In this document: positions 1 to 57,260 of the stretch, one piece after another
Layout: every line of letters begins with the position of its first letter
How positions within the stretch are numbered: the stretch's first letter is position 1
From: Flavobacteriales bacterium
GTDB taxonomy: Bacteria; Bacteroidota; Bacteroidia; Flavobacteriales; TMED113
DNA length: 57,260 bases
Reading direction: 5' to 3'
Assembly: GCA_002701365.1 (NCBI GenBank)
Contig: NZUK01000034.1
Coordinates: 1 to 57,260 of the forward strand
Notes under the pieces: generated by a model
What the model was told of the DNA's origin: nothing
The model's input: only the letters and a program-made list of their open reading frames with translations
The model's database searches: none
Program-made: the position numbers and the translations under genes

Positions 1-108
1 ATGTATAAGTTACAGTTTAGCTCGGAGGATATTGCTGCTGGAACATATTTTGTTCGTATGTCAGCAAGAGGGTTCTCAGTTACTAATACAATGAATGTTG
101 TTAAGTAA
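1..108 (+). CDS. T9SS type A cargo protein, C-terminal end only (partial)
   Basis: Frame 1 is open from the first base to a TAA at 106-108. The 35 visible residues include AAGTYFVRM and end TNTMNVVK. This is the pattern of the C-terminal sorting domain (Por_Secre_tail) that directs proteins through the type IX secretion system: a G-x-Y/F strand followed by a last beta strand with a basic end. The body of the protein lies upstream of the window, so its enzymatic or adhesive function cannot be seen. The ATG at position 1 is probably internal. Confidence 0.7.
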   Translation: MYKLQFSSEDIAAGTYFVRMSARGFSVTNTMNVVK

Positions 109-137
109 GACAAATAAAAATAAGTTTAGATTAGATA

Positions 138-623
138 GTGTATAAATACATAGGAATACTTTTGATAGTTTTATGGTTAACGCCAGGATATTCTCAAAAT
201 GATACAATATTTCTATCAGATACAACTTTTAGAGTTGGAACAGTGATTGGACAAGATGAATTTAATATTCGCTATATTTCTGTAGAATCGGATAAAAAAA
301 ATATTCATACAACACCTGTTGAAGATGTTAAAAGTATTGTTTATAAAGATAAATTAATAGAAGTTTTTTGTGACATAATGTCTAGAAAAAAATTTCTCGG
401 AACCGAAGAAAGTATTACCATAAATTATGGTAATAGAGACAGTTTATGGATCGATAAAAAAATATATACATTAATGACAAAGGAATTAAAAAAATATAAC
501 TCTATAATAGATGTGTTGAATTATATGGGCAGCGAAGGCTGGCAAACATTACGATCTTATAGCGCATCAAATAACTCTTATACTATTGAACACTATATAT
601 TAAAAAAAGAAATAACAAAATGA
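138..623 (+). CDS. small secreted protein with a DUF4177-like C-terminus
   Basis: This 161-residue protein starts at a GTG (138-140); no in-frame ATG lies near. Residues 1-19 (MYKYIGILLIVLWLTPGYS-Q) look like a signal peptide, so export to the periplasm or outside is expected. The C-terminal third (about 120-158) reads ...IIDVLNYMGSEGWQTLRSY...YILKK. This resembles the LN.LG.EGWELV...YILKR pattern of DUF4177-type small domains; that match is from memory. Its stop overlaps the start of the next gene by 4 bp (ATGA), which suggests co-translation with the esterase-like protein. The specific function is unknown. Confidence 0.6.
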   Translation: MYKYIGILLIVLWLTPGYSQNDTIFLSDTTFRVGTVIGQDEFNIRYISVESDKKNIHTTPVEDVKSIVYKDKLIEVFCDIMSRKKFLGTEESITINYGNRDSLWIDKKIYTLMTKELKKYNSIIDVLNYMGSEGWQTLRSYSASNNSYTIEHYILKKEITK

Positions 624-1753
624 AATATTATACAACTTTATTCACATGTGCCTTTTTAGTAAGCTTTCAGTTATCAGCTCAATCATTAGATTGTTTATGT
701 GAAAGTAGATATCAGACAGAGGTTTTTAGCTCAGTAAATGTTGAAACAGTAACATACTCAGATGTCTATAATTTACAGATGGATATATATACTCCTAATG
801 ACGATAATTGTAGCAATAGGCCTTTAATTATTTTAGCACATGGTGGTTCCTTTATTGGAGGATCTAAAACGAATCCAACAATGGTAGACTTGTGTGAAAC
901 ATTTGCTAAACGAGGTTATGTGGCAGCGTCAATTAATTATAGATTAGCAACTAGCTCAACGGTTCTAGGTCCATTTTCTGGCTTGTTTTGGATGACAGAT
1001 TTAGAAAATGGAATTAAAGTCATTTATAGTGCTATGACGGATGCTAAAGCTGCAGTTAGATTCTTTAGAAAGAATTTTATCGAAAGTGATAATAGTTATG
1101 GAATAGATCAAAATCAGATTTGGATGGGAGGGAATTCTGCCGGAGCATGTTTAGGTCCACATATGAGTTATGTAAATAGTTTAGATGAGTTTGTTTCAGG
1201 AATTGATGTAAGTGGACAAGATTATGCCCTGAGTTTAGCCAACGATAATGGTGGAATAGACGGGAATAGTGGTAACGCTGGCTATTCCTCAGAGATTAGT
1301 GGAATGATTAATTTAGCAGGGGCTTTGCACACAATTAATTGGGTAGATGAATCGGATACTACACCTATTGTCAGTTGTCATGGCACAGAGGACGAAACTG
1401 TTCCAGATGAATGTGGCACAATCCTAAATAGTCCAACTAATTTAACGGCTTGTGGAAGTATGGCAATACATCCAATCATTTCAAATTATGGAGTTGAAAA
1501 TGACTTGTTAATTTATGAAGGGGAGGCTCATTGCCCTTGGGATGGAAATGCATTATATAAACAACAAATGATTGATTTTGTGACAAGTTTTGTATATAAT
1601 AATATCCAATGTGATCAAACCTATATTGAAGAAATATATTCAGAAAAAAAATTATTATATAATGTTGATATGTTGGGTAGAGTTTCATCTTCAAATCGTG
1701 GATTTATATTTAGTGTCTATTCAGACGGAACAGTTAATAAAAAAATATATTAA
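620..1753 (+). CDS. secreted alpha/beta hydrolase (carboxylesterase-like) with a T9SS-type tail
   Basis: This 377-residue protein has an N-terminal signal peptide (about 1-20, ending LSAQS). The alpha/beta-hydrolase landmarks are in order: an oxyanion-hole HGGSF (about 75-79), the nucleophile elbow GGNSAGA (about 170-176), an acid in HGTEDETVPD and a His in GEAHCPW. These match the esterase/lipase family that hydrolyses carboxylic esters; the substrate cannot be read from sequence. The last 35 residues (KKLLYNVDMLGRVSS...YSDGTVNKKIY) fit a T9SS type A sorting tail. It overlaps the preceding small secreted gene by 4 bp, so the two are probably one transcript. Confidence 0.8.
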   Translation: MKYYTTLFTCAFLVSFQLSAQSLDCLCESRYQTEVFSSVNVETVTYSDVYNLQMDIYTPNDDNCSNRPLIILAHGGSFIGGSKTNPTMVDLCETFAKRGYVAASINYRLATSSTVLGPFSGLFWMTDLENGIKVIYSAMTDAKAAVRFFRKNFIESDNSYGIDQNQIWMGGNSAGACLGPHMSYVNSLDEFVSGIDVSGQDYALSLANDNGGIDGNSGNAGYSSEISGMINLAGALHTINWVDESDTTPIVSCHGTEDETVPDECGTILNSPTNLTACGSMAIHPIISNYGVENDLLIYEGEAHCPWDGNALYKQQMIDFVTSFVYNNIQCDQTYIEEIYSEKKLLYNVDMLGRVSSSNRGFIFSVYSDGTVNKKIY

Positions 1754-1790
1754 ATTTTAATAAAATTAATAGTGTTATCTTGTTATGTAG

Positions 1791-4700
1791 ATGGCATCAT
1801 TTAACGTATATAAAGCTTCTGCAGGATCTGGAAAGACATATACCTTAGTCAAAGAGTATATTAAGACCGGATTATTGAATAAAGGAAAAATTACGCATAA
1901 ATCCCTACTGGCAATTACATTTACAAATAAGGCGGCTAGCGAGATGAAAAATCGCATTGTGACTACCTTGTTTCAGTTTTCAAAAGGACATAAAAAAATT
2001 GATTCATCTTTTCAGTCTATTTATAAAGACTTGAAAATAGAATTAAATTTTAGTGATGAAGAGCTATGTTTAAAATCAAAAAAGTTTTTATCTGACATAA
2101 TCCATTACTACGGGTATTTCTCTGTTTCAACAATAGATAAGTTTATTCATAAAATTATTCGAGGATTTACCTATGAACTTAATCTTCCTTCAAATTTTGA
2201 AGTAGAAATGGATAATAAAAAAATTATACAAGAAGGTGTATATTCACTATTTGATGATCTAGGACGAGATGCCACAGTAACACAAAATTTAATTAATTAT
2301 TCAATTTATAAAACACATGAAAACAAAAACTGGGACATAGAGGAAGACTTATTAAAATTAAGTGATCAATTATTTAAAGATCATAAAAGTTTTATAATCC
2401 AAAATTTATCGGATGCAAAAACTATTTTTAAAAAACAAAAAGAAATTCATACGATAATTGATCGCTTTGAGAAAAGAGTAGATGTTATTAAAGATCAACT
2501 AAACCCATTAGTTAAAGATATACCAGATCATGTTTTTCCATATCAGGATTTACCTCGGTATTTAAAAAAACTAAGGAAAAAACCATATTTAGGAATACAG
2601 TTTTCGAAAAGATTATATCAATCTTATAATAATAAAAAATGGTATAAAAAATCAGAAGATATTACATATAAACAACAAGTAGATAGTATTTCTAAATCGT
2701 TAGAAGACTTATTGAGTCAATTGTTATTATTAATAGATTCAGATTATTCAAAGTATTTATTTTATAGAAGCTGTTACAGATCGTTTTTTTTAGTGTCACT
2801 GCTAAGTAGAATAGATCAGAAAATAGGTGTACTAAAAAAGAATAATAATATAATTCATATATCAGAGTTTAATCAAATTATAAGTAATTTTTTACAAAAA
2901 AGTCCTGCGCCTTTTATTTATGAAAAAATAGGTAATCGATATAATCACTATTTTATCGATGAATTTCAGGATACTTCAAAAACACAGTGGCATAATTTAA
3001 TCCCATTGCTTGAGGAGGCTCTCTCAACAGGCGGTACATGTTTAATTGTTGGAGATGGTAAGCAGTCTATTTATAGATGGAGAGGAGGCGAAGTAGAACA
3101 GTTTTTAGCATTGTCTAGTTCTACAAATAAAACCTTTTTAAATCACTTTAAAGTAGATATAAAATCACTAGATACTAATTATAGAAGTGGAGACAAAATA
3201 GTTAATTTTAATAATACATTTTTTTCTTTTTTGTCTCAGCATTTATCGGAACCATACAATAAATTATATAAAAATTTAGATCAAAAACATCATCGGAGTG
3301 AAACCGGATATGTTGAAGTTGAAGTATTAGATTCTAAAGGTTTAGTATTGGAAAACCAAACACTTGAAAAAACCTATAAAAATATTATGGACGCTAAAAA
3401 AGACAATTATTCTTTTTCAGACATAGTTGTTTTAACTAGAAGCAATAAAGATATTACAAAAGTAGCCACCTATTTAACAGAGAAAGGAATTCCAATTATT
3501 TCTTCAGAATCACTATTGTTAAAAAAATCCATTCTAGTACAATTTTTAATAAATAATTTGATTGTTTTAAATGATGAATCAAATTTTTTATCGAAAGCTA
3601 AATTATTGACAAGTTTGGCTTCTGAAAATAAAATTAAATTAGAATTTTCGCATGAAATCATATCTAAGTATTCAACATCAAACAACATTGATTTTTCAAA
3701 ATTTCTAAACAGTATAGGGATTAATTGGAATCTGAAAAAATTAAAAAAATTAAGTATATATGAATTAATAGAAGAACTTATCCGGGTATTTAAAATAAAC
3801 CAGGCAAATAATTTATATATAAGATTTTTTTTAGATTTTGTTTATGACTTTTCTATTAAAGAGAGTAATTCTATTATCCGGTTTTTAAATTTTTGGGATC
3901 AAAAAAGAGACACATTGTCAATTATTATTCCACAAGGTATTGATGCAGTGGAACTTATGTCTGTTCACAAATCAAAGGGGTTACAATTTCCAATTGTTAT
4001 TATGCCATTTGTAAATTGGAAAGAAGATTTAGGCAAGGAAAAAGATTGGTTTGATGTTGCTCCGTTTTTAAATAATAAAGAAAATAATTCCAATTTTTTT
4101 ACACTACTTCCATTAAACAAAGAACTTGAAAAATGGCCTCCTCCATTTCCAAGGAACTATCTAAATCATAAAAATAAAGTGTTGTTAGATAATATAAATA
4201 TTTTATATGTTGCAATGACTCGTGCCAAGGATAGATTATATGTTATTAGTAATTCAGATACTCGGAAGGGAAATATATTTCAATACTTTCTTTCCTTCTT
4301 TAAAACACTTCAAACTCCACAGTTTGGTAATAATATATTTAAGGATGGTCAAAAAAGAAAGTTAAAAGCTTGTAATAATAGAATCACACACATTAAATAT
4401 AAAGATTATGATTCATCAGAATGGAGGGAAAGACTAAGAATAAGAAAAAAAAGAGGTTTTAATAAAAGTTTAAAACAAAGGTTTTCAATTGTTTGGGGAG
4501 ATCTAATTCATGAAATAATGGCAAGTATTAATAAAATTGAAGATTTGGAACCTGCTCTAAAGAAAATGAATATAAAATATAAATATGGCCTAAGAACATA
4601 TAATAGAATTAAAATGGAAATTAGCAGTATTATTAATGATAGTAAAATAAAGCATCTTTTTAATTCGGAACTAAATACTTTTTTAGAAACGAGTATTATT

Positions 4701-4907
4701 ACTAGCGATGGGAGTATTTATAGACCCGACAGAGTTGTTGAGCATTCCAAGACAGTCGCATCTTTAATTGATTATAAGACGGGCTTAAAAAACAAATCAC
4801 ATATTCATCAATTAAATAAATATGAGTCTATTTTATTACAGCTAGGCTATGGTAAAATAAACAAGTATTTAGTATATCTATCTTTAGGTGAAATAATAGA
4901 ATTATAA
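1791..4907 (+). CDS. addA: UvrD/RecB-family helicase-nuclease (AddA-like)
   Basis: This 1038-residue superfamily 1 helicase with a C-terminal nuclease is the likely counterpart of AddA/RecB, which processes double-strand breaks for RecA loading. Visible motifs are Walker A ASAGSGKTYTL (about 10-20), motif II FIDEFQDTSKTQW (about 390), motif III GDGKQSIYRWRGG, motif V SVHKSKGLQFPIV (about 725) and motif VI LYVAMTRAKDRL (about 805). Near the C-terminus RPDRVV...LIDYKTG and a following Gln form an intact RecB-type PD-(D/E)XK nuclease site. Its stop overlaps the next ATG by one base (TAATG), so it is translationally coupled to the AddB-like partner. The gene name is by analogy. Confidence 0.85.
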   Translation: MASFNVYKASAGSGKTYTLVKEYIKTGLLNKGKITHKSLLAITFTNKAASEMKNRIVTTLFQFSKGHKKIDSSFQSIYKDLKIELNFSDEELCLKSKKFLSDIIHYYGYFSVSTIDKFIHKIIRGFTYELNLPSNFEVEMDNKKIIQEGVYSLFDDLGRDATVTQNLINYSIYKTHENKNWDIEEDLLKLSDQLFKDHKSFIIQNLSDAKTIFKKQKEIHTIIDRFEKRVDVIKDQLNPLVKDIPDHVFPYQDLPRYLKKLRKKPYLGIQFSKRLYQSYNNKKWYKKSEDITYKQQVDSISKSLEDLLSQLLLLIDSDYSKYLFYRSCYRSFFLVSLLSRIDQKIGVLKKNNNIIHISEFNQIISNFLQKSPAPFIYEKIGNRYNHYFIDEFQDTSKTQWHNLIPLLEEALSTGGTCLIVGDGKQSIYRWRGGEVEQFLALSSSTNKTFLNHFKVDIKSLDTNYRSGDKIVNFNNTFFSFLSQHLSEPYNKLYKNLDQKHHRSETGYVEVEVLDSKGLVLENQTLEKTYKNIMDAKKDNYSFSDIVVLTRSNKDITKVATYLTEKGIPIISSESLLLKKSILVQFLINNLIVLNDESNFLSKAKLLTSLASENKIKLEFSHEIISKYSTSNNIDFSKFLNSIGINWNLKKLKKLSIYELIEELIRVFKINQANNLYIRFFLDFVYDFSIKESNSIIRFLNFWDQKRDTLSIIIPQGIDAVELMSVHKSKGLQFPIVIMPFVNWKEDLGKEKDWFDVAPFLNNKENNSNFFTLLPLNKELEKWPPPFPRNYLNHKNKVLLDNINILYVAMTRAKDRLYVISNSDTRKGNIFQYFLSFFKTLQTPQFGNNIFKDGQKRKLKACNNRITHIKYKDYDSSEWRERLRIRKKRGFNKSLKQRFSIVWGDLIHEIMASINKIEDLEPALKKMNIKYKYGLRTYNRIKMEISSIINDSKIKHLFNSELNTFLETSIITSDGSIYRPDRVVEHSKTVASLIDYKTGLKNKSHIHQLNKYESILLQLGYGKINKYLVYLSLGEIIEL

Positions 4908-7720
4908 TGGAAAACAGTTTTTTATTTAAAATATCAAAACAGTTGTTAAGGGATTATGTTATTTCGGATCTTGTGATTATTCTTCCCTCTAGAAGGTCGT
5001 CGGTTTTTTTAAAAAAAGAGATTGCAAAGTCAATTGATAAGCCTACTTGGCTTCCAAGGATTTATTCAATAGATGATTTTATTTTTGAAGTAAATAATTT
5101 CAATTCAGCATCTAGTTTAGAGTTGTTTTTTTCATTTTATGATGTTTATGAATCGATTGTTCAAAAACCTCATAGTATTGAGAGATGCTATAAGTGGGCC
5201 TCTGGATTATTAGAAGATTTTAATGAGATTGATAAAGCATATACTTGTCCGAAAGAGATTTTTTCATATTTATCAGATGTAAAAAGAATAGAATCATGGT
5301 ATTTAGACATTGCGTCAAATGAGGAAGAGATTAATGAGTATTTAGATTTTTTTAACAACTTAAAACATATTTATGACAAATTGCAATTAAGTTTAAAGTC
5401 TAATAATATAGCTTATTCGGGACTTGCACAAAGATTACTTGTTGATAATATTAACCAAATTCCGATGTGGTTAAAAGACAATAAAAAAGAAAAAATTATT
5501 TTTATAGGACTAGATGCCTTAACAAATTGCCAAGAGAAAATAATAGACAGTTTATTATCTAAAAAAATATGTGATATTTTTTGGGATGCAGATGAGTATT
5601 TTATAAAAAATCACATACAGGAGTCAGGTAAATTTTTAAGAAGATATATTCAAAAATGGCCACAATGTGAATTCCCACAAACAAACGATTTTCTAAATTT
5701 CCCAAAAAGTATTGATATAATTGGTACAACAAAAAATGTTAATCAGGCTAAACTTTTGAGCCAACTTTTATTAAATAAAAATTATTCATCAATAGATGAA
5801 TCTAAAAGAATTGCAATTGTTCTCCCTAATGAGGATTTATTATTACCAGTTTTAGAATCCATTCCAAGTTATATTAGTGATATTAATGTAACAATGGGGT
5901 ATAAATTATTGCACCATCCAATTGCATCCTTAGTTGAAGAAATAATTTCTTTAATTATAAATTCTAGAGATTACGACACTAAGCAAAAATCAAATTCTTT
6001 TTTAAAGAAAGATATAATACAATTAATACAAACTCCATATTTTAATTTATTTTTAAATTCCCGGGGAGATAGTTTAGATAAAAATTTATTACAAGAAATT
6101 TCAAAAATCAATTTAAATTATATTGGTTATTGTGATCTTAATTCTATTTCAAATCTTGATAAAATCCCATTCTTAAAAAACATTTTTTTAACTAATTTTC
6201 GTTCTAGTTTAGATTTAGTGTCTTTTTTACAAGAAACTATATCGGTCCTGTTAGAGTCGCTAAACTCAAGTGAGGAAAATACGGATTTAGAGCAAGAGTG
6301 TTTATTTGAGATTCAGGAACAACTTTTGAGTTTTGCAAGATTTTTAGAAAACTCTCGCCATATTATTAGCCCGGAATTATTAACTAAGTTATTTTCTAAA
6401 ACTTTGAAGTCAATAAGGTTAAACTTTTCGGGGGAACCATTAATAGGGATTCAAATTATGGGAATATTAGAGTCGCGTGCAATAGATTTTGATGAAGTAT
6501 TTATTTTATCTGCTAATGAATCTGAATTGCCACCCGATTCTGGTAAAAATAGTTTTATTCCTTTTGATGTTAAATTAAAATTTGGGATTCGAACACATTT
6601 AGATATGGATGCTATATATGCAAATTATTTTTTTAATTTAATAAAAAGACCCAAAAAAGTTAGCATTATTTACAATCAGGATTTGCTGTCATCAAGTTCA
6701 GGTGAAAAAAGTAGGTTTATAAATCAATTGCTTTATGAAATCAAAACTCTTCCGGGTTCTAATATTAGAATAAATAACTATACAGCTAGTGATGTATTTC
6801 AATTGGAGTTAGAAAACAACAATCGTCTGTTTAAATTAAAAGATGCTTATGTTATAAGCAAATTAGTTAAAATCTGCAATAAAGGAATATCTCCAAGCAC
6901 AATTAATCTTTATAATTACTGTAAAAAACAATTTTATTATGAAAAAATACTAGACGTTTCTTCTATTGATAATTTAGAAAACGATATTGATAAGGCAACT
7001 ATGGGCACAATAGTACACTGGGTTCTCCAGAAGATTTATGAGCCATATTTAGGGATGATCTTGGATAATTCAATAATGGGTAAGATTATATGTTCAGTAC
7101 CAGAAACACTTGAGAATGCGATTAAAAAACATGGTGTTAAAAACATCTCAAAGGGTAAAAATTTTTTAACGATAGAGGCGATTAAAAGAATAATAAAAAA
7201 CTTCGTTAAAAGCGAGGCAAGTAATGTTAAAAAGGGTGATAAAATTAAGGTACTTTCCTTAGAAAGGGAAATCATTGCTCCGTATAAAAAAATTAAAATC
7301 TCAAATTTCAACTTGGTTGTTGACATCAGTCTAAAGGGTTACATAGACAGAATAGATATTTATAATGATGTGTATAGAATCATAGACTATAAAACGGGCT
7401 TAGTGCAAGATGTGGATTTACGGACTTCAGATATAGCTGAGATAATAGAAAAGCCTAAGATTCTTCAACTTTTAATTTATGCTTGGTTATTTAAAAGAAA
7501 TAATCAAGATCATAATTTGTCGATGCAGGCCGGTATTATAAATCTACGTGCTAAAAACTTTGATTTTCAAAAATGTGTTATAAATAAAATACATGAAATT
7601 GATAATTCAATACTTCAGAGTTTAGAAAACACTCTAGATGATTTTTTTCTAGAATTATTTGATCACAACCAAGACTTTGATCACAAAAATATTGATGATC
7701 AATGTAGATTTTGTGATTAA
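4907..7720 (+). CDS. addB: PD-(D/E)XK nuclease / AddB-like subunit
   Basis: This 937-residue protein pairs with the AddA-like helicase directly upstream. The N-terminus has IILPSRRSSVFLKKEIAK, the inactivated-helicase start typical of Bacteroidota AddB-like proteins. A central IQIMGILESRAIDFDEVFIL segment corresponds to the helicase motif V region. The nuclease site is GYIDRID...IIDYKTG (about 805-830). One Cys before it (YNYC, about 672) and two at the end (CRFC) could ligate an iron-sulfur cluster as in AddB. However, the protein stops right after CRFCD, where homologues as I recall them continue to a fourth Cys. The stop codon overlaps the stop of the convergent hflX gene. Confidence 0.8.
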   Translation: MENSFLFKISKQLLRDYVISDLVIILPSRRSSVFLKKEIAKSIDKPTWLPRIYSIDDFIFEVNNFNSASSLELFFSFYDVYESIVQKPHSIERCYKWASGLLEDFNEIDKAYTCPKEIFSYLSDVKRIESWYLDIASNEEEINEYLDFFNNLKHIYDKLQLSLKSNNIAYSGLAQRLLVDNINQIPMWLKDNKKEKIIFIGLDALTNCQEKIIDSLLSKKICDIFWDADEYFIKNHIQESGKFLRRYIQKWPQCEFPQTNDFLNFPKSIDIIGTTKNVNQAKLLSQLLLNKNYSSIDESKRIAIVLPNEDLLLPVLESIPSYISDINVTMGYKLLHHPIASLVEEIISLIINSRDYDTKQKSNSFLKKDIIQLIQTPYFNLFLNSRGDSLDKNLLQEISKINLNYIGYCDLNSISNLDKIPFLKNIFLTNFRSSLDLVSFLQETISVLLESLNSSEENTDLEQECLFEIQEQLLSFARFLENSRHIISPELLTKLFSKTLKSIRLNFSGEPLIGIQIMGILESRAIDFDEVFILSANESELPPDSGKNSFIPFDVKLKFGIRTHLDMDAIYANYFFNLIKRPKKVSIIYNQDLLSSSSGEKSRFINQLLYEIKTLPGSNIRINNYTASDVFQLELENNNRLFKLKDAYVISKLVKICNKGISPSTINLYNYCKKQFYYEKILDVSSIDNLENDIDKATMGTIVHWVLQKIYEPYLGMILDNSIMGKIICSVPETLENAIKKHGVKNISKGKNFLTIEAIKRIIKNFVKSEASNVKKGDKIKVLSLEREIIAPYKKIKISNFNLVVDISLKGYIDRIDIYNDVYRIIDYKTGLVQDVDLRTSDIAEIIEKPKILQLLIYAWLFKRNNQDHNLSMQAGIINLRAKNFDFQKCVINKIHEIDNSILQSLENTLDDFFLELFDHNQDFDHKNIDDQCRFCD

Positions 7721-8880
7721 TATAAAAAGTTATTATACGGGTACTTTTCTTTTTGAATTTCAATAATTAAATCATAGAGTGTTTCTTTAAAAGATGTTAT
7801 ATTTTGCTTTCTTGTACAGGAAATAAATACGTGGTTGACATTTTGCTTAGCCATCCATGTTTTTTCCCAATAATTTAAAGACAAGTTTTCTCGCCTTAAG
7901 GGTGTTAAATCATCTTCATCTTTTTTTATATATTTAAAATTGTCAATCTTATTAAACACTACAAGTTCTTTTTTACCTACGCAATTTATTTCTTTTAGTG
8001 TTTTTTGAACAGATTGAATATGTTTTTCAAAGTGTGGGTTCGAAATATCAATTACATGAATCAATAAGTCAGATTCATGTAATTCGTCTAGTGTTGATTT
8101 AAAAGATTGGACTAATTGAGTCGGTAGCTTTCTAATAAAACCCACTGTGTCGGATAGCAAGAATGGCAAGTTCTCAATTACTACTTTTCTGACAGTAGTG
8201 TCAAGTGTAGCAAATAATTTATTTTCTGCAAAAACATTAGATTTACTTAGTAGATTCATAATAGTTGATTTTCCAGCGTTAGTATATCCAACCAGCGAAA
8301 CTCTAATTAATCTATCTCGTCCTTTTCGTTGAGTAGTCATTTGCCGATCAATCTTTATTAATTTCTTTTTTAGTAAAGATATTTGTTGACGTATAATTCT
8401 TCTATCTGTTTCAATCTCCTTCTCCCCTGGTCCTCTCATCCCAATTCCTCCTTTTTGTTTTGATAAGTGAGTCCAAAGATTTGTTAATCGGGGCAAAAGG
8501 TATTGATATTGTGCTAATTCTACTTGAATTTTCGATATTGCAGTTTTTGCTCGAAGTGCAAAAATTGATAGAATTAAATTTGTTCTATCAATAATTTTAC
8601 AATTTAAAATTTGTTCTAAATTTTTTTGTTGAGAAGGTGATAACTCGTCGTCAAATATGGCTGTGTCAATAGAATGATTTACGATAAATGTACCAATCTC
8701 CAGTATTTTTCCTTTTCCCAAAAAAGTTTTAGGGTTGATTTTATTGATTTTTTGCTGGAAGACTTTACATACTTTCCCTCCAGCCGTATGTGTTAAAAAA
8801 TCTAACTCAGTTAAATACTCAGAGCTTTCTAAATCTTGTTGAGTGGGAGTTATTGCTCCAATTAATACGACATTTTCCAA
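7717..8880 (-). CDS. hflX: ribosome-associated GTPase HflX
   Basis: This 387-residue translational GTPase binds the large ribosomal subunit and rescues stalled or heat-damaged ribosomes in the family. The N-terminal HflX domain contains the conserved GIGMRGPGEKEIETDRR region (about 145-161). The G domain follows: G1 GYTNAGKSTIMNLL (about 199-212), G3 DTVGF (about 245), and G4 NKID in VVFNKIDNF. Length is normal to slightly short. It lies 13 bp downstream of a small membrane-protein gene on the same strand, and its 3' end overlaps the addB stop by 4 bp. Confidence 0.93.
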   Translation of the reverse strand: MENVVLIGAITPTQQDLESSEYLTELDFLTHTAGGKVCKVFQQKINKINPKTFLGKGKILEIGTFIVNHSIDTAIFDDELSPSQQKNLEQILNCKIIDRTNLILSIFALRAKTAISKIQVELAQYQYLLPRLTNLWTHLSKQKGGIGMRGPGEKEIETDRRIIRQQISLLKKKLIKIDRQMTTQRKGRDRLIRVSLVGYTNAGKSTIMNLLSKSNVFAENKLFATLDTTVRKVVIENLPFLLSDTVGFIRKLPTQLVQSFKSTLDELHESDLLIHVIDISNPHFEKHIQSVQKTLKEINCVGKKELVVFNKIDNFKYIKKDEDDLTPLRRENLSLNYWEKTWMAKQNVNHVFISCTRKQNITSFKETLYDLIIEIQKEKYPYNNFLY

Positions 8881-8893
8881 TTAGTAATTAGTA

Positions 8894-9256
8894 TTAGGTT
8901 TTCCTCGCTTTTATAAAACTATTAATAAATGATATCATGGCTAATACTGATGTTAAAATCATTATGCTAACTCTAATAATTGAAAGCATTCGGCCTTCAC
9001 TTATTGCAGCATTTAGCGGCATAAATAGTCCTAAAAGTGCTATAAATGTCACTAATACAGCAATGTGAGCAATAAATTTATTTTCTCTTTTTAATCCGTT
9101 GTTACAGAGTAAAAGGATAACTCCTAAAAAAAGAGGAATCATGGCAGTGAGTGATAATGTTTCTTTTTCTGGGGTAGCTTCAAAAGTAAAATATGCCCAA
9201 AGTGGTACCAGGATTAAAGTTAATGAGTTAATTAGATTAAATTTCGATACGTTCAT
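8894..9256 (-). CDS. small four-helix membrane protein, unknown function
   Basis: This 120-residue protein has four likely membrane segments: about 8-25 (LINSLTLILVPLWAYFTF), 35-52, 62-82 and 92-112. It ends in a basic tail (KARKT). A short polar loop ATPEKETLS follows the first helix. No catalytic motif is visible. It sits 13 bp upstream of hflX on the same strand and probably shares its transcript. I recall similar small membrane proteins in Flavobacteriales but no named function. Confidence 0.6.
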   Translation of the reverse strand: MNVSKFNLINSLTLILVPLWAYFTFEATPEKETLSLTAMIPLFLGVILLLCNNGLKRENKFIAHIAVLVTFIALLGLFMPLNAAISEGRMLSIIRVSIMILTSVLAMISFINSFIKARKT

Positions 9257-9411
9257 ATTATTATTTTTTAACCAAATTAATAATTATTAATTAATAAAAA
9301 TTAAAAACACTCAAGTTATTAGTAAATAATTTAACAGATTTGAGGATTACCATAGGTATACTTTGGCATGGGATTTGTTTTAATGTTATTAAATATATAA
9401 AACCTAATCTT

Positions 9412-11172
9412 ATGAAAAATAATACCTTTTTAATTGTGTCAATTTATTTACTGTTCTCAAGTTTTACCTTTTCACAAAAACTATTTGATCAGTATGATAT
9501 GAAAATAGAAGATTATAACAGAATAATTATTGCAGATAATCAAATTAATATCAATAATTTGATAGAAACTAATTTGTTTTTAGATTTAAACCACAGCTTA
9601 TTAGATAGGGTGCTAAATAATAATATTGATAACATAGAGATTGAAATTCCATTTTTCAATAAACAGATTCTTCAGCTTAACCTAAGTAGGTTTAATGTCT
9701 ATCAAGATTTAATTGAGATTAAGCGTCAAACTTCTCAAGGTGAACAGATAGAACGGCTACAGCCGCATATCAAAACTTATAAAATTCAGTTAAATGAACT
9801 AGGGATGAACGGGACTTTCATTTTTTCTAAAAAAGGTGTGAAAGCAATAATTTTTTGTGATAATAAAACTTATCAATTAATGAAATTATTTAAAGATAAA
9901 GAATCCCAAATATATTTCATGGCAGATGTTCAAGATAGTCCAATTCCATTTGATTTTCAATGTGGTAACAGTTTATTGTCCCAGTTACCTGAAAATATTG
10001 ACAACAATAATTTGAGGACAGGTAATTTATCAGGCTGTGTTGAAATAGCAATGGAAATAGATTATTTTACTTTTCAATCATTTGACAACTATCAAGATGC
10101 TATAGAGTGGGCTTTAGAAATTATTTCAGTTGCAAGTAATTTTTATTTTGCAGAAATAGGCATAGAGTTAAAGTCTAATTTTGCACAAATATGGGAAATT
10201 GAAGATCCTTATAATAGCTTTGTTGAAGATCCTAATAACATGTTATTTGCTATTCGAAATCATTGGAATGATCAAGATGCACTAGTAAATGTCAATAGAC
10301 ATATTGTACATCTTTTTTCAAGAAGAGGCAATACTGGTACAGGTGGCATTGCTTTTCTGAATGGGATTGGCAGTACATGGAATGGCTATGGTTTTAGCAG
10401 TAGCTTAACTGACACAGAAGATTATGTAGACCTTCCTGTTCCCTATTTCTTTTGGAATATATATTGTTTAATGCATGAACTTGGTCATAATTTTGGAGCA
10501 AAACATACGCAATGGTGTGGTTGGCCAGAAGGACCACTTGATAACTGTGTTAATATTGAAGAAGTTTTACCGGGAGAGTGTGCCTCATATTCAAATAATC
10601 CATCTCCTGAAATTGGGACTATCATGAGCTATTGTCATATGTGGCCAGCCCAATCCGGGGGAGGAATTATAATGAAATTTCATGAGACAGTTAAGGATGT
10701 ACTATTTGCTTATATTGGCTTGCAGAATTTAGATAATTGTGAAGAAGAATTAATAGTTGAGGGATGTTTAGACGAATTTGCATGCAATTATAGTTTGGAG
10801 GCTAATACAGAAGACGATAGCTGTATTTATCCAGAATTATTTTATGATTGTTTTGGAAATTGTTTAAATGATGAAAACGAGAATTTAGTTTGCGATGAAA
10901 ACGAGAATCTTTCACTTGGCTCAATTACAGTAAATTCTAATACAGTATTTTATCCAAATCCGGCAACAAATTACATTAGTTTAAAATCAGATAACCTTTC
11001 TAGAGACGTAAAATCTGTGCATATTGTTAATACATTAGGGCAAATAGTTTTTTTAAAATCTAATGTAATGCCTCAAGAAAAAATAGATATTTCATCAATG
11101 GCATCGGGGATTTATATAGCATATTTAATGGATAACAAAAAAATTATAAAAGAAAGTATTATTATTCAATAA
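9412..11172 (+). CDS. secreted reprolysin-like zinc metalloprotease with T9SS tail
   Basis: The 586-residue protein is read from the ATG at 9412, because MKNNTFLIVSIYLLFSSFTFS-Q is a clean signal peptide. An upstream in-frame TTG at 9340 would add 24 residues in front of it. The zinc site HELGHNFGAKH (about 358-368) with a downstream Met-turn (GTIMSYCHMW) marks an M12B/reprolysin-type metzincin. After the protease comes a Cys-rich module (GCLDEFACNYSLEANTEDD...YDCFGNCL), then a type A T9SS sorting domain (FYPNPATNYISL ... GIYIAYLMDN). The protein is therefore expected to be exported and anchored or released at the cell surface. The N-terminal roughly 200 residues may be a prodomain. Confidence 0.85.
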   Translation: MKNNTFLIVSIYLLFSSFTFSQKLFDQYDMKIEDYNRIIIADNQININNLIETNLFLDLNHSLLDRVLNNNIDNIEIEIPFFNKQILQLNLSRFNVYQDLIEIKRQTSQGEQIERLQPHIKTYKIQLNELGMNGTFIFSKKGVKAIIFCDNKTYQLMKLFKDKESQIYFMADVQDSPIPFDFQCGNSLLSQLPENIDNNNLRTGNLSGCVEIAMEIDYFTFQSFDNYQDAIEWALEIISVASNFYFAEIGIELKSNFAQIWEIEDPYNSFVEDPNNMLFAIRNHWNDQDALVNVNRHIVHLFSRRGNTGTGGIAFLNGIGSTWNGYGFSSSLTDTEDYVDLPVPYFFWNIYCLMHELGHNFGAKHTQWCGWPEGPLDNCVNIEEVLPGECASYSNNPSPEIGTIMSYCHMWPAQSGGGIIMKFHETVKDVLFAYIGLQNLDNCEEELIVEGCLDEFACNYSLEANTEDDSCIYPELFYDCFGNCLNDENENLVCDENENLSLGSITVNSNTVFYPNPATNYISLKSDNLSRDVKSVHIVNTLGQIVFLKSNVMPQEKIDISSMASGIYIAYLMDNKKIIKESIIIQ

Positions 11173-11226
11173 ATAATTTTCACAAAAATAATATCTTTAT
11201 GTTAATAATAACTAAAATTACATACT

Positions 11227-11856
11227 ATGGGACTAGTAGGTGGCCTAGCGCCAACATTTCAGGCAGAAGCAATTATTAACGGAGGAGAAAAAGTAGATCA
11301 GTTTTCATTAGATCAGTTTTTAGGTAAAAAGTACGTGATGTTATTTTTTTATCCAAAGGACTTTACATTTGTGTGTCCTTCTGAGCTCCATGCTTTTCAA
11401 GCTAAATTAGCTGATTTTGAACAAAGAGATTGTCAGGTTATAGGTTGTTCAACTGATACAGCTGAAACACATTGGGGGTGGCTGCAATTACCAAAGTCAA
11501 AAGGTGGAATTCAAGGTGTGACCTACCCTCTTATTGCTGACGGCAACAAGTTAATTTCAGATGCATATGATGTTTTAAATGGTGAATATGACTACAATGA
11601 GGAGGGGGAGCTGGTCGCAAGTTCTAATATGATTGCATATAGAGGCTTATTTTTAATTGATAAAGACGGAGTCGTACAACATCAATTAGTTAATAATCTT
11701 CCACTTGGAAGAAATGTAGGTGAGGCAATTAGAATTTTAGATGCACTTCAATTTCATGAAAAAAACGGTGAAGTTTGTCCAGCAAACTGGCAAGTTGGGG
11801 ATCATGGAATGAAGGAATCTCACGAGGGTGTTGCGGATTACCTATCGTCACATTAA
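11227..11856 (+). CDS. 2-Cys peroxiredoxin (AhpC/Prx1 type)
   Basis: This 209-residue thiol peroxidase reduces hydrogen peroxide and organic peroxides. The peroxidatic Cys lies in FTFVCPSEL (about 46-54) and the resolving Cys in GEVCPANW near the C-terminus, so it is a typical 2-Cys enzyme of the AhpC/Prx1 subfamily. The downstream bacilliredoxin gene is a possible redox partner in thiol metabolism, but it is not in the same transcript. The last 9 bp overlap the 3' end of the convergent trpS gene. A weak -7-like box (TATCTTTA at 11192-11199) precedes it. Confidence 0.93.
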   Translation: MGLVGGLAPTFQAEAIINGGEKVDQFSLDQFLGKKYVMLFFYPKDFTFVCPSELHAFQAKLADFEQRDCQVIGCSTDTAETHWGWLQLPKSKGGIQGVTYPLIADGNKLISDAYDVLNGEYDYNEEGELVASSNMIAYRGLFLIDKDGVVQHQLVNNLPLGRNVGEAIRILDALQFHEKNGEVCPANWQVGDHGMKESHEGVADYLSSH

Positions 11857-12813
11857 TCCTATATTTTTTTTAACTTTTTTCATGACAGCACTAGCAATTT
11901 GGTTAGCTTTTTTTGCACCCTTTTCTAATTCTTTTTCAATGACTTCAGGGTTGTCCATAAGCTCTTGAAACTTTAGCCTAGGCAAGTTATATTTAGTTAG
12001 AATTAGATCTAGTAATTCACTTTTTGCGTGGCCATATCCAAATCCTCCATTTCGATATTTTTTTTCTAGATTTTTACAATTTTTTGGATCACCAATAAGT
12101 TTATAAATTTTAACAATATTACAAGTGTCAGGATCTTTTATTTCATCTAAATCCTTGCTGTCAGTATGAATTTTCATTATTTGCTTTTTAAGGATTTTTT
12201 CATTTTCTAGTATATGAATACAGTTATTATAAGATTTGCTCATTTTTTGACCGTCAGTTCCTGGAATTATCATGCAATCTTCTTTTATTTTTGCTTCTGG
12301 AATAACAAATGTTTCACCATATATGTGATTAAAACTTTTTGCAATATCTCGGGTTATTTCTAAATGTTGTAATTGATCTTTCCCTACAGGCACAATGTTA
12401 GCATCATATAGTATTATATCTGCTGCCATTAAAACAGGATATGTAAATAGGCCAGCATTTACATCAGATAATTTATTTGACTTGTCTTTAAAAGAGTGTG
12501 CGTTCGCCAACATGGGAAAAGGCGTGATACAGTTTAGGTACCACATTAATTCTGTTACCTGCGGAACATCAGATTGTTTATATAAGATATTATAGCTTGT
12601 ATCTAGGCCAAAAGCAAGCCAAGTTGCAGCGGTTGCTAGTGTGTTTTCTTGAAGCTTTTTAGGATCTTTAGTCGTTGTAAGCGCATGCAGATCTGCAATA
12701 AAAAATAATGATTCTTTGGTTTTTGACAATTCAATAGCAGGTAAAATTGCTCCTAAAATATTACCTAAGTGAGGTTTCCCAGAACTTTGTATACCTGTTA
12801 AAATTCTTGACAT
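11848..12813 (-). CDS. trpS: tryptophanyl-tRNA synthetase
   Basis: This 321-residue class I synthetase charges tRNA-Trp. The N-terminal SGKPHLGNILGA (about 11-22) is the HIGH-type signature and GQKMSKSYNN (about 195) is the KMSKS loop; the length is normal for bacterial TrpS. The C-terminal helical region (LEKGAKKANQIASAVMKKVKK) is also typical. It is transcribed divergently from the plsC-like gene across 63 bp and converges on the peroxiredoxin gene with a 9 bp overlap. Confidence 0.95.
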   Translation of the reverse strand: MSRILTGIQSSGKPHLGNILGAILPAIELSKTKESLFFIADLHALTTTKDPKKLQENTLATAATWLAFGLDTSYNILYKQSDVPQVTELMWYLNCITPFPMLANAHSFKDKSNKLSDVNAGLFTYPVLMAADIILYDANIVPVGKDQLQHLEITRDIAKSFNHIYGETFVIPEAKIKEDCMIIPGTDGQKMSKSYNNCIHILENEKILKKQIMKIHTDSKDLDEIKDPDTCNIVKIYKLIGDPKNCKNLEKKYRNGGFGYGHAKSELLDLILTKYNLPRLKFQELMDNPEVIEKELEKGAKKANQIASAVMKKVKKNIGLM

Positions 12814-12876
12814 AATCTAAATTTAGATAAAAATAATAAAATAGATTGATTAATATGTTATAACTTTATTTCGATC

Positions 12877-13611
12877 ATGTTTTCAAAAATTGCTTTTATT
12901 TTATGGAGATCTTGGCTGTGGATATCAGTATTGTTTGGATTAATTGCCTTCGCACCCATCGGAGTGTTTCTGGTATCTTTTGAAAGAACATATCCATTGT
13001 TTCACTTATTTTGTAAGTGCTGGTGCCGAATTGTGTTAATTTTAAATGGCTTTTGGTATAATTTAAATTTAACTCATAAAATTGATAATCTCAAAGCATG
13101 TATTATATGTCCAAACCATACATCAAAATTGGATATTATTTTATTATTTGCAGTTTTTCCAAAAACCTTTGTTTTTATTGGGAAAAAAGGTGTTTCAAAA
13201 TTTTCTTTTTTTGAATGGTTTTACAATAAAACTATGATTACATTTGATAGAGAGAGTATAGCATCCTCATTTCAGGCCTACAGGAAGGCTGATAAATTAT
13301 TAAAATCTGGCGTTAGTATTGTTATTTTTCCAGAAGGGAAAGTCCCTGATAGGAGTGTTAGGCTGGAAAAATTTAAATTAGGCGCGTTTAAACTTGCAAT
13401 TCATAATCAAGTTCCAATAATTCCGGTTACTTTTGTTGATAATAAAAATAAATATCCTGAGGATGATTTAAAATTAAAATTAGGTTCCTTAAGAGTATTT
13501 ATACATAAACCAATTAGTACAAATAGACTTAAATCAGAAAGTGCGCATAATTTAAGTGATCAAGTTTTTCGTACTATTGATAATACTTTGGTTAGTTATG
13601 AAAATAGATAA
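12877..13611 (+). CDS. plsC: 1-acyl-sn-glycerol-3-phosphate acyltransferase (PlsC family)
   Basis: This 244-residue membrane-bound acyltransferase has an N-terminal hydrophobic anchor (about 8-33). The catalytic NHTSKLD block (about 80-86, the NHX4D motif) and the acceptor-binding FPEGKVPDRS (about 150) are both clear. The family transfers an acyl chain to lysophosphatidic acid to give phosphatidic acid in phospholipid synthesis; related proteins acylate other lipids, so the exact substrate is inferred. The last 14 bases overlap the gatC start. Confidence 0.85.
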   Translation: MFSKIAFILWRSWLWISVLFGLIAFAPIGVFLVSFERTYPLFHLFCKCWCRIVLILNGFWYNLNLTHKIDNLKACIICPNHTSKLDIILLFAVFPKTFVFIGKKGVSKFSFFEWFYNKTMITFDRESIASSFQAYRKADKLLKSGVSIVIFPEGKVPDRSVRLEKFKLGAFKLAIHNQVPIIPVTFVDNKNKYPEDDLKLKLGSLRVFIHKPISTNRLKSESAHNLSDQVFRTIDNTLVSYENR

Positions 13612-13888
13612 AAATACAATTGATAATCTTTCGAAACTGGCAAGGCTAAAATTTTCAAATGATGAATCAAAAGACATGGTCAATGACCTTCAAAAAATGT
13701 TAAAATTTATTAATAAGTTAAATGAAATTGACACAGAGCAAGTTTCACCATTAAACTATATTCATAATATTTCAAACATCTATAGAGAAGATGAGGTTGA
13801 GAATATTGATGTGAAAAATAAAATAATAAAAAACGCACCTAACCACAATAGTGATTATATTAAGGTTCCAAAAGTTGTTAAAAAATAA
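13598..13888 (+). CDS. gatC: Asp/Glu-tRNA amidotransferase subunit C
   Basis: The 96-residue product starts at ATG 13598 (MKIDKNTIDNLSKLARLKF), the usual GatC N-terminus. An alternative start 14 codons earlier would add a hydrophobic stretch unlike the family. GatC wraps around GatA and GatB and stabilises the amidotransferase that turns Glu-tRNA-Gln (or Asp-tRNA-Asn) into the amidated form. AsnS is encoded elsewhere in this window, so the main need is probably Gln-tRNA formation. No gatA or gatB lies nearby. It overlaps plsC by 14 bp. Confidence 0.88.
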   Translation: MKIDKNTIDNLSKLARLKFSNDESKDMVNDLQKMLKFINKLNEIDTEQVSPLNYIHNISNIYREDEVENIDVKNKIIKNAPNHNSDYIKVPKVVKK

Positions 13889-13894
13889 CTAGGA

Positions 13895-14311
13895 TTAACA
13901 GTATTGATTATACATTGAAATTAGTTTGTCAGCAATAACATGTTTTAGGCTTCCTTCTATTTCGTGTCTTTCCATAAAATATACAAGTTCTCCGTTTTGA
14001 AACAATGCAATTGATGGTGAAGAAGCAGGGTAAGGCATCATGTATTCTCGAGCCTTACTAGTTGCTTCTAGATCTTGCCCAGCGAAAACAGTAGTTGTTC
14101 GCTCAGGTTTTATCTCATTATCCAATGACATAATAAGTCCCGGCCTTGCACTTCCCGCCGCACATCCACAAACGGAGTTTATAAATACTAATAATGTTTT
14201 GGGTTTAGTTTGAAAAACATCATCTACATCCTGCGAAGTTTTTAGCTCTGTAACTCCTGCGGATGTTAGTTCTGCTCTCATTGGAGCACACATTTCTTCT
14301 GGGTATGGCAT
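13895..14311 (-). CDS. bacilliredoxin family protein (BrxA/BrxB, YphP/YqiW)
   Basis: The 138-residue product is read from MPYPEEMCAPMRAELTSAG, the usual N-terminus of the family. A start 14 codons further upstream (14353) would run back into tadA. The thioredoxin-like fold carries the characteristic CGC in NSVCGCAAGSARPG (about 49-62). Family members remove bacillithiol from mixed disulfides; in Bacteroidota the low-molecular-weight thiol partner is less certain. It lies 7 bp downstream of tadA and is probably co-transcribed with it. Confidence 0.87.
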   Translation of the reverse strand: MPYPEEMCAPMRAELTSAGVTELKTSQDVDDVFQTKPKTLLVFINSVCGCAAGSARPGLIMSLDNEIKPERTTTVFAGQDLEATSKAREYMMPYPASSPSIALFQNGELVYFMERHEIEGSLKHVIADKLISMYNQYC

Positions 14312-14318
14312 ATTTTTT

Positions 14319-14765
14319 TTATTTAAATTTACGTTTTTTTTTAAAAAAGTCACTTATTATTTCACCACATTCGTATTCTAAAACACCACTTGTTATTTTA
14401 GTTTTTGGGTGAATGAGTTGGGTCTTTCTTGAAAAGCCCCCTAGCTTTTTATCAGAAGCCCCATAAACTAATCTTCCAATTTGGGACCAATAAAGAGCTC
14501 CTGCACACATAATGCATGGTTCGAGAGTTGAATACATTGTACATTCTGTCAAATATCTTGATCCTAAAAAGCTGCAAGCAGAAGTAATTGCTTGCATTTC
14601 AGCGTGTGCTGTTGGATCACATAAACATATGCACAGGTTATGTGCTTTTGCAATAATTTCTCTATTTTTTATGATGATTGCACCCACAGGCACCTCATCT
14701 TTTTGTCCTCCAACTCTTGCTTCAGACAACGCCTTCCTCATATACATTTCATCTAAATTTATCAT
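14319..14765 (-). CDS. tadA: tRNA(adenine34) deaminase
   Basis: This 148-residue cytidine/deoxycytidylate deaminase-fold enzyme converts A34 to inosine in tRNA-Arg(ACG), enabling wobble decoding. The zinc site is HAEMQAI (about 54-60, His and catalytic Glu) with PCIMCAGAL (about 83-91, two Cys). The C-terminal basic tail (FFKKKRKFK) is typical for tRNA contact. It is divergent from aspS and upstream of the bacilliredoxin gene. Confidence 0.93.
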   Translation of the reverse strand: MINLDEMYMRKALSEARVGGQKDEVPVGAIIIKNREIIAKAHNLCICLCDPTAHAEMQAITSACSFLGSRYLTECTMYSTLEPCIMCAGALYWSQIGRLVYGASDKKLGGFSRKTQLIHPKTKITSGVLEYECGEIISDFFKKKRKFK

Positions 14766-14839
14766 GCCTTAAATTTAACTCAAAATACGTAGAGTTAAAA
14801 ACGCATTTTTGTAATTTTATAAATCTAAAGATGTAATTT

Positions 14840-16582
14840 ATGTATAGAACAGCAAATAATGGAGAACTTAGGAAACAGGATGTGGGTAGAAAAGTAACCC
14901 TATGCGGGTGGGTTCAAAAATCTCGTGATTTGGGAGGCATGACCTTTATTGACTTAAGAGACCGATACGGTATCACACAATTAGTTTTTAGTATGGAAAC
15001 AAACTCTGATTTATGTGGGAATGCTCGGATATTGGGTAGGGAATATGTTATTAAAATTACAGGACTAGTTATAGAAAGATCAGCAATTAATAAAGACCTT
15101 TCAACAGGTGAAATAGAAATTAAGGTAGATGAATTAGTTGTCATAAATTCTTCTAAGTTACCACCATTTACAATAGAGGATGAAACGGATGGTGGAGATG
15201 AATTAAGAATGAAATATAGATATTTAGATATTAGAAGAAATCCCATTAAAAATAATATTTTATTAAGAGCAAAAGTATCTATTGAGACAAGAAAGTATCT
15301 TGATGCACAGGGATTCTGTGAGGTTGAAACACCATTTTTAATTAAATCTACTCCAGAGGGAGCGCGTGATTTTATCGTTCCTAGCAGAATGAATCAAAAT
15401 CAGTTTTATGCCTTACCTCAATCCCCTCAAACATTTAAACAATTATTAATGGTTGCAGGGATAGATAAGTATTATCAAATCGTAAAATGTTTTAGAGACG
15501 AGGACTTAAGAGCTGATAGACAGCCAGAATTTACTCAAATTGATTGTGAGATGGCGTTTGTTACTCAGGAAGATATTTTAAATATGTTTGAAGGTTTAAC
15601 AAAACATTTGATTTCTAATATTAAGAACATAGAACTACCAGATTTCCCAAGAATTACTTATGATGAGGCTATGCAAACGTATGGGTCCGACAAACCAGAC
15701 ATAAGATTTGATATGAGATTTATCGAATTAACCGATTTGTGTAAAAACAACAATTTTGTTGTCTTTGATAATTCAGAAATTATAATTGGTATTAATGTTA
15801 AAGGCGGAGCGGAATTTTCTAGAAAACAAATAGACAAATTGATAGACTTTGTTAAAACACCTCAAATAGGAGCATCAGGATTAGTATACTGTAAGCACAA
15901 TGAAGGCGAAACATTTAAATCGTCTGTAGATAAATTTTTTTCTCAGGAGGACTTACTGCAATGGTCTAATAGATTTGCATCTTCAGAAGGAGATTTGATT
16001 TTAATAATGTCTGGAGAAATACATAGTACAAGAAAATCACTTTCCGCTTTAAGACTGCATTTGGCTGAACAATTAGGCTTACGTGATCCTAATGTTTTTG
16101 CTCCTTTATGGGTTTTAGATTTTCCTTTGTTGGAATGGGATGATGATACTCAAAGATATCATGCAATGCACCACCCATTTACTTCTCCAAAGCCACAAGA
16201 TATACACAAACTAGAAAGTGACCCAGGCTCTGTAAGAGCAAATGCGTATGATCTAGTAATTAACGGAAATGAAATAGGCGGAGGCAGTATTAGAATACAT
16301 GATAAAAAATTACAAAGCTTAATGTTTAAACATCTTGGTTTTTCTGATGAAGAAGCAAATGATCAATTTGGTTTTTTGATGGATGCTTTTGAATACGGGG
16401 CCCCACCACATGGAGGTGTAGCTTTTGGATTTGATAGATTATGCGCTATAATTGGCGGCTTTGAAGGTATAAAAGACTTTATTGCTTTTCCAAAAAACAA
16501 CTCGGGGAGAGATGTCATGCTTGACGCCCCCTCAAATATAGATCAAGATCAACTCGATGAGTTGGGTCTAAGTCTTAAATGA
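14840..16582 (+). CDS. aspS: aspartyl-tRNA synthetase
   Basis: This 580-residue class II synthetase has an N-terminal OB-fold anticodon domain ([20 protein letters not shown]). The catalytic core includes motif 2 ([24 protein letters not shown]) and motif 3 (GVAFGFDRL), with the bacterial GAD insertion domain between. Length and layout match bacterial AspRS. Because AsnS is also encoded here, AspRS is expected to be discriminating for tRNA-Asp, which is inference. The DUF554 gene begins 7 bp after its stop. Confidence 0.96.
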
Positions 16583-16589
16583 ATTAATT

Positions 16590-17282
16590 ATGATATTACC
16601 ATTAGGGACATTAATAAATGTAGTGTTGGTTATTTTAGGATCTATTATTGGGATTTTTTTTAAAAAAATTATTAACCCAGAGATTAACAAAAAAATCTTT
16701 TTTGCTTTAGGACTTTTCACCATTGTGTTAGGAATGAGTATGGCAATAAAAACTACAAATTTCATTTTAATGCTTAGTTCAGTACTCCTAGGAACTATAA
16801 TAGGAGAGTACTATGATTGGGACACTTTAATAAACAGAAAAATAGACAATTTAAAAAATAAGCTAAAGATAAAAGACCAAAATTTTACAGATGGTTTTTT
16901 AACAGCTTTTTTACTTTATTGTATTGGTTCAATGACAATTGTAGGCGCTATCGAGGAGGGATTGGGACAAGTGCCAAGTATTTTGTATACAAAAAGTATT
17001 ATGGACGGCATTAGTTCAATTTTTTTAGCATCTACATTTGGTATTGGTGTATTGTTTTCAGTGATCCCCATGTTTATTTTTCAGACGGGAATAACATTAT
17101 TTGCATATTATTTTCAGGACTATTTTTCATTAGAATTAATAGAACAGATAAGTTCTCTAGGCGGTATTTTAATTTTAGCAATAGGATTAAAAATTTTGGG
17201 TTACAAATATATAAATCCAACAAATATGTTACCCTCTCTAATTGTAGTCATTGTACTACAATTATTAATTTCAAACTTCTAA
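16590..17282 (+). CDS. DUF554 family membrane protein
   Basis: This 230-residue protein has about seven hydrophobic segments beginning MILPLGTLINVVLVILGSI. The glycine-rich LLGTIIGEYYDWD and the segment IGSMTIVGAIEEGLG followed by YTKSIMDGISSIFLA are hallmarks of the DUF554 (YdfK/YqgA-like) family. The family is a putative transporter of unknown substrate in the inner membrane. It follows aspS by 7 bp and overlaps the convergent antiporter gene by 12 bp. Confidence 0.85.
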   Translation: MILPLGTLINVVLVILGSIIGIFFKKIINPEINKKIFFALGLFTIVLGMSMAIKTTNFILMLSSVLLGTIIGEYYDWDTLINRKIDNLKNKLKIKDQNFTDGFLTAFLLYCIGSMTIVGAIEEGLGQVPSILYTKSIMDGISSIFLASTFGIGVLFSVIPMFIFQTGITLFAYYFQDYFSLELIEQISSLGGILILAIGLKILGYKYINPTNMLPSLIVVIVLQLLISNF

Positions 17283-18626
17283 ATCTTCATCTTTGTGATC
17301 TTGAGGGAATTTGTTCTCAAATTCTTCAGCATTTGAAGAATCGGTATAATTTATTTCCATTTCTTCGAGAGAATCATCTTCATCTGTCTCATTTGCTAAA
17401 TCAAGGTGTTCTAGCTTTTTGAAACCAATTAATGCATTACTCATCGTTAAGGTACTACCAAGAATTATACATAAAAATACTCCCGGTATGATATTTTCCC
17501 GGATGTTAGTTAATTCTGCATTTCCTTCTAACAATGTTTCAGGGATAGAGAAAAATAATAAAATAGTAATTAAGCCTCTTGGAGCTAAAAAAACTTCTGG
17601 CCATGTTGATGTTCTTAAAGTTGGTAAAAGAATTATGAATCGAATAAGATATATGGCTACTAATAACGATAAACTAATAAAAATGATTGGAACAATAAAC
17701 TCTGGATCAATTATTTTTTCAAGCGCTACATAATAACCAAATACAATAAAGAAAAAAGTTCTAACTACAAATGCACTTTCTTGAATTATAATTTTAAATC
17801 CATCTTGTATATTATTAACACTTTCATGATTAATAAATTTAGACAAGGCACCTTTAAAAACGGCTTCATAGTTATTTAGGATTAGACCAAAAATTAAAAC
17901 AATTAAAAGAGCAGATAGTTTAAGAGCATGTCCAATAGAATATAAAAGCATTAAAATTGCAAAAAGTAAAAATAGTTTTGTTGTGCTTTTAATTTTTTGA
18001 AAAACATAAATTAGTACAATACTAATGCCAATAGAAAAGATAATTGATAATCCTAGTTCACCAATAACCTTAGACGAGCTTATATTTCCATGTGCAAATA
18101 CACCAATAAGTATTTCAAACATTAATAAACCTAGAACATCAGAAAAAGTACTCTCGTAGATTAAAAAAGATTTTTTATCTTCTGGAAATGTATGTGTGCT
18201 AGGAATAATTATAGCACTGCTTAATATTGCTAGCGGGGTTGCAAAAAATAAACCAGCTAAAAAATTCAAGTCTTTAAACCAGTATTGAAGAATATATGCA
18301 CCCACTACAGCTGTGCAAATTAGTCCCAGAGATCCAGAAATGAATGCTTTTATCGATGAAAAAATCATATTTTTATTAAACTTCAAATCAAGAGCAGCTT
18401 CTAGTAAAATTAAAATTAAACCACCCGTTCCCAGAATTTTCAATAGTGGCTTTTGGATAGATTTATCTATTATTTCAAAATTAAACCAAACTTGATCGAG
18501 CTGTAATAACATACCAAATAGTATTAAGATTAAAACAGAAGGGACTCCAGTTTTATCAGAAAAAATATTTAGAAAATGTGAAATAATAATAATGGTTGCT
18601 AATGCTGCTATTATAATATATATCAT
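17271..18626 (-). CDS. CPA1-family cation:proton antiporter
   Basis: This 451-residue protein has 11-13 predicted membrane helices of the Na+/H+ exchanger (NhaP/KefB-like) fold, starting MIYIIIAALATIIIISHFL. The helix containing ESTFSDVLGLLMFEILIG holds the acidic residues expected for ion binding. The last roughly 40 residues are a strongly acidic cytoplasmic tail (DEDDSLEEME...DHKDEDLEV), without a TrkA-type nucleotide-binding domain. It begins 6 bp after the HPPD stop on the same strand, so it is probably the third gene of the tyrosine-degradation transcript. Ion specificity is unknown. Confidence 0.8.
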   Translation of the reverse strand: MIYIIIAALATIIIISHFLNIFSDKTGVPSVLILILFGMLLQLDQVWFNFEIIDKSIQKPLLKILGTGGLILILLEAALDLKFNKNMIFSSIKAFISGSLGLICTAVVGAYILQYWFKDLNFLAGLFFATPLAILSSAIIIPSTHTFPEDKKSFLIYESTFSDVLGLLMFEILIGVFAHGNISSSKVIGELGLSIIFSIGISIVLIYVFQKIKSTTKLFLLFAILMLLYSIGHALKLSALLIVLIFGLILNNYEAVFKGALSKFINHESVNNIQDGFKIIIQESAFVVRTFFFIVFGYYVALEKIIDPEFIVPIIFISLSLLVAIYLIRFIILLPTLRTSTWPEVFLAPRGLITILLFFSIPETLLEGNAELTNIRENIIPGVFLCIILGSTLTMSNALIGFKKLEHLDLANETDEDDSLEEMEINYTDSSNAEEFENKFPQDHKDEDLEV

Positions 18627-18632
18627 ATAACT

Positions 18633-19760
18633 TTAATTTAAAGTTCCACGTTTTTCTTGTTCTAGCTCAATTGCCTCAAACAATGCTTTAAAATTCCCTT
18701 TTCCAAAAGATTGTGCACCTTTTCTTTGAATAATTTCAAAAAACAAAGTAGGCCGATCTTCAACAGGCTTTGTGAAAATTTGCAACAGATAGCCTTCGTC
18801 ATCTCGATCTATCAAGATAGATAAATTCTTTAATTTTGTTATTTCTTCATCTATTTCCCCAACACGTTCAATTACGGTGTCATAATATGTCTCGGGAACA
18901 TGTAAAAACTCCACACCTCTAGCTTTCATTTTTGTAACAGTGTCTACAATATCATCAGTAGCAATAGCAATATGTTGACACCCAGGGCCATTATAAAAAT
19001 CTAAGTATTCTTCAATCTGAGATTTTTTTGCACCCTCTGCTGGCTCATTAATAGGGAATTTTATTCTACCGTTACCATTTGTCATTACCTTGCTCATCAA
19101 CGCAGTATATTGAGTAGAAATATCCTTATCATCAAATGTGATAAGATTTGCAAAGCCCATGACATCCCGATAAAAATCTTCCCAAACATTCATTTCATTC
19201 CACCCGACATTACCAACCATATGATCAATGTACTTTAACCCTATTGGTTCTGGATTATATGCCGAATCCCATTTTTGAAATCCCGGCAGAAAAATACCTT
19301 TGTAATCTTTCCTCTCTATAAACACATGAACAGTGTCGCCATAAGTATGAATTCCAGAACGAATTACAATACCATTTTCGTCTTCAATTCTACTTGGATT
19401 AAGGTATGATTTTGCACCTCTTTTGGTAGTTTCTTCCCAGGCACTTGTAGCGTCATCAACCCAAAGAGCTATAATTTTCACGCCATCGCCGTGCTTGGTT
19501 ATATGTTTTTCAATTTCACTGTTTCCGGACATGGGAGTTGTTAATACAATGCGTATTTTATCTTGACATAAAACATAAGATGTTTTTGTTACATCGCCAG
19601 TTTCTAAGCCAGAATATGCTAGTGACTGAAAGCCAAATGCAGTTTTATAAAAGTGAGCAGCTTGCTTGGCATTTCCTACATAAAACTCCACATAATCTGT
19701 CCCGTTGATAGGAAGAAAATCTTGTGCTTTAGGAAATATTTTTTTTAATTGTTCACTCAT
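18633..19760 (-). CDS. hppD: 4-hydroxyphenylpyruvate dioxygenase
   Basis: The 375-residue product is read from the ATG at 19760 (MSEQLKKIFPKAQDF). This ATG overlaps the last base of the upstream stop (TAATG); four extra residues are possible from 19772. HPPD converts 4-hydroxyphenylpyruvate to homogentisate in tyrosine breakdown. The iron-binding triad is visible as His in YIDHMVGNVG (about 185), His in QHIAIATDDI (about 264) and Glu in FFEIIQRKG (about 343). Both vicinal-oxygen-chelate halves are present, and the gene directly follows homogentisate dioxygenase, the next enzyme of the pathway. Confidence 0.95.
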   Translation of the reverse strand: MSEQLKKIFPKAQDFLPINGTDYVEFYVGNAKQAAHFYKTAFGFQSLAYSGLETGDVTKTSYVLCQDKIRIVLTTPMSGNSEIEKHITKHGDGVKIIALWVDDATSAWEETTKRGAKSYLNPSRIEDENGIVIRSGIHTYGDTVHVFIERKDYKGIFLPGFQKWDSAYNPEPIGLKYIDHMVGNVGWNEMNVWEDFYRDVMGFANLITFDDKDISTQYTALMSKVMTNGNGRIKFPINEPAEGAKKSQIEEYLDFYNGPGCQHIAIATDDIVDTVTKMKARGVEFLHVPETYYDTVIERVGEIDEEITKLKNLSILIDRDDEGYLLQIFTKPVEDRPTLFFEIIQRKGAQSFGKGNFKALFEAIELEQEKRGTLN

Positions 19761-20917
19761 TATTCTATCCAAGATTTATAATATTCTCCATCATCTAAAT
19801 TCATTGCGGATTTTGTTAATTTAAGAGGCTTAAAAGTATCTACCATTACTGCCAATTCGCGTGTTTCTTTTTGACCTATACTACGCTCCATTGCCCCTGG
19901 ATGAGGCCCATGTGGAATCCCTGCAGGATGTAAACTAATAAATCCTTTTTCAACATGATTTCTACTCATAAAATCGCCATCTACGTAATATAAAACCTCA
20001 TCGGAATCTATATTACTATGATTATAAGGCGCTGGAATTGAATCAGGGTGATAATCATAGAGTCTTGGGCAGAAAGAACAAACAACAAAACCATCTGTTT
20101 CAAACGTTTGATGTACTGGCGGTGGTTGATGAATTCTTCCTGTAATTGGTTCAAAATCATGAATGGAAAAAGCATAAGGATAGTTGTATCCATCCCAACC
20201 TACAACATCAAAAGGATGAGAGCCATATACAACGTGATGCATCATGCCTTCTTTTTTGATCATCATTAAAAAATCACCTTTTTCGTCTTTAGTAATTAAA
20301 TCCCTAGGTCTTCTAATATCTCGTTCACAATACGGTGAATGTTCTAATAATTGACCAAAATGATTTCTGTATCTTTTAGGCGTATACATAGGCTGAAAAG
20401 ACTCCACAATAAATAATCGGTTGTCATTATTGTTAAATTCTATTTGATATATAATTCCTCTTGGAATTAGGAGGTAATCACCGTATGAAAACTTTAAATT
20501 ACCGAGCATTGTTTTCAAGGTTCCAGACCCTTTGTGGATGAAAATTAATTCATCTGCATCAGTATTTTTGTAAAATTTATCAGTCATTGATTCGCATGGT
20601 GCAGCTAGCGAAATATGACAATCATTATTTACAAGTATAGGTGTGCGACTTTCTAAATAACTTTCACCTTTAGGCAAATCAAAACCTTTTAATAGTCTTG
20701 ATTTTATATTGTTTTCAACCGCAATTTCAGGTTGCATGTTTTCTTTTTTAAGAACTTTTTTTACTTGTGTAGGTCTTTGTGTATGGTATACAAGTGAAGA
20801 CATTCCAACAAATCCGATTGTTCCAAATAATTCTTCGTAGCGGTGTTTGCCAGAATCAGATTTAAATACAGTGTGTCTTTTTTTTGGTATTTCACCTAGT
20901 TTATGATAAAAAGGCAT
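19760..20917 (-). CDS. hmgA: homogentisate 1,2-dioxygenase
   Basis: This 385-residue cupin enzyme opens the ring of homogentisate to maleylacetoacetate. The start MPFYHKLGEIPKKRHTVF is the conserved N-terminus of the Bacteroidota form. Near the C-terminus, HPAGIPHGPHPGAME carries the iron-site His residues and the active-site region; the FIHKGSGTLKTMLG cupin strand is also clear. It is the first gene of a three-gene operon with HPPD (1 bp overlap) and a cation antiporter. The later pathway enzymes (maleylacetoacetate isomerase, fumarylacetoacetase) are not in the window. Confidence 0.94.
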   Translation of the reverse strand: MPFYHKLGEIPKKRHTVFKSDSGKHRYEELFGTIGFVGMSSLVYHTQRPTQVKKVLKKENMQPEIAVENNIKSRLLKGFDLPKGESYLESRTPILVNNDCHISLAAPCESMTDKFYKNTDADELIFIHKGSGTLKTMLGNLKFSYGDYLLIPRGIIYQIEFNNNDNRLFIVESFQPMYTPKRYRNHFGQLLEHSPYCERDIRRPRDLITKDEKGDFLMMIKKEGMMHHVVYGSHPFDVVGWDGYNYPYAFSIHDFEPITGRIHQPPPVHQTFETDGFVVCSFCPRLYDYHPDSIPAPYNHSNIDSDEVLYYVDGDFMSRNHVEKGFISLHPAGIPHGPHPGAMERSIGQKETRELAVMVDTFKPLKLTKSAMNLDDGEYYKSWIE

Positions 20918-20950
20918 AGTTTAACTTATTATTTGTAAATATAATTAATA

Positions 20951-22009
20951 TCAAGTGTTTATGTTTCTTTCAGTAATATTTTCTTTTGGGCGTATACTTT
21001 TTTTAAAAGAGTTTAATGATGGTCTTTTTCTAGCTTTTCGAATTTGTTTCTGTTCATCCTTAGGCAAATTAGACATTTTTTTACAGTCATTATTACAACA
21101 GCCTTCATGTTTATCTTTACATTTTTTACACTGTATAAAGAGTAAATTACAGTCAACATACTTGCAGTTTGTATAGTTATCACATGATGTCCCACATTGA
21201 TCACATGTGCTAATTACATTAGTTGATATTTTTTCACCTAACCGATCATCAAAAACAAAATTTTTCCCAATAAACTTATTTTCTAGATTATTTTCTTGGA
21301 CTTGTTTAGTATAATCAATAATTCCCCCGTGAAGTTGGTTAACATCTTTAAAGCCATGGTGCTTTAAATAAGCACTTGTTTTTTCACATCGAATTCCTCC
21401 GGTACAGTAGAGCAAAATCTTTTCATCTTTTTTGTCTTTCAGTTTTTCTTTAATCAATGGAAGTTCTTCCCTAAATGTGTCAACATCTGGTTTTATGGCA
21501 CCTAAAAAATGACCGATTCGACTTTCATAATGATTTCTAACATCCACAACCGTAGCACCATGATTTATGCAATCATTCCAATCTTTAGCTGAGAGATGTG
21601 TACCGACATTTGTTACATCATACTCATTGTCAAGTAATCCATCCGCCACAATTTGTTTTTTTACTTTTATTGCCAATTTTAAGAAAGAAGTTTGATTTTC
21701 TTCAACAGCAATTTTAAATGTAATATCTTCAAAACCTTTAGTGGAGTGAACAGATTTTAGAAATTTATTCCATTTCGGTTTAGGACAAGACAATTGCGCA
21801 TTGATTCCTTCTTTAGCAATATAAATTCTCCCGTTTATTTTTAATTTGGCCCATTTTATATACAGTTCTTCTCTCAGGCCTAATGGGTCATCAATTAAAA
21901 CATACTTGTAGAATGAAACAGTTGTTCTTTCAAAATTTTCAACAGCATTTTTTTTTTCCAGATCCTCTCTACTAAACTTATTATATAAAATTTTATTTTT
22001 TTTTCTCAT
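20951..22009 (-). CDS. trhO: tRNA uridine(34) hydroxylase, rhodanese family
   Basis: This 352-residue protein has an N-terminal acylphosphatase-like domain (GRIYIAKEGINAQLS) and a rhodanese domain with the active-site loop LLYCTGGIRCEKT (about 200-212). A C-terminal extension holds about ten Cys residues (CDQCGTSCDNYTNC, CKKCKDKHEGCCNNDC), a likely zinc-binding element. TrhO (YceA) hydroxylates U34 to ho5U in tRNAs using prephenate-independent chemistry with oxygen. It is divergent from the epimerase-like gene, with a 46 bp spacer. Confidence 0.92.
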   Translation of the reverse strand: MRKKNKILYNKFSREDLEKKNAVENFERTTVSFYKYVLIDDPLGLREELYIKWAKLKINGRIYIAKEGINAQLSCPKPKWNKFLKSVHSTKGFEDITFKIAVEENQTSFLKLAIKVKKQIVADGLLDNEYDVTNVGTHLSAKDWNDCINHGATVVDVRNHYESRIGHFLGAIKPDVDTFREELPLIKEKLKDKKDEKILLYCTGGIRCEKTSAYLKHHGFKDVNQLHGGIIDYTKQVQENNLENKFIGKNFVFDDRLGEKISTNVISTCDQCGTSCDNYTNCKYVDCNLLFIQCKKCKDKHEGCCNNDCKKMSNLPKDEQKQIRKARKRPSLNSFKKSIRPKENITERNINT

Positions 22010-22055
22010 CTTAAATCAAAGATAATTAATAGATTATATATTTGTTACTATATTC

Positions 22056-23024
22056 ATGTTTATGTCATTAAAGAAAAAATTTTTGGTTATTGGTTCAAAC
22101 GGTCAAATAGGAACTGTTTTAACCAATAAATTGGGAGAAAAACATGGTTTTAAAAATGTAGTAGGGAGTGATTTAAGGGCCCCTGAACAGCAAACTAAAT
22201 TTGTTTTTGAGGAATGTAGTGTTTTAGATAAGGATCGATTAGAAAAAATAATCAGCAAATATAGTATCACAGATGTTTATTTATTAGCTGCATATTTATC
22301 TGCAAAAGGAGAGAAAAATATTGACAATGCGTGGGATTTAAATATTAATGGTTTGCTAAATGTATTAAATTTTGCAAAAGAGAAAAAAATTCAAAAAATA
22401 TTTTGGCCTAGCTCAATAGCAGTTTTTGGCCCTACAACACCAAAAAATAATGTTGATCAGTATGCAATTACAGAACCTACTACCATTTATGGCGTAAGTA
22501 AATTGGCGGGTGAGAGTTTATGTAATTATTATCATAAAAAATTTGGTATAGATGTACGGAGTATTCGATATCCTGGGTTAATAGGTTGGGAATCTATGCC
22601 TGGGGGAGGCACAACAGATTATGCTGTTGATATATTTCATGAAGCAATTAAAAATGAAGAGTATTCGTGCTTTTTATCTGAAAACAGAACACTTCCTATG
22701 ATGTATATGGATGATGCTATTAAGGCAACAATTAGTATTATGGAGGCGCCTATAGCATCAATAAAAATTAGAAACTCATATAATTTATCATCTTTAAGCT
22801 TTAGTCCCAAACAAATTGAGTCTGAAATAAAAAAACATATTAAAAGTTTTAAGGTAATATATTCCCCCGATGAAAGAGATAAATTAGCTGAGGGTTGGCC
22901 TCAGTCAATAAATGATAATCACTCTAGGAAGGATTGGGGGTGGGAGCCAAATTTCAATTTAACACAGATGGTTAATGATATTATCTTAAATTTGAGTAAA
23001 AGATATAAGAAAGAAAAAGTTTAA
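22056..23024 (+). CDS. L-threonine 3-dehydrogenase-like, extended SDR family
   Basis: This 322-residue Rossmann-fold protein has the NAD-binding GSNGQIG (about 12-18) and the catalytic YGVSK (about 146-150) of extended short-chain dehydrogenases. The C-terminal PDERDKLAEGWPQSINDNHS and DWGWEPNF match the epimerase-like L-threonine 3-dehydrogenases that make 2-amino-3-ketobutyrate. Two in-frame ATGs, 22056 and 22062, are possible. A TATATTTG -7-like box at 22037-22044 would leave a very short leader for the first, which favours 22062. The stop codon abuts the cysS ATG (TAAATG). Confidence 0.82.
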   Translation: MFMSLKKKFLVIGSNGQIGTVLTNKLGEKHGFKNVVGSDLRAPEQQTKFVFEECSVLDKDRLEKIISKYSITDVYLLAAYLSAKGEKNIDNAWDLNINGLLNVLNFAKEKKIQKIFWPSSIAVFGPTTPKNNVDQYAITEPTTIYGVSKLAGESLCNYYHKKFGIDVRSIRYPGLIGWESMPGGGTTDYAVDIFHEAIKNEEYSCFLSENRTLPMMYMDDAIKATISIMEAPIASIKIRNSYNLSSLSFSPKQIESEIKKHIKSFKVIYSPDERDKLAEGWPQSINDNHSRKDWGWEPNFNLTQMVNDIILNLSKRYKKEKV

Positions 23025-24491
23025 ATGCAAGATTTAAAAATATACAATACTTTGAGCGGCAAGAAAGAAATTTTTAAGCCTATAAACTCTCAGCATGTTA
23101 AAATGTATGTTTGTGGACCAACGGTGTATGGTGAGGGCCACTTAGGTCATGCTCGACCAGCAATTACATTTGATATATTATTTAGGTATTTAAAATACTT
23201 AGGTTATAAAGTACGCTATGTTAGAAATATAACAGACGTGGGTCATTTATTAAATGATGCTGATGATGGTGGTGATAAAATTGGAGAAAAGGCAAAATCT
23301 TTACAATTAGAACCAATGGAAGTAGCACATTATTATACTAAAAAGTATCATGATTCAATGCAAAAACTAAATGTGGAAAACCCAAGTATTGAGCCGATAG
23401 CATCAGGACATATTATTGAGCAAATAGAAATGATTAAAAAGATTATAGATAATGGTTTTGGATATGAAGTAAATGGATCAGTCTATTTCGATGTTGTAAA
23501 ATATAATGAGTCTAATAATTATGGGATCCTCTCAAGAAGAAAAATCGAAGACATGATGGATAACACCAGGGAATTAGATGGTCAATCAGATAAAAAAAAT
23601 CAGGTTGACTTTGCTTTATGGAAGAAAGCTTCTCCGGAGCATATCATGAGATGGCCATCTCCTTGGGGAGATGGTTTCCCGGGTTGGCATTTAGAGTGTT
23701 CAGCAATGAGCTGCAAGTATTTAGGTGAAGAATTTGATATTCATGGTGGTGGAATGGATTTAGTTTTTCCTCATCACGAAGCTGAAATAGCACAATGTTG
23801 CGCTGCAAACAACAATAAAGGTGCAAATTATTGGATGCATAATAATATGATTACTATAGGCGGGCAAAAAATGGGAAAATCCTTAGGTAACTTCATAACA
23901 CTTGACCAGTTTTTTAATGGAACACATAGTAAATTAAATCAAGCTTACCACCCTATGGTTATTAGATTTTTTCTTTTACAAGCTCACTATAGAAGTACTA
24001 TAGATTTTTCAAATGATGCTCTTCAAGCTGCTGAAAAAGGCTTAATCCGATTATTTAATGCCATAAAAGTATTAAATGAGTTGATCCCAAAAAAGCAATC
24101 AACTATTGATGTTTCTTTTTTTGTTTCCAAATGTGATGAAGCGATGAACGATGATTTAAACACACCTATAGTTTTATCACATTTATTTGAATTAGTCAAA
24201 ATAATTAACTCAGCCAAAGAAGGTAGTTATGATCTAAAACTTGAAGATATTGATAATTTAAAGCAAATGTTTCATAAATATACTATAAGTATTTTTGGCC
24301 TGCATAGTCTTAATCAAGAGAACAACACATCTGATTTAGATGGGTTAATGAACTTAATACTAGACATAAGAAATAAATCTAAAGAAAATAAGGATTGGGC
24401 AACAGCAGATAAGATTAGAGAAGAGTTAAATAATTTAAGTATTCAAATTAAAGACACTAAAGATGGTTCACAATGGAGTTATAAAAATTAG
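23025..24491 (+). CDS. cysS: cysteinyl-tRNA synthetase
   Basis: This 488-residue class I synthetase has [20 protein letters not shown] (about 26-45) with the zinc Cys and HIGH-type motif. A second zinc-site cluster follows ([11 protein letters not shown] and [11 protein letters not shown]). The signature loop is KMGKSLGN (about 284-291). The C-terminal DALR and anticodon regions are of normal length. It starts directly after the threonine-dehydrogenase-like gene, and its last 29 bp overlap the next lipoprotein gene, so the three are probably one transcript. Confidence 0.95.
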
Positions 24492-25458
24492 TTGCCTCAT
24501 TCTTATAGTATTGACAATTTTTTCCTGTGATAATAAGAGTTCGATCCCTTTAGCTAATAAAAGTGACACAAAGAAACCATATAAAGATGTCCCAAAATTC
24601 AATGCAGATTCTGCGTTTTTATATATACAAAAACAAGTAGATTTTGGCCCACGAGTTCCAGACAGTAAGGCACATAGTGAATGTCATGATTACCTAGTTG
24701 ATAAGTTTTCAACATTTGGTGCTAATGTAGAGACTCAGTTAGATTATGTTGAGAGATATGATGGGTTGAGAATGAGAATGAAAAATATTATAGCTACTTA
24801 TAATCCTAACTTTTCAAAGAGAATTTTACTATGTGCACATTGGGACAGTAGATATCTTGCGGATAATGATAGTATTAATATAGAGAAACCAATTGACGGA
24901 GCTAATGATGGCGGGAGTGGAGTTGGAGTTTTATTAGAGATCGCACGTCAAATTTCTTTATACCCTATTAGTATTGGTGTTGATATCATTTTATTTGATG
25001 TTGAGGATCAAGGACAACCAAACAACGTTAATAAGCAAGTTGCACATACTTGGTGTTTGGGATCTCAGTATTGGTCTAGAAATCCACATGAGGAGCGTTA
25101 TTTTGCAGATTACGGTATTTTATTAGACATGGTTGGCGGGAAAGATGCCCAATTTACTAAGGAGGGTATTTCTAGAAAGTTTGCCTCTCGAATTGTTGAT
25201 AAGGTTTGGGGGATAGCAAGAAAAAATGGATTTTCTAATTTTTTTGTTTCACAAGAAACACCACCAATTATAGACGATCATCTCTACATTAATAATTTAA
25301 TACATATCCCAACCATTAATATTGTTGAGTATAATGATACCACTCATAATAAATTTAACGCTCATCATCACAAGCATTCAGATAATATGGATATTATAAG
25401 TAAAAAAACTTTGCATGCTGTTGGTCAAACAGTTTTAGAAGTTTTATATAGTGAGTAG
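24463..25458 (+). CDS. M28-family peptidase / glutaminyl-peptide cyclotransferase-like lipoprotein
   Basis: This 331-residue protein has an N-terminal lipoprotein signal ([15 protein letters not shown], Cys about 22), so it should be membrane-anchored outside the cytoplasm. The M28 fold is marked by LLCAHWDSR (about 126), the metal-binding [15 protein letters not shown] (about 145-159), DVEDQG and a late [10 protein letters not shown] with His. In this family the arrangement fits either a zinc aminopeptidase or a glutaminyl cyclase. The [13 protein letters not shown] segment favours the cyclase-like branch, though not decisively. The start overlaps cysS by 29 bp, and the 3' end stops 1 bp from the convergent HTTM gene. 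Confidence 0.8.
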
Positions 25459-25459
25459 G

Positions 25460-26752
25460 TTATTTTAGGTCAAACAACCATTTATTAGCTAGGGTGTTGG
25501 TTTGTATTTTGCTCAAATCTATTTTAGGAGAAAATAATAATTGTTCAGAATTTTCCATGAATTTAAGTTTGTAGACACATACAATTTTTGCATTATTAAT
25601 GCCAAAATTTTCCTTTGCTTCTAGTTTGATTTTTTTTGCTAGTGGGACAATTAAATCTGGAAAATACTTCAGATTATTATATTGTTTATCTGTTAGCATA
25701 GTGGACACATTTACAGCAAATCGCTCTTTAGTAAATTTGTTTATTATAAAGTAATTGATGTCAGCTTCTTTATACATTAATTTCATTCGCCAAGAGAATC
25801 TTTGACCAATCCCATTGTAGTCAACATATCCTTTAAATAGAATATGTCTAAAAGGCAGCAGTGTTTGTAAAATTAAAAAAACAACAATAAATTTTTTTAA
25901 GTAACTAGAGGGTTTTATTTGAGTAGTTATTTTTTGCAATTTAAAAATCTTGAGATATCCTTTAGGATTGACAAATAATATAAGAGTTGTAATCATTAAG
26001 AATGGGAATACTCCAATTTCACCAATGTCTTTAAAGATTTGAAAATTTATTAGATTGAAAATAAATATTAAACCAAATCCAAAAACCCGCGTTTTCTTAA
26101 ATATTAACAAGAAGCCAATTCCTAAATCAAACAAGAGTCCCAAATATGAAAATAATTTAGGCAAGTACTCTTTATAATAAAATGGATTATGGGTAATTTC
26201 TGCTTTAATCTCCAGAATATGTTTCATGGGTTGAAAATCAAATAGCCAATAAGGATTAACTTTATTTATTCCAGAAATAAAGTACACTAATAACACCATA
26301 AATTGCAAGGCCATCAAGTTTATTTTAGGTACGTAAATGACTTTGGAAAAGGAACATTTATTATTTAAAAAAAACAATAAAAAACATATTATAGACATAA
26401 AATAATAATGATTATTAAAGTAGCCTTTATCAAGTAACCAAAAGTATGTGAAACAACAAGTAAAAATTAGTGTAGAGATTCTATAAAAACGGTTAAAGAA
26501 CATGCCGATATTACTAATTAGCATTATATAGCTTAGAATAAAAAGATATTTTACAGAGACAGGATTTAATCCATTAATAAATGGAAATAAAATTACTGGA
26601 TCAACAATATTTTTCGTGATAAAATCTTCAACTATAAAGTAGTATGTTTGAATTAGTAAAACAAACGAAAAAGCTAATCTAAAAATTGAAATAGATATAT
26701 TAGATATTGGTGTATCTAAATCGTTAATGTATTGGGATATAAAATAGTACAA
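25460..26752 (-). CDS. HTTM-domain membrane protein (vitamin K gamma-carboxylase-like)
   Basis: This 430-residue multi-pass membrane protein has about ten helices in its first 300 residues. LLDKGYFNNHYYFMSII (about 106-122) and YFISGINKVNPYWL (about 156-169) parallel the LLDKTxWNNHSY and YFIAGVKKLDADW blocks of vitamin K-dependent gamma-carboxylases and HTTM proteins. RFSWRMKLMYKEAD (about 318) is the third conserved block. The C-terminal 110 residues form a soluble region. Bacterial members are widespread and few are characterised, so substrate and reaction are unknown. It faces polA divergently. Confidence 0.75.
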   Translation of the reverse strand: MYYFISQYINDLDTPISNISISIFRLAFSFVLLIQTYYFIVEDFITKNIVDPVILFPFINGLNPVSVKYLFILSYIMLISNIGMFFNRFYRISTLIFTCCFTYFWLLDKGYFNNHYYFMSIICFLLFFLNNKCSFSKVIYVPKINLMALQFMVLLVYFISGINKVNPYWLFDFQPMKHILEIKAEITHNPFYYKEYLPKLFSYLGLLFDLGIGFLLIFKKTRVFGFGLIFIFNLINFQIFKDIGEIGVFPFLMITTLILFVNPKGYLKIFKLQKITTQIKPSSYLKKFIVVFLILQTLLPFRHILFKGYVDYNGIGQRFSWRMKLMYKEADINYFIINKFTKERFAVNVSTMLTDKQYNNLKYFPDLIVPLAKKIKLEAKENFGINNAKIVCVYKLKFMENSEQLLFSPKIDLSKIQTNTLANKWLFDLK

Positions 26753-26826
26753 TATATATTTTACCTAGAAAAATAATTATTTTTTATTAAATGGTTAAAT
26801 TTACTACGGAATAATCTTTTTTAAAT

Positions 26827-29535
26827 ATGATTACTAAAGGTGATAAAAAGCTATTTTTAATAGATGCATATGCTTTAATTTATAGAGCTTATTTTGCTTT
26901 TTCAAAAAATCCTAGAATAACATCAAAAGGTTTTGACACTTCTGCAATTTATGGTTTTACCAACATGTTAATGGATCTCATAAACACAGAAAAACCCGCC
27001 TACTTAGGCGTCGTTTTTGATACTCCTAAAAAAACACATCGGCATGTTGAGTATATAGATTACAAAGCAAATAGAGATGCCATGCCTGAAGGCATTGCAA
27101 CAGCCATCCCTTATATCAAAAAAATTTTACAATCATTTAATATACCTGCTTTGTCACTAGATGGTTTTGAAGCAGATGATGTTATTGGAACACTTGCAAA
27201 ACAAGCAGCAGGACAGGAATTTCAAACTTACATGATGACTCCAGATAAAGATTTTGCACAATTAGTTACAGATTCAACATTTATGTATAAACCTGGTAGT
27301 CGTGGAAACCCAAGTGAAGTGTGGGATGTTAATAGGGTCTGCGAAAAATTTGATATTAATAATGTTAGCCAGGTTATTGATTTTTTAGGTATGGTTGGAG
27401 ATTCGGTTGACAATATACCTGGTATTGTTGGGGTTGGTCCTAAGACATCATCCAAGTTACTTAAGCAGTATAATTCAATTGAGCAAATATATAATTCAAT
27501 TAATGAATTAGATGGCAAACTCAAGGAGAAACTTATGAGCTCAAAAGACAATGCCTTTTTATCAAAAAGTCTCGCTACAATAATAACTAATGCTCCCATT
27601 AATCTCGATCCGGTATCATTAAAAAGACAAGCACCTAATTTAAATGCATTGAAGGATATTTGTGATGAATTAGAATTTTCTAGAATCTACAATAGATTAA
27701 CTAAAAATTATACTGATACCAAACAGCACACTAAATCTATCGTGTCTGGAGCACAATTAGATATGTTTAATATAGATAAGGAATTAGATGTTGTAATAAA
27801 TAAAGGAAAACATATTCGTAATATAGAAGAGTTAAAAGATGTAATTAGTAGCTTAATAATCTCAAAAATTGTTGGTTTTTACATTTTGTATAATGATGAG
27901 AAGCCAATTGGTTTATCTGTAACAAGCTCTACCAATTATTTGGCATATATGTTATTTGACAAGGATTTGCAACTTAAACAAGTCTTAACAGAAATGTTGC
28001 CAATTTTTAATTCAAATAAAATCGAAAAAGTTTTTTGGGATTATAAAAGTTTTTTAAAAAGTTTAGCAGAATTTAATATTAATTGTGAGGCACCAATTTT
28101 TGACGCTACTATTGCAGATTATTTAATTAACCCAGATTCTAATAGAAGTCATTTTGGCATGGCACAAAAATATGATATTCAATTAATTAATTTGGGTTTA
28201 TTAGATGTAAAAATAGAGGAACAAGCAACGGCTTATTTAATTGAAATGGCAATTTTTATTTTAAATATTAAGCCTGTTTTATTTAATCTTTTAGATAAAA
28301 ACACATTATTAAAATTATTTTTTGATGTGGAGTTACCTTTAGTTCCTGTGTTAATTCAGATGGAACAAAATGGCATTTTACTTGATACTAAATCGTTGTC
28401 AGATTATTCTCAAACACTTAAAACACAATTAGGTGATTTAGAAAAAAATATTTTTAAGAAAGCAGATTGTGAATTTAATATATCTTCTCCAAAGCAATTA
28501 GGTGAAATTTTATTTGTAAATATGAAACTTGTTGAAAAGCCTAAAAAAACTAAATCTGGTCAATTTTCAACCAGTGAATCGGAATTAGCAAAATTAAAAG
28601 GAAAACATTCTATTATTGATGACATTCTATTATTTAGAACATATCAAAAGCTTTTAAGTACATATGTTAATGCACTCCCTTTACTAATTGATGCTAAAGA
28701 TAAAAAGTTACACACTACGTTTAATCAAACAGTTACTAATACTGGCAGGTTAAGTTCTAAAAATCCTAATTTGCAAAACATACCAATACGAAAATCTTCA
28801 GGAAAAGATGTTAGAAAAACTTTTATTGCCTCAAATTCTCAGCATATATTAATGGCTGCAGATTACTCACAAATTGAATTACGATTAATTGCACACTTAA
28901 GTGATGAATCGAATTTGATTCAGGCTTTTTTAAATGATCAAGACATACACTCTATTACAGCTTCAAAGGTTTTTAATGTGAATTTAGAGGATGTAACAAG
29001 TGAAATGCGATCTAATGCGAAAACTGTAAATTTTGGAATTATTTATGGCGTTTCCGCTTTTGGATTAAGCGAACAAAGTACTCTTAGTAGAAAGGAGTCA
29101 GCTAATTTAATTTCGGAGTATTTTATCAAATATCCTAAATTAAAAATATATATAGATGATCAAATTAATTTTGCTAAAAATAACGGTTTTGTTCAAAGTA
29201 TACTAGGCAGAAAAAGATATTTACGAAATATTAATTCAAGAAATTCATTTATAAGAAGCCATGATGAGAGAAATGCTGTAAACATGCCGATACAAGGCTC
29301 CGCTGCAGATATTATTAAGATAGCTATGATTAGTATTCATCAAGAATTTGCAAGCCGAAAAATGAAATCCAAAATGGTTTTACAGGTACATGATGAGTTA
29401 GTGTTTGATGTGTTTCTGCCTGAAAAAGAAGAAGTCATGAATATCGTTAAAAGAAAAATGGAATCAGCTTATGATGCTAAAGTTCCATTAAAAGTAGATA
29501 TAGGCTTTGGAAACAATTGGCTATCAGCCCATTAA
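26827..29535 (+). CDS. polA: DNA polymerase I, probably without proofreading
   Basis: This 902-residue enzyme has an N-terminal 5' nuclease domain (DGFEADDVIGTLA, GDSVDNIPGIVGVGPKT) and a family A polymerase. Motif A is MAADYSQIELRLIAHLS (about 677), motif B RSNAKTVNFGIIYGVSAFG and motif C LQVHDELVFDV. It fills gaps and removes RNA primers. The middle 3'-5' exonuclease-like domain looks inactive. Where FDTET is expected it reads GFYILYNDE (about 350), the exo II region WDYKSFLKSL lacks the Asp, and the exo III YxxxD site is replaced by AYLIEMA. A downstream minus-strand gene ends 3 bp away. Confidence 0.95.
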   Translation: MITKGDKKLFLIDAYALIYRAYFAFSKNPRITSKGFDTSAIYGFTNMLMDLINTEKPAYLGVVFDTPKKTHRHVEYIDYKANRDAMPEGIATAIPYIKKILQSFNIPALSLDGFEADDVIGTLAKQAAGQEFQTYMMTPDKDFAQLVTDSTFMYKPGSRGNPSEVWDVNRVCEKFDINNVSQVIDFLGMVGDSVDNIPGIVGVGPKTSSKLLKQYNSIEQIYNSINELDGKLKEKLMSSKDNAFLSKSLATIITNAPINLDPVSLKRQAPNLNALKDICDELEFSRIYNRLTKNYTDTKQHTKSIVSGAQLDMFNIDKELDVVINKGKHIRNIEELKDVISSLIISKIVGFYILYNDEKPIGLSVTSSTNYLAYMLFDKDLQLKQVLTEMLPIFNSNKIEKVFWDYKSFLKSLAEFNINCEAPIFDATIADYLINPDSNRSHFGMAQKYDIQLINLGLLDVKIEEQATAYLIEMAIFILNIKPVLFNLLDKNTLLKLFFDVELPLVPVLIQMEQNGILLDTKSLSDYSQTLKTQLGDLEKNIFKKADCEFNISSPKQLGEILFVNMKLVEKPKKTKSGQFSTSESELAKLKGKHSIIDDILLFRTYQKLLSTYVNALPLLIDAKDKKLHTTFNQTVTNTGRLSSKNPNLQNIPIRKSSGKDVRKTFIASNSQHILMAADYSQIELRLIAHLSDESNLIQAFLNDQDIHSITASKVFNVNLEDVTSEMRSNAKTVNFGIIYGVSAFGLSEQSTLSRKESANLISEYFIKYPKLKIYIDDQINFAKNNGFVQSILGRKRYLRNINSRNSFIRSHDERNAVNMPIQGSAADIIKIAMISIHQEFASRKMKSKMVLQVHDELVFDVFLPEKEEVMNIVKRKMESAYDAKVPLKVDIGFGNNWLSAH

Positions 29536-29538
29536 TGT

Positions 29539-29769
29539 TCACTTACTAGATTTATTAATATATGAGTATAATATTAATAATGCCGCAACTCCAATAAAAT
29601 TTGCTTGACCAAATTGACCTATTGCATTAGAAATATTGCCGACAACATTCCATCCTAATAATGGCGAACCAGTTATTAACTGTATAACTACACCTAAACA
29701 TAAAAATGGGACAGCAAGCTCAATACCTTGAGTAATTATTCCTTTTATTTTTTCAAGTATTTTTTTCAT
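29539..29769 (-). CDS. tiny two-helix membrane protein A, unknown function
   Basis: This 76-residue protein has a basic N-terminus (MKKILEKIKG), then a hydrophobic helix (about 17-34, VPFLCLGVVIQLI). A small-residue linker follows (VVGNISNAIGQFGQANF) and a second helix (about 58-71). It aligns over most of its length with the neighbouring 69-residue protein through a shared pattern LG+++Q ... VxGxIxxAxGxxGxxFxG+xxLL. The two appear to be duplicates. A strong terminator lies between them, so this gene needs its own promoter or read-through; I see no good -33/-7 pair. It ends 3 bp from the polA stop. No family is recognised. Confidence 0.6.
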   Translation of the reverse strand: MKKILEKIKGIITQGIELAVPFLCLGVVIQLITGSPLLGWNVVGNISNAIGQFGQANFIGVAALLILYSYINKSSK

Positions 29770-29821
29770 TTTTTGGGGTTCTAAATTTGTTTAAACTTAA
29801 TACATTTAATTCAAATAAAAA

Positions 29822-29847
29822 AAAAGCCCACTCAAAAGTGGGCTTTT
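29822..29847 (-). terminator. intrinsic terminator (works on minus, plausibly both strands)
   Basis: A perfect 11 bp inverted repeat, AAAAGCCCACT / AGTGGGCTTTT, has a 4-base loop (CAAA). On the minus strand it is followed by nine U residues (A-run 29817-29825 on the plus strand) and lies 18 bp after the stop of the 69-residue membrane protein. On the plus strand it could stop polA read-through. It is the only textbook intrinsic terminator I see in the window. Confidence 0.9.
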
Positions 29848-29864
29848 CTTATTTAGTAAGATGA

Positions 29865-30074
29865 TTACTTAAGAAATGCTAAAACAACAAGCAAAGTAAC
29901 TAATCCAGTAAAGTCATTGCCTATTCTACCAACAGCATCTCCGATAGCTCCAATTACATCAATAAATCCACCAACACCTGCTATCTGAAGAAGTATTCCT
30001 AAACCAATTAAAGACATTACTAACGCAGTAAGACCTTTAATAAAATCACCTAAATTTTTAAAAGCTGTATTCAT
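29865..30074 (-). CDS. tiny two-helix membrane protein B, unknown function
   Basis: This 69-residue protein reads MNTAFKNLGDFIKGLTALVM, a first helix (about 15-32) containing LIGLGILLQIAGVGG. A glycine-rich amphipathic linker (DVIGAIGDAVGRIGNDF) and a second helix (about 54-68) ending AFLK follow. There is no signal peptide and no Cys. It is related to the 76-residue protein downstream. Its own transcription unit is unusually well marked for this window: a -33/-7 promoter candidate 29 bp upstream and a strong terminator 18 bp downstream. That suggests a short, probably abundant mRNA. The size and shape recall holins, small pore formers or membrane-stress peptides, but nothing proves this. Confidence 0.62.
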   Translation of the reverse strand: MNTAFKNLGDFIKGLTALVMSLIGLGILLQIAGVGGFIDVIGAIGDAVGRIGNDFTGLVTLLVVLAFLK

Positions 30075-30102
30075 AACATAAATTTTTTAGTTATTACAAG
30101 CC

Positions 30103-30135
30103 CAAATTTAAGTATCCTTAATGTGGATTTCCAAA
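30103..30135 (-). promoter_or_regulatory. Bacteroidota-type promoter for the 69-residue membrane protein
   Basis: On the minus strand TTTG (30132-30135) is followed after 21 bp by TAAATTTG (30103-30110). This agrees with the -33 TTTG and -7 TAnnTTTG consensus known for primary sigma factors of this phylum. Transcription would start near 30096, leaving a leader of about 22 bases before the ATG at 30074. This is the best promoter match in the window. Confidence 0.5.
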
Positions 30136-30371
30136 TAATTACGAGATAATTGTTAATTCTTTGCGGAGAGATGATTTGTCGGTAAAAACATAATTCTTAA
30201 TCTGTTAAAGCTGTATTTTATGCCCCCAAAAATTCTTCTTTATTAACATTAAATTGTTTATTGAATAACAATCGATATAAGTCACTGTTTACCAGGATGT
30301 TAGGGGTTTATTTGGTTGAATTTTTACTTAATTTACAGTGTTTTTTAGCTAAAAATAAAAATACTATATAA
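30136..30371. other. intergenic stretch without a recognised gene
   Basis: The stretch between the promoter of the 69-residue gene and the end of the cystathionine gene is AT-rich. No open frame longer than a few codons has a credible start, and there is no tRNA-like fold. A loose pair CACTGT / ACAGTG about 50 bases apart, with the second arm followed by TTTTTT, is too weak to call a terminator. A small RNA cannot be excluded. With the promoter region this is the longest gap between genes in the window (297 bp). Confidence 0.4.
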
Positions 30372-31532
30372 TTAGCCTTTTTTTGTGATTTTATTAAATG
30401 CTTGTTTTAAATCATCAATCAAATCGTCACTATTTTCAATACCCACACTTATTCTAATTAAAGAATTAGATAAATTATGTTTTTCTCTTTCTTTTTTGGG
30501 AATACTGGCATGTGTCATAGATGCAGGGTGTGAAATTAGCGATTCTACACCACCTAATGATTCTGCAAGTTTAAATAACGAAGTATTTGAAATAATTGTG
30601 ACAGCGTCTTCAAAAGAATCATTTTTTAGTGTAAAAGACATCATGCCACCAAAGTCACGCATTTGTTTTTTTGCAATGATATGGTTTTTATGAGTTTCTC
30701 TTCCCGGCCAATATATTTTATCAATCATATTTAAATTTGATAAAAAGGAGTTAATTTTAGCGGCATTTTCGCAATGTTTTTTTATTCTTAAGTCAAGTGT
30801 TTTAATTCCCCTAAGTGCTAAAAAACTATCCATTGGTCCAGGTACTGCTCCGCAACTTTTAGTAATTAGGAAAAGTTTTTCATATATGCTAGGATTATTT
30901 GTAATTAATGCGCCCATGATTAAGTCAGAGTGTCCAGCCAGGTATTTAGTAACAGAATGTAAAACTATATCAGCTCCCAAATCTAATGGATTTTGTAGAG
31001 CTGGGCTAGCAAAAGTATTATCTACAACAACTATTATATCCTCTCGATGTTGTACCATCTCTTTTATTTTCTGAATATCTATAATTTCTAATAAAGGATT
31101 TGATGGTGTCTCAATCCAAATCAATTTAGTTTGATCAGTTAAACTATTTGTTAGATTATCAGCGTTGGTTAAATCTATATATTTGAATTTTAAATCAAAA
31201 TTGGAAAATACTTGAGAAAACATTCGATATGTTCCGCCATAAATATCTTTATTACAAATAATAGCATCATTGGGCTTTAATAACTTAATAATAGCATCAG
31301 CTGCTCCCATTCCACTTGAGTAACAAATTCCAAATTTACCATTTTCTAAAACAGCAATGCTATTTTCTAGCGCAGACCTTGTTGGGTTTTTTGTTCGAGA
31401 GTACTCATAGCCCATATTATCACCGGGTTTTTTTTGTACATATGTTGAAGTTTGATATATTGGTGTTATAATTGCTCCTGTTGAGGGATCTGTATCTAGT
31501 CCTGAATGAATAACTTTTGTTCCAAATTTCAT
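30372..31532 (-). CDS. cystathionine gamma-synthase / gamma-lyase family PLP enzyme
   Basis: This 386-residue trans-sulfuration enzyme has the PLP-binding Lys in HSVTKYLAGHSDLIMGA (about 195-211). The N-terminal YEYSRTKNPTRSALE and the active-site Tyr and Arg block are present, as is the C-terminal SLGGVESLISHPA. The family either joins cysteine to an activated homoserine (MetB) or cleaves cystathionine (lyase); sequence alone does not separate them, and no other methionine gene is adjacent. A -7-like TAAATTTG (minus strand, 31550-31557) lies 18 bp upstream of the start, but I see no -33 box. Confidence 0.88.
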   Translation of the reverse strand: MKFGTKVIHSGLDTDPSTGAIITPIYQTSTYVQKKPGDNMGYEYSRTKNPTRSALENSIAVLENGKFGICYSSGMGAADAIIKLLKPNDAIICNKDIYGGTYRMFSQVFSNFDLKFKYIDLTNADNLTNSLTDQTKLIWIETPSNPLLEIIDIQKIKEMVQHREDIIVVVDNTFASPALQNPLDLGADIVLHSVTKYLAGHSDLIMGALITNNPSIYEKLFLITKSCGAVPGPMDSFLALRGIKTLDLRIKKHCENAAKINSFLSNLNMIDKIYWPGRETHKNHIIAKKQMRDFGGMMSFTLKNDSFEDAVTIISNTSLFKLAESLGGVESLISHPASMTHASIPKKEREKHNLSNSLIRISVGIENSDDLIDDLKQAFNKITKKG

Positions 31533-31583
31533 ATTACTTTATTTTTATTCAAATTTATAAAAACAATCCTGTATTATAAATAG

Positions 31584-32462
31584 ATGTCAAGATTTATATT
31601 ATCACATATTGCTTTGTTTGTAGCAAATTCTATTTATGCACTTAATTATTTGTTTGCTAAAGATGTTATGCCAGATTATATAAGTCCAAAGGCATTTATA
31701 TTAATTAGAGTTTTTGGTAGCGCTGTTATTTTTTGGTCAATACATAGTCTTTTAATAAATGAAAAAATCGATAAGAAAGATATGTTTTATATTATTTTAT
31801 GTGCATTATTTGGTGTGGTAATAAATATGTTGTGTTTTTTTGAAGGATTAAGTATTACAACACCAATAAATGCTTCTTTAATTATGATTACGACACCCTT
31901 AATAGTTTATTTAATCTCTTGTTTAGTGTTTAAAAAAGAACGCACTTTTTCAAAGTTTTTTGGAGTAATTCTAGGATTGTTTGGTGCAACATTGCTTATA
32001 TCAAATGGTTCTTTGGACTTCAAATTAAATAATTTTGGTGATTTACTAGTGTTTATTAATGCAGCTTCCTATGCGATATATTTAATTTTAATTAAGTCTA
32101 TGATGCAAAAATATCATCCAGTAACAATTTTAAAAACTTTATTTTCTATGGGGTTTTTTGTTATTCTACCAATTGCATTTAATGAATTTATAGATATAAA
32201 CTTTTTAGTAATTCCTATTGAAATAGTTTATAAAATATTATTTGTTGTATTATGTACTACATGTTTAGCATATTTTTTAAATATATACGCACTTTCTAAT
32301 GTTAGAGCATCTACGGTAGCATTTTATATATATTTACAGCCACTGTTAGCAACTTTACTCTCTGTTTTTTGGGGAAAAGATGAATTATCCTTAATCAAAA
32401 TAATTTCAGCGGTCTTCATTTTTACAGGGGTCTATTTTGTATTGATAAGAAGGCCGATATAA
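31584..32462 (+). CDS. EamA/DMT-family transporter
   Basis: This 292-residue protein has ten predicted membrane helices arranged as two EamA repeats. The first begins HIALFVANSIYALNYLFAKDVMP and the second NFGDLLVFINAASYAIYLILIKSMM. The conserved C-terminal LQPLLATLLSVFWGKDELSL is typical of drug/metabolite exporters. The substrate is unknown. It is divergent from the cystathionine gene (51 bp) and lies 47 bp before yicC. Confidence 0.86.
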   Translation: MSRFILSHIALFVANSIYALNYLFAKDVMPDYISPKAFILIRVFGSAVIFWSIHSLLINEKIDKKDMFYIILCALFGVVINMLCFFEGLSITTPINASLIMITTPLIVYLISCLVFKKERTFSKFFGVILGLFGATLLISNGSLDFKLNNFGDLLVFINAASYAIYLILIKSMMQKYHPVTILKTLFSMGFFVILPIAFNEFIDINFLVIPIEIVYKILFVVLCTTCLAYFLNIYALSNVRASTVAFYIYLQPLLATLLSVFWGKDELSLIKIISAVFIFTGVYFVLIRRPI

Positions 32463-32509
32463 TTACACACTTTTGTATATTGTCACATATAATTTAAATA
32501 TTATCTATT

Positions 32510-33370
32510 ATGTTTTCAATGACTGGCTACACCAAGCAAGATTTTAAAATGCAAGGTACAAGTTTTTCGATTATTATTAATTCATTAAATAGTTCCAAAG
32601 GACTTGATTTGTCTATTAAAATGCCCTGGTATTTTAATAATATAGAACACGAGGTCAGAAAATTAATAAACAAAAAATTAGTGCGGGGAAAAATAAGTTT
32701 TAGGATTTTAGAAAATCATAGTAATACTAAAGTTGTTTTAAATAAAAAACAACTTAAAACACATATTAAATCTATTATTGAGGTTACACCTGATGTAGAT
32801 CATGGTGCTGTTTTAAATGCTGCAATTAAACTTCCAGATATATTTGTTTCAGAAAATTTCAAATTCAACAGAGTTAATAAAAAAATATTATTAGGTAGTG
32901 TAGATAGTGGGATAAAAGATCTTATTTTATTTAGAAAAAAGGAAGGTACAGCGTTAATGAAAGAAATAAAAAACTATATTAATTCAATTATTAAAGTTGT
33001 TAAGCAAATTAGCACATTGGAAAAAAAACGAATCAGCAAGAAGAAAGATAAGCTACAAAAGTTAATTAAGAATAATATTTCTAAAACAGATTATAATTTA
33101 AATAGGTTAGAGGCTGAGATGATTTATTATTTTGAAAGAAATGATATTACTGAGGAGAGAATCAGGTTGCAGCAGCACTGTAATTTTTTTCTAGATGTTA
33201 TTAAAAAAGGGGGGGCTATGGGTAAAAAACTAGTATTTATTTCTCAGGAAATTTTAAGAGAAATAAATACTATCGGTTCCAAGGCACACGATTTTGAAAT
33301 ACAAAAAAGAGTTGTTGTAATGAAAGAAGAAATAGAAAAAACCAAAGAGCAACTGCTAAATATCTTATAA
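32510..33370 (+). CDS. yicC: YicC-family endoribonuclease
   Basis: This 286-residue protein has the YicC N-terminal start FSMTGYTKQDFKMQGTSFSI and the C-terminal DUF1732 block GSKAHDFEIQKRVVVMKEEIEKTKEQLLNIL. Members cleave RNA and affect small RNA turnover in enterobacteria; the role here is inferred from the family. Its stop overlaps the gmk ATG by one base (TAATG). yicC-gmk-nadD is a familiar Bacteroidota cluster. Confidence 0.9.
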   Translation: MFSMTGYTKQDFKMQGTSFSIIINSLNSSKGLDLSIKMPWYFNNIEHEVRKLINKKLVRGKISFRILENHSNTKVVLNKKQLKTHIKSIIEVTPDVDHGAVLNAAIKLPDIFVSENFKFNRVNKKILLGSVDSGIKDLILFRKKEGTALMKEIKNYINSIIKVVKQISTLEKKRISKKKDKLQKLIKNNISKTDYNLNRLEAEMIYYFERNDITEERIRLQQHCNFFLDVIKKGGAMGKKLVFISQEILREINTIGSKAHDFEIQKRVVVMKEEIEKTKEQLLNIL

Positions 33371-33945
33371 TGTCAAGAGTCCCTAAAATTATTATTATAT
33401 CAGGTGCAAGTGGTTCAGGTAAAACAACACTAGTTAATTATTTATTGAGCTGTAAAGAATTAAATTTAACATTTTCAGTTTCTGCGTGTACACGAAAAAA
33501 GAGAGCATCAGAAATAGATGGTCAAAATTATATATTTCTTTCTATTGAGGAGTTTAATAAAAAAATAAATCAAAATGAGTTTGTAGAATGGGAAGAGGTG
33601 TATAAAGATCATTTTTACGGAACCTTAAAAAATGCAACTATGCAAATTTTAAAGGACGGTAAAAACCTCTTGTTTGATGTAGATATTCAAGGTGCATACA
33701 CAATAAAAAAATACTTTAAGAGTCAGGCAATTGGTATTTTTATTAAGGCTCCCTCTATTGATATTGCTAAAAAAAGATTAATTAAACGTCAAACAGAGTC
33801 AAAAAAAGCTTTACAATTTAGGGTTGATAAAATTGAGGAAGAAATAGAAATGGGTAAAAAAATGGATCATCAGTTATTAAATGACGATCTTGATAAATCG
33901 AAATCAGAAATTTATGGTTTAATTCATAGATTTATAGTATCATGA
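33370..33945 (+). CDS. gmk: guanylate kinase
   Basis: This 191-residue kinase phosphorylates GMP to GDP. It has the P-loop SGASGSGKTTL (about 11-21), the GMP-binding SACTRKKRASEIDGQNY (about 39-55) and the FVEWEEVYKDHFYGT segment. Length is normal. It lies between yicC (1 bp overlap) and nadD (4 bp overlap, ATGA), so the three are translated as an operon. Confidence 0.95.
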   Translation: MSRVPKIIIISGASGSGKTTLVNYLLSCKELNLTFSVSACTRKKRASEIDGQNYIFLSIEEFNKKINQNEFVEWEEVYKDHFYGTLKNATMQILKDGKNLLFDVDIQGAYTIKKYFKSQAIGIFIKAPSIDIAKKRLIKRQTESKKALQFRVDKIEEEIEMGKKMDHQLLNDDLDKSKSEIYGLIHRFIVS

Positions 33946-34493
33946 AAGTTGGATTATTATTTGGCACATTTGATCCAGTTCATCTGGGTCATATACAAAT
34001 AGGCCACAATATTCTATTAAATAATCTTGCTGACAAAGTCTGGTTTGTCATCACCCCGATGAGTCCATTTAAAATTGATCGAGAAGTTAGTTTGATAAAT
34101 GATCGAATTAATATGCTAAAGCTTGCAGTTAATGAATACACCAATTTTTCCGTATCAGATGTTGAATTAAGCTTGCCTTCTCCGAACTATACAGTAAATA
34201 CATTACAGTATCTAAAGCATAAACACCCTCACAAACAGTTTTCTCTAATTATGGGTTCAGATAATTATGCTAACTTATCAAAATGGGAAAGCCATCAATA
34301 TATCTTAGATAATTTTACAATACATGTTTATAAGAGAAAAAAATATCCCACACAGGGGATCAAGTGTATTCCAGGACAATATTTTGACATTAGCTCTTCA
34401 TATATTAGAGAGCATATAAACCTTAAGACATCACATGGTTTTTTACATAAATTAGTTTTAAAATATATCCAAAAAAATAAATTATACTCTTAA
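33942..34493 (+). CDS. nadD: nicotinate-nucleotide adenylyltransferase
   Basis: This 183-residue nucleotidyltransferase makes nicotinate adenine dinucleotide in NAD synthesis. GLLFGTFDPVHLGHIQIG (about 4-21) contains the T/HxGH signature, and DISSSYIREHI (about 148-158) is the conserved C-terminal ISSTxIR motif. Length is normal. It ends the yicC-gmk-nadD operon; the next gene, purQ, converges on it across 125 bp that contain a long inverted repeat. Confidence 0.94.
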   Translation: MKVGLLFGTFDPVHLGHIQIGHNILLNNLADKVWFVITPMSPFKIDREVSLINDRINMLKLAVNEYTNFSVSDVELSLPSPNYTVNTLQYLKHKHPHKQFSLIMGSDNYANLSKWESHQYILDNFTIHVYKRKKYPTQGIKCIPGQYFDISSSYIREHINLKTSHGFLHKLVLKYIQKNKLYS

Positions 34494-34570
34494 TCTACAG
34501 ATTATAAAAGAAAGCTTTAAATACTTTGGCATAGATTTTGATATATACTATTTAGAGATAGTATTGGGGT

Positions 34571-34628
34571 GGGGAAGTGATTAAAAATGTAATTAATCGG
34601 TGCTATAATATTAATTAATTACTTCCCC
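34571..34628. repeat. long inverted repeat overlapping the purQ 3' end
   Basis: GGGGAAGTGATTAA (34571-34584) pairs with TTAATTACTTCCCC (34615-34628), giving 14 pairs with a single G-T wobble on one strand. The pairing extends by a further T-A and possibly one more pair, with a 30-base loop. The right arm covers the last codons and stop of purQ (minus). There is no following T-tract, so it is not a standard intrinsic terminator. It may protect or terminate the nadD and purQ transcripts. Confidence 0.65.
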
Positions 34629-35320
34629 ATATCTTGCATTATTTTAATTGCTTGCTCTAAAATAATTTTCCCATCTTCATTACTAAGATTTTTATCACAA
34701 GCTCTTTCGGGGTGAGGCATCATGCCAAACACATTTCGCTTTGCATTACATATGCCAGCAATATTTTTTAATGAGCCATTTGGGTTTGCTCGAGAGTTTA
34801 TTTCACCGTCTTCAGTACAGTATTTAAATATAATTTGTTTATTATCAATTATTTCTTGTAGTATTTTTTCATCTGCATAGTAACAACCTTCTGCATGTGC
34901 TATAGGAATTTTAAATACTTGATTAGAGTCAATCCTCTCAGTAAGTATAGTTAAATTGTGTTGCGGCTTAATAAATATATTTTTACAAATAAAATTGTGA
35001 TTATGATTTCTAATTAATGTGCCAGGTAGTAATTTTGATTCACATAGTATTTGAAATCCGTTACAAATTCCGAGCACATAGCCGCCATTATTAGCAAATT
35101 CAATTATTTTGGTCATAATTGGAGAAAAACTTGCAATAGCACCAGATCTTAAGTAATCTCCGTAAGAGAACCCACCAGGTAAGATAATAAAATCAATATT
35201 TTGAAAATCAGTATCCTTATGCCATAGTTTTACAACTTTTTGTCCTAATATATTTTGTAATACATGGACTGCGTCTTCATCACAATTTGATCCTGGAAAT
35301 ACAACTACGCCAAAAGTCAT
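34619..35320 (-). CDS. purQ: phosphoribosylformylglycinamidine synthase, glutaminase subunit
   Basis: This 233-residue class I glutamine amidotransferase supplies ammonia for FGAM synthesis in purine formation. VVFPGSNCDEDAVHVL (about 5-20) is the PurQ start and the nucleophile Cys sits in VLGICNGFQILCE (about 91-103). His/Glu of the triad are in MMPHPERACD (about 206-215). As a separate subunit it needs PurL and PurS, which are not in this window. The ATG overlaps the upstream DUF6427-like gene by 4 bp. Confidence 0.94.
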   Translation of the reverse strand: MTFGVVVFPGSNCDEDAVHVLQNILGQKVVKLWHKDTDFQNIDFIILPGGFSYGDYLRSGAIASFSPIMTKIIEFANNGGYVLGICNGFQILCESKLLPGTLIRNHNHNFICKNIFIKPQHNLTILTERIDSNQVFKIPIAHAEGCYYADEKILQEIIDNKQIIFKYCTEDGEINSRANPNGSLKNIAGICNAKRNVFGMMPHPERACDKNLSNEDGKIILEQAIKIMQDMGK

Positions 35321-36102
35321 GGGTATAAAAATTTTAGAGTAAATACTATAATTAACAAACCTAATAAAAATGTACGAAACTTTTTATACTTAGTGTATAT
35401 TAAATAGTTTGAAATAACAATTGTCGCAGGAATCGTAATGACATAGGCCAAATTAAATGATCTGAAAAAAATCACAGATGCTAAGGTAATTAGGAAAAAA
35501 CAAAATAATATATAAAATCCTTTTTTAGAGCTTTCGGTTTTTTTATAAAAATTTTTATTTAATTCGCTATATGCTAATACCAAGCTTATCAATAATGTGA
35601 TTATAATTGGATAATTAAATATTTTAAGATAATTTATGTTTTGCGTCATTTCAAATCCCCAGGTATTTGAAGAAAAAAATAGAAAGTCAAATGCATAGAA
35701 AGTACCAAATACATATATAATACTAAGTAATTGAATTATACAGTTTTTCCAATTGAATTGCTGATAATAAAATAATGTTCCGAGTATTAATGGATAAAAT
35801 AAAATAAACTTGAAATCAATAATTAATAGGCAAGCTAAGAAAAAACTTATTTTTAGTATGGTTTTTTTTACCTCATGTATTTGAGTTAAGTTAATAGTAT
35901 TGCCATATAAGCCAATCAATAAAAAAGAAGAGATCATAATTATTAAACTATTTTCTAAATTAGCAAGAGGCAGGGAGAGAGTAAAATAAATTAAGCCAGT
36001 TAAATAACTAGGCTTTTTTATAGTTTTTTGTTTTAGAACAATACTATTGTACGCAATACTATTTAAAAAATTGATAAATAAAAACATACTGACTTTTAAC
36101 AT
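35317..36102 (-). CDS. multi-pass membrane protein, DUF6427-like
   Basis: This 261-residue protein has about eight hydrophobic helices and few polar stretches, starting MLKVSMFLFINFLNSIAYN. The second block SYLTGLIYFTLSLPLANLEN and the FDFKFILFYPLILGTLFYY-like region (here starting IDFKFILFY) resemble flavobacterial DUF6427 proteins. These commonly sit near purD and a short DUF6341 gene, as here. The assignment leans on context. It overlaps purQ by 4 bp. Function is unknown. Confidence 0.6.
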   Translation of the reverse strand: MLKVSMFLFINFLNSIAYNSIVLKQKTIKKPSYLTGLIYFTLSLPLANLENSLIIMISSFLLIGLYGNTINLTQIHEVKKTILKISFFLACLLIIDFKFILFYPLILGTLFYYQQFNWKNCIIQLLSIIYVFGTFYAFDFLFFSSNTWGFEMTQNINYLKIFNYPIIITLLISLVLAYSELNKNFYKKTESSKKGFYILFCFFLITLASVIFFRSFNLAYVITIPATIVISNYLIYTKYKKFRTFLLGLLIIVFTLKFLYP

Positions 36103-36146
36103 TGCAAATAAAATATTAACTTCGATTTTTATTAAAAATTAAAAAA

Positions 36147-36287
36147 ATGACGCAATTTTTTTATTGGTTAGGTGATTTGTTTCAAACATCATTTTTTGTT
36201 TTACCTATTTTAGGCAATTACTTCAATTTATTACTTGTTATATTATTTTCGGTAGCTTTTTTCATTTCTTTAAAAAAGTTTATTTAA
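36147..36287 (+). CDS. 46-residue membrane protein, DUF6341-like
   Basis: The short frame starts at ATG 36147 and reads MTQFFYWLGDLFQTSFFVLP, then a single hydrophobic helix (about 25-42) and SLKKFI before TAA at 36285. The FF..L.DLFQ...F.LP start followed by one helix and a basic end resembles the DUF6341 proteins that accompany DUF6427 in Flavobacteriia, though this copy is shorter. It is divergent from the DUF6427-like gene (44 bp) and overlaps the purD stop by 8 bp. Confidence 0.5.
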   Translation: MTQFFYWLGDLFQTSFFVLPILGNYFNLLLVILFSVAFFISLKKFI

Positions 36288-37575
36288 CAATATCTTGTCC
36301 AATATCTTTTCTGAAATATAGTTTTTCAAATTTAATGTTACAAACATCTTTATAATTGAGAGTTAGAGACTCTTTTAAATTTTTAGCACAATTGGTAATT
36401 GCCAACACTCTTCCACCATTAGTTTTATATGTGTCATTTTCTATTTTTAGACCTGCATGAAAAACATGAGAATTTTTTATTTTTTCTAATCCTGACACCG
36501 TGTAGCCGTTAGTGTATTTTTCTGGGTATCCACCAGAAGTAATAATAATTGTAGATGCAGACTTTGAGCTAATTTCTAATACATGATCTTCAAATTCTTT
36601 TGGTGAATCTATTTTTAATAGAACATCTAAGAAATCAGATTTTATTCTTGGCATTATTGCTTGAGTTTCTGGATCTCCAAGTCGGACATTATATTCAATA
36701 ACAAAAGGTTCGTCATTAACCTTAATAAGTCCAAAAAATATAAAACCACTGTATGCTATTTTTTCTATCCTTAAACCTTCTAGGGTAGGCTCAATAATTT
36801 TATTTTTAATTTTTGCCATGAATTGCTTATCAGCAAATGGGACTGGAGACACTGCACCCATTCCTCCGGTATTTAGTCCAGTGTCATTCTCTCCAATTCG
36901 CTTATAATCCTTTGCAGCGGGTAAAATTTTATAATTAACACCGTCAGTTAATATAAACACTGATAGCTCAATGCCTTCTAAAAATTCTTCAATAACTACT
37001 TGATTCCCAGCTTCACCAAACTTCGAATTAACAATAATTTCATCTAATATATCGCAAGCTTCTTGTAATTCTTGACATATAAAAACACCTTTTCCAGCTG
37101 CTAGTCCATCTGCCTTAATGACAAATGGAGGAGTGTTTTTTTGCATAAATTGTTTTGCATCTTTAATACTATTTGCATCGAAATGCTGAAATCCAGCTGT
37201 GGGAATATTGTATTTCTGCATAAATTGTTTTGCAAACAACTTGCTGCCCTCTAGCATTGCACCCTTTTTCTTGGGACCAATTATTTTTAATTCCCTTAAG
37301 TCATCATCTGCTTTTAATTGATCATGGATTCCTTCTACTAGTGGTACTTCAGGTCCAACAATTAGCAAATCAATATTTTTATTTATAATTGTTGTTTTTA
37401 ATTGGCTATAATTACTAGGGTTTATGTTTAAATTTTCTGCAATCTGTGCAGTACCCGAGTTACCTGGTGCAACATATAAATTTTTTAATAGCGCACTTTG
37501 CTTAATTTTCCAGCTGATAGCGTGTTCACGCCCACCTGACCCTATGATTAATACGTTTCTTTTTTGTTCAGTCAT
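36280..37575 (-). CDS. purD: phosphoribosylamine-glycine ligase
   Basis: This 431-residue ATP-grasp enzyme joins glycine to phosphoribosylamine in the second step of purine synthesis. NVLIIGSGGREHAISWKI (about 8-25) is the N-terminal signature, PFVIKADGLAAGKGVFI the ATP-binding loop, and EYNVRLGDPETQ the metal site. Length is normal. Its start overlaps the yebC stop by 4 bp, so it is translated after yebC on the same mRNA. Confidence 0.95.
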   Translation of the reverse strand: MTEQKRNVLIIGSGGREHAISWKIKQSALLKNLYVAPGNSGTAQIAENLNINPSNYSQLKTTIINKNIDLLIVGPEVPLVEGIHDQLKADDDLRELKIIGPKKKGAMLEGSKLFAKQFMQKYNIPTAGFQHFDANSIKDAKQFMQKNTPPFVIKADGLAAGKGVFICQELQEACDILDEIIVNSKFGEAGNQVVIEEFLEGIELSVFILTDGVNYKILPAAKDYKRIGENDTGLNTGGMGAVSPVPFADKQFMAKIKNKIIEPTLEGLRIEKIAYSGFIFFGLIKVNDEPFVIEYNVRLGDPETQAIMPRIKSDFLDVLLKIDSPKEFEDHVLEISSKSASTIIITSGGYPEKYTNGYTVSGLEKIKNSHVFHAGLKIENDTYKTNGGRVLAITNCAKNLKESLTLNYKDVCNIKFEKLYFRKDIGQDIVK

Positions 37576-38327
37576 GAATTATTTAATTCAGAAATTAATT
37601 CTTCAGAAATATTTAAATTATGAAAAACTTGCTGGACATCATCATTTTCTTCAAATTTTTCAACAATATTCATAATCTTAATAGATTCGATTAAGTTTAA
37701 TCTTTTAGTGTCATGTGGAATACGTTGAATTTCAGCAGATTGCACAGTAATCGTCAGATCATTTAATTTGTCCTGCATTGTTCCAAATTTCTCAAAACTA
37801 CACAGTAAAGTGCATAAATCTTCTTGAACTTCAAACTCCTCTAACCCAAAATCAATGAGTTCCATTTCCAAATCTTCTATATTCATATTAATCTCATCTT
37901 TCTTGATAAGAAATAGACCTTTTCTATCAAATAAAAATTCTAGAGATCCATTTTTTCCAAGTTCACCTCCGTTTTTATTAAATACTGCCCTTACATCTGC
38001 AACAGTCCTGTTGATATTATCTGTTGTGCATTCTATAAAAATTGCAACACCATTTGGAGCATATCCTTCATATGTTACTTCCATGTAGGTGTCCGCATCG
38101 CTACCACTTGCTTTTTTAATTGCTCTTTCAATGTTTTCTCGAGGCATATTTACCCCCTTAGCATTTTGAATTGCAGTTCGTAATCTAGGATTAGAATTAA
38201 TATCATCTCCACTTTCTTTAACAGCAACAGAAATTTCTTTTATTATTTTGGTAAAAATTTTACCTCTTTTTGCATCTTGAGCACCTTTACGATGTTTAAT
38301 ATTTGCCCACTTACTATGCCCAGCCAT
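37572..38327 (-). CDS. yebC: YebC/PmpR-family protein
   Basis: This 251-residue protein starts MAGHSKWANIKHRKGAQDAK, the diagnostic YebC N-terminus, and contains NMPRENIERAIKKASG (about 59-74). Members have been described as transcription regulators (PmpR) and more recently as factors that relieve ribosome stalling at proline stretches. Which role applies here cannot be told. Its ATG immediately follows the stop of the lysine-rich membrane protein gene, and its end overlaps purD by 4 bp. Confidence 0.93.
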   Translation of the reverse strand: MAGHSKWANIKHRKGAQDAKRGKIFTKIIKEISVAVKESGDDINSNPRLRTAIQNAKGVNMPRENIERAIKKASGSDADTYMEVTYEGYAPNGVAIFIECTTDNINRTVADVRAVFNKNGGELGKNGSLEFLFDRKGLFLIKKDEINMNIEDLEMELIDFGLEEFEVQEDLCTLLCSFEKFGTMQDKLNDLTITVQSAEIQRIPHDTKRLNLIESIKIMNIVEKFEENDDVQQVFHNLNISEELISELNNS

Positions 38328-38693
38328 TTAGTTATATTCTTCTAAGGAAATTACCCATGTTTCTACAAATAAAATCTCCTCACTCGTTCTCATAGTCTGT
38401 GGAATTTCTTTTAGGGTGTTATATGCATCTTCTTTCGAAGAGTAAGTTTTTCCAGAAATTGTAAAGGAGTCTTCAGAAATTTCGCTTTTAGTTTCAAATA
38501 ATAGTCCACGTTTTGACTCAGATTCTTCAACAGTGATATTGGATGCAAAGTATATTAATAGCGCAACGCCGGTAATTATAAGCATCATCATGCCAAATGA
38601 GTTTTCTTCTTTTTTATTGACACTTTTTTTAGGTTTTATATTTCGTTTAGTTATTTTACTCTTTGTAGTTTTTTTTGTCGTTTTTCCAGCCAT
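38328..38693 (-). CDS. single-pass membrane protein with lysine-rich N-terminus, unknown
   Basis: This 121-residue protein has a cytoplasmic-looking N-terminus of about 30 residues rich in Lys and Thr (MAGKTTKKTTKSKITKRN...). One membrane helix follows (about 33-51, MMMLIITGVALLIYFASNI), then a polar domain with TISGKTYSSKEDAYNTLKEI. The basic tail could contact nucleic acid or lipid head groups, which is inference. It is the first gene of an apparent operon with yebC and purD (0 and 4 bp spacing). No family is recognised. Confidence 0.6.
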   Translation of the reverse strand: MAGKTTKKTTKSKITKRNIKPKKSVNKKEENSFGMMMLIITGVALLIYFASNITVEESESKRGLLFETKSEISEDSFTISGKTYSSKEDAYNTLKEIPQTMRTSEEILFVETWVISLEEYN

Positions 38694-38754
38694 AATTCAG
38701 ATATTTAATTTAGTTATTGGTCTTTTAAATTTAGATAAATATAAAAAGCATATT

Positions 38755-40557
38755 TTAATCATTCAATTTTAAGACCGCTAAAAATGCAGATTGAGGTATT
38801 TCAACGCTACCAATTTGTTTCATTTTTTTCTTTCCTTTCTTTTGCTTTTCTAATAATTTCCGTTTTCGTGTTATGTCGCCTCCGTAGCATTTTGCAGTGA
38901 CATCTTTTCTTAATGCTTTTACTGTTTCTCGAGCAATAATTTTAGATCCGATGGCACCTTGAATTGCGACATCAAATTGTTGTTTTGGAATAAGACTTTT
39001 TAATTTAACACATATTTTTTTTCCAATTTCGTATGCATGTTTTCTATGTAGAAGAGAAGATAGAGCATCTACTTGCTCACCGTTTAGCATTATGTCTAGT
39101 TTAACTAAGTGAGTTTCCTTATAACCATCAGCTTGATAATCAAATGACGCATAGCCTTTTGATATACTTTTTAGTTTATCGTAGAAGTCAAATACAATCT
39201 CAGCAAGTGGCATTGAAAAGCTCAATTCTACTCTGTCAGTTGTGAGGTATACTTGATTCGTCAGGTTTCCTCTTTTTTCTATACATAAGTTCATGACAGG
39301 CCCAATAAAATCACTTTTTGTAATAATTTGAGCTTTTATATATGGCTCTTCTACTCTTTCAATCTGGTCTAGTGACGGAAAATCAGAGGGGTTATTAATT
39401 TTGATATTGCCCCCCTTTTTTGTGTCGGCATAATATGAGACATTAGGCACGGTGGTAATCACGGTCATGTTAAATTCTCGCTCTAATCTTTCTTGAATAA
39501 TTTCCATATGTAGCATGCCAAGGAAACCACATCGAAATCCAAATCCTAACGCAATTGATGATTCTGGCTCAAATGTTAATGAAGCATCATTGAGTTGCAA
39601 TTTTTCGATTGATGTTCGCAACTCCTCATAGTCATCGGTATCTACAGGATAAATTCCAGCAAAAACCATTGGTTTTACTTCTTCAAAACCAGCAATTGGG
39701 TTTGCGCAGGGATTATGTACTGATGTAATTGTGTCACCAACCTTTACCTCGCTTGCATTTTTGATACCTGAGATAATATAACCAACGTCCCCGGTTTCAA
39801 TTTCCTTTTTAGCCTGCTTTTCTAACTTTAAAGTTCCTACTTCATCCGCTTGGTATTCTTTTCCTGTTGCAAAAAACTTAACTTTATCACCGCTTTTTAA
39901 TGATCCGTTCACTATTTTAACATATGCTTCAATTCCTCTGAAAGGGTTATAAACAGAATCAAAAACTAATGCTTGTAATTCCCCAGATTCATTTCCTTTT
40001 GGTGGAGGAATTTTGTCAATAATTGCAGTTATAACGCTAGGAACTCCTTCTCCTGTTTTGCCTGATGTTCCGATTATTTCACTTTCTTCACAACCCAATA
40101 AGTCTACAATTTGTGATTTCACAACTTCTTTATTCGCACTTTCTAAATCAATCTTATTTAAGACGGGTATAATGTGTAAGTCATTTTCAAGCGCCAAATA
40201 TAAATTTGAGATTGTTTGTGCTTCAATACCTTGTGCAGCATCTACTATTAATAACGCTCCCTCACAAGCGGCTATAGATCGCGAAACTTCGTAAGAAAAA
40301 TCAACATGACCAGGAGTATCAATAAGGTTGAGAATATATTGTTCGTCATTATGTTCATGTTCCATTTGTATTGCATGACTTTTTATAGTAATACCTCTCT
40401 CTCTTTCTAAGTCCATATCATCCAGCAACTGGTTTTGACTTTCTCTACTAGAGATAGTTTTTGTAAATTCTAGCAATCTATCTGCCAAAGTACTTTTACC
40501 ATGGTCAATATGTGCAATTATGCAAAAATTACGAATTTGTTTCTTTCTATTAGACAT
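38755..40557 (-). CDS. lepA: elongation factor 4 (LepA)
   Basis: This 600-residue translational GTPase has G1 [17 protein letters not shown] (about 14-30), [14 protein letters not shown] (G3) and NKIDLE (G4). The C-terminal domain [20 protein letters not shown] and [19 protein letters not shown] is unique to LepA. It back-translocates or remodels stalled ribosomes and affects initiation. Length is normal. The start is the [14 protein letters not shown] at 40557, divergent from the large T9SS gene. Confidence 0.96.
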
Positions 40558-40594
40558 ATATCAACTTGTAAATTTAGCTTTTATAACTGACATA

Positions 40595-40627
40595 TTTAGT
40601 TTTTAAGTATGCATTTTATTATATTTG
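40595..40627 (+). promoter_or_regulatory. Bacteroidota-type promoter for the T9SS type B gene
   Basis: TATATTTG (40620-40627) is an exact TAnnTTTG -7 box, and TTTA (40595-40598) is a one-mismatch -33 box at a 21 bp spacing. Transcription would start near 40634. That lies downstream of the first in-frame ATG (40609) and upstream of the ATG at 40657, so it supports the later start codon. Confidence 0.48.
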
Positions 40628-40642
40628 GTAATAGAGTTTTAG

Positions 40643-40649
40643 AAGGAGG
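40643..40649 (+). promoter_or_regulatory. strong Shine-Dalgarno sequence
   Basis: AAGGAGG lies 7 bases before the ATG at 40657. Most genes in this window show no such motif, in line with the weak use of Shine-Dalgarno sites in Bacteroidota. It decides the start of the T9SS type B gene, and the signal peptide begins exactly there. Confidence 0.6.
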
Positions 40650-40656
40650 TGTCAAC

Positions 40657-43600
40657 ATGAGATGTTTAATTAGTATTTTATTTTTTTTAATTAGTCATAT
40701 TTGCTTTTCGCAAGTAATAGCTTCTGATGATGTGGTTATATGTGATGGGCAGCAAGGTGATGTTGCAGTAACTTTAACCGCGACTTCTTTTGCAGTTGAC
40801 TTAACAGATGCTAATATCTACTCGGATGATATGTTTGGTGGGGTTATTGATATGGGTTTTGATTTTGTTTTTTATGGCAATACCTATAGCCAAGTTGTAT
40901 TGTCTTCAAATAATTATTTATCCTTTAACACAGCTAATGCTGGCGGTTATTCGGGTTGGGCAATAAATGCAGCCGTTCCTAACAATTTCGATGCACCTCT
41001 AAACGCAATATTATGCCCTTGGCAGGATATTTACCCTGGAGTAAATGGAAATGGGACGATTCAGTATGCTACTATTGGGGAGGCTCCAAATCGTGTTTTT
41101 ATTGCGTCTTTCTGTGGAATACCTATGTTTTCTTGTACAGATATTTGTTATTCCAGTCAAATTAAACTTTATGAAACTACAAATGTTGTAGAAACACATA
41201 TTGCTCAAAAAGTATTGTGTACAACATGGAATGGAGGGGTTGCTATTCATGCACTACATAATTCTGATGGCACAATTGCTCATCCTGTTACAGGTCTTGA
41301 TGGAGTAGAAAGAAACTATCCTAATCAGTGGACCTGTGAGAATGATGGTTGGCGCTTTATTCCAAACGGAGATAATGATTATATAATAGAAAATATTGAG
41401 TTTTCACCAGCAGTTGCTGGGACTGATATTATTTGGCAAGATGAATTTGGCAATCAAATAGGTACGGGAGGTGAGATTACAGTTTTTCCAGCTGGAGATG
41501 TCACATATACTGCAGGTGCATCTTTGTGCGGATCTGCAGGTGATTGGTGTGGTTTTCAGGGAGGTATTGAAGGTGATGATGTAAATATTACTTTTGAAGA
41601 ATTATCAATTAACGGTAGTGAGACAGACGCCACATGCTATAATGCTTCTGATGGAACTATTCAGGTTTTGGCTCCTAATGACGGAGACTGGACATATGAA
41701 ATATATTCTGTTACTTATGTAGATGTTAATGACGGATCCGGATCTGTATCTGTCATTGAACAATATGACTTAATTGACTCACAGGTATCAAGTGACAGTG
41801 ATTTTATTTTTCAGAATTTATCTTCAGGCTCTTATGCGGTTAATATTATAGATAATAATACTGAATGTGTTAGCGAACAATTGGTTTTTAATTTATCAGA
41901 GCCACAAGAATTAACTACAATTACTAGTATTATTAATGCTGGTTGTAATAGTGATGATGGCTCGATTAGTATTAGTATTTCTGGCGGCACAGCACCCTTT
42001 AGCACGATCATTGGAAATGACTTAGGAATCATCGATTCCCAAGATGGTTCCGAGTTAACGTTTAATGCACTTGCTGCGGGCAATTATTATTTTACTATTA
42101 TTGACTCTAATGGTTGTTTAATAGAGGGGGATGAAGAATTTTTTACTATTGGTATCGATGGTGTTGATGTTAGTGTTGCTAGTGCTGGAGATGATGTTCA
42201 AATTTGTGATACACAAATTTCTCTTTCAGCTAATACTGCTTTAGATACTGAATCAGGATTTTGGTCTGTCATTGAGGGTCAGGGGACAATTGTAGAATTT
42301 GATAACGAGTCTACTACTGTTTCCAATCTATCTCTTGGTGCCAATACTTTTAGTTGGACACTTCAAAATGAATGTGGCACTAGTGTAGATCAGGTTACAA
42401 TCTTAGTTATAAGTGGTGATCCAACAATTAGTGATCCAGGAACAATATATTGTTTAGATCAAATACCATTAGTAGTCTCTGTGCAAAGTGGAGAGGGAGT
42501 TTGGTCTGTTACTCCCTCAGAAGGTGTATATATAGATGATCCAACTAGCCTAAATACTTTTGCAGAAGTTGAAAATTATGGAACTTATGTATTCTCATTT
42601 GAAGGTTGTAATGGCGGGTATGATTCTCAAACTATAAATATGGCTTCGGAGCCGCCAGTTTTATCGGGACCAGAATTATCATATTGTTTGGATGATTTTA
42701 ATTTATCTGCTGAAATAGATGGTGATCCAGGTTATTGGGAATTTGAAGGTCCCGGGAATGCCACATTTTCTAATCAGAATGCCACAAACACTTCAGTTTC
42801 TGTAGATGATTATGGCCTATATACTTTTTATTATTATGGTTGTAACTCTGTCGCTAGTTTACAAGTTGATATGGTTATTAGTTCACCATCTATTGAAGAC
42901 CCGGGCACGATATACTGTGTTTTCGATACTGAAATATATGTAGACTCAGAATTTGAAGGCAATTGGCTTGGTAGTTCCTCAGAAGGAAACAGTATTAGTA
43001 TAGAAAGTACAGGTGAAAACACAGCCTTGGTCTCTGTAAGTGATTATGGAGACTATCAAATTATATTTACTGATCAATGTGGAATAAGTAGTGATCCTTT
43101 AAATTTAAATTTTACAACTGCGCAGGCTAATTTGATTGCGTCAGATCATCAATACTGTTTATATAATATTGATTTATATGCTTTAGTGCCCGGTGATGGT
43201 CAGAGTGGTATATGGGAGCAAATTTCGGGCCCTTCTTATTCAGAAATTTTAGACCCTTATTCCAATAACACTCAAGTGATAGTCCCTGAATATGGTGTAT
43301 ATTCATTTTCATATTCATTCTGTGATACAATTAGTTATATTTCGGTAGGTGTATCATGCCCCTTAAATGTCCCTAATATTTTTTCTCCCAATAGTGATGG
43401 TGTGAATGATATTTTTGAGCTTGTAGATTTGAATCCGAATATATATACACAGAGTGTATTTTATGTTTATAATAAATGGGGTTCAGTAGTTTATAATAAT
43501 CATAATTATGGTTTAAACGGTGATTGGTGGGATGGTCGAACAACATACAGTGAAAGATCAAATTCAAGTATTGTTCCTAGTCGATTTCTAGATCATAACT

Positions 43601-43707
43601 CAGGCTATGTTGTTGATGGGGTTTATTTTTACACATTAGAAGTTTATAATACTGCTCTTCAACAAAAGGAGTTTTATTCAGGTGAAATTCATATCTTTTC
43701 GGAATAA
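40657..43707 (+). CDS. large secreted protein with T9SS type B (gliding-associated) C-terminal domain
   Basis: The 1016-residue product is read from ATG 40657, with signal peptide MRCLISILFFLISHICFS-Q and a Shine-Dalgarno site in front. Residues about 30-250 form a nidogen-like N-terminal domain (MGFDFVFYGNTYSQVVLSSN ... WRFIPNG). About 310-430 includes a SprB-type repeat (TDATCYNASDGTIQVLAP). Several Ig-like repeats follow, each opening with a DPGTIYC or GPELSYC-like Cys strand. The last roughly 90 residues (NVPNIFSPNSDGVNDIFEL ... VYNKWGSVVYN ... GVYFYTLEVYN) are the CHU_C type B sorting domain. It is a probable cell-surface adhesin or gliding-related protein. Confidence 0.9.
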   Translation: MRCLISILFFLISHICFSQVIASDDVVICDGQQGDVAVTLTATSFAVDLTDANIYSDDMFGGVIDMGFDFVFYGNTYSQVVLSSNNYLSFNTANAGGYSGWAINAAVPNNFDAPLNAILCPWQDIYPGVNGNGTIQYATIGEAPNRVFIASFCGIPMFSCTDICYSSQIKLYETTNVVETHIAQKVLCTTWNGGVAIHALHNSDGTIAHPVTGLDGVERNYPNQWTCENDGWRFIPNGDNDYIIENIEFSPAVAGTDIIWQDEFGNQIGTGGEITVFPAGDVTYTAGASLCGSAGDWCGFQGGIEGDDVNITFEELSINGSETDATCYNASDGTIQVLAPNDGDWTYEIYSVTYVDVNDGSGSVSVIEQYDLIDSQVSSDSDFIFQNLSSGSYAVNIIDNNTECVSEQLVFNLSEPQELTTITSIINAGCNSDDGSISISISGGTAPFSTIIGNDLGIIDSQDGSELTFNALAAGNYYFTIIDSNGCLIEGDEEFFTIGIDGVDVSVASAGDDVQICDTQISLSANTALDTESGFWSVIEGQGTIVEFDNESTTVSNLSLGANTFSWTLQNECGTSVDQVTILVISGDPTISDPGTIYCLDQIPLVVSVQSGEGVWSVTPSEGVYIDDPTSLNTFAEVENYGTYVFSFEGCNGGYDSQTINMASEPPVLSGPELSYCLDDFNLSAEIDGDPGYWEFEGPGNATFSNQNATNTSVSVDDYGLYTFYYYGCNSVASLQVDMVISSPSIEDPGTIYCVFDTEIYVDSEFEGNWLGSSSEGNSISIESTGENTALVSVSDYGDYQIIFTDQCGISSDPLNLNFTTAQANLIASDHQYCLYNIDLYALVPGDGQSGIWEQISGPSYSEILDPYSNNTQVIVPEYGVYSFSYSFCDTISYISVGVSCPLNVPNIFSPNSDGVNDIFELVDLNPNIYTQSVFYVYNKWGSVVYNNHNYGLNGDWWDGRTTYSERSNSSIVPSRFLDHNSGYVVDGVYFYTLEVYNTALQQKEFYSGEIHIFSE

Positions 43708-43720
43708 AAAGATAGTGAGG

Positions 43721-44308
43721 TTATTTACCCAATCTTACAATTTGCTTACTTATGATGTCAAATTCAATGTTTACAGAATCAGAAACTTGAACTAAATTAA
43801 AGGTTGTGTGCTCGAAAGAATACGGAATAATATTAACTTCAAAGGTATTGTTATGGTCGTTAATTTTAGAGATGGTTAAACTGACACCATTTACAGAGAT
43901 AGATCCTTTTTCTACTAAATACTTTTGATAATGATTAGGGTATTGAAATTGAAACATCCAACTACCATCTAAGTCCTTTATTTTAGTACATTTTGCAATA
44001 CAATCGATATGCCCTTGAACAAAATGCCCATCTAATCTTGCTCCGATTAAAAGACAGCGCTCTATATTTATGCCGTCACCTTCTTTTAATGATGATATAT
44101 TTGTTCTTTCAATGGTTTCGGTCACGGCACACACAGTGTATGAATCCGAAGATAATTTTGAAACAGTTAAGCAGGCGCCATTATGAGCTATGCTTTGATT
44201 AATTTGAACTTCTTCTAAAAAAGAAACACTTACTTCAATTATAAGGTTTTTTTGCTCTTTTTTAATTTTTTTTACTATTCCAACTTCTTCTATAATTCCT
44301 GTAAACAT
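43721..44308 (-). CDS. ribE: riboflavin synthase alpha chain
   Basis: This 195-residue protein consists of two lumazine-binding repeats. MFTGIIEEVGIVKKI opens the first; GARLDGHFVQGHID (about 90-103) opens the second, followed by SISVNGVSLTI. It dismutates two 6,7-dimethyl-8-ribityllumazine molecules to riboflavin. Length is normal. A TACTTTTG -7-like box lies on the minus strand at 44329-44336. It converges on the T9SS type B gene (13 bp gap). Confidence 0.94.
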   Translation of the reverse strand: MFTGIIEEVGIVKKIKKEQKNLIIEVSVSFLEEVQINQSIAHNGACLTVSKLSSDSYTVCAVTETIERTNISSLKEGDGINIERCLLIGARLDGHFVQGHIDCIAKCTKIKDLDGSWMFQFQYPNHYQKYLVEKGSISVNGVSLTISKINDHNNTFEVNIIPYSFEHTTFNLVQVSDSVNIEFDIISKQIVRLGK

Positions 44309-44357
44309 TTTTTTATCTATTTTAGAAGCAAAAGTAAATTAAAAAAATAATAATTAT

Positions 44358-45743
44358 ATGAAATTTAAAATCATATTGCGTGAAGATGCAGAGTGTAAAA
44401 AAATAAATTGGCATGTAAATGGCGAGCATTCAGTAATGTGCTTGATGCCTTTAAGTTATTCCTTGATTGAAGAAGAAAATTTAGAAATAGATAGTAATTT
44501 GATAAGAAGAGCAGGTGCTGAAATTCATTCATTTCTCCTTGCTTTAAATAAAGCATATCATAAAACACATAAATTTAACAGTATTAGTGTTCATTATTCG
44601 GATGATTCTAAATATCAAAATAAAAGAGTATTGGATAATTTTTTGGAAGGGTTCACACTTGCTAATTATAAATTTAATACACATAAGACTAGTGTAGATG
44701 ATATTTCTTTTAAATTGGACACAAATTTTGATAGTAAAATCACATATGCATCTGTTAAAGGCGCCTGTATTGCTCGTGATTTAGTCAATGAGCCACTTTC
44801 TCATTTAAACGCAGAAAAACTTTCATCCAGAATAGAGAGCCTTTCCAAAGAGGCTGGTTTCAAATTAGAAGTTTTTAATGAAAAAAAGATTAAGCAATTA
44901 AAAATGGGTGGAGTTTTAAGCGTGAATCAGGGCTCTATTGCAAAGCCAACCTTCAATATTCTGACATATAAGTCTAACGTGACAAAAAGCAAAAGTCCTA
45001 TAGTTTTAGTTGGAAAAGGAGTGATGTATGACACGGGAGGTTTGAGCTTAAAACCAACTCCTAATTCTATGGATATGATGAAGTGTGATATGGGGGGGGC
45101 TGCTGCTGTTATAGGGGCTATCTATGCCTTGGCTTTATCTAAAGCAAATTGTTATGTAATTGGCCTGATACCTGCTGTGGAAAATAGGCCGGGAGGCGAT
45201 GCTTATGTGCCGGGAGATGTTATTACAATGATGAATGGGAGTACAGTAGAAGTGTTAAATACAGACGCGGAAGGAAGGTTAATCTTAGCGGATGCTCTTC
45301 ATTATGCGAAAAGATATAAGCCAGAACTTGTTATTGATATAGCTACATTGACTGGTGCAGCGTCTAGGTCTGTTGGAAAACATGGTTTAGTTGCCATGGA
45401 GAATCATCAAAAAATGATTTTTACAGATTTTAGTGACAACATGAAAAGATTGTTATCTTCTGGGAATATTGTTGGAGAAAGAGTTGCTGTTCAGCCATTT
45501 TGGGACGATTATAAAGATGAATTACAATCTTCTGTTGCGGATTTAAAAAACTTAGGAGGACCTGAATCGGGTCATATTACAGCGGGTAAATTTTTAGAAC
45601 ATTTTGTTGATTATTCTTGGATTCATCTTGATATAGCAGGTGTTGCATTTTTGCAAAAAAATTATCATTACAATAAAGAAGGGGGGACAGGTGTAGCTGT
45701 TCGATTACTAACATACTTTATAGCTCAAAGTAATGAGAGATAA
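44358..45743 (+). CDS. leucyl aminopeptidase family (M17) peptidase
   Basis: This 461-residue cytosolic metallopeptidase has the catalytic core IVLVGKGVMYDTGGLSLKP (about 215-233) and the family signature NTDAEGRLILADAL (about 305-318), which supply the two metal ions and catalytic Lys/Arg. The N-terminal roughly 150 residues are a divergent macro-like domain, as is usual. It releases N-terminal amino acids from peptides. Its last 11 bp overlap the pdxA start. Confidence 0.92.
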   Translation: MKFKIILREDAECKKINWHVNGEHSVMCLMPLSYSLIEEENLEIDSNLIRRAGAEIHSFLLALNKAYHKTHKFNSISVHYSDDSKYQNKRVLDNFLEGFTLANYKFNTHKTSVDDISFKLDTNFDSKITYASVKGACIARDLVNEPLSHLNAEKLSSRIESLSKEAGFKLEVFNEKKIKQLKMGGVLSVNQGSIAKPTFNILTYKSNVTKSKSPIVLVGKGVMYDTGGLSLKPTPNSMDMMKCDMGGAAAVIGAIYALALSKANCYVIGLIPAVENRPGGDAYVPGDVITMMNGSTVEVLNTDAEGRLILADALHYAKRYKPELVIDIATLTGAASRSVGKHGLVAMENHQKMIFTDFSDNMKRLLSSGNIVGERVAVQPFWDDYKDELQSSVADLKNLGGPESGHITAGKFLEHFVDYSWIHLDIAGVAFLQKNYHYNKEGGTGVAVRLLTYFIAQSNER

Positions 45744-46773
45744 AAATAAGGTTATTGTAGGTATTTCATGTGGGGATATTAATGGTATAGGATTAGAAGT
45801 ATTAATAAATTCATTTGCTACAGAAAAATTATTTGATAGATGCGTCCCGGTACTATATGTTCCGGTGAAAACTATGAATGCTTATTTGCGTGTTCTAAAA
45901 ATAAAGGATTTTGAATTTCATGTAATTAAGAAGCCAAAAGATGCATTAATGAATAAGATGAATATTATTGATTTTCCAGCAAAAGATATTCCGTTGAGCT
46001 TAGGTAAAAGTACTAAGTTTGCTGCTCAAATAGCTGTTGATTCATTAAGTCTTGCGGTTAGTGATTTAAAAAAAAATCTTACAGATGTAATTCTCACATT
46101 ACCTGTTAACAAGCATAATATATCTTTAGTAAAAAAAGACTTTGTTGGTCATACTGAATTTTTATCTAAACAATTTGACAATCAAGAAAACTTAATGATA
46201 TTATGTGGTCATGATTTAAAAATAGCAACGGTTACCAATCATGTTGCTATCTCGAATATATCAGGATTAATCTCTAAGTCTATAATCGATGATAAAATAA
46301 GTGTTTTATATCAAACATTAAAGATGGACTTTTTAATTTCAAAACCCAAGATCGCTGTTTTGAGCTTAAACCCTCATTCAGGCGATAATGGCCTAATAGG
46401 TTACGAAGATGATCGTATAATTAAACCGGTAATTATGAGTTGGTTTAATAATGGTCATGAGGTTCATGGTCCGTATTCAGCTGACGCTTTTTTTGGGTCA
46501 AAAAGTTATAAAAATTTTGACGCAGTTTTGGGGATGTATCACGATCAATCTTTAATTCCATTTAAAACAATTTGTTTTGGAGAGGGGGTTAATTATACTG
46601 CTGGATTATCTGCTATTAGAGTTTCGCCAGATCATGGTGTCGCATATGACATTGCTGGAAAGAGATTGGCAGATAACAAATCTTTAGTTTATTCATTATT
46701 ATTTTCTTTGGAATTATTCAATAATAGATTGTCACATTTGGATAATTTATTAAAAACAAAAGTAAAACAATAG
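45733..46773 (+). CDS. pdxA: 4-hydroxythreonine-4-phosphate dehydrogenase
   Basis: This 346-residue enzyme oxidises 4-phosphohydroxy-L-threonine in pyridoxal phosphate synthesis. It starts VGISCGDINGIGLEVLI and contains FVGHTEFLSKQF (about 137-148), GMYHDQSLIPFKT (about 272) and the C-terminal SPDHGVAYDIAGK (about 298-310), the metal and substrate residues of PdxA. It overlaps the M17 peptidase gene by 11 bp. In related genomes a DUF177 gene normally lies between pdxA and rpmF, and none is present here. Confidence 0.93.
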   Translation: MRDKNKVIVGISCGDINGIGLEVLINSFATEKLFDRCVPVLYVPVKTMNAYLRVLKIKDFEFHVIKKPKDALMNKMNIIDFPAKDIPLSLGKSTKFAAQIAVDSLSLAVSDLKKNLTDVILTLPVNKHNISLVKKDFVGHTEFLSKQFDNQENLMILCGHDLKIATVTNHVAISNISGLISKSIIDDKISVLYQTLKMDFLISKPKIAVLSLNPHSGDNGLIGYEDDRIIKPVIMSWFNNGHEVHGPYSADAFFGSKSYKNFDAVLGMYHDQSLIPFKTICFGEGVNYTAGLSAIRVSPDHGVAYDIAGKRLADNKSLVYSLLFSLELFNNRLSHLDNLLKTKVKQ

Positions 46774-46791
46774 ATATTTGCAACTTTTTTA

Positions 46792-46799
46792 TATATTTG
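46792..46799 (+). promoter_or_regulatory. -7-like promoter box before rpmF
   Basis: TATATTTG is an exact TAnnTTTG match 27 bp upstream of the rpmF ATG, giving a predicted leader of about 20 bases. No TTTG lies at the expected -33 distance; another TTTG is only 11 bp upstream. The call rests on the -7 box and its position alone. Confidence 0.35.
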
Positions 46800-46826
46800 C
46801 AGACCTAATTATAGAGAACACATAGC

Positions 46827-47003
46827 ATGGCTCATCCAAAGAGAAAAATATCGAAAACCAGAAGGAATAAGAGGAGAACTCATTATAAGGCAGACTCTCC
46901 TGTTGTAGCTATATGTCCTAACACTGGAGTTTCTCATGTGTTTCACAGGGCTTATATGCATGAGGGTAAGTTGTATTATAAGGGCAAGCTTGTCTCGGAA
47001 TAA
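46827..47003 (+). CDS. rpmF: 50S ribosomal protein L32
   Basis: This 58-residue basic protein starts [20 protein letters not shown] and continues with [20 protein letters not shown] and [13 protein letters not shown]. It is a clear L32 of the Cys-poor (zinc-free) Bacteroidota type, with only one Cys. It is a structural protein of the large ribosomal subunit near the exit of the peptidyl-transferase region. It sits between pdxA (53 bp) and fabH (89 bp), a conserved link of ribosome and fatty-acid genes; plsX, often found between rpmF and fabH in other bacteria, is not here. Confidence 0.95.
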
Positions 47004-47092
47004 TTTTTTAAAATCACCATTATTTTTCCCTATTAGACTTTTTTATTTTAGTATTTTAAGATATATTTAAATATCAATTTATACTATTATTT

Positions 47093-48094
47093 TTGAATAC
47101 AAAAAATCAAAATATAGCTGCTAAAATTTCTGCTGTTTCAGGCTGGGTGCCTGATTATGTTTTAACAAACAAAGAGCTTTCCAAAATGGTTGACACTTCT
47201 GATGAATGGATTACTACAAGAACAGGGATTCAAGAGAGAAGAATTTTAAAAGATCCAACGAAAGCAACTTCAGATATGGGCGCAGAAGCGCTTAAGGGTT
47301 TAATAAAAAAATCAGGAATAAAAGCAGATGAGATTGATTTAATCATCTGTGCTACAGTAACACCAGATATGCTTTTCCCTTCCACAGCTTGCTTGATTGC
47401 AGATAAGGTAGGGGCTACGAAAGCATTTGGATTTGATCTTTCAGCTGCGTGTTCAGCTTTTTTATTTGCGTTAGATTGTGGTCAAAAATACATATCTTCA
47501 GGTTTGTATAAGAAAGTGGTGGTTATTGGTGCAGATAAAATGTCTTCGATTGTTGATTACAATGACCGAAAAACTTGTGTTATTTTTGGAGATGGAGCAG
47601 GAGCAGTTTTACTGGAGCCTTCCAGTAAGGATGAAGGATTGATAGATTCTATTTTAAGGGTCGATGGTTCAGGAAGCGAGTATTTAAAAATGATAGCAGG
47701 CGGCTCTTTAAACCCCGCTTCGCAAGAAACCGTCAAAAATGGGCACCATTATATCTATCAAGATGGCAAAACTGTATTTAAATTTGCCGTTACCAATATG
47801 GCCGATGTTTCAGATGAGATTATGAAGCGAAATAATTTAAAAGGGGAAGATGTTGATTGGTTAGTTCCTCATCAGGCAAATCTTAGAATTATTGATGCTA
47901 CTGCAAGAAGAATGGAGCTAGATTCGAGTAAGGTTATGATTAATATTCATAAGTATGGTAATACGACAGCAGCGACGATTCCTCTTTGTTTACATGATTG
48001 GGAAGACAAGTTAAAAAAGAACGATAATATTATTCTTGCTGCCTTTGGAGGAGGTTTTACTTGGGGGGCTATATATTTAAAGTGGGCATATTAA
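47093..48094 (+). CDS. fabH: beta-ketoacyl-ACP synthase III
   Basis: This 333-residue enzyme condenses acetyl-CoA with malonyl-ACP to start fatty-acid synthesis. The catalytic Cys is in DLSAACSAFLFAL (about 112-124), His in VPHQANLRIIDA (about 258-269) and Asn in KYGNTTAATIPL (about 286-297). No in-frame ATG exists between the upstream stop at 47057 and residue 32, so translation probably starts at TTG 47093 (then NTKNQNIAAKI). It is followed by accB and accC, which supply malonyl-CoA. Confidence 0.94.
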   Translation: MNTKNQNIAAKISAVSGWVPDYVLTNKELSKMVDTSDEWITTRTGIQERRILKDPTKATSDMGAEALKGLIKKSGIKADEIDLIICATVTPDMLFPSTACLIADKVGATKAFGFDLSAACSAFLFALDCGQKYISSGLYKKVVVIGADKMSSIVDYNDRKTCVIFGDGAGAVLLEPSSKDEGLIDSILRVDGSGSEYLKMIAGGSLNPASQETVKNGHHYIYQDGKTVFKFAVTNMADVSDEIMKRNNLKGEDVDWLVPHQANLRIIDATARRMELDSSKVMINIHKYGNTTAATIPLCLHDWEDKLKKNDNIILAAFGGGFTWGAIYLKWAY

Positions 48095-48100
48095 TTTTTT

Positions 48101-48184
48101 AATCATTTTGATCATTTTGATCATTTTTCATTCATTTTTCATTCATTTTGATCATTTTTCATTCATTTTGATCATTTTTCATCA
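48101..48184 (+). repeat. compound tandem repeat in the accBC leader (TCATTTTG / TTCATTTTTC units)
   Basis: Short units AATCATTTTG, ATCATTTTG, ATCATTTTTC and ATTCATTTTTC alternate here. The 20 bp unit ATTCATTTTGATCATTTTTC is present as two perfect adjacent copies (48141-48160, 48161-48180). Four TGATCA palindromes fall at 48109, 48118, 48149 and 48169. The block begins 6 bp after the fabH stop and is non-coding. Confidence 0.85.
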
Positions 48185-48239
48185 AAATTTTTAAACAACA
48201 TTTTCTTTTTAATAAATTATCATTTTTTTGTGTTTTTTT

Positions 48240-48269
48240 GCGTGTTTTTGCGTGTTTTTGCGTGTTTTT
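48240..48269 (+). repeat. 10 bp tandem repeat GCGTGTTTTT, three perfect copies
   Basis: Perfect copies lie at 48240-48249, 48250-48259 and 48260-48269, with a decayed copy (TTGTGTTTTTTT) just before. It lies 70 bp upstream of accB and directly before an A/T hairpin. The unit differs from the TCATTTT repeat 55 bp upstream, so two unrelated slippage tracts share one leader. Confidence 0.85.
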
Positions 48270-48296
48270 AAACTTTTTGTTTCAAAAAAAAAGTTT
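48270..48296 (+). terminator. A/T-rich hairpin upstream of accB (possible terminator or attenuator)
   Basis: AAACTTTTT (48270-48278) pairs with AAAAAGTTT (48288-48296) across a 9-base loop, and the right arm runs into further T residues. Nine pairs with only one G-C make it weak by usual standards. It lies 42 bp before the accB start, so it may end the fabH transcript or modulate accB expression. Confidence 0.35.
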
Positions 48297-48338
48297 TTAT
48301 ACTATATTTAGGCATATAATTCTAAACAATAACGATTT

Positions 48339-48860
48339 ATGAATCTAAAACAAATTCAAGAGTTAATTAAATTTGTTGCTAAGTCAGGTGCAACAGAAGT
48401 TGACTTAGAAATAGGAGATGTAAAAATATGTATTAAATCCCCACCAAAGGGTAAGGTTGTTCCCGAGTTACCCTCAGCGATAGTTCCCAACATACCAGTT
48501 GCTGCTCCTCTAGTTGCTGCTCCTCCAGTTGCTGCTCCTCCGGTTGTTGCTCCTCCGGTTGTTGCTCCTCCCCCAGAAGAAAATAACCAACCTCCTGAAT
48601 CAACAGATAACCATGCAAATCACATAATGATAAAATCTCCTATTATAGGGACTTTTTATCGCCGACCAACTCCAGAAAAAGATCCATTTATTAATGTTGG
48701 TGATACTGTTGATGTTGGCTCGGTTGTTGGTATTGTTGAGGCTATGAAATTATTTAATGAGATTGAATCGGATGTGTCCGGTACAATCGTCAAGGTATTA
48801 GTAGATGATATGTCGCCGGTTGAATATGATCAGCCATTATTTTTAGTTGATCCTAGTTAA
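48339..48860 (+). CDS. accB: biotin carboxyl carrier protein of acetyl-CoA carboxylase
   Basis: This 173-residue protein has an N-terminal helical region that binds the carboxylase partner ([20 protein letters not shown]). A Pro/Ala/Val-rich hinge follows (about 53-80) and then the biotinyl domain with EAMKLFNEI (Lys about 138). The biotin is carboxylated by AccC and delivers CO2 to acetyl-CoA. The hinge is encoded by five near-identical 15 bp units. It is 17 codon-free bases plus ATG from accC, clearly one operon. Confidence 0.94.
48495..48569 (+). repeat. five 15 bp coding repeats in the AccB hinge
   Basis: Units starting CCAGTTGCTGCTCCT, CTAGTTGCTGCTCCT, CCAGTTGCTGCTCCT and twice CCGGTTGTTGCTCCT encode [20 protein letters not shown] and PVVAP. 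Unit number changes would lengthen or shorten the flexible hinge in steps of five residues without breaking the frame. The complementary strand reads as a spurious Gln/Glu-rich frame. Confidence 0.85.
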
Positions 48861-48880
48861 AATTAATAAAATATAATTTG

Positions 48881-50215
48881 ATGTTTAATAAAATATTAAT
48901 TGCAAATAGAGGAGAAATTGCTTTACGAATAATAAATACTTGTAAAGAAATGAATATTAAAACAGTTGCTGTATACTCTACTGCTGACGCAGATAGTTTA
49001 CATGTTAAATTTGCGGATGAAGCAGTTTGCATAGGCCCTCCTCAAAGTTCAGAATCATATTTAAGTATACCTAAAATTATATCAGCAGCAGAAATAACTA
49101 ATTCTGACGCCATACACCCTGGTTATGGCTTTCTTGCTGAAAATGCGCAATTCTCAAAAATTTGTGATGAACATGAAATTAAGTTTATTGGTGCCTCATC
49201 TGAAATGATTGGTAAAATGGGCGATAAAGCCGTTGCTAAAGAAACCATGAGAAGTGCAGGTGTTCCTGTAATCCCTGGATCAGATGGCATAGTAGATGAT
49301 TTTTCGAAAGCTCAAAAAATAGCCAAACAAATGGGCTTTCCAGTAATGTTAAAAGCTTCAGCAGGTGGTGGAGGCAAGGGTATGCGTGCTGTGTGGTCGG
49401 AATCTGATCTTGAGAAGTCATGGACAGAAGCCAAGCAAGAATCTTCAGCCGCATTTGGCAATGATGATATGTATATAGAAAAATTAATTGAAGAGCCTAG
49501 ACATATTGAAATCCAGGTTATTGGGGATCAATTTGGAAATGCGTGTCATTTGTCAGAGAGAGATTGTTCTATTCAGAGGAGACACCAAAAGTTAGTTGAA
49601 GAGTCGCCGTCACCATTTATGACACAGAAATTAAGAAATAAAATGGGTGAAGCAGCGATTAAAGCAGTTAAAAGTATTCAATATGAGGGAGTTGGGACAG
49701 TTGAATTTTTAGTTGACAAGAATCGAAATTTTTATTTCATGGAAATGAATACTAGAATTCAAGTTGAACATCCGGTCACCGAAGAAGTAATTAATTATGA
49801 TCTTATTTGTGAACAAATTAAAGTAGCGGCTGGGATTAAAATTTCAGGAAAAAATTATGAACCAGTTTTACACGCTATAGAGTGTAGAATTAATGCTGAA
49901 GATTCAAATAATAATTTCATGCCTTGTCCAGGTTTAATTACTAATATTTATAAGCCTGGAGGTCATGGAATAAGAGTAGACACACATGTTTATACAGGTT
50001 ATCAGATACCCCCATACTATGACTCTATGATTGCTAAATTAATTACGGTAGCTCAAACTAGAGAAGGGGCAATTTCAAAAATGAAAAGAGCATTGAGTGA
50101 ATTTGTTTTAGAAGGAGTAAAAACAACAATTCCTTTTCATAAAAAGTTAATGAATCATGAGGCGTTTCAATCGGGGAATTACACTACTAAATTTATGGAG
50201 GAGTACAAGTTATAA
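48881..50215 (+). CDS. accC: biotin carboxylase of acetyl-CoA carboxylase
   Basis: The 444-residue product is read from ATG 48881 ([17 protein letters not shown]); a TTG one codon earlier is less likely. This ATP-grasp enzyme carboxylates biotin on Acc[16 protein letters not shown] (about 157-171) is the ATP loop, HIEIQVIGD and [19 protein letters not shown] the family signature, and [16 protein letters not shown] the bicarbonate/metal site. Its 3' end overlaps the convergent dxs by 6 bp. Confidence 0.95.
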
Positions 50216-52117
50216 ATTATTTATAATTTCTTGTATTTTTTTGAGAACACTATTTTTATCATAACCACATTCTATTCTTTGTTCTTGAAGTGAACCATGT
50301 TCTATAAACTGATCTGGTACACCAAATCGAAATATATTATTTTTATAATTATTGTCATTAGAAAACTCTAATATAGCACTGCTTAAGCCACCTTTTAAAC
50401 AACCATCTTCAATGGTTATAATGTACTTATATTTTTGAAAAATAATATGTAATAATTTTTCATCTAATGGTTTCAAGAAACGAATATCATAGTGACCAAT
50501 ATTAATCTTATTCTCCTGTATTTCGGTGACAATGTTATTAATCATATTTCCAATGTGACCAATAGATATAACAGCGATGTCACTTCCTTCGGATATTACA
50601 TTACCCTTTCCGATTTCAATTTCTTCAAAAGGTACTTCCCAGTCAGTTAATACTCCAGTTCCTCTGGGATAACGAATAGCAAAAGGTGAATGTTGTTTTA
50701 ATTGAGCCGTGTACATCAAGTTTCTTAGTTCAATTTCATTCATGGGCGAAGCGATAATTAAATTGGGTATACACCTTAAATATGCTAAATCAAAAACGCC
50801 TTGATGAGTTGCACCATCTTCACCAACTAGTCCAGCTCGATCTAAGCAAAATACAACATGTAAATTTTGAATTGCAACATCATGAATTAATTGATCGTAA
50901 CCTCTTTGAAGAAAAGTAGAGTAAATATTACAATAAGGTATAAGCCCCTGTGTTGCCAATCCTGCTGAAAATGTTACGGCATGTTGTTCTGCTATACCTA
51001 CATCAAAGGCTCTATTCGGCATTTCTTTCATCATAAATTTTAATGAAGACCCCGATGGCATTGCAGGAGTAATTCCTACAATTTTCTTATTTTTTTTAGC
51101 AAGCTCAACAATTGTTTTCCCAAAAACATCTTGATATTTAGTGAGTTGGGAGTTTTTTTTATTGGCCACATTAATCTTTCCAGAATCTTTATCGAAAAGT
51201 CCAGGAGCATGCCATTTTGTTTGATCTTTTTCTGCTAATTTATATCCTTTACCTTTTGTTGTTAAACAATGTAGTATTTTGGGACCAGGTATTTCTTTTA
51301 AATCATTAAGTGTGTTAATAAGTTGAATTGTATCGTGACCATCGATTGGACCAAAGTATCTAAAATTTAACGATTCAAAGTAATTGCTTTGTTTTAACAT
51401 AACAGACTTAAGAGCTTGCTCTACCTTTTGAACGACAGTCTTAGCACTATCACCGAATGAACTTAGTTTAGATAACAAATCCCAAACTTCCTCTCGAATT
51501 TTGTTGTATGTTTTAGACTTACTTATCTTTAGAAGATATTCTTTTAGAGCTCCAACATTAGGGTCAATTGACATACAATTATCATTGAGTATTACTAGAA
51601 TATTAGAATTTTCAATTCCTGCGTGATTTAGTGCTTCAAAAGCTTGCCCACCTGTTAAAGCTCCATCTCCTATTATAGCTACATGTTGTCGTGTATCATT
51701 TGAGTCTAGATTAGATGCAACAGCCATTCCAAGTGCTGCACCAACAGAAGTAGATGAGTGTCCAACCCCAAAAGTATCGTAATTACTTTCAAATCTATTA
51801 GGGAACCCACTAATACCTTTATACTTACGGTTGGTATGAAAAATATCTCTTCTGCCTGTTAGTATTTTATGTCCATAAGCTTGATGCCCTACATCCCATA
51901 CAAGTAAATCATTTGGGGTGTCAAAAACATAATGTAGAGCAACAGTTAATTCTACCACTCCAAGGCTTGCTCCAAAGTGTCCACCATGTTCAGAGACTAT
52001 GTCAATAATAAAGTCTCGCAATTCATCACAAACTTTATGTAGATCTACTTTTTTTATTAGTTTTAAATCTTTTGGAGAATTAATACTATTTAATAAAGGT
52101 GTTTTAATAGAATTCAC
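50210..52117 (-). CDS. dxs: 1-deoxy-D-xylulose-5-phosphate synthase
   Basis: This 635-residue thiamine-diphosphate enzyme condenses pyruvate and glyceraldehyde 3-phosphate, the first step of the MEP isoprenoid pathway. [20 protein letters not shown] (about 45-64), the cofactor motif [19 protein letters not shown]...N (about 148-180) and [15 protein letters not shown] (about 433-447) are all present. Length is normal. It is transcribed divergently from asnS (79 bp) and converges on accC. Confidence 0.96.
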
Positions 52118-52196
52118 GTGTAATTAATTAAATAAATTGCAATATAATTAAATTCAAATACACATTCTTTGAATCTAATAAATTAACTTTACACTT

Positions 52197-53639
52197 ATGA
52201 ATAAAATTATAATAAAAGAACTATTAGAAAATAAAGAGGTTAATAAGGAATATGTTATATCTGGTTGGGTGAGAACCAAAAGATCAAGTAAAAATATTGC
52301 TTTTGTGATGCTAAATGATGGTTCTTGTTTGAAGGATTTACAGATTATCATAGATGACTTGAGTTTAATTGATAAATATGTTGACAGGATTACAACAGGA
52401 ACAAGTATTAGTGTTTCAGGAAAATTAATTAAATCCGAAGGGAAAGGACAAACAGTTGAATTAATTGTAAAAAAACTAGATATATTAGGTGAATCAGATT
52501 CAGAAACTTATCCTATTCAACCTAAAAGACATACTTTAGATTTTTTAAGAAAAAATGCTCACTTAAGATTTAGAACCAGAACGTATAGTTCTATTTTTAG
52601 AATTAGGCATGGGTTAAGTTTTGCGGTTCATAATTTTTTTCATACTAATAACTTTTATCATATCCATACACCAATTATTACAAGCGCAGATGCTGAGGGA
52701 GCTGGAGAAATGTTTAAAGTAACAACATTAGATCTAATGAAACCTCCAATTAATAAAAATGGAGACATTGATTATTCAAAAGATTTTTTTGAAAAGCAAG
52801 TAAACCTTACTGTATCTGGTCAACTAGAAGCAGAACTAGCAGCTCTAGGATTATCTAAAGTTTATACTTTTGGACCCACCTTCCGCGCTGAGAACTCTAA
52901 TACTTCAAGGCATCTTGCTGAATTTTGGATGATTGAACCAGAGGTTGCATTTTCGGATTTAACTGACAATATTAATCTTGCTACTCAGCTTTTAAAGTTT
53001 GGATGTAAGTATGTATTAAGCAATTATTTAGAAGATATTACATTTTTATCTGACAGAAAATATAAAGAAGAGCAATCTTTTAAAAAAGAACTTAGATCAA
53101 AAAACACGTTATTGGATTCTTTAAATAATATAGTAAACAATCCTTTTAATACGATTTCTTACACGGAGGCTTTTGACATACTTCGCAATTCTAAACCAAA
53201 CAAAAAAAATAAATTTAAATTTCCTATACAGGATTGGGGGGTAGATTTTCAGTCGGAACACGAAAGGTTTTTAGTTGAAAAAGAGTTTAATAATCCGGTT
53301 ATTATTACTGATTATCCAAAAAACATAAAAGCTTTTTATATGCGTTTAAATGATGACAAAAAAACTGTTAGAGCAATGGATGTTTTGTTTCCGGGTATAG
53401 GAGAAATTATTGGTGGCTCACAGCGCGAGGAAAGATTTATCGATTTGAAAAATAGAATGCAAGAAATGTCTATTTCTCAAAAAGAATTATGGTGGTATTT
53501 AGAGACGAGGAAATTTGGCACTGTGCCACATAGTGGTTTTGGCTTAGGGTTTGAGCGTCTTGTGCAGTTTGTGACAGGCATGTCAAATATTCGTGATGTT
53601 ATTCCGTTTCCTAGATATCCATCACATGTAGAATTTTAA
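52197..53639 (+). CDS. asnS: asparaginyl-tRNA synthetase
   Basis: This 480-residue class IIb synthetase has an N-terminal OB fold (YVISGWVRTKRSSKNIAFVM). Motif 2 is around TFGPTFRAENSNTSRHLAEF (about 221-240) and motif 3 is GFGLGFERLVQFVTG (about 443-457). GGSQREER and the ASN-specific HTPIITSADAEGAGEMF segment distinguish it from AspRS. It charges tRNA-Asn directly. rpoN starts 5 bp after its stop. Confidence 0.95.
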   Translation: MNKIIIKELLENKEVNKEYVISGWVRTKRSSKNIAFVMLNDGSCLKDLQIIIDDLSLIDKYVDRITTGTSISVSGKLIKSEGKGQTVELIVKKLDILGESDSETYPIQPKRHTLDFLRKNAHLRFRTRTYSSIFRIRHGLSFAVHNFFHTNNFYHIHTPIITSADAEGAGEMFKVTTLDLMKPPINKNGDIDYSKDFFEKQVNLTVSGQLEAELAALGLSKVYTFGPTFRAENSNTSRHLAEFWMIEPEVAFSDLTDNINLATQLLKFGCKYVLSNYLEDITFLSDRKYKEEQSFKKELRSKNTLLDSLNNIVNNPFNTISYTEAFDILRNSKPNKKNKFKFPIQDWGVDFQSEHERFLVEKEFNNPVIITDYPKNIKAFYMRLNDDKKTVRAMDVLFPGIGEIIGGSQREERFIDLKNRMQEMSISQKELWWYLETRKFGTVPHSGFGLGFERLVQFVTGMSNIRDVIPFPRYPSHVEF

Positions 53640-53644
53640 TTTTT

Positions 53645-55084
53645 ATGGTTAAACAATCTTTACAACAGTCATTACAACAAAAGTTGTCTCCTCAACAAAT
53701 TCAATTAATGAAATTAATTGAGTTATCGACTTTGGAATTAGAACAAAAAGTGAAAGATGAAATTGAAACGAACCCAGCTTTAGATGATGAAAACAATAAT
53801 ATTGATTCATTAGAAGAGGAAATTAGCGATAAAGATATTTTAGAAGAAAATCAAGACATTGACATAGATCAGTATCTGTCAGATGATGAAATTCCAGCAT
53901 ATAAGTTACATCATAATAATACCTCTCAGGATGACGTACATGAAAATGCACCAATAGTTGGAGGTCAAACACATTTTGATGTATTAAAGACTCAACTAGG
54001 TGAAGTTAAGTTAAAGGAGAAAGAATACAAAATTGGAGAATATGTAATAGGATGTATCGATGATGACGGTTATATAAGACGTACAATTGATCAAATTATT
54101 GATGACTTAGTTTTTAAAGAAAACCTTGTTGCACAGTCTTCAGAAGTCGAACAATTATTATCAATTGTGCAAACTTTTGATCCACCAGGTATTGGCGCAC
54201 GAACATTACAAGAATGCTTATTACTTCAACTAAAAAGAAAGGAACAAACGGAGTCAGTATTATTTGCTATCGATGTAATAAATTTACAGTTTAAACAATT
54301 TGTTAATAAACATTACAATAAAATATGTGAAAAATTTAAGGTAAATGATGTTGCATTAAAGAATGCTATCTTAGAGATTGAAAAATTAAACCCAAAACCT
54401 GCTTCTAGTTCGAATCACACAAAATATACTCAACAAATTATTCCAGATTTTTCGCTATTCATTAATAATGAAGATGTGCAATTTCAATTGAATTCCAGGA
54501 ACGCTCCCTCTCTAAGTGTTAGTAAAGAGTATTTAAATATGCTGCACTTATATAAAGAGCAAGGAGATAGTATTAATACAGATAATAAACAGGCGTTATT
54601 GTTTGTAAAACAAAAATTAGATTCTGCAAAGTGGTTTATTAATGCCATACATCAACGACAGCAAACATTGATTTCGACGATGTCAAGTATTATTAATATG
54701 CAAAAAACATATTTTTTAACTGGTGATGAAAAAGATTTAAATCCTATGATCCTTAAGGATATTGCACAAGATATTAATATGGATATTTCTACTATATCCA
54801 GAGTAGTTAATAGTAAATATGTTGAGACACCATATGGCATTAAACCGTTGAAATATTATTTTTCAGAGTCAATATCTAGACAAGACGGGGAAAGTATTTC
54901 AGTTAAAGAGATTAAGAGTATTATTAAGGAGAAAATAAATTCTGAATCTATAAGTACTCCATTAAACGATCAAGCATTGGTTGATTATTTAATAGGCAAG
55001 GGATATAAAATTGCTCGTCGTACTGTTGCTAAATACAGAGAGCAGATGAACTTTCCTGTTGCTAGATTGAGAAAAAAAATATAA
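53645..55084 (+). CDS. rpoN: RNA polymerase sigma-54 factor
   Basis: This 479-residue sigma factor has the Gln-rich region I (SLQQKLSPQQIQLMKLIELS, about 9-28) that contacts enhancer-binding activators. An acidic linker (about 50-85) and the core-binding domain follow. The helix-turn-helix and the RpoN box read ARRTVAKYREQ (about 460-470). It directs transcription from -24/-12 promoters. It lies 5 bp after asnS and 4 bp before an ArsR-like gene, so the three are probably co-transcribed. Confidence 0.95.
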   Translation: MVKQSLQQSLQQKLSPQQIQLMKLIELSTLELEQKVKDEIETNPALDDENNNIDSLEEEISDKDILEENQDIDIDQYLSDDEIPAYKLHHNNTSQDDVHENAPIVGGQTHFDVLKTQLGEVKLKEKEYKIGEYVIGCIDDDGYIRRTIDQIIDDLVFKENLVAQSSEVEQLLSIVQTFDPPGIGARTLQECLLLQLKRKEQTESVLFAIDVINLQFKQFVNKHYNKICEKFKVNDVALKNAILEIEKLNPKPASSSNHTKYTQQIIPDFSLFINNEDVQFQLNSRNAPSLSVSKEYLNMLHLYKEQGDSINTDNKQALLFVKQKLDSAKWFINAIHQRQQTLISTMSSIINMQKTYFLTGDEKDLNPMILKDIAQDINMDISTISRVVNSKYVETPYGIKPLKYYFSESISRQDGESISVKEIKSIIKEKINSESISTPLNDQALVDYLIGKGYKIARRTVAKYREQMNFPVARLRKKI

Positions 55085-55088
55085 AAGT

Positions 55089-55370
55089 ATGAATCAAGAT
55101 AATATTATTAAGTCTGCAGCTCTCTTAAAATCTATAGGCCATCCAATTAGATTAAGGATCATTATTACTCTAGGTGATAATCTTCAAATGACAGTCACAG
55201 AGTTGTCAAATTATCTTTATATAGATCAGCCCATTATGTCGTTACATTTAGCAGTTTTAAGAAAGCATAAAATTATAAAAGTTGAAAAAGAAGGTAAACA
55301 ATCTAAGTATTCAATTCTAGAAAAATCTATTTATCAAATTGCTCTCATTGCATACTATTCAAGTTATTAA
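55089..55370 (+). CDS. ArsR-like winged-helix regulator
   Basis: This 93-residue protein has the ArsR pattern: AALLKSIGHPIRLRIIITLG (about 11-30), a recognition region DQPIMSLHLAVLRKHKIIKVEKEG and a wing (KQSKYSI). There is no ELCVCDL-type metal site and no Cys, so it is unlikely to sense metal through the classic pocket. It starts 4 bp after rpoN. Its stop overlaps the convergent propeller-protein gene by 4 bp. The target is unknown. Confidence 0.85.
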   Translation: MNQDNIIKSAALLKSIGHPIRLRIIITLGDNLQMTVTELSNYLYIDQPIMSLHLAVLRKHKIIKVEKEGKQSKYSILEKSIYQIALIAYYSSY

Positions 55371-56644
55371 AATGGCTTAAATAATTTGTGTGTTTTTTTT
55401 CCATGTGGTGTTTGACATGTAATAAAATAGATGCCATTGGGGTATGCAGATGTATTTATAATATGATTTCCAGTATTTAATTCGTAAAAACTTATTGTTT
55501 GGAAATTTGAGTTTACGATTTTTATTTTAGTTTTTTCGGAACAATTAATAGTTATATTATTTTTAAAAATAGTTGGGTGAATATTGGTTTCTTTAATATT
55601 AAATTCAGCGGTATTGTTGCTTTGGGGAATGACTTTTATAAGTCCAGCAGTATCACCTCCTAGCCATAAATTATTATTGTCGTCTAATCTTAAGCAATTT
55701 ATTTTATTATCAGGCAAGCTAGAGTTTTCAGTTGTGTAATTGTAAAAAGTATTATTGGTATAATGAATTAACCCATTTTCTAATGTGGTTATCCAAAAAT
55801 CATTATTATTATCTATAACTATGTTCTTTAAACTATTTGTAGGTAATGACGAGTTAATAGTATTAAACCAAATCCAAGATCCATTTTCTGTCAGTACGCC
55901 TAATCCAGCTTGTGGAGTACAGGTAATAATATTATTATTTTGGTCAAAAGCTAAATCAAATACAGTGTTATCTAAAATATCAGAGTTGGAAGAATAATAA
56001 AAATTAAAAGCATCGTTATAAGTTGTCAGTCCCCCGTTCATTGAGCCAATTCCGATCATGTCACTATTATCGTTAATTTGGATACTAGTTATATTATTAG
56101 AATAGAACCCAGTATTAGTATTTTGTAATATCCAATCATCTTCTTCAACCAATCCTTCTATACATAAACCATCTGTTGATCCTACCCAAAGTTGATTGGA
56201 ATCTTTATGATATAGTATGGATTTAATTATTCCGCTATTTGGACTGCATGTGGATCCATATTCTAGATACCATGAAATTCCTTCTCCAATCGAACCAATG
56301 AATTCTGATTCCCAAGAACCATAAATAATTCCTTGATTTGTTCCAAGAAACATGCCTGGATAAGATTCACTATAATCGTGAAACTCTAGGGAGCTAATTA
56401 TGTTTGTAAGTGAAGATTGGCTTTCAATTAATGGGTTAATCCAGCTATTTTCGGTTTCGTTAAAAATACTTAATCCATTTGGAGTTCCAATCCATATGTG
56501 GCCTTGTTCGTCAAGTTCTATGCAGTTAACTTGATTATAAGAAATACCTGAGTTTTCAGTATTAAAAACAGTAACGTTTCCTAGATTTTGCCCAATTAAA
56601 TTATAATTCAATAATAGTATTATAGAACATAATCTAATAAACAT
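55367..56644 (-). CDS. secreted beta-propeller protein with T9SS type A tail
   Basis: This 425-residue protein has a signal peptide (MFIRLCSIILLLNYNLIG-Q). At least six two-component-regulator-type propeller repeats of the form LDEQGHIWIGTPNGLSIFN follow (for example DSNQLWVGSTDGLC, DNNNDFWITTLENGLIHY, DDNNNLWLGGDTAGLIK). The last 70 residues (IKIVNSNFQTISFYELNTGN ... YPNGIYFITCQ) are a type A sorting domain. There is no kinase part, so it is not a complete hybrid sensor. It is likely displayed at the cell surface and lies 4 bp downstream of another T9SS cargo gene. Confidence 0.82.
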   Translation of the reverse strand: MFIRLCSIILLLNYNLIGQNLGNVTVFNTENSGISYNQVNCIELDEQGHIWIGTPNGLSIFNETENSWINPLIESQSSLTNIISSLEFHDYSESYPGMFLGTNQGIIYGSWESEFIGSIGEGISWYLEYGSTCSPNSGIIKSILYHKDSNQLWVGSTDGLCIEGLVEEDDWILQNTNTGFYSNNITSIQINDNSDMIGIGSMNGGLTTYNDAFNFYYSSNSDILDNTVFDLAFDQNNNIITCTPQAGLGVLTENGSWIWFNTINSSLPTNSLKNIVIDNNNDFWITTLENGLIHYTNNTFYNYTTENSSLPDNKINCLRLDDNNNLWLGGDTAGLIKVIPQSNNTAEFNIKETNIHPTIFKNNITINCSEKTKIKIVNSNFQTISFYELNTGNHIINTSAYPNGIYFITCQTPHGKKTHKLFKPF

Positions 56645-56648
56645 ACTA

Positions 56649-57260
56649 TTATTTACTGATTGTAAAAGATGTATTCAAGTTGTGCTCAGTGTTCTTGAAG
56701 TTTATTAAATACATGCCGGGTGACAGGTCAGATACATTTATAGTTTTTTGCTCACCTTTTTGAATACTCAACCAGCTCAATTCTTTGATCAATTTACCTA
56801 CATGATCAAATAGACTTAATTTCACATTTTTCATATCAACATCAACAATAATATTTAAATCATTCTCAGTTGGGTTGGGAAAAGTATTGAGAATATTTTC
56901 ACTGATAAAATTTTCCTTAATTTCAGTATTATCTTCAATTATAACGTTAACTTCAGTAGGCTCGCTGTAGCAAGATATCCCACCAATATTCCAATCATTA
57001 TTAATTTCCCAATTGTAGAAATAGTAATAGTAGTCTGTAGAGAAACCAGGACTGTCACCGCTATTATAGTAGCCTTCATTTATTTCAACTATACCATCTA
57101 AATTATATGGAAAATTTGGAAGTCCGTCTGTTGTTCTTTTTAATAATGGATTGTTATCTCCAAAATTTTGGTTATTCATATCAGTGTCTGTTGTAAGTAT
57201 GTAATTGTTCCCAACAGGAATTTCCCAGTTTAAATTAACTACATAGCCATTATCACCTAC
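56649..57260 (-). CDS. T9SS type A cargo protein, C-terminal part (runs off the window)
   Basis: The frame is open to the window edge: the complement of 57260-57180 adds 27 residues (GYVVNLNWEIPVGNNY...) before the first visible Met. The visible 203 residues include TTDGLPNFPYNLDGIVEINE and a Tyr-rich STDYYYYFYNWEI strand. This W.IP.GNNY / YYYYFY.WE layout occurs in many flavobacterial cell-surface proteins just before the sorting tail. The tail itself is FPNPTENDLNIIVDVD ... SPGMYLINF. The N-terminal functional domain is outside the window. Confidence 0.78.
   Translation of the reverse strand, partial: VGDNGYVVNLNWEIPVGNNYILTTDTDMNNQNFGDNNPLLKRTTDGLPNFPYNLDGIVEINEGYYNSGDSPGFSTDYYYYFYNWEINNDWNIGGISCYSEPTEVNVIIEDNTEIKENFISENILNTFPNPTENDLNIIVDVDMKNVKLSLFDHVGKLIKELSWLSIQKGEQKTINVSDLSPGMYLINFKNTEHNLNTSFTISK

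Follow-up and report, generated by a model that had tools for sequence, protein, structure and literature searches.

Gene Organization and Paralogy

What two adjacent genes for small membrane proteins, located beside polA in the chromosome of a Flavobacteriales bacterium, do for the cell was the question raised by this locus. The genes, named here A and B, lie in a window of 57,260 nucleotides, the window being the whole stretch of DNA that was analyzed. The coding features concerned are the following:

29865..30074, minus strand: gene A, 69 aa, ATG start at 30074 (supported by open reading frame, homologues, dN/dS and AF2 model)
29539..29769, minus strand: gene B, 76 aa, ATG start at 29769, a paralogue of A (supported by open reading frame, homologues, dN/dS and AF2 model)
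26827..29535, plus strand: polA, DNA polymerase I by sequence; convergent with B and a fixed neighbor, outside the A-B unit
30372..31532, minus strand: PLP-dependent enzyme of Cys/Met metabolism, of the cystathionine gamma-synthase (CGS) type by sequence, upstream of A

Both open reading frames called in the initial annotation were present. Gene A is located upstream and gene B downstream on a common strand, with 95 nt between them, and synteny analysis revealed that other genes take the place of the CGS-type gene in some lineages. The two proteins have the same architecture, an amphipathic N-terminus followed by membrane helix 1, a short helix and membrane helix 2. Local alignment of A with B (BLASTP) showed 27% identity over nearly the whole length (E 2e-5), while the profiles of the A and B families aligned end to end with a probability of 98.8% (hhalign, E 1.3e-16). 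Both comparisons back the old duplication proposed in the initial annotation and, judged from these alignments, A and B are true paralogues.

Promoter, Leader, and Terminator

The following regulatory features were identified around the two genes:

30103..30135, minus strand: promoter of A, Bacteroidetes-type, TTTG-N21-TAAATTTG, an exact match to the consensus
30075..30102, minus strand: 5' leader of A, ~23 nt if transcription begins 4-5 nt after the -7 element
29819..29850, minus strand: intrinsic terminator or attenuator between A and B, AAGAAAAGCCCACTTTTGAGTGGGCTTTTTTT, with a 14-pair stem and a T-run after it
29770..29818, minus strand: stretch from the terminator to the start of B, containing TAAGTTTA, one base off TAnnTTTG

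The promoter of A is composed of a -33 element TTTG (30132-30135), a 21-nt spacer and a -7 element TAAATTTG (30103-30110), as in the Bacteroidetes consensus TTTG/TAnnTTTG (PMC6847099). The 57 kb window contains three exact matches to this consensus, whereas six would be expected by chance, and the match is therefore not significant alone; it becomes significant because the -7 element has the same position in all of the 54 loci compared (those having both genes, window included), beginning 35-39 nt before the start codon of A. The chance of finding TAnnTTTG anywhere within the 100 nt searched is ~10%, and the 54 loci are related by descent and hence are not independent trials. By sigma-70 (E. 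coli) criteria, no notable promoter was detected before A. The early claim that this gene has the best promoter match thus does not hold for sigma-70; what A has is an exact Bacteroidetes-type promoter with a conserved -7 element. Upstream sequences also revealed that a CTTGTAATAACTAAAAAA-like stretch in the leader of A recurs among the closest relatives.

The terminator proposed to separate the two copies was confirmed between A and B. Of 31 terminator-like sites listed for the window, it has the longest stem, which makes its description as the only textbook terminator there a fair one. The A-B gap contains a hairpin of four or more GC pairs followed by a T-rich tail in 54/54 loci, in the form of 48 different stem-loops, and shuffled A-B gaps yielded no such hairpin-plus-T-tail element. 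The varied stems with pairing kept argue more strongly for a terminator than does the count of 54/54. The Rfam matches were all below gathering scores and located on the terminator.

In the stretch between the terminator and B, the two closest relatives (L036 and L037) contain an exact TAAGTTTG, and B may have a weak promoter of its own in the window's genus. TAnnTTTG was also present in the A-B gap of 20 of the 54 loci, in many of them 24-33 nt before B and not in all at promoter distance, and thus a promoter specific to B is probable in some lineages, not in all. In some lineages, the start of B lies 5-20 nt past the hairpin, which leaves no room for a promoter, and there B probably depends on read-through.

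Selection and Expression

Comparison of the window with its two closest relatives gave dN/dS values of 0.016-0.071 for A and 0.05-0.16 for B. By this measure purifying selection is strong on both genes and very strong on A, which remained 94-99% identical where polA was 61-65% identical. The two genes are very short and hydrophobic and belong to no annotated family, as might be expected of non-functional or artefactual open reading frames; that explanation is, however, practically negligible in view of the strong purifying selection and of promoter and terminator motifs kept over four families.

At unchanged residues, the same codon was kept in 76-79% of cases in A, as compared to 46-62% in B and eight neighboring genes for the same genome pairs. 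Little synonymous change commonly marks highly expressed genes, and the unusually conserved synonymous sites of A thus suggest that A is highly expressed; a selected RNA element could also lie behind them. Ranked against segments of the window for ribosomal-like codon use, A fell at the 99th percentile (P 0.01) and B at the 94th percentile, in a weak test taking the genome's ribosomal operon as reference where codon bias is weak. These signs suggest high expression of A and lower expression of B, by read-through or from a separate promoter. The codon conservation, the promoter and the terminator are all in line with the initial proposal that the copies are differently expressed and that A is carried by a short, probably abundant mRNA, and it is highly probable that the genes form a paralogous, differentially expressed unit. 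In addition, the distances of A and B were correlated after removal of the polA distance (partial r 0.49, Mantel P < 0.001, liberal for related sequences), which favors a joint function.

Distribution and Genomic Context

In the window's family (f1), A was present in 11 of 12 genomes. Across the order, the A query matched 67/296 genomes and the B profile 69/396, almost all in four families (f1, f8, f11, and f15), in which the pair was found in 11/12 (f1), 8/10 (f8), 42 of at least 51 (f11), and 7/12 (f15) genomes, these denominators being counted on the listed results of an rpsL search and many of the genomes without a match being incomplete. The genomes with the pair are roughly 0.8-2.0 Mb in size. 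The pair occurred in no other family of the Flavobacteriales sample, and in a phylum-wide sample of 395 genomes the window's own genome was the sole match. The only match outside the four families was a single gene on one contig of genome G669 (f7). The encoded protein (G669:C9, L134, on a 20-kb contig of an f7 Flavobacteriales MAG) is identical to a protein of a viral contig, and the contig is most likely a mis-binned phage.

Among named genomes, 62 loci were recovered, nearly all from entries titled as Flavobacteriales, Cryomorphaceae or Bacteroidetes MAGs or single cells, and A was followed by B in tandem at 61 of them, the exception (L096) being at a contig end. Homologues restricted to very close strains would have spoken against the initial annotation; the family is instead conserved well beyond these, in four families, and the expectation of a pair conserved in tandem in other Flavobacteriales was borne out. 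As for individual loci, part of A is masked in L059, and the frames of B, polA and the next gene are broken in L051 (Cryomorphaceae MAG CM1_5m.P23), where assembly indels are likelier than real loss. L093, titled Chryseobacterium gleum, has the synteny and the A/B pair of the marine loci, and its label is probably wrong.

Genomic context analyses revealed that in f1, f8, and f11 the pair adjoins polA and is convergent with it, while the opposite side carries a CGS-type or SDR gene followed by YicC and gmk (names by sequence). In f15-like loci polA is still near, but on the other side. The pair thus keeps the polA neighborhood across families, which indicates a core locus and not a mobile one. 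A KtrA/TrkA-like gene (by sequence, ~226 aa) was observed between the CGS-type gene and A in L044, L045, L047, and L050, an arrangement confined to two genera of f1.

A core, slowly evolving pair that is nearly always present in its families would also suit the main rival to a channel complex, namely that A and B are accessory subunits, small supernumerary or assembly parts of, for instance, a respiratory enzyme, ATP synthase, a transporter or another large membrane complex, and themselves non-conducting. However, no membrane complex was co-localized with the pair in any lineage, the neighbors being those named above, and the pair is missing from related families of the order that must share the core respiratory machinery. 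A link to proteorhodopsin is contradicted by the distribution: most f1 genomes have the pair, mostly without a rhodopsin match, and many f7 genomes have a rhodopsin without the pair, so that proteorhodopsin was rejected as a partner. The accessory role is considered unlikely, though it carries some weight.

Protein Structure and Searches for Known Families

Hydropathy analysis showed two membrane stretches in each protein, in agreement with their first description as two-helix membrane proteins. Positively charged termini and a negatively charged loop characterize A, B, and the phage family C described below, and both ends are therefore predicted to be cytoplasmic (N-in/C-in). The AF2 monomer models of A and B consist of a helix at residues 2-31/33, a loop, a short helix at 40/42-52/53 and a second helix from residue 55, with moderate confidence (pLDDT 80.5 for B and 68.7 for A). 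Close to the outer end of helix 1, one position is occupied by Q in 55/55 B sequences and by E in 42/42 C sequences (one of them outside the search pattern and read as E by eye), whereas in A it is E in 24, Q in 14 (8 by eye), D in 3 and T in 2, that is, E, Q or D in 41/43. In phage protein D, also described below, the residue is Q. Over 50 sequences of B, W40, N45, F58, and G60 were invariant.

No significant family was found for A or B in Pfam, NCBIfam or PHROGs, and weak family matches of their relatives were below curated cut-offs or of partial coverage. Searches of PDB sequences against the A, B, and joint-family profiles gave no match at E<=10. Foldseek with the B model retrieved nothing from PDB, and viral models gave insignificant matches alone. 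PADLOC produced no match for A, B, C, D, the phage B homologue or the phage DHH-like protein. The statement of the initial annotation that no family is recognized is thus supported by all five resources (Pfam, NCBIfam, PHROGs, PADLOC, and PDB), and no open-access paper on the A-B pair was found. DUF2976 (PF11190) was rejected as an assignment, as its one match among 16 A members (E 0.02) was below the gathering cut-off and A of the window gave none. The phage family phrog_13597 (membrane protein; moron, auxiliary metabolic gene and host takeover), likewise a small phage membrane protein, weakly matched 6 of 16 B proteins (best E 0.0015), its match to B of the window covering residues 23-44 alone (E 0.073), which is not a family assignment. 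Small two-helix membrane proteins are known as a kind, and within the libraries searched A and B appear to represent an undescribed protein family with an undescribed, conserved regulatory unit.

MscL is an oligomeric channel protein with an N-terminal amphipathic helix and two membrane helices. A and B share this N-terminal amphipathic helix and the two membrane helices with MscL-type channels but are about half the length of MscL, and neither Pfam, PDB sequences nor Foldseek (B model) connected them.

Relatives in Phages

Searches of viral contigs did not find A; the phage forms are B-like, C, and D. The phage B homologue was detected in five IMG/VR contigs, as two variants ~94% identical to each other, and is 46% identical to B over 76 aa. 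In the phylogenetic tree it groups with B (support 89/92, which is not decisive). It begins before the end of the preceding gene, for which a weak DHH match was recorded (E 1e-4, short of the Pfam cut-off); the gene order is lysozyme, DHH-like gene, B homologue. The DHH-like protein (500 aa; L101:3499-5231), whose gene has this start-stop overlap with the B homologue, has an N-terminus (MKSVLITKKQFNNISESL) resembling that of the neighboring lysozyme (MRIIIKESQFKRLLEQ), possibly a shared targeting sequence. A tblastn match of the phage B protein in the crAss-like phage cr272_1 (E 0.02) was antisense inside another gene and was discarded as chance.

Family C, of 77-78 aa, has relatives in 523 viral contigs, and its profile aligned with those of A (98.4%, E 6.9e-15) and B (97.3%, E 2.4e-11; hhalign). 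Its neighbors encode a 5-aminolevulinate synthase-like PLP enzyme, DUF454, a copper-binding protein of the plastocyanin/azurin family, AdoMet decarboxylase, ClpP, and a baseplate-hub-like protein. A large phage group in IMG/VR (L140-L219 and L220-L298) carries family C near host-like genes which, by eye, include hemC, hemE, hemF, phasin, DUF1127, and alkane monooxygenase lookalikes. Aquatic phages with 5-aminolevulinate synthase genes have been described (PMC11480375), and many family-C phages share such a gene with them; the main text of that paper makes no mention of "membrane protein," DUF454 or holin, and the small gene appears undescribed there. Protein D, of 74 aa, is encoded between the tail tube and baseplate hub of phage L307, a position at which no gene is annotated in Flavobacterium phage immuto or Microcystis phage Mel-JY01. 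It combines an A-like start with the B-like motifs LCLGIVVQ and FGWDIIGN and is 27-45% identical to family members over its length. Taken together, the full-length profile similarity and the Gln/Glu (Asp) of helix 1 suggest that A, B, phage C, and phage D belong to one family. The gene occurs in at least three different phage positions, which fits an accessory gene acquired more than once.

The placement of phage C among host-like metabolic genes would also be expected if A and B were accessory subunits, in which case the phage relative would keep the complex working during infection; the presence of heme genes suggests that respiration is being maintained, and PMC11480375 argues this for phages of this type.

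A second alternative explanation is that the pair is a constitutive cellular relative of superinfection-exclusion proteins, blocking DNA entry like T4 Imm. Exclusion factors are typically small two-helix membrane proteins, and the single relatives are accessory genes in several phage types, among them D at a site that is gene-free in two related phages. T4 Imm is likewise a small inner-membrane protein (~80 aa) encoded by a phage accessory gene, whereas A and B are a fixed cellular pair whose profiles showed no similarity to it (hhalign probability 0.4% and 0.2%), and no PADLOC model fits. The single, near-universal core site and the dN/dS values down to 0.016 are furthermore unlike patchy, fast arms-race genes. 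The phage-defense role left open in the initial annotation therefore finds little room at this nearly universal, slowly evolving locus. Exclusion is possible for the phage copies and a poor fit for the chromosomal pair, and as an account of the pair it is improbable.

Among these three alternatives, a holin role fits worst. According to it, A and B would form a holin-like two-helix pore for phage lysis or programmed cell lysis, and they do resemble class II holins (e.g., the lambdoid S21 type) in length (below ~100 aa), two membrane helices, predicted N-in/C-in topology and a basic C-terminal tail; the phage B copy, moreover, lies two genes downstream of a phage lysozyme. Unlike class II holins, A and B form a paralogue pair at a chromosomal core locus with conserved regulation from a housekeeping-type promoter, and no endolysin or lysis cassette is adjacent to them on the chromosomes or to the phage C genes, which lie in metabolic or baseplate neighborhoods. 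No PHROGs holin family matched. The holin-like role that had been suggested is accordingly set aside for the chromosomal pair, for which we consider it very improbable.

Proposed Function

The preferred reading, one that we infer for the pair, is that of pore formation. A strong promoter would drive A in one short A-B transcription unit, and the terminator right after A would pass part of the transcription to B, some lineages adding a second promoter, such that A would be made in excess of B. This excess, like the topology, is predicted from sequence. Both would be inner-membrane proteins whose N and C termini face the cytoplasm, with the short helix linking the two membrane helices on the outer side and a buried Gln/Glu close to the outer end of helix 1. 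Assembled into an oligomer that is rich in A and also contains B, they would then constitute a small channel or conductance-like complex, serving the membrane energetics or the ion/osmotic balance of marine Flavobacteriales, and the single-gene relatives found in several phages would serve to adjust the host membrane during infection.

The whole chain, ending in an A-rich, B-containing oligomeric, channel-like complex of the inner membrane, is given a probability of roughly 35%. That A and B share a complex is slightly favored, while the conductance step, suggested by the small size, the arrangement in two helices and the Gln/Glu kept at the end of helix 1, is tentative. Since no solved or predicted structure proved similar, it is the architecture that carries the case for a channel. 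The -7 element that B has of its own in some lineages implies that the A:B ratio need not be locked, and the phages carry one gene only, so that a phage protein has to function with no partner encoded by its own genome.

Significance

Few parts of bacterial genomes are as poorly annotated as small membrane proteins. The present pair belongs to the conserved core of small-genome ocean bacteria, has a clean regulatory layout and has relatives in more than 500 viral contigs, and knowing what it does would account for a gene retained by several types of phage. The promoter-gene-terminator-gene unit is, in addition, a natural test case for terminator-set protein ratios in Bacteroidetes. More speculatively, and with the odds against it, the genes may represent a core micro-membrane pair of several marine Flavobacteriales families whose single-gene relatives, auxiliary genes of several unrelated phage types, would act on the membrane of the infected cell and not on its metabolism, that is, a channel or regulator of membrane energetics shared by ocean bacteria and their viruses.
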